A stretch of 12,648 bases of DNA from Schaalia odontolytica. Its GTDB lineage: Bacteria; Actinomycetota; Actinomycetes; Actinomycetales; Actinomycetaceae. The stretch is taken from assembly GCA_958415245.1 (NCBI GenBank), contig CATYYP010000022.1, positions 1-12,648 of the forward strand, written 5' to 3'. The position numbers and the translations under genes were made by a program. This document shows positions 1-12,648 of this stretch, in pieces. Under the pieces are notes generated by a model. The model saw nothing but the letters and a program-made list of their open reading frames with translations. It was not told the origin of the DNA and searched no databases. Numbering within the stretch: the stretch's first letter is position 1; each line of letters starts with the position of its first letter.

Positions 1-338
1 AGGTGGGGCTTGCCCGAGGCCTTGAGGGTGTCCTCCGAGTAGAAGTACCGATCGCCCCCGGCGGTGTCGTGGATGTGGATGTAGTAGAGGGTGGGGATGC
101 CGCCCTGGCCGTCGGCAGAGAAGGTCGCCGCCGATCCGGAGATCTGCATGGTGTGTGCGGTGGCGACGAGCTGGTCGTCGATCTGGGAGGTGAGGTGGCG
201 CTGGAGGAGGCCGATCATGACCGTGCCGGACAGGGACAGTCCGATGGCCAGGAGTAGCGTGATGAGCGTGACGAGCTGCGCGGATAGCGGCTTGGAGTCC
301 CACCATGCCTCGATGCGTTGGGCCAGGCTGCGGTGCAC
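1..338 (-). CDS. Sensor histidine kinase, N-terminal part (cut by window edge)
   Basis: This is the start of a membrane sensor kinase. Only about 112 residues are visible, so the HAMP, phospho-acceptor and ATPase domains lie outside the window. A GTG start at 338 follows the TGA of the response-regulator gene by one base, so the two are translationally coupled in the usual regulator-then-kinase order. The N-terminus has a short basic/amphipathic stretch (HRSLAQRIEAWWDSKPL). A hydrophobic segment at about residues 21-45 (LVTLITLLLAIGLSLSG...) follows, then the beginning of an extracytoplasmic sensor region with LYYIHIHD and GGDRYFY. This layout is typical of OmpR-partner kinases in actinobacteria. 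The kinase assignment rests mainly on position and architecture, because no catalytic motif is in view. The signal it senses cannot be read from this fragment. Confidence 0.82.
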   Translation of the reverse strand, partial: MHRSLAQRIEAWWDSKPLSAQLVTLITLLLAIGLSLSGTVMIGLLQRHLTSQIDDQLVATAHTMQISGSAATFSADGQGGIPTLYYIHIHDTAGGDRYFYSEDTLKASGKPH

Positions 339-339
339 G

Positions 340-1044
340 TCAGTCCTCAGCGCGCAGGATGTAGCCGACCCCGCGCTTGGTGTGGATCAGCTCCCCGGAG
401 GCCCCCTCGACGGCGAGCTTGCGCCGCAGGTAGGAGATGTAGGACTCGACGATGGCGACTTCGCCGTCCCAGTCGTATTCCCACACGTGGTCGAGGATCT
501 GCATCTTGGAGACGACGCGCCCCGCGTTGATGACGAGGTAGCGCAGGAGCTTGAATTCGGTGGGGGACAGGTCGATGGGGACGCCGGCGCGCGTGACTTC
601 GTGGGCGTCCTCGTCGATGACGAGGTCTCCGACGCGCAGGAACGCGTCGTCTTCTTCGGAGCCCATGGTGCGGCGCAGGATGGCGCGGATGCGGGCGACG
701 ACCTCTTCGAGGCCGAAGGGCTTGGTGACGTAGTCGTCGCCGCCGACGGTTAGGCCCTGGATCTTGTCGCGCATGTCGTCGCGTGCTGTGAGGAACAGAA
801 CCGGGGTGGTGATGCCGGCGTCGCGCAGGCGCCTGGTGACGGTGAAGCCGTCCATGTCGGGGAGCATGACGTCGAGGACGATGAGGTCGGGGCGCGAGGC
901 CTGGGCTTCGTGAAATGCGCCGCTGCCGTCCTCGGCGGTGACGACGTCGAAGCCTGCGAAACGCAGGGAGGAGGCGAGGAGGTCGCGGATGTTGGGCTCA
1001 TCGTCGACGACGAGCAGTTTTGCTTCGGTTCCCGGGGTGCTCAT
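340..1044 (-). CDS. OmpR/PhoP-family response regulator
   Basis: This is a DNA-binding response regulator of 234 residues, phosphorylated by the kinase encoded just downstream. The receiver domain covers about residues 9-122. It has the acidic pair D14-D15, phospho-acceptor D58 in LDVMLPDMDG, T86 in LFLTARD and K108 in DDYVTKPF. The C-terminal winged-helix DNA-binding domain covers about 135-232 (SPTEFKLLRYLVINAG, ILDHVWEYDW, VESYISYLRRKL, TKRGVGYILR). These motifs closely match mycobacterial PhoP as I remember it, but orthology is not shown, so no symbol is given. I chose the ATG at 1044 because it gives the usual short lead before the first beta strand and has a box at leaderless spacing. 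An ATG at 1062 (six residues longer), with AGGAAA 11 nt upstream, is a real alternative. The gene is divergent from the PH-domain genes, across about 146 bases. Confidence 0.93.
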   Translation of the reverse strand: MSTPGTEAKLLVVDDEPNIRDLLASSLRFAGFDVVTAEDGSGAFHEAQASRPDLIVLDVMLPDMDGFTVTRRLRDAGITTPVLFLTARDDMRDKIQGLTVGGDDYVTKPFGLEEVVARIRAILRRTMGSEEDDAFLRVGDLVIDEDAHEVTRAGVPIDLSPTEFKLLRYLVINAGRVVSKMQILDHVWEYDWDGEVAIVESYISYLRRKLAVEGASGELIHTKRGVGYILRAED

Positions 1045-1056
1045 GGAACTAGTGTC
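1045..1056 (-). promoter_or_regulatory. Candidate leaderless -10 box for response regulator
   Basis: Reading the minus strand, GACACT (1056-1051) is followed by six bases and then the ATG at 1044. The box fits only a loose xAxxxT pattern, but its spacing matches the better boxes before four other genes in this window. If used, transcription would start at or next to the ATG. It is the weakest of the five. Confidence 0.35.
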
Positions 1057-1178
1057 GCCCATGTGTCTGAATGTTTCCTGTGAGGTTGATGGGAGTGGGG
1101 GCGCTACTCCTGTTTGCTTCGTCACCTCGGTTGGTTGCGCGGCGCTAAAGGACAAGAAAAGGCATGGAAAAGATGTGC

Positions 1179-1190
1179 AAGAATTGAAGC
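1179..1190 (+). promoter_or_regulatory. Candidate leaderless -10 box for small PH-domain gene
   Basis: AAGAAT at 1179-1184 lies exactly six bases before the ATG at 1191. No convincing Shine-Dalgarno sequence is present (only GAAG directly against the start). This fits transcription starting at the A of the ATG. No clear -35 hexamer is visible upstream. Confidence 0.45.
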
Positions 1191-1691
1191 ATGTCATCTC
1201 AGAACGCAGCAGACGTCATGTCTCCCGACGGCGTCGACTTCCAGCACGTGTCCCCCAAACTCGCGACCCTGCGCCTCGGTAACGCCCTCGCGCTGTGCGG
1301 TGCTCTGTGTGGCGCGATCTCCGGCCTCGTCCTCATCGTCGACATTCCTGCGCTGTGGTGGCTCATGCTCGTGCCCGCCGCCATCGCACTCTTCTGTCTG
1401 TGGCTCGTGCCCGCCCAGGTGCGCGCCCTGCGCTACGCACTGGCCGACACGGACTTCGTCATCCGCCGCGGCGTCTTCAGTCGCTCGTTGACCCTCGTGC
1501 CCTACGGCCGCATCCAGTACGTCGACATCTACCAAGGCCCCGTGCTGCGCCTGCTCGGCATCTCCACGATCAAGCTGTCGACCGCGAGCGCGAAGACCGA
1601 CGCCACGCTGAGCGGCGTGCCCGTCGCGGACGCAGCCCGTCTGCGTGACGTCCTGGCGGAGCGTGGCTCGGCGGAGCTGATGGGCCTATGA
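1191..1691 (+). CDS. Small membrane protein with bacterial PH domain (YdbS-like)
   Basis: This 166-residue membrane protein carries a bacterial pleckstrin-homology (bPH2/DUF304) domain. Two closely spaced hydrophobic segments (about residues 31-50 and 54-75) form a hairpin in the membrane. The PH domain follows at about 80-150: RYALADTDFVIRRGVFSR, the typical VPYGRIQYVDIYQGP motif and LLGISTIKLSTAS. The larger partner begins inside its stop codon (ATGA, 1688-1691), so the two are made together and probably act as a complex. In Bacillus the equivalent pair YdbS/YdbT has been linked to tolerance of antimicrobial compounds, as I recall it, but the biochemical role is unknown. I infer an envelope role from architecture alone. 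It is divergent from the two-component system, and control by that system is possible but unproven. Confidence 0.87.
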   Translation: MSSQNAADVMSPDGVDFQHVSPKLATLRLGNALALCGALCGAISGLVLIVDIPALWWLMLVPAAIALFCLWLVPAQVRALRYALADTDFVIRRGVFSRSLTLVPYGRIQYVDIYQGPVLRLLGISTIKLSTASAKTDATLSGVPVADAARLRDVLAERGSAELMGL

Positions 1692-3247
1692 GCGCGGACC
1701 TCTCCTCCGACGGCATCGCTCCCGAGGACTGGAAGCCGCTTCACCCGCTCACCTATGTCCCCCGCGTCGCGGGAAGTGTCACGGGTGTCGTCGGTGCGGT
1801 GTCCCTGAGCAATGCGTCCGCGATTGAACGCCTGCTCAACGGTGAGACGCCCGCGTGGCTCGCGACGACCGGCATCTTCCTCGGCCTTCTGATTATTGCG
1901 GGCATCGTCCTAGTCATCGCGGGTGCGTACTGCTACCTGTCGTGGACGAAGACCCGCTACGCGGTGAGCAACACGGCGATCTGGTACCGCGCCGGCATCC
2001 TGAAGCGCACGCAGCGCCACGCGAGGCTCTCGCGCATCCAGACGATCAACGTGTCCTACTCGCTCATCGGTCGCCTCCTGCGCCTGGGCTATCTGGACAT
2101 CGAGGTCGCCGGCGGCACTGACTCGAGCATCAAGCTGGGCCTGCTGCCCGCGCAGCGTCTCGAGGAGCTGCGTGCCCTCCTTCTCGCGCTAGCTTCGGGC
2201 GCGATTGACGAGGTCGTGGATCCCTCCGGCCTCACCGGAGCCTCGGCCCGCGCGGCGATGGCGAAAACCCCGCTGGAGGCCCCCGAGCGCCCCGTGTTCA
2301 AGGTCGGGTTCGTCAAGCTCCTGGCGTCCATGCTGGCGACCATCGACAATGCGATCGCCCTGTTCTTCGGCATCCTCCTCCTGGGCCTCAACGGCTTCCT
2401 CGTGGGTGTCGTCGGGGTGACGTCGATCATGAGCTTCCTGGGCATCCTGGCGGGCGCGTTCAGCCTCCTGGTGGGCGTCTGGGCACGTTTCGATCGAGAG
2501 TTCGGCTTCACCGCGGCGATCGCTGCCGATGGTGTGCGCATCGACCGCGGCCTGACGGCTCGCCGACACGTGACGATCCCCCCGGGGCGCATCCACGCCA
2601 TTGAAGTGACTCAGCCGCTGATCTGGCGACTGTTTGGCTGGTATCGGGTGGAGATCACGCAGGCCGGCAATACGGCGCACACGACGGACGAGAAGAACAA
2701 GGGCATGCAGGTGGATGTGGCCTCCGACGTGCTGCTTCCCGTCGGCAGCCGCGTGGAGGTCATCCAGGCGATCGCGATGGCGATCCCGGACCTGGGGACC
2801 GATGATCCTGACGGCTTCCTTGAGTCCCTTCGCGTGGGCACGGGCGACGACCGTTGGATGACACCGATCCCGCCCAGCGCGAGGATTCTGGATCCTCTCG
2901 TGTATAAGCGCCGAGCCTTCGGCCTGACCGATGCCGTGTTTGCGATCCGCGACGGCTTCTTCAACCTGCGCTTCTCGATCGTCCCTCTGACGCGCATCCA
3001 GTCGGTGTCGCTGCATCAGGGACCCGTTCAGCGCTGGCGCCGCGTCGCTTCGGTGCGCGCCGCGCTGGTCCCCGGACCGGTGGCATCCATGGCCGAGCAC
3101 GTTGAGGCGGGCCGCTCTTTGGAGCTGTGGGCGCAGCTGTCGCAGGCCTCGAAGATTCGCCGCGAGGTCGAGGCTCCCGAGCGCTGGCTCTCTCGCGTCA
3201 CCGCGATCGTCGAGGCAAACTCGCAGCGTGCGGAGGGCGACAAGTAG
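1688..3247 (+). CDS. Multi-PH-domain membrane protein (YdbT-like)
   Basis: This is a 519-residue membrane protein with three bPH2/DUF304-type repeats. The first follows a hydrophobic segment at about 57-84 and holds TRYAVSNTAIWYRAGILKRT and LSRIQTINVSYSLIGRLLRL (about 90-155). The second follows two hydrophobic segments at about 207-262 and holds DGVRIDRGLTARRHVTIPPG and IHAIEVTQPLIWRLFGWYRV (about 280-355). The third, at about 405-470, holds FGLTDAVFAIRDGFFNLRFS and VPLTRIQSVSLHQGPVQRW but has no membrane segment of its own. The ATG overlaps the stop of the preceding small PH-domain gene by four bases, so translation is coupled. The length is close to that of YdbT-family proteins. No catalytic residues are visible. 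A scaffold or envelope-stress role is inferred, and ligand and partners beyond the small protein are unknown. Confidence 0.87.
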   Translation: MSADLSSDGIAPEDWKPLHPLTYVPRVAGSVTGVVGAVSLSNASAIERLLNGETPAWLATTGIFLGLLIIAGIVLVIAGAYCYLSWTKTRYAVSNTAIWYRAGILKRTQRHARLSRIQTINVSYSLIGRLLRLGYLDIEVAGGTDSSIKLGLLPAQRLEELRALLLALASGAIDEVVDPSGLTGASARAAMAKTPLEAPERPVFKVGFVKLLASMLATIDNAIALFFGILLLGLNGFLVGVVGVTSIMSFLGILAGAFSLLVGVWARFDREFGFTAAIAADGVRIDRGLTARRHVTIPPGRIHAIEVTQPLIWRLFGWYRVEITQAGNTAHTTDEKNKGMQVDVASDVLLPVGSRVEVIQAIAMAIPDLGTDDPDGFLESLRVGTGDDRWMTPIPPSARILDPLVYKRRAFGLTDAVFAIRDGFFNLRFSIVPLTRIQSVSLHQGPVQRWRRVASVRAALVPGPVASMAEHVEAGRSLELWAQLSQASKIRREVEAPERWLSRVTAIVEANSQRAEGDK

Positions 3248-3260
3248 AGCGGTGATCGGT

Positions 3261-3272
3261 GACAATGGAGGC
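3261..3272 (+). promoter_or_regulatory. Candidate leaderless -10 box for DUF2520 gene
   Basis: GACAAT at 3261-3266 ends six bases before the ATG at 3273. The six bases themselves read GGAGGC, but that Shine-Dalgarno-like string is only one base from the start, too close to work normally. GCGACA at 3237-3242, 18 bases upstream of the box, is a weak -35 candidate that overlaps the end of the previous gene. Confidence 0.45.
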
Positions 3273-4160
3273 ATGAGTACCCCCGGACGCCTCGGAATCG
3301 GCATCATCGGCATGGGCCACGTCGGACCCGTCATCGGCTCTGCGCTGCGCGCGGTCGGGCACCAGATCGTCGCCGTCTCCGCGTCGTCGGAGGCCTCGCG
3401 CGAGCGCGCCGACGCAATGCTCCCCGGCGTGCCGATCGCCACGCCCGAGGAGGTCGTGCGACGCTCCGAGGTAGTCATCGTGGCCGTTCCTGACGACCAG
3501 ATCAGCCCCCTCGTGAGCGGCCTGGCCGACCTGGGTGCCTGGCAGAGTGGGCACATCGTCATTCACCTGTCGGGTGCTTCCGGCGTGGGGCTGCTCGGCG
3601 CCGCCGCGGGAGCGGGGGCGATCCCGCTCGCCATCCACCCTGCGATGACGTTCACCGGTACCAGCGTTGACGTGGCGCGCCTCGTGGGCACGCCCTTCGC
3701 GGTGACGGCTGCGGCGCCCTTCCTGCCGATCGCCCAGGCCCTCGTCGTCGAAATGGGCGGCGAGCCCGTCGTCGTCGCCGAAGAGGACCGCCCGCTCTAC
3801 CACGCGGGCCTCGCCCACGGCGCCAACTTCATCGCCGGCATCACCGTGCAGACGACCCGAATCCTGGCCGAGGCTGGCATCGAGAATCCCGCCCTGTACG
3901 TGCGCCCGCTTCTCGAGGCCGCGCTCGACCGCGCCCTCACCGAGGGGGTTGCGGGCATCTCCGGGCCCGCCGCTCGCGGGGATGCGGGAACGATCGCCGC
4001 GCACGCGCGCTGCCTCGGGGCCCGGGAGGAGCTCGCCGGGGAGCGCGACACCTACGCGGACATGACCCGCGCCCTGACCCGTCTGCTGCGCGACGCGCGT
4101 CTCCTCGACGAACGGGCCGCGACCAGCGTCGAGGCCGCCCTTCTCGACCCGGGCGCCTGA
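3273..4160 (+). CDS. Rossmann-like and DUF2520 domain protein
   Basis: This is a predicted soluble NAD(P)-dependent oxidoreductase-like protein of 295 residues. The N-terminal Rossmann fold begins GIGIIGMGHVG with the dinucleotide motif G13-x-G15-x-x-G18. VAVPDDQI (70-77) and HLSGASG (98-104) follow, as in this superfamily. The C-terminal helical DUF2520 part starts near AIHPAMTF (120-127) and contains YHAGLAHGANF (176-186), whose H177, H182 and N185 are candidate active-site residues. The frame is open upstream to 3102, but that part overlaps the previous gene in another frame; the Rossmann strand begins just after the ATG at 3273. The same family sits beside panC in mycobacteria (the Rv3603c position) and other actinobacteria. 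A step in pantothenate synthesis, such as ketopantoate reduction, is therefore plausible but unproven. The reaction and substrate are not known from sequence. Confidence 0.88.
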   Translation: MSTPGRLGIGIIGMGHVGPVIGSALRAVGHQIVAVSASSEASRERADAMLPGVPIATPEEVVRRSEVVIVAVPDDQISPLVSGLADLGAWQSGHIVIHLSGASGVGLLGAAAGAGAIPLAIHPAMTFTGTSVDVARLVGTPFAVTAAAPFLPIAQALVVEMGGEPVVVAEEDRPLYHAGLAHGANFIAGITVQTTRILAEAGIENPALYVRPLLEAALDRALTEGVAGISGPAARGDAGTIAAHARCLGAREELAGERDTYADMTRALTRLLRDARLLDERAATSVEAALLDPGA

Positions 4161-4214
4161 TCACCACACACCCAACGAGCCCAAAACGCGGGAGAGAGAG
4201 CGCGCGCAACCTCG

Positions 4215-4237
4215 GCCTCGTCGCGAAAACGCGAGGC
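4215..4237 (+). terminator. Hairpin between DUF2520 gene and panC
   Basis: GCCTCG (4215-4220) pairs with CGAGGC (4232-4237) around an 11-base loop. An alternative inner fold pairs CGCG with CGCG around AAAA. No T-tract follows. It may end the DUF2520 transcript or be a repeat-type palindrome, since its GCCTCGTC half recurs at two other intergenic sites in the window. The whole gap, 4161-4292, holds only this hairpin and the panC promoter candidate. Confidence 0.35.
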
Positions 4238-4279
4238 GTGAGGAAAGCGACTCGATGACGCACCGGCGGGCTGAAGTTG

Positions 4280-4292
4280 TAAGAATAGAACT
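4280..4292 (+). promoter_or_regulatory. Candidate leaderless -10 box for panC
   Basis: TAAGAAT (4280-4286) stands six bases before the panC ATG at 4293. No Shine-Dalgarno sequence precedes the start. The AAGAAT hexamer is the same as the one before the small PH-domain gene, at the same distance. This is among the strongest of the leaderless-type boxes here. Confidence 0.5.
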
Positions 4293-5246
4293 ATGACTCA
4301 CCGTCCTGTCCTGACCCACACGCGTGCCGAGTTGGCCGATGCGCTGTCGCGCCTGCCCGGCACGAAGGCTCTCGTGATGACCATGGGTGCCCTCCACTCC
4401 GGGCACCTGCAGCTCGTGCGCGAAGCCCGCGAACTGGCCGATCATGTGATCGTCACGATCTTCGTCAACCCGACGCAGTTCGCGCCCGGCGAGGACTTCG
4501 ACGCCTACCCGCGCACCCTGGACGCGGACATGGACGCGCTCGAGACGGTGGGAGCGGACCTCGTGTGGGCACCCGCGCCCCAGGACGTGTACCCCACGCC
4601 CGCGACCGTGACGATCGACCCGGGCCCCATCGCGCGCGTTCTCGAAGGCAAGACGCGCCCCACGCACTTCGCGGGCGTCGCGCTCGTGTGCACCAAGGTC
4701 GTCAACCTCGTGCGCCCCGACGTGGCCCTGTACGGACAGAAGGATGCCCAGCAGCTGGCCGTCCTGCGCACCGTTTTCTCCCAGCTGGACATCCCCGTGC
4801 GCGTTCACCCTGTGCCGATCGTGCGCGCCGAGGATGGGGTCGCCCTGTCCAGCCGCAACCAGTACCTGAGCGACGATGAGCGCATCCGCGCCCGTGCCCT
4901 CTCGCGCGCGCTTCGTCGCGGCGCCGAGGCCGCCGAGGCCGGGGCGCAGCCCGCGCAGATCGTCGCCGAGTGCCGCTCGGTTATCGACGCCGAGGGCGGC
5001 ATCGACTTGGACTACATTGCGCTCGTGGACGCGGGGACTTTCGAGATCCTCGCTGGCACCGAGTCCGTGCCCGTCGGCGAGGGCGCTGCCGCGCCCACGA
5101 TCCTGTCCGACGGCTCGCGTGAGGGACGCATCCTCATCGCCGCCAAGGTGGGCACGACGCGCCTCATCGACAACATGGAGGTGCCGCTGCGCGACGCTTC
5201 CGGTCCTGCCGGCCGTCTCGCCGAACGCGCGGGGGACCTCGCATGA
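4293..5246 (+). CDS. panC: Pantoate--beta-alanine ligase (pantothenate synthetase)
   Basis: PanC joins pantoate and beta-alanine using ATP, via a pantoyl-adenylate, in the last step of pantothenate synthesis in the cytoplasm. The 317-residue protein has the nucleotidyltransferase HxGH motif in MGALHSGH (31-38) and the pantoate-binding segment IFVNPTQF (56-63). It also has YGQKDAQQ (147-154) and the KMSKS-equivalent loop SSRNQYL (186-192). It is a little longer than typical PanC (about 280-310), with extra residues near the C-terminus ([14 protein letters not shown] and a tail after NMEVPLRD). The start at 4293 gives the normal N-terminus. The stop overlaps the panD start by four bases (ATGA), so the two enzymes are translationally coupled. 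The product of PanD is the substrate here. Confidence 0.97.
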
Positions 5247-5677
5247 TGGAAATGACCCGCGAGATGGCCATCGGCAAGATCCATCGCGCCGTCGTCACCG
5301 GCGCCGACCTGCACTACGTCGGCTCGATCACGGTGGACGAGGACCTGCTGGACGCCGCGAACATCGTGCCCGGGCAGAAGGTCGACATCGTCGACGTCAA
5401 CAACGGCGAGCGCCTCTCGACCTATACGATCGCGGGCGAGCGAGGCAGCGGCACGATTCAGCTCAACGGCGCGGCCGCCCACAAGGTGACCGTCGGCGAC
5501 CTGGTCATCATCATGGCCTACGCCCAGGTGCCCGAATCTCTCGTGCGTCAGGTGAAGCCGTCCGTCGTCTTCGTCGACGAGGCCAACAAGATCATCAGTG
5601 CAGGTGACCATGCGGGAAGCGTCCCCGAGGATTCCAAGCGCGCCCGCGAGCTGGGGCTGAAGAGCTCCGGCGTCTGA
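5243..5677 (+). CDS. panD: Aspartate 1-decarboxylase (pyruvoyl enzyme)
   Basis: PanD converts L-aspartate to beta-alanine, the co-substrate of PanC. The 144-residue proenzyme has the expected self-cleavage site, G27-S28 in HYVGSIT, where Ser28 becomes the pyruvoyl group of the alpha chain. K12, R57, T60 and Y61 match the E. coli residues K9, R54, T57 and Y58, and [12 protein letters not shown] follows. The three-residue offset from E. coli comes from a short N-terminal extension (MMEM). An ATG at 5243 overlaps the panC stop, and a second in-frame ATG at 5246 is also possible, changing the length by one residue. The protein is slightly longer than E. coli PanD at the C-terminus, as I recall for actinobacterial forms. 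It is the last gene before a strong terminator. Confidence 0.97.
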
Positions 5678-5691
5678 TTGATACGCCGACA

Positions 5692-5730
5692 GGAGCGTCC
5701 ACTCAGCTGAGTGGGCGCTCCCTTGTTTTG
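5692..5730 (+). terminator. Rho-independent terminator after panD
   Basis: GGAGCGTCCACTCAG (5692-5706) pairs with CTGAGTGGGCGCTCC (5707-5721): a 15-base near-perfect inverted repeat with one G-U pair, whose central bases form the turn. CTTGTTTTG follows, giving a short T-rich run. It lies 14 bases past the panD stop and separates the pantothenate genes from the sugar transporter genes. Confidence 0.88.
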
Positions 5731-5859
5731 CCTCGTTTCGTGCACCTTTGCTCGTTTGACGGCATGCGATGTTCACAATTGTCCATACCTTGTCTTCGCC
5801 CGGCGCTGATACGCCCGTCATACCTATCCTCGAAGAACCGAACGAAAGGAAGGTGGGGC
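5731..5859 (+). promoter_or_regulatory. Leader/promoter region of the sugar transporter operon
   Basis: This gap must hold the promoter for the transporter genes, since a terminator lies just upstream. TTGACG at 5756-5761 is a good -35 match, but no -10 hexamer sits at 16-18 bases from it, so no promoter is assigned. The 8-base palindrome ACAATTGT (5775-5782) just downstream is a possible operator core. A Shine-Dalgarno sequence, AAGGAAGG (5846-5853), lies six bases before the ATG at 5860 and decides that start. Confidence 0.45.
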
Positions 5860-6738
5860 ATGAGCAAGCGAGCGTCTCGCACGCGCCACGCACTCATCGG
5901 ATACGCGTTCCTGTCGCCCGCCCTCATTGGCGTCCTCATCTTCATGGTTGTGCCCATCGGCGTCATCATGTGGGTGAGCCTGTACCGGTGGGACCTCATC
6001 GGGGATACGCGATACGTGGGCCTGGCGAACGTCACGAACGTGCTGAGCGACCCGTCCTTCCTGTCGTCCCTGCGCACGACTATCCTCTTCGTCCTCCTCG
6101 TGGTTCCCATCCAGATCATCCTGGGCCTCCTCCTCGCGAACCTACTGACGAAGGGCGTGCGAGGGACCGTCGTCTATCGCACGCTCATCGTCATCCCGTG
6201 GATCGCGCCTCCGCTGGCCCTCGGCGTTGTGTGGTCGTGGATCTTCGCCCCCACCGGTGGCCTCCTCTCGGCGCTTGCGGGCACGCGACTAGAAATTCTC
6301 GTGTCGCCCACCTGGGCGCTGCCCGCGGCGGCTTTCGTCGTCGTCTGGTCGAACGTGGGGTACACGGCGCTCTTCTTCATCGCCGGATTGCTCGCGATCC
6401 CGCGTGAGCTCACCGAGGCCGCGACCGTGGACGGGGCCTCCTCCTCGCAGGTGTTCTGGCACATCAAGATGCCCCTCCTGCGCCCGACCTTCTTCTTTGT
6501 CTCGGTCACCTCCGTCATCTCGGTCTTCAACGTTTTCGATCAGATCTACGCCCTCACCAAGGGAGGCCCATCCGGCTCCACCGAGGTCCTCGCCTACCTG
6601 ATCTACAAGGAGGCCTTCGAGACCGGAAACGTCGGCCGCGCCGCAGTCATGGCGTGCGTGATGATGCTGCTCCTCATGGGATTGACGCTGGCCCAGAACC
6701 TGTACTTCCGGAAGAGGACCACGTATGAGCTCGTCTAA
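5860..6738 (+). CDS. Sugar ABC transporter permease, MalF-type (CUT1)
   Basis: This is one of two inner-membrane permease subunits that form the channel of a carbohydrate importer. The 292-residue protein has about six membrane segments, starting with HALIGYAFLSPALIGVLIFM near the N-terminus. The EAA loop that docks the ATPase is clear: ELTEAATVDGASSSQVFWHI followed by KMPLLRP. The frame is open further upstream to 5728, but the ATG at 5860 has a good Shine-Dalgarno sequence and begins the usual short basic N-terminus (MSKRASRTRHA). It overlaps the next permease gene by 14 bases. It belongs to the same family as MalF, LacF and UgpA. Substrate cannot be read from a permease; the neighbours suggest an amino-sugar glycoside. 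Confidence 0.95.
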   Translation: MSKRASRTRHALIGYAFLSPALIGVLIFMVVPIGVIMWVSLYRWDLIGDTRYVGLANVTNVLSDPSFLSSLRTTILFVLLVVPIQIILGLLLANLLTKGVRGTVVYRTLIVIPWIAPPLALGVVWSWIFAPTGGLLSALAGTRLEILVSPTWALPAAAFVVVWSNVGYTALFFIAGLLAIPRELTEAATVDGASSSQVFWHIKMPLLRPTFFFVSVTSVISVFNVFDQIYALTKGGPSGSTEVLAYLIYKEAFETGNVGRAAVMACVMMLLLMGLTLAQNLYFRKRTTYELV

Positions 6739-7570
6739 GTCGCACTCGCGTCGGCCCTGGTGGTCGACCCTAGGGATCTACGCGGGGCTGTCGCTGGCCG
6801 CGTTCATCATGGTCGTCCCGCTCCTCTTCAGCTTCGTCACGGCCTTTAAGTCGCCGCAGGACTTCGCCTCGCACTCGCCCTTCGCGCTGCCTTCCCCGCC
6901 CTCCCTGGCCTCGTTCCAGGCGATCCTCACGGGACGGGTCAACTTCGGCGACGCGATCATCACGACGCTTCTCATGGTCGTGGTGATGGTCGTCGGGCAG
7001 CTGGTGTCCTCCGTGCTGGCCGCCTACGCGTTCGCTCGCATCGAGTTCCCGGGGCGCGAGGTCATCTTCTGGCTCTTCCTGGGCACCATGATGATTCCGG
7101 CGTCGGTCCTCGTCATCCCGCTGTACCTCATGATGGCGAAGATGGGGCTCAACAACACCTTCTGGGGCATCGTCATCCCCTTCGTGTTTGCCTCGCCCTA
7201 CGCGGTGTTCCTGCTGCGTCAGTCGTTCCGTCAGATCCCCCAGGAAATCATCGACGCGGCGACCATGGACGGCGCCGGGCAGATGCGCATCCTCTTCTCC
7301 ATTGTCGTTCCCGTGTCTAAGCCGATCATTTCGACGCTCGTGCTCATCACGGTTGTGAGCCAGTGGAACTCGTTCATGTGGCCGCGGATCATCGCCGCGA
7401 CGAGGCCACGCGTCCTCACGGTTGCGACGGCCGCGCTACAGAGCCAGTACAACGCGAATTGGACGTACGTCATGGCGGCGACGACCATCGCGCTTGTGCC
7501 GCTGATCGCTCTGTTCATTGTCTTTCAACGACACATCGTTGAATCGATTGCCCTGACGGGCATCAAGTAA
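6725..7570 (+). CDS. Sugar ABC transporter permease, MalG-type (CUT1)
   Basis: This is the second permease subunit, 281 residues, expected to pair with the preceding one. It has a basic N-terminus (SKSHSRRPWW), about six membrane segments and a periplasmic stretch after the first (FKSPQDFASHSPFALPSPPS), as in MalG-like proteins. The EAA loop reads EIIDAATMDGAGQMRILFSI and then VVPVSKP. Late segments contain SQWNSFMWPRII, a conserved region of this family. The start lies inside the end of the upstream gene (14-base overlap), with AGAGGA six bases before it. No ATPase gene accompanies the pair. Many actinobacterial sugar importers use a shared ATPase of the MsiK/MsmK type encoded elsewhere, which I infer here. 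Confidence 0.95.
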   Translation: MSSSKSHSRRPWWSTLGIYAGLSLAAFIMVVPLLFSFVTAFKSPQDFASHSPFALPSPPSLASFQAILTGRVNFGDAIITTLLMVVVMVVGQLVSSVLAAYAFARIEFPGREVIFWLFLGTMMIPASVLVIPLYLMMAKMGLNNTFWGIVIPFVFASPYAVFLLRQSFRQIPQEIIDAATMDGAGQMRILFSIVVPVSKPIISTLVLITVVSQWNSFMWPRIIAATRPRVLTVATAALQSQYNANWTYVMAATTIALVPLIALFIVFQRHIVESIALTGIK

Positions 7571-7600
7571 CAACACAACCCATCACAACTGGAGGTCTTC

Positions 7601-8923
7601 ATGAAAAGGCGTTTTGTTACCGCTACCGCTCTGATTGGTGCCGCGTCGATGCTGATGGCCGCCTGCTCGCAGGGTGGCAGCGCGTCGAGCGAGGCGGGCA
7701 CGTCCCTGACCCTGCGTCTGTGGGATGATCAGGCTGCCCAGGCGTACGAGGCGGCGCTCCCCGCGTTCACCGAGGAAACGGGGATCACGGTCAATGTTGA
7801 GGTCGTCCCGTGGTCGGACTACTTCACGGGCCTGCGTTCCGAACTCGCCGCGGGCACCGGACCGGACGTCTTCTGGTCCAACACGAACAACTACACGGAG
7901 TACGCCCGCGGCGGCAAGATCGTCAACATTGACGAGGAGTTCCCCGCCTCCGAGCGCGACGGCTGGCTTCAGGGGGCCATCGATCAGTACACGGTTGACG
8001 GAAAGCTCTACGGCGTCCCGGTCCTCACCGACCCGTCGATCGCGGTGTACTACAACAAGTCGCTGTTGGACGCGGCTGGCGTGAGCATCGATGACCTGCA
8101 GAACCTGTCGTGGGATCCGAGCGCCTCCACCGACTCTCTGCGGGAGATCACCCGCAAGCTGACGCTGGACTCGTCGGGCCGCAACGCGGCTGACCCCGCT
8201 TTCGACGCGGACCATATCGTCCAGTACGGATACAACGCTGCGCTCGATGGTCAGGCCATGTTTATTCCGTACCTGGGGTCGGCCGGCGCCACCCTGCAGG
8301 ATGAGAGCGGTCGCTTTACGTTTGCGAGCCCCGAGGGCGACGCCGCGGTCGGCTACCTGGTGGACCTGATCAACAAGGAGCACGTCGCCCCCTCGGCGGC
8401 CGACACGAACGACAACGGCGACTTCAGCCGTGACCAGTTCCTGCAGGGCAAGATCGCTCTGTTCCAGTCCGGTTCCTACAACCTGGCGAACGTGGCAGAG
8501 GGCGCTTCCTTCGAGTGGGGCCTGGCTCCCCAGCCGAAGGGCCCCGCCGGTGCCGTGACGGTCGGTAACTCCGTCGTCGCCGCCGGTTCGACGGCGAGCG
8601 CGAACCCCGAGGCTCAGCACAAGCTGCTGGCATGGCTGGCTGGCAAGGACGGCGGTGCCGCGCTGGGCAAGACCGGCGCCGGCTTCCCCGCGAACGAGAA
8701 GGCCCAGGCGACGTGGACCGCCTACTGGTCGGACAAGGGCGTCGACACTTCGGTGATGGCGAAGACTCCTTCGGGCACGATCATGGCTCCCTTCGGCGCG
8801 AAGCTGGGCGCGGCAATGGACGCGTACAACGGCGTGCTTAAGGAGGTCTTCCTGGGACGCACCGGCGTGCATGAGGGCGTCCAGGCTGCTCAGGACGCCG
8901 CCAACGCGGCGATTGATCAGTAG
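7601..8923 (+). CDS. Sugar-binding lipoprotein of ABC transporter (family 1 SBP)
   Basis: This is the extracellular solute-binding protein that delivers sugar to the two permeases, 440 residues. The signal peptide begins MKRRF, followed by a hydrophobic stretch and the lipobox LMAAC with C22 as the lipid-modified cysteine. A Ser/Gly-rich linker follows. The mature part starts SLTLRLWDDQAAQAYEAALP and shows the family pattern of a short strand, then FTEETGITVNVEVVPW, LAAGTGPDVFW, YGVPVLTDPSIAVYYNKSLL and, later, FLQGKIALFQSGSY. This matches extracellular solute-binding protein family 1. A strong GGAGGT sits four bases before the ATG; the gap to the permease gene is 30 bases. A stable hairpin directly follows the stop and may protect this message so the binding protein is made in excess. 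The sugar bound is not evident from sequence. Confidence 0.95.
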   Translation: MKRRFVTATALIGAASMLMAACSQGGSASSEAGTSLTLRLWDDQAAQAYEAALPAFTEETGITVNVEVVPWSDYFTGLRSELAAGTGPDVFWSNTNNYTEYARGGKIVNIDEEFPASERDGWLQGAIDQYTVDGKLYGVPVLTDPSIAVYYNKSLLDAAGVSIDDLQNLSWDPSASTDSLREITRKLTLDSSGRNAADPAFDADHIVQYGYNAALDGQAMFIPYLGSAGATLQDESGRFTFASPEGDAAVGYLVDLINKEHVAPSAADTNDNGDFSRDQFLQGKIALFQSGSYNLANVAEGASFEWGLAPQPKGPAGAVTVGNSVVAAGSTASANPEAQHKLLAWLAGKDGGAALGKTGAGFPANEKAQATWTAYWSDKGVDTSVMAKTPSGTIMAPFGAKLGAAMDAYNGVLKEVFLGRTGVHEGVQAAQDAANAAIDQ

Positions 8924-8941
8924 TCGTCACAGAATCGGGAC

Positions 8942-8974
8942 AGGCGCCGGCGGGACACGTTCTCGCCGGCGCCT
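8942..8974 (+). other. Stable intercistronic hairpin after the binding-protein gene
   Basis: AGGCGCCGGCG (8942-8952) pairs perfectly with CGCCGGCGCCT (8964-8974) around an 11-base loop. No T-run follows, and the Shine-Dalgarno sequence of the next gene starts five bases later. It looks more like an mRNA-stabilising or partially terminating element between the binding-protein and deacetylase genes than a full terminator. Confidence 0.6.
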
Positions 8975-8991
8975 CAATAAGGAGTACACGA

Positions 8992-9687
8992 ATGGATACC
9001 GTGCTGGGCATTTACGCCCACCCCGATGATGCGGACGTGGACGCGGGCGGGACGCTCGCTCGCTTCGTGCGCGAAGGATCGAGGGTTGTCGTCGCAGTCG
9101 TCACGGACGGTGACGCGGGCGGCTCCGACCAGGATCTGCATCAGCAGATGGGGGAGTTGCGTCGCGATGAACAGCGTCGCGCGTGCGAGCAACTGGGCGT
9201 CACGGAACTCGTCTTCTTCGACGGCTACCCCGACGGCATGGTGACCCCGTCCCACGGCCTCGTGCGCGATATCGTCGCCCTCATTCGGCGCGTGAAGCCG
9301 AACCTGATCCTCACTCTCTCGCCCGAATACAACTGGTCGTCCATCTACGCCAATCACCCGGACCACCGGGCCGTGGGCGCCGCGGTCACGGATGCCGTCT
9401 ACCCGGCCGCGCGCAACCCCTTCGCGTTCCCCGAGCTGCTCGACGAGGGCCTGGACCCCCACGTCGTCGAAGAAGTGTGGTTCCAAGGCGGCCCGTCGAC
9501 GAACCACGTCGTTGAGCTGGACCAGGCAGACGTTGAGGCCAAGGTCAGGGCAGTGCGCGAGCACGTCACCCAATTCGACGACCTCGACCGGATGGAGTCT
9601 TGGATCCGACAGGGCACCCGCGACGCGGGGCAGCCCCACGGCTATGCGGGGGGAGAAGAGTTCTTCCGCTGGGACACGCGCGGGTGA
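8992..9687 (+). CDS. PIG-L/LmbE-family zinc deacetylase
   Basis: This is a predicted zinc-dependent N-deacetylase of 231 residues, of the family that includes GlcNAc-PI deacetylase, MshB and bacillithiol BshB. The zinc site is visible: AHPDD at 9-13 (ligands H10 and D13, with D12 as likely base) and HPDH at 122-125 (ligand H125). VTDGDAGG (37-44) is also typical. There is no signal peptide, so it acts inside the cell. AAGGAG lies seven bases before the ATG. It follows the sugar-binding protein gene and points toward the GH4 gene, so its likely substrate is an imported N-acetylated sugar or glycoside. Mycothiol synthesis (MshB) or detoxification is an alternative, but MshB is usually longer (about 300 residues) and the context here is sugar catabolism. 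Specificity is inferred. Confidence 0.92.
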   Translation: MDTVLGIYAHPDDADVDAGGTLARFVREGSRVVVAVVTDGDAGGSDQDLHQQMGELRRDEQRRACEQLGVTELVFFDGYPDGMVTPSHGLVRDIVALIRRVKPNLILTLSPEYNWSSIYANHPDHRAVGAAVTDAVYPAARNPFAFPELLDEGLDPHVVEEVWFQGGPSTNHVVELDQADVEAKVRAVREHVTQFDDLDRMESWIRQGTRDAGQPHGYAGGEEFFRWDTRG

Positions 9688-9688
9688 T

Positions 9689-9753
9689 GGCCCGCTAGCC
9701 GGCCTGTTTTCCAGACTGTGCCCCTGCCTCGTCCGTACGAGGCCGGGGCACAG
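9689..9753. terminator. Convergent terminator region between deacetylase and GH4 genes
   Basis: The main hairpin pairs CTGTGCCCC (9716-9724) with GGGGCACAG (9745-9753). After a T/C mismatch it continues with GCCTCGT (9726-9732) against ACGAGGC (9737-9743) around a CCGT loop. It is usable from both strands, and both flanking genes end here. No T-run follows on either side. A smaller imperfect palindrome at 9689-9704, followed by TGTTTT, could add termination for the plus-strand operon. Confidence 0.7.
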
Positions 9754-9787
9754 CGCGTCGATGAACGCGCGGAGAGGACGGCGCCCC

Positions 9788-11161
9788 TCAGTCGAAGGCA
9801 GCGGCGACCAGCGGGTTTGTGCGGATCGCCTGGTCGAGCACGTCGCGCGCGACGTTGACCGAGTCGACCAGGGGGTGCAGCGCCAGCGCCTGCCACGCGA
9901 GGCTGCGGTCGCGCTCGCGGGCGGCGTCGATGACGAGATTCTCGCAGGCCTTCACGGATTGGACGAGGCCGAGAGCGGCCCCTTCCAAGGGAGCGACCGG
10001 AATCGGATGGACGCCGGAGGCGTCGACGTCGCAGGGAACCTCGACGACGTCCGTGTCGCGCAGCGTCGGAATCGAGGAGAACCCGCCGTCGCCGTTACCG
10101 ACGTTGAGGATCATGCGCGCAGGAGTATTCGTAGCGAGCGCGTTCATGAGGTCGAGGGCCACCTTCTGGTAGCCGCCGCCGGCGATGTCCTCGGCGCGCC
10201 TGCCGGAACGCTCGTCGACGTCGCGGGCCTCGGCCATGTACGTCGCCTCCCGGTCGGCGAGGGCATCGATCCACGTCCGTCCCGCCTGCTTGGGGTCCGC
10301 GAGGACGGCGTTGTAGAAGGCTTCCTGCTGATCGCGCAGGTACTCGCCGCGGGTTTGGTCCTGGTGAATGCGGGCCATGGCTTCGCGGTGGCAGTAGTAG
10401 TAGAAGAGGTATTCGTTGGGCAGGGCGCCCAGCGCGCGAATCCAGTCCGTGCCGATGGCGCGGGATTCTTCCATGGATCCCAGAGCCTCCTCGTCGGCGA
10501 AGAGGCGCGGGAGGATGTCGCGGCCGTCGACTGAGAGCGAGCGCAGCCAGCCGAGGTGGTTGAGGCCCACGTAGTCGAAGGACACGTCGGTGCGCTCCTC
10601 CTCGGCAACGCCCAGGGCATTCAGCGTGCGATTGACGAGGCCGATGGGAGTGTCGCAGATGCCGATGACGCGCTCGCCGAGCACGGAACGCATCGCCTGG
10701 GTGATGATCCCGGCCGGGTTCGTGAAGTTGATCAGCCAGGCGTTTGGGCACAGACGCTTGGCAGCGCGCGCCAGCTCGAGTGCCGGTCCGAGCGAGCGGA
10801 ACGCGTAGCAGTAGCCGCCCACGCCGACGGTCTCCTGGCCGAGCAGCCCGTGATCGAGGCCGCAGTGCTCGTCGAGGACCCTTCCGCAGGTGCCGCCCAC
10901 GCGCATCGCGGAGAAGACGAAGTCGGCTCCGGGAAGTGCCTCGTTGATGTCCGTCGTTCCGCGCACGGTCGGGGAGTGCGGGAAGTCAAGCGAGGACAGC
11001 ACTGCCATCATCGCGTCGAGCCTGCGCGCGTCGGTGTCGTACAGGACGACGCGGTCGACGTCGAGGGACGCGTAGGCTCCCTGACCCGATCGCGAGCGGG
11101 CCAAGACGTCGATCATCGCGGGGACCCGGAAGCCCCCTCCTCCGACGATGGTGAGCTGCAT
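9788..11161 (-). CDS. GH4 NAD-dependent glycosidase (6-phospho-glucosidase type)
   Basis: Family 4 glycosidases cleave glycosides by an NAD+- and Mn2+-dependent oxidation/elimination mechanism, mostly on 6-phospho-sugars. The 457-residue protein opens with the nucleotide motif IVGGGGFRVP (5-14) and VVLYDTD (38-44). It then has SAMRVGG (84-90), LINFTNPAGI (143-152), the metal-site CDTP (C169-P172) and GLNHLGW (199-205) with metal ligand H202. NEYLFYYY (249-256) holds the likely catalytic tyrosine. The ATG at 11161 is preferred because the Rossmann strand follows at once and AGAGAGG (11177-11171) lies nine bases upstream. An ATG at 11170 would add three residues. The gene is divergent from the sugar kinase and convergent with the deacetylase. 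CDTP does not match the CNxP form I associate with beta-specific members, so alpha or beta specificity is left open. Confidence 0.93.
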   Translation of the reverse strand: MQLTIVGGGGFRVPAMIDVLARSRSGQGAYASLDVDRVVLYDTDARRLDAMMAVLSSLDFPHSPTVRGTTDINEALPGADFVFSAMRVGGTCGRVLDEHCGLDHGLLGQETVGVGGYCYAFRSLGPALELARAAKRLCPNAWLINFTNPAGIITQAMRSVLGERVIGICDTPIGLVNRTLNALGVAEEERTDVSFDYVGLNHLGWLRSLSVDGRDILPRLFADEEALGSMEESRAIGTDWIRALGALPNEYLFYYYCHREAMARIHQDQTRGEYLRDQQEAFYNAVLADPKQAGRTWIDALADREATYMAEARDVDERSGRRAEDIAGGGYQKVALDLMNALATNTPARMILNVGNGDGGFSSIPTLRDTDVVEVPCDVDASGVHPIPVAPLEGAALGLVQSVKACENLVIDAARERDRSLAWQALALHPLVDSVNVARDVLDQAIRTNPLVAAAFD

Positions 11162-11170
11162 GGCGGGCAT

Positions 11171-11237
11171 CCTCTCTGGATACGTATAGTGGTGGCTCAG
11201 TGACATATTGTAGTCGCGCTCACGTCTAGGAGGACCC
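11171..11237. promoter_or_regulatory. Divergent promoter region, GH4 gene / sugar kinase
   Basis: This short region must start both genes. On the minus strand TACAAT (11212-11207) is a consensus -10, giving a leader of about 30-40 bases with an AGAGAGG Shine-Dalgarno sequence. On the plus strand TATTGT (11206-11211) overlaps it almost completely, and TATAGT (11185-11190) is a second choice. AGGAGGA (11228-11234) precedes the kinase GTG. ATACGTAT (11180-11187) is a perfect 8-base palindrome and a possible operator core. No good -35 hexamer is visible for any of the boxes. Confidence 0.5.
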
Positions 11238-12125
11238 GTGGCATCTCGAGTACCCGCCGCATCTCAGTTCGCGGTGTACGGTCCGACGTTTCTCGACGTC
11301 GTGATGGGTCCCCTCGAGGGGCCTCCGGTTCCGGGTCGCGAGGCCTGGGTGGAGGGAGCTCTCATGTGCGCGGGCGGAGCGGCGAACCAGGCGATTGCGC
11401 TAGCGCGCCTGGGTGCGCCCGTGCGCCTCTACAGCCGCGTGGGCGTCGATCAGATGGGCACATTCGTGGACGAAATGCTCGCGCGCGAGGGCGTGGACAC
11501 CTCGTCGTGCGAGCGCGTGGGCGATCAAAACGTCACCGTCTCCCTGTCCTTCGATGGCGATCGCGCGATGACGACGCGCGGGACGACCGCGCTGCCACGC
11601 TTGGGAGGCGACGCGCCGGCGTGCCTGCTCGCGGATGTGCGGGGAATCAGCGAGAACGGCGAGGTTGTCTCGTCTTGGCGCGAGCGCGGGACCTGGGTGC
11701 TGGCGGATACAGCCTGGGACGATGCCGGGGCCTGGGACCCGGCCGACCTGGAGGTCTTGCACCTGGCCGATGTGTGCACGCCCAACGAGGAGGAGGCGCT
11801 CGCCTACGCGCGCACCGACAGCGTGGAGGAAGCTGCGCGGTGGTTCGCGTCCTTTGGGTGCGACTGCGTGGTTACCTGCGGCAAGAACGGCGTGATTGCG
11901 TGCGTCGACGGACAGATCCTGCGCGTGCCAGCGCCCGCCGTGAAGGCGGTGGATACGACGGGCGCGGGAGACGTCTTTTCGGCGGGGCTGGCCTGGGCGC
12001 GCCGAGCTCGCCGCATGCCGTGGCCCGAGGCGCTCGCCCTCGCCTGTGCGGCCGCCGCACACTCCACGCAGGGGATCGGCGGATCCTCGTCGGCACCCTA
12101 CGCGGCCGACCTCCCGGGTGCGTGA
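11238..12125 (+). CDS. PfkB/ribokinase-family sugar kinase
   Basis: This is an ATP-dependent carbohydrate kinase of 295 residues. The first family signature is visible as GGAANQAIALARLG (46-59), and the second as VDTTGAGDVFSAG (238-250), with the anion hole GAG and catalytic base D245. TPNEEE (181-186) and VTCGKNGVIA (212-221) are the usual intermediate motifs, and D20 near the N-terminus is the likely substrate-binding acid. The GTG start has a strong AGGAGGA three to four bases upstream. It is divergent from the GH4 gene across 76 bases and probably co-regulated. The natural reading is phosphorylation of the imported sugar, before or after cleavage, since an ABC importer does not phosphorylate its cargo. 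PfkB kinases also act on fructose, ribose or nucleosides, so the substrate is inferred from context only. Confidence 0.92.
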   Translation: MASRVPAASQFAVYGPTFLDVVMGPLEGPPVPGREAWVEGALMCAGGAANQAIALARLGAPVRLYSRVGVDQMGTFVDEMLAREGVDTSSCERVGDQNVTVSLSFDGDRAMTTRGTTALPRLGGDAPACLLADVRGISENGEVVSSWRERGTWVLADTAWDDAGAWDPADLEVLHLADVCTPNEEEALAYARTDSVEEAARWFASFGCDCVVTCGKNGVIACVDGQILRVPAPAVKAVDTTGAGDVFSAGLAWARRARRMPWPEALALACAAAAHSTQGIGGSSSAPYAADLPGA

Positions 12126-12133
12126 GGAGCCCA

Positions 12134-12170
12134 ACCGGGCCCCTGCCTCGTCACGGGGCCAAATCCCGGT
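12134..12170 (+). terminator. Hairpin after the sugar kinase gene
   Basis: GGCCCC (12138-12143) pairs with GGGGCC (12155-12160) around TGCCTCGTCAC. A competing pair, ACCGGG (12134-12139) with CCCGGT (12165-12170), runs into the lysS -10 box. No T-run follows. It probably ends the kinase transcript. Its loop repeats sequence found in the hairpin at 9716-9753. Confidence 0.5.
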
Positions 12171-12181
12171 ACGATAGGCGC
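12170..12181 (+). promoter_or_regulatory. Candidate leaderless -10 box for lysS
   Basis: TACGAT (12170-12175), a full TANNNT match, ends exactly six bases before the lysS ATG at 12182. The intervening AGGCGC is not a usable Shine-Dalgarno sequence at that distance. It is the clearest leaderless-type promoter in the window. Confidence 0.55.
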
Positions 12182-12648
12182 ATGACCGATTCTTCTTCCA
12201 CGCCCACGCAAGCACCCGCAGACGACACCCCCGAGCAGGTCAAGGTTCGCGCGGCCAAGCGCGCGCGCCTCATGGAGGCCGGCATCCCCGCCTACCCCGT
12301 GCGCCTGCCGATCACGACCACCATCAAGGCGGTGCGTGAGAAGTACGCCCACCTCGAGCCTGGCGAAGAGACCGAGGACTACGTGGGCCTGGCGGGCCGC
12401 GTCATCCTCGCGCGCAACGGCGGCAAGCTCTGCTTCGCGACCCTCATGGACGGTGAGGGCAACAAGATCCAGGTCATGCTCTCGGCCGCCTCCGTCGGCG
12501 CCGAGTCCCTGGCCGCCTACAAGAACGACGTCGACCTGGGCGATCACCTCTTCGTCCACGGCCGCGTGATCTCCTCGCGCCGCGGCGAGCTGTCGATCTT
12601 CGCGACCCCCGCCGAGGTCACGCCCGAGGCCCAGGCCGAGTCCGACGC
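12182..12648 (+). CDS. lysS: Lysine--tRNA ligase (class II), N-terminal part
   Basis: LysS charges tRNA-Lys with lysine. Only the first 155 residues are in the window; the frame is open to the right edge. A short acidic, Ser/Thr-rich leader is followed by the conserved VRAAKRARLMEAGIPAYPV (about 21-39). The OB-fold anticodon-binding domain then shows VGLAGRVILARNGGKLCFAT (about 68-87), GEGNKIQVMLS, DLGDHLFVHGRV and ISSRRGELSIFA. These match the N-terminal half of bacterial class II LysRS, and the catalytic domain would lie beyond the edge. The ATG at 12182 is chosen from the leaderless -10 spacing and the length of leader expected. In mycobacteria lysS lies just beyond panC-panD, so its place here at the far side of the sugar genes fits an inserted cassette. 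Confidence 0.95.
   Translation, partial: MTDSSSTPTQAPADDTPEQVKVRAAKRARLMEAGIPAYPVRLPITTTIKAVREKYAHLEPGEETEDYVGLAGRVILARNGGKLCFATLMDGEGNKIQVMLSAASVGAESLAAYKNDVDLGDHLFVHGRVISSRRGELSIFATPAEVTPEAQAESD

Follow-up and report, generated by a model that had tools for sequence, protein, structure and literature searches.

How is the substrate of a phospho-sugar glycosidase phosphorylated when no PTS gene lies beside it? Phospho-type GH4 enzymes are commonly interpreted as working with PTS transporters, and the question is raised by a locus of Schaalia odontolytica, an oral actinobacterium, contained in the window analyzed here (the whole stretch of 12,648 nucleotides). A domain scan of the locus proteins revealed no PTS domain, so another phosphorylating enzyme would be needed. 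The original prediction had described a PTS-free analog of the chitobiose pathway, built from an ABC importer, a PIG-L deacetylase, a GH4 glycosidase, and a PfkB kinase. "PTS-free" holds for the locus but not for the genome, as PTS EIIC genes occur elsewhere in 8/8 related genomes. The named modules were borne out: an ORF check of the window revealed intact reading frames for all of them, and the two CUT1-type permeases, the solute-binding protein (SBP), PIG-L, GH4, and PfkB all matched Pfam models above curated cut-offs. The features are as follows.

5692..5721, plus strand: hairpin 3′ of panD (sequence and alignment of six S. odontolytica-group rows)
5860..6738, plus strand: CUT1 permease A, UspA/UgpA-like (Pfam BPD_transp_1, 69 bits)
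6725..7570, plus strand: CUT1 permease B, UspB/UgpE-like (Pfam BPD_transp_1, 69 bits)
7601..8923, plus strand: solute-binding lipoprotein, UspC homologue (SBP_bac_1, 136 bits)
8943..8973, plus strand: strong RNA hairpin between the SBP and PIG-L genes (-30 kcal/mol for 8930-8975, z -6.0)
8992..9687, plus strand: PIG-L deacetylase
9718..9751, no strand assigned: hairpin between the convergent PIG-L and GH4 genes (-35.6 kcal/mol for 9700-9765, z -4.5)
9788..11161, minus strand: GH4 NAD/metal-dependent glycosidase, phospho-sugar type with an alpha-type CD motif (PF02056 and PF11975)
11162..11237, no strand assigned: divergent GH4/PfkB promoter region of 76 bp, near-identical across six aligned rows
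11238..12125, plus strand: PfkB-family sugar kinase without an assignable substrate class

These genes seem to form three transcription units. The first (plus strand) runs permease-permease-SBP-PIG-L, with a 14-bp overlap between the permease genes; the second is GH4, on the minus strand and convergent with PIG-L; and the third is PfkB (plus strand), divergent from GH4 with 76 bp between them if GH4 starts at 11161. The GH4 frame is extendable to 11206; the start at 11161 is favored because the closest full-length homologues among the matches listed have the same length, 457 aa. The quoted residues were verified, namely GGGG, C169, and H202 of GH4 (numbered from the Met at 11161), AHPDD (9-13) and HPDH (122-125) of PIG-L, and DTTGAGD (239-245) of PfkB. 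The hairpin at 5692..5721 is probably the terminator of panD (a gene name assigned by eye, without a profile scan) and the upstream boundary of the importer operon. The hairpin in the convergent gap is a probable two-way terminator, and the one at 8943..8973 may act as an attenuator or as a protector of the mRNA 3′ end. Reading of the divergent region revealed AGAGAGGA upstream of GH4 and AGGAGG upstream of PfkB; in the six-row alignment, no shared operator linked the two promoters of the locus.

The importer resembles mycobacterial UspABC which, in the part of the source available, likewise comprises two permeases and a UspC-type SBP without an ATPase gene; PIG-L follows in the same direction in the window, whereas the operon of UspC is given there as three genes. 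The best NCBIfam model for permease A was UgpA (161 bits, below its cut-off of 335), and UgpE scored 135 bits against permease B (cut-off, 297). The nearest solved structure to the SBP was M. tuberculosis UspC (343 bits, 45% identity). According to the partial UspC source, amino sugars are preferred, and mutation singled out D145, Q218, and Y292 as cleft residues that matter for them. All three are kept in our alignment (D144, Q218, and Y293), in which F402, E410, and D414 of UspC are not conserved. The SBP thus resembles a UspC-type protein, with amino-sugar binding as its candidate function. No ATPase gene lies within the locus. A single MalK/MsmK-type OB domain was found in each of eight related genomes; in one of these (G001), it falls in an ABC ATPase frame that is approximately 16 kb away from the gene for the first permease.

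The next protein, PIG-L, is predicted to be cytosolic because its catalytic motif begins at residue 9, leaving no space for a signal peptide. H10, D12, D13, H122, and H125 of its AHPDD and HxxH zinc/catalytic motifs were invariant in 20/20 aligned rows, and the protein was most similar to LnmX, followed by diacetylchitobiose deacetylases. The GH4 protein is predicted to be of the 6-phospho-sugar type. The two Arg (and the Tyr) of its -1 subsite presumably touch the phosphate. Eight of nine side chains listed for the -1 subsite in the ChbF literature, as far as that source was available, are kept in the alignment (R94, E110, T111, N148, C169, H202, Y251, and R271), and the ninth, N173 of ChbF, is replaced by D170. 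The same eight were present in 47/47 other actinobacterial GH4 rows, R94, R271, and Y251 included.

The reading that we favor, tentatively and with a little less than even confidence, is that the locus encodes the uptake and breakdown of a glycoside (or short oligosaccharide) containing N-acetylglucosamine, and that the linkage cut is likelier alpha than beta. A UspABC-type importer, powered by the shared MsmK-like ATPase of the genome, would take up the glycoside, and the cytosolic PIG-L would strip its acetyl group. PfkB would then phosphorylate the deacetylated glucosamine unit at C6 before its glycosidic bond is broken, and the 6-phosphate-requiring GH4 would oxidize C3 and eliminate the aglycone, yielding GlcN-6-P for conversion to fructose-6-P by NagB. 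NagB scored above the cut-off in 9/10 related genomes, the tenth being 70% complete. In the GH4 mechanism, the metal holds the C2 and C3 substituents. Because of this grip, GH4 would be expected to act poorly on a 2-acetamido sugar; ChbF is reported, in the part of the source available, to require prior de-N-acetylation by ChbG. We infer every catalytic step, the step order, the linkage, and the sugar. The proposal that a kinase stands in for PTS phosphorylation appears reasonable, given the co-occurrence of the modules (below) and the eight ChbF subsite residues.

The kinase might instead act last, with PIG-L followed by GH4 on an unphosphorylated glycoside and PfkB on the released monosaccharide, as in the archaeal Dac/GlmA route. 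This order is unlikely in our view. The best matches of PfkB are monosaccharide kinases, and the deacetylase-then-glycosidase order is known in archaea. None of the 24 NCBIfam models matching PfkB reached its cut-off. Thermococcus Dac/GlmA, in the part of the source available, also places a PIG-L-family deacetylase before a glycosidase without a PTS; however, its GlmA is a GH35 enzyme acting on unphosphorylated GlcN-GlcNAc, unlike the phospho-type GH4 of the window. MelA, a GH4 enzyme acting on an unphosphorylated sugar, has Thr at both positions corresponding to R94 and R271 and a gap at the Tyr position, whereas the ChbF subsite residues, with both Arg, occur in all 47 rows. This argues for phosphorylation before cleavage.

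A strict chitobiose route is improbable. In it, beta-1,4-linked diacetylchitobiose would be taken up, PIG-L would deacetylate it, PfkB would phosphorylate it, and GH4 would cleave it as ChbF does. The parallel with the E. coli chb operon (ChbBCA PTS, ChbG, and ChbF) lies in the pairing of a deacetylase with a 6-phospho-sugar GH4 enzyme for an N-acetylated glycoside; the window differs in having an ABC importer and PfkB for the PTS, PIG-L for ChbG (no ChbG-type [YdjC] deacetylase is found at the locus), and Asp170 for Asn173 in GH4. This Asp belongs to a C-D-T-P-I-G motif found in 119/120 best GH4 homologues of the 7,979 over threshold, the remaining one lacking the searched pattern. CD occurs at the metal Cys in the two solved 6-phospho-alpha-glucosidases aligned (1u8x and 6dux), as opposed to CN in three solved 6-phospho-beta-glucosidases (5c3m, 1s6y, and 1up4; two near-identical) and in ChbF. 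We take the Asp of the C-D motif to act as an acid. An alpha-linked glycoside is thus the likelier substrate, a reading that depends on the single residue D170. The affinity of UspC for chitobiose is also weak (approximately 38 mM, in the part of the source available). The original prediction is therefore partly supported, in that the modules belong together, and is not supported as a strict ChbF analogy. GlvA-type 6-phospho-alpha-glucosidases share the C-D motif and, over the N-terminal part compared, the same -1 subsite residues; however, in a tree of 21 rows built on 206 N-terminal columns only, the window GH4 clade was separate from GlvA, with all characterized rows and the divergent L126 across a branch with a support of 100.

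To what extent, then, do the modules belong together? It is equally improbable that they are unrelated neighbors, with UspABC/PIG-L alone salvaging an amino sugar or cell-wall fragment, GH4/PfkB handling another alpha-glycoside, and adjacency being incidental. Co-occurrence in other genomes, set beforehand as a test, was found in related genomes and in Actinomyces loci. The association exceeds chance, as the module order is kept in related genomes and 0/70 loci encoding PIG-L proteins of lower similarity contained any of the modules (these 70 were left from the 80 retained of 167 found; 23/70 loci <10 kb). Among 34 same-genus genomes, a PIG-L domain was present in 9/12 with GH4 versus 0/22 without (Fisher, 4e-6, uncorrected for kinship), and GH4 was present in 10/10 genomes with the SBP and 9/9 with any PIG-L. 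Three arrangements unite all modules: the window type, L035, and the Actinomyces loci L034 and L036, where PfkB, both permeases, the SBP, and PIG-L share one direction (in L036, PIG-L and DeoR match in two pieces). The halves can also be found apart. Importer and PIG-L occur without nearby GH4/PfkB in L031, L032, and L033; UspABC-like importers occur without PIG-L in L134, L135, L137, L118, L120, and L189 and without GH4 in G046. In G007 and G023, importer and PIG-L are kept near pan genes with GH4 24 and 31 kb off, respectively (the G007 match spans two frames, and no PfkB scored above threshold there), suggesting that the importer/PIG-L half may do without GH4 and PfkB.

The divergent GH4/PfkB pair was present in 31/40 sampled actinobacterial GH4 loci, three of the 31 being near-identical window types; no PfkB lay next to GH4 at L174, L175, L177, and L180. 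Within the stretch fetched, PIG-L of either type accompanied 12/31 pairs and was absent from 19/31, so the general substrate of the pair need not be an amino sugar. The importers joined to the pair also differ between loci. A secreted PIG-L that is only distantly related and carries NEW3 and CBM9 domains was present in 9/40 GH4 loci from five families, which argues against incidental adjacency. PIG-L apparently joined the pair twice, once as the secreted type and once as the cytosolic window type; the two groups separate in a PIG-L tree. A role of the window PIG-L in mycothiol or bacillithiol biosynthesis, which the original prediction had named as fatal to it, is very unlikely despite family kinship, as MshB (45/224 bits against cut-off), Mca (54/277), BshB1 (77/183; 76.6 unrounded), and BshB2 (68/195) all scored far below their cut-offs and neither MshC nor BshC exceeded its cut-off in any of 10 related genomes (relatives of the window's own assembly). 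Sub-cut-off MshC matches are presumably due to the related cysteinyl-tRNA synthetase.

The partner of GlvA is a PTS. Kinase-then-cleave systems are represented by BglK with 6-phospho-beta-glucosidase and by FrlD, a PfkB-family member, with FrlB. As proposed for the window, an ATP-dependent kinase in both systems phosphorylates the whole glycoside before cleavage; unlike the window, they have unrelated substrates and no deacetylase. Streptomyces MsiK is the shared ATPase of DasABC, whose substrate is handled by an intracellular N-acetylglucosaminidase and is not known to pass through a deacetylase and GH4. As in the proposed route, DasABC imports an N-acetylated disaccharide through an ABC system, according to the part of the source available. 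BglK is named in PMC10628242, as far as that text was available. No description of the present gene combination was found in the open-access literature searched.

A broader scenario, which we consider possible but doubtful, is that Actinomycetia share an undescribed kinase-primed, PTS-independent alpha-glycoside route, in which a divergent GH4/PfkB core is combined with interchangeable importers and trimming enzymes (secreted PIG-L, cytosolic PIG-L as in the window, or GH38 alpha-mannosidase). Deacetylases would have entered the route on at least two occasions, exposing the amino group required for GH4 chemistry, with an alpha-glucosaminide (for instance, a GlcN-inositol glycan) as the natural substrate. 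If the proposed reading is true, a widespread actinobacterial GH4 pair would be primed by an ATP-dependent PfkB, with a deacetylase apparently added more than once, and the deacetylate-then-cleave logic of ChbG/ChbF would reach organisms and substrates beyond the PTS. The database name "6-phospho-beta-glucosidase" would be corrected for a large GH4 clade, UspABC-type importers would gain a metabolic partner, and a route of amino-sugar use in oral actinobacteria would be suggested.

The reading frames and family matches in the Schaalia odontolytica window agree with the modules named in the original prediction, which proposed a PTS-free, chitobiose-like pathway consisting of an ABC importer, a PIG-L protein, a GH4 glycosidase and a PfkB kinase:

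5860-6738, plus strand: permease A
6725-7570, plus strand: permease B
7601-8923, plus strand: solute-binding lipoprotein (SBP), UspC homologue
8992-9687, plus strand: PIG-L protein
9788-11161, minus strand: GH4 glycosidase
11238-12125, plus strand: PfkB kinase

They are apparently organised as three transcription units: both permeases, the SBP and PIG-L, downstream of a hairpin behind panD; GH4, convergent with PIG-L; and PfkB, divergent from GH4. The GH4 start is most likely 11161, because the closest full-length database homologues have 457 aa and AGAGAGGA precedes that Met, which leaves 76 bp for the divergent GH4/PfkB promoter. This region showed almost no differences across six aligned rows, and no operator common to the promoters was found in the six-row alignment. 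A strong, very stable hairpin in the SBP/PIG-L gap (8943-8973) could reduce PIG-L expression relative to the SBP, and a second hairpin lies in the PIG-L/GH4 gap. Identity of the PIG-L protein to four database records, one of them named S. odontolytica and another Schaalia sp., was 94-99%, which places the window in the S. odontolytica group. In the upstream region (1688-5677), panC and panD (panD assigned by eye) are accompanied by genes for a DUF2520 Rossmann protein and a protein matching bPH_2 in three stretches; in comparison loci L031 and L032, the importer operon is likewise downstream of panC/panD, two genes further on. The organism as a whole is not PTS-free, since PTS EIIC genes were present elsewhere in 8/8 related genomes; GH20 hexosaminidases, found in 5/8, are an alternative means of handling GlcNAc glycosides.

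No ATPase gene is encoded within the window locus, and the operon of UspABC, the mycobacterial amino-sugar importer, likewise has none of its own (excerpts of PMC4929945). A MalK/MsmK-type OB domain occurred once per genome in 8/8 related genomes; in same-genus genome G001 it is part of an ABC ATPase frame of 418 codons, some 16 kb away from the first of the permease genes. The best solved relative of the SBP by sequence was Mycobacterium tuberculosis UspC (343 bits, 45% identity), which, according to the same excerpts, favours amino sugars, has weak affinity for chitobiose (apparent Kd, 38 mM) and glucosamine-6-phosphate (27 mM), and shows a lowered effect of both ligands when D145, Q218 or Y292 is replaced by alanine (PMC4929945). 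These three residues align with D144, Q218 and Y293 of the window SBP; among eight further cleft residues checked, four were identical (D47, D216, D270, D273), E48 was replaced by the similar Asp, and F402, E410 and D414 were not conserved.

The window GH4 was aligned with E. coli ChbF, E. coli MelA and 47 more actinobacterial rows at the ChbF -1 subsite (C172, N150, H203, Y258, T113, E112, R96, R282 and N173 in Salmonella numbering; excerpts of PMC13197890). Eight of the nine residues were kept in the window GH4, and the same eight in 47/47 other actinobacterial rows. MelA, whose substrate is an unphosphorylated sugar, has Thr at both Arg positions and a gap at Tyr258. The N173 position is occupied by Asp170 in the window GH4 and by Asp in 46/47 actinobacterial rows, with Asn only in L126; Asp also occurs in 1u8x and 6dux (chains named 6-phospho-alpha enzymes), and Asn in ChbF and in 5c3m, 1s6y and 1up4 (named 6-phospho-beta-glucosidases, the first two near-identical). 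CDTPIG was found in 119 of the best 120 of 7,979 database GH4 homologues, the remaining one being without the searched pattern. A tree built from 206 N-terminal columns of 21 rows had a support-100 branch that parted all characterised rows and L126 from the remaining actinobacterial rows. The Asp at the N173 position acts as the acid in GlvA, and its pattern across solved chains and homologues favours, without proving, cleavage of an alpha linkage by the window GH4. GlvA and BglT require a 6-phospho-hexopyranoside, preferring alpha and beta linkages, respectively, and the phosphate can come from a beta-glucoside kinase (excerpts of PMC10628242).

In the proposed pathway, a UspABC-like transporter would bring the sugar in, PIG-L would de-N-acetylate it and PfkB would add a 6-phosphate, in this or the reverse order; GH4 would then cleave the phosphorylated glycoside, and the GlcN-6-P product would enter metabolism via NagB, which was above cut-off in 9/10 genomes. 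GH4 catalysis involves a metal and takes place at C2 and C3, so the model would need a deacetylase. ChbF, for its part, is reported to depend on the E. coli chitobiose deacetylase ChbG (excerpts of PMC13197890). Alpha-linked glucosaminides are the better guess for the substrate; diacetylchitobiose is possible, as UspC binds chitobiose and the acetylated form is the substrate of Dac-type archaeal deacetylases.

Among 40 GH4 loci examined (20 of 26 matches of one search and 20 of 61 of another), a divergent PfkB lay ≤1.5 kb from GH4 in 31 and a same-strand PfkB beside it in one (L192). The other eight comprised L122, with GH4 at the contig end, L110, L112 and L126, without PfkB nearby, and L174, L175, L177 and L180, where both PfkB and an importer are absent; the GH4 gene of L175 and L177 is flanked by one gene related to an M64-type peptidase and one related to a flavin amine oxidase. 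A DeoR regulator was near GH4 in 13/40 loci, each with a divergent PfkB. The UspC-type SBP was counted in 7/40 loci, the L178 match being too weak to retain, and with L178 discounted none of the three SBP types was present in 17/40. A CUT1 importer of another type occurred in 12/40, nine of which also carried a secreted PIG-L with NEW3 and CBM9, and the window-type PIG-L in 3/40 (L107-L109, near-identical). GH38 alpha-mannosidase with another CUT1 importer was found in 5/40 (L119, L121, L122, L123 and L176; ≤6 kb from GH4, divergent PfkB in 4/5), which suggests that the substrate in those genomes is alpha-linked and may carry mannose. In L114 (12398-13966), the PfkB and SBP genes of the GH4/PfkB cassette are separated by one for a 522-aa protein with weak DUF3604 likeness.

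A PIG-L search, from which 80 of 167 loci were kept (L027-L106), bore out the predicted co-occurrence among the best matches: the UspABC-type importer was present in 10/10 of the best loci (L027-L036), and GH4 and PfkB also in 7/10, in three arrangements (window type in L027-L030; L034/L036, with PfkB, permeases, SBP and PIG-L all co-directional; and L035). The 70 loci of less similar PIG-L (L037-L106; 23 under 10 kb) contained no GH4, PfkB, permease, either tested SBP type, DeoR or GH38. In L036 (Actinomyces ruminis CtC72), the PIG-L (6983-7686) and DeoR matches are each in two pieces, reflecting either draft-assembly error or decay. Proteins of L027 (Xylanimonas cellulosilytica 352_XCEL) and L030 (Sanguibacter keddieii 250_SKED) are 92-100% identical to those of the Schaalia window locus, and these record names are probably wrong.

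Across G001 and 33 further genomes of the same genus (34 in all), GH4 was present in 12, the SBP in 10 and a PIG-L domain of any kind in nine, the latter two always among GH4 carriers; PfkB occurred in 15, 11 of them with GH4. PIG-L occurred in 9/12 genomes with GH4 versus 0/22 without (Fisher 4e-6, kinship ignored), which amounts to about three independent cases, six of these nine genomes being near-identical and G007 being close to G023. In G004, one of the nine, the secreted PIG-L type adjoins GH4. In G007 and G023, importer and PIG-L remain by pan genes with GH4 24 and 31 kb off, the G007 GH4 match being split over two reading frames (L112:9256-10651) and its PfkB not found at the search threshold. 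This separation, together with the 19/31 divergent GH4/PfkB pairs lacking PIG-L of either type in the fetched stretch (12/31 had one), weighs against reading the modules as one pathway. The failure to find a common operator and the PTS EIIC and GH20 genes of related genomes count on the same side.

Already known are a PTS-free deacetylase pathway for chitobiose in Thermococcus (excerpts of PMC6566704), ABC import of diacetylchitobiose in Streptomyces (excerpts of PMC6167110) and, in E. coli, a phospho-GH4 paired with a deacetylase. The open-access literature searched held no description of the deacetylase/phospho-GH4/ABC combination with a PfkB kinase, spread over Actinomycetia.

The nine secreted PIG-L loci (L182 [12960-15689], L111, L113, L173, L181, L183, L184, L185 and L188) span five actinobacterial families, with the gene placed after the importer; judged by eye, the N-termini of the proteins look signal-like, both AHPDD and HxxH are present, and NEW3/CBM9 Pfam domains were observed in L111, L113 and L182. 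In a midpoint-rooted tree, secreted and window-type PIG-L were separate (support, 100 for the secreted clade and 72 for the Actinomycetaceae clade), a separation by which the deacetylase was apparently recruited to GH4/PfkB on two occasions. In the cassettes with the secreted type, deacetylation would be extracellular. No other finding speaks as strongly for a shared pathway of deacetylation and GH4 cleavage as this two-fold joining.
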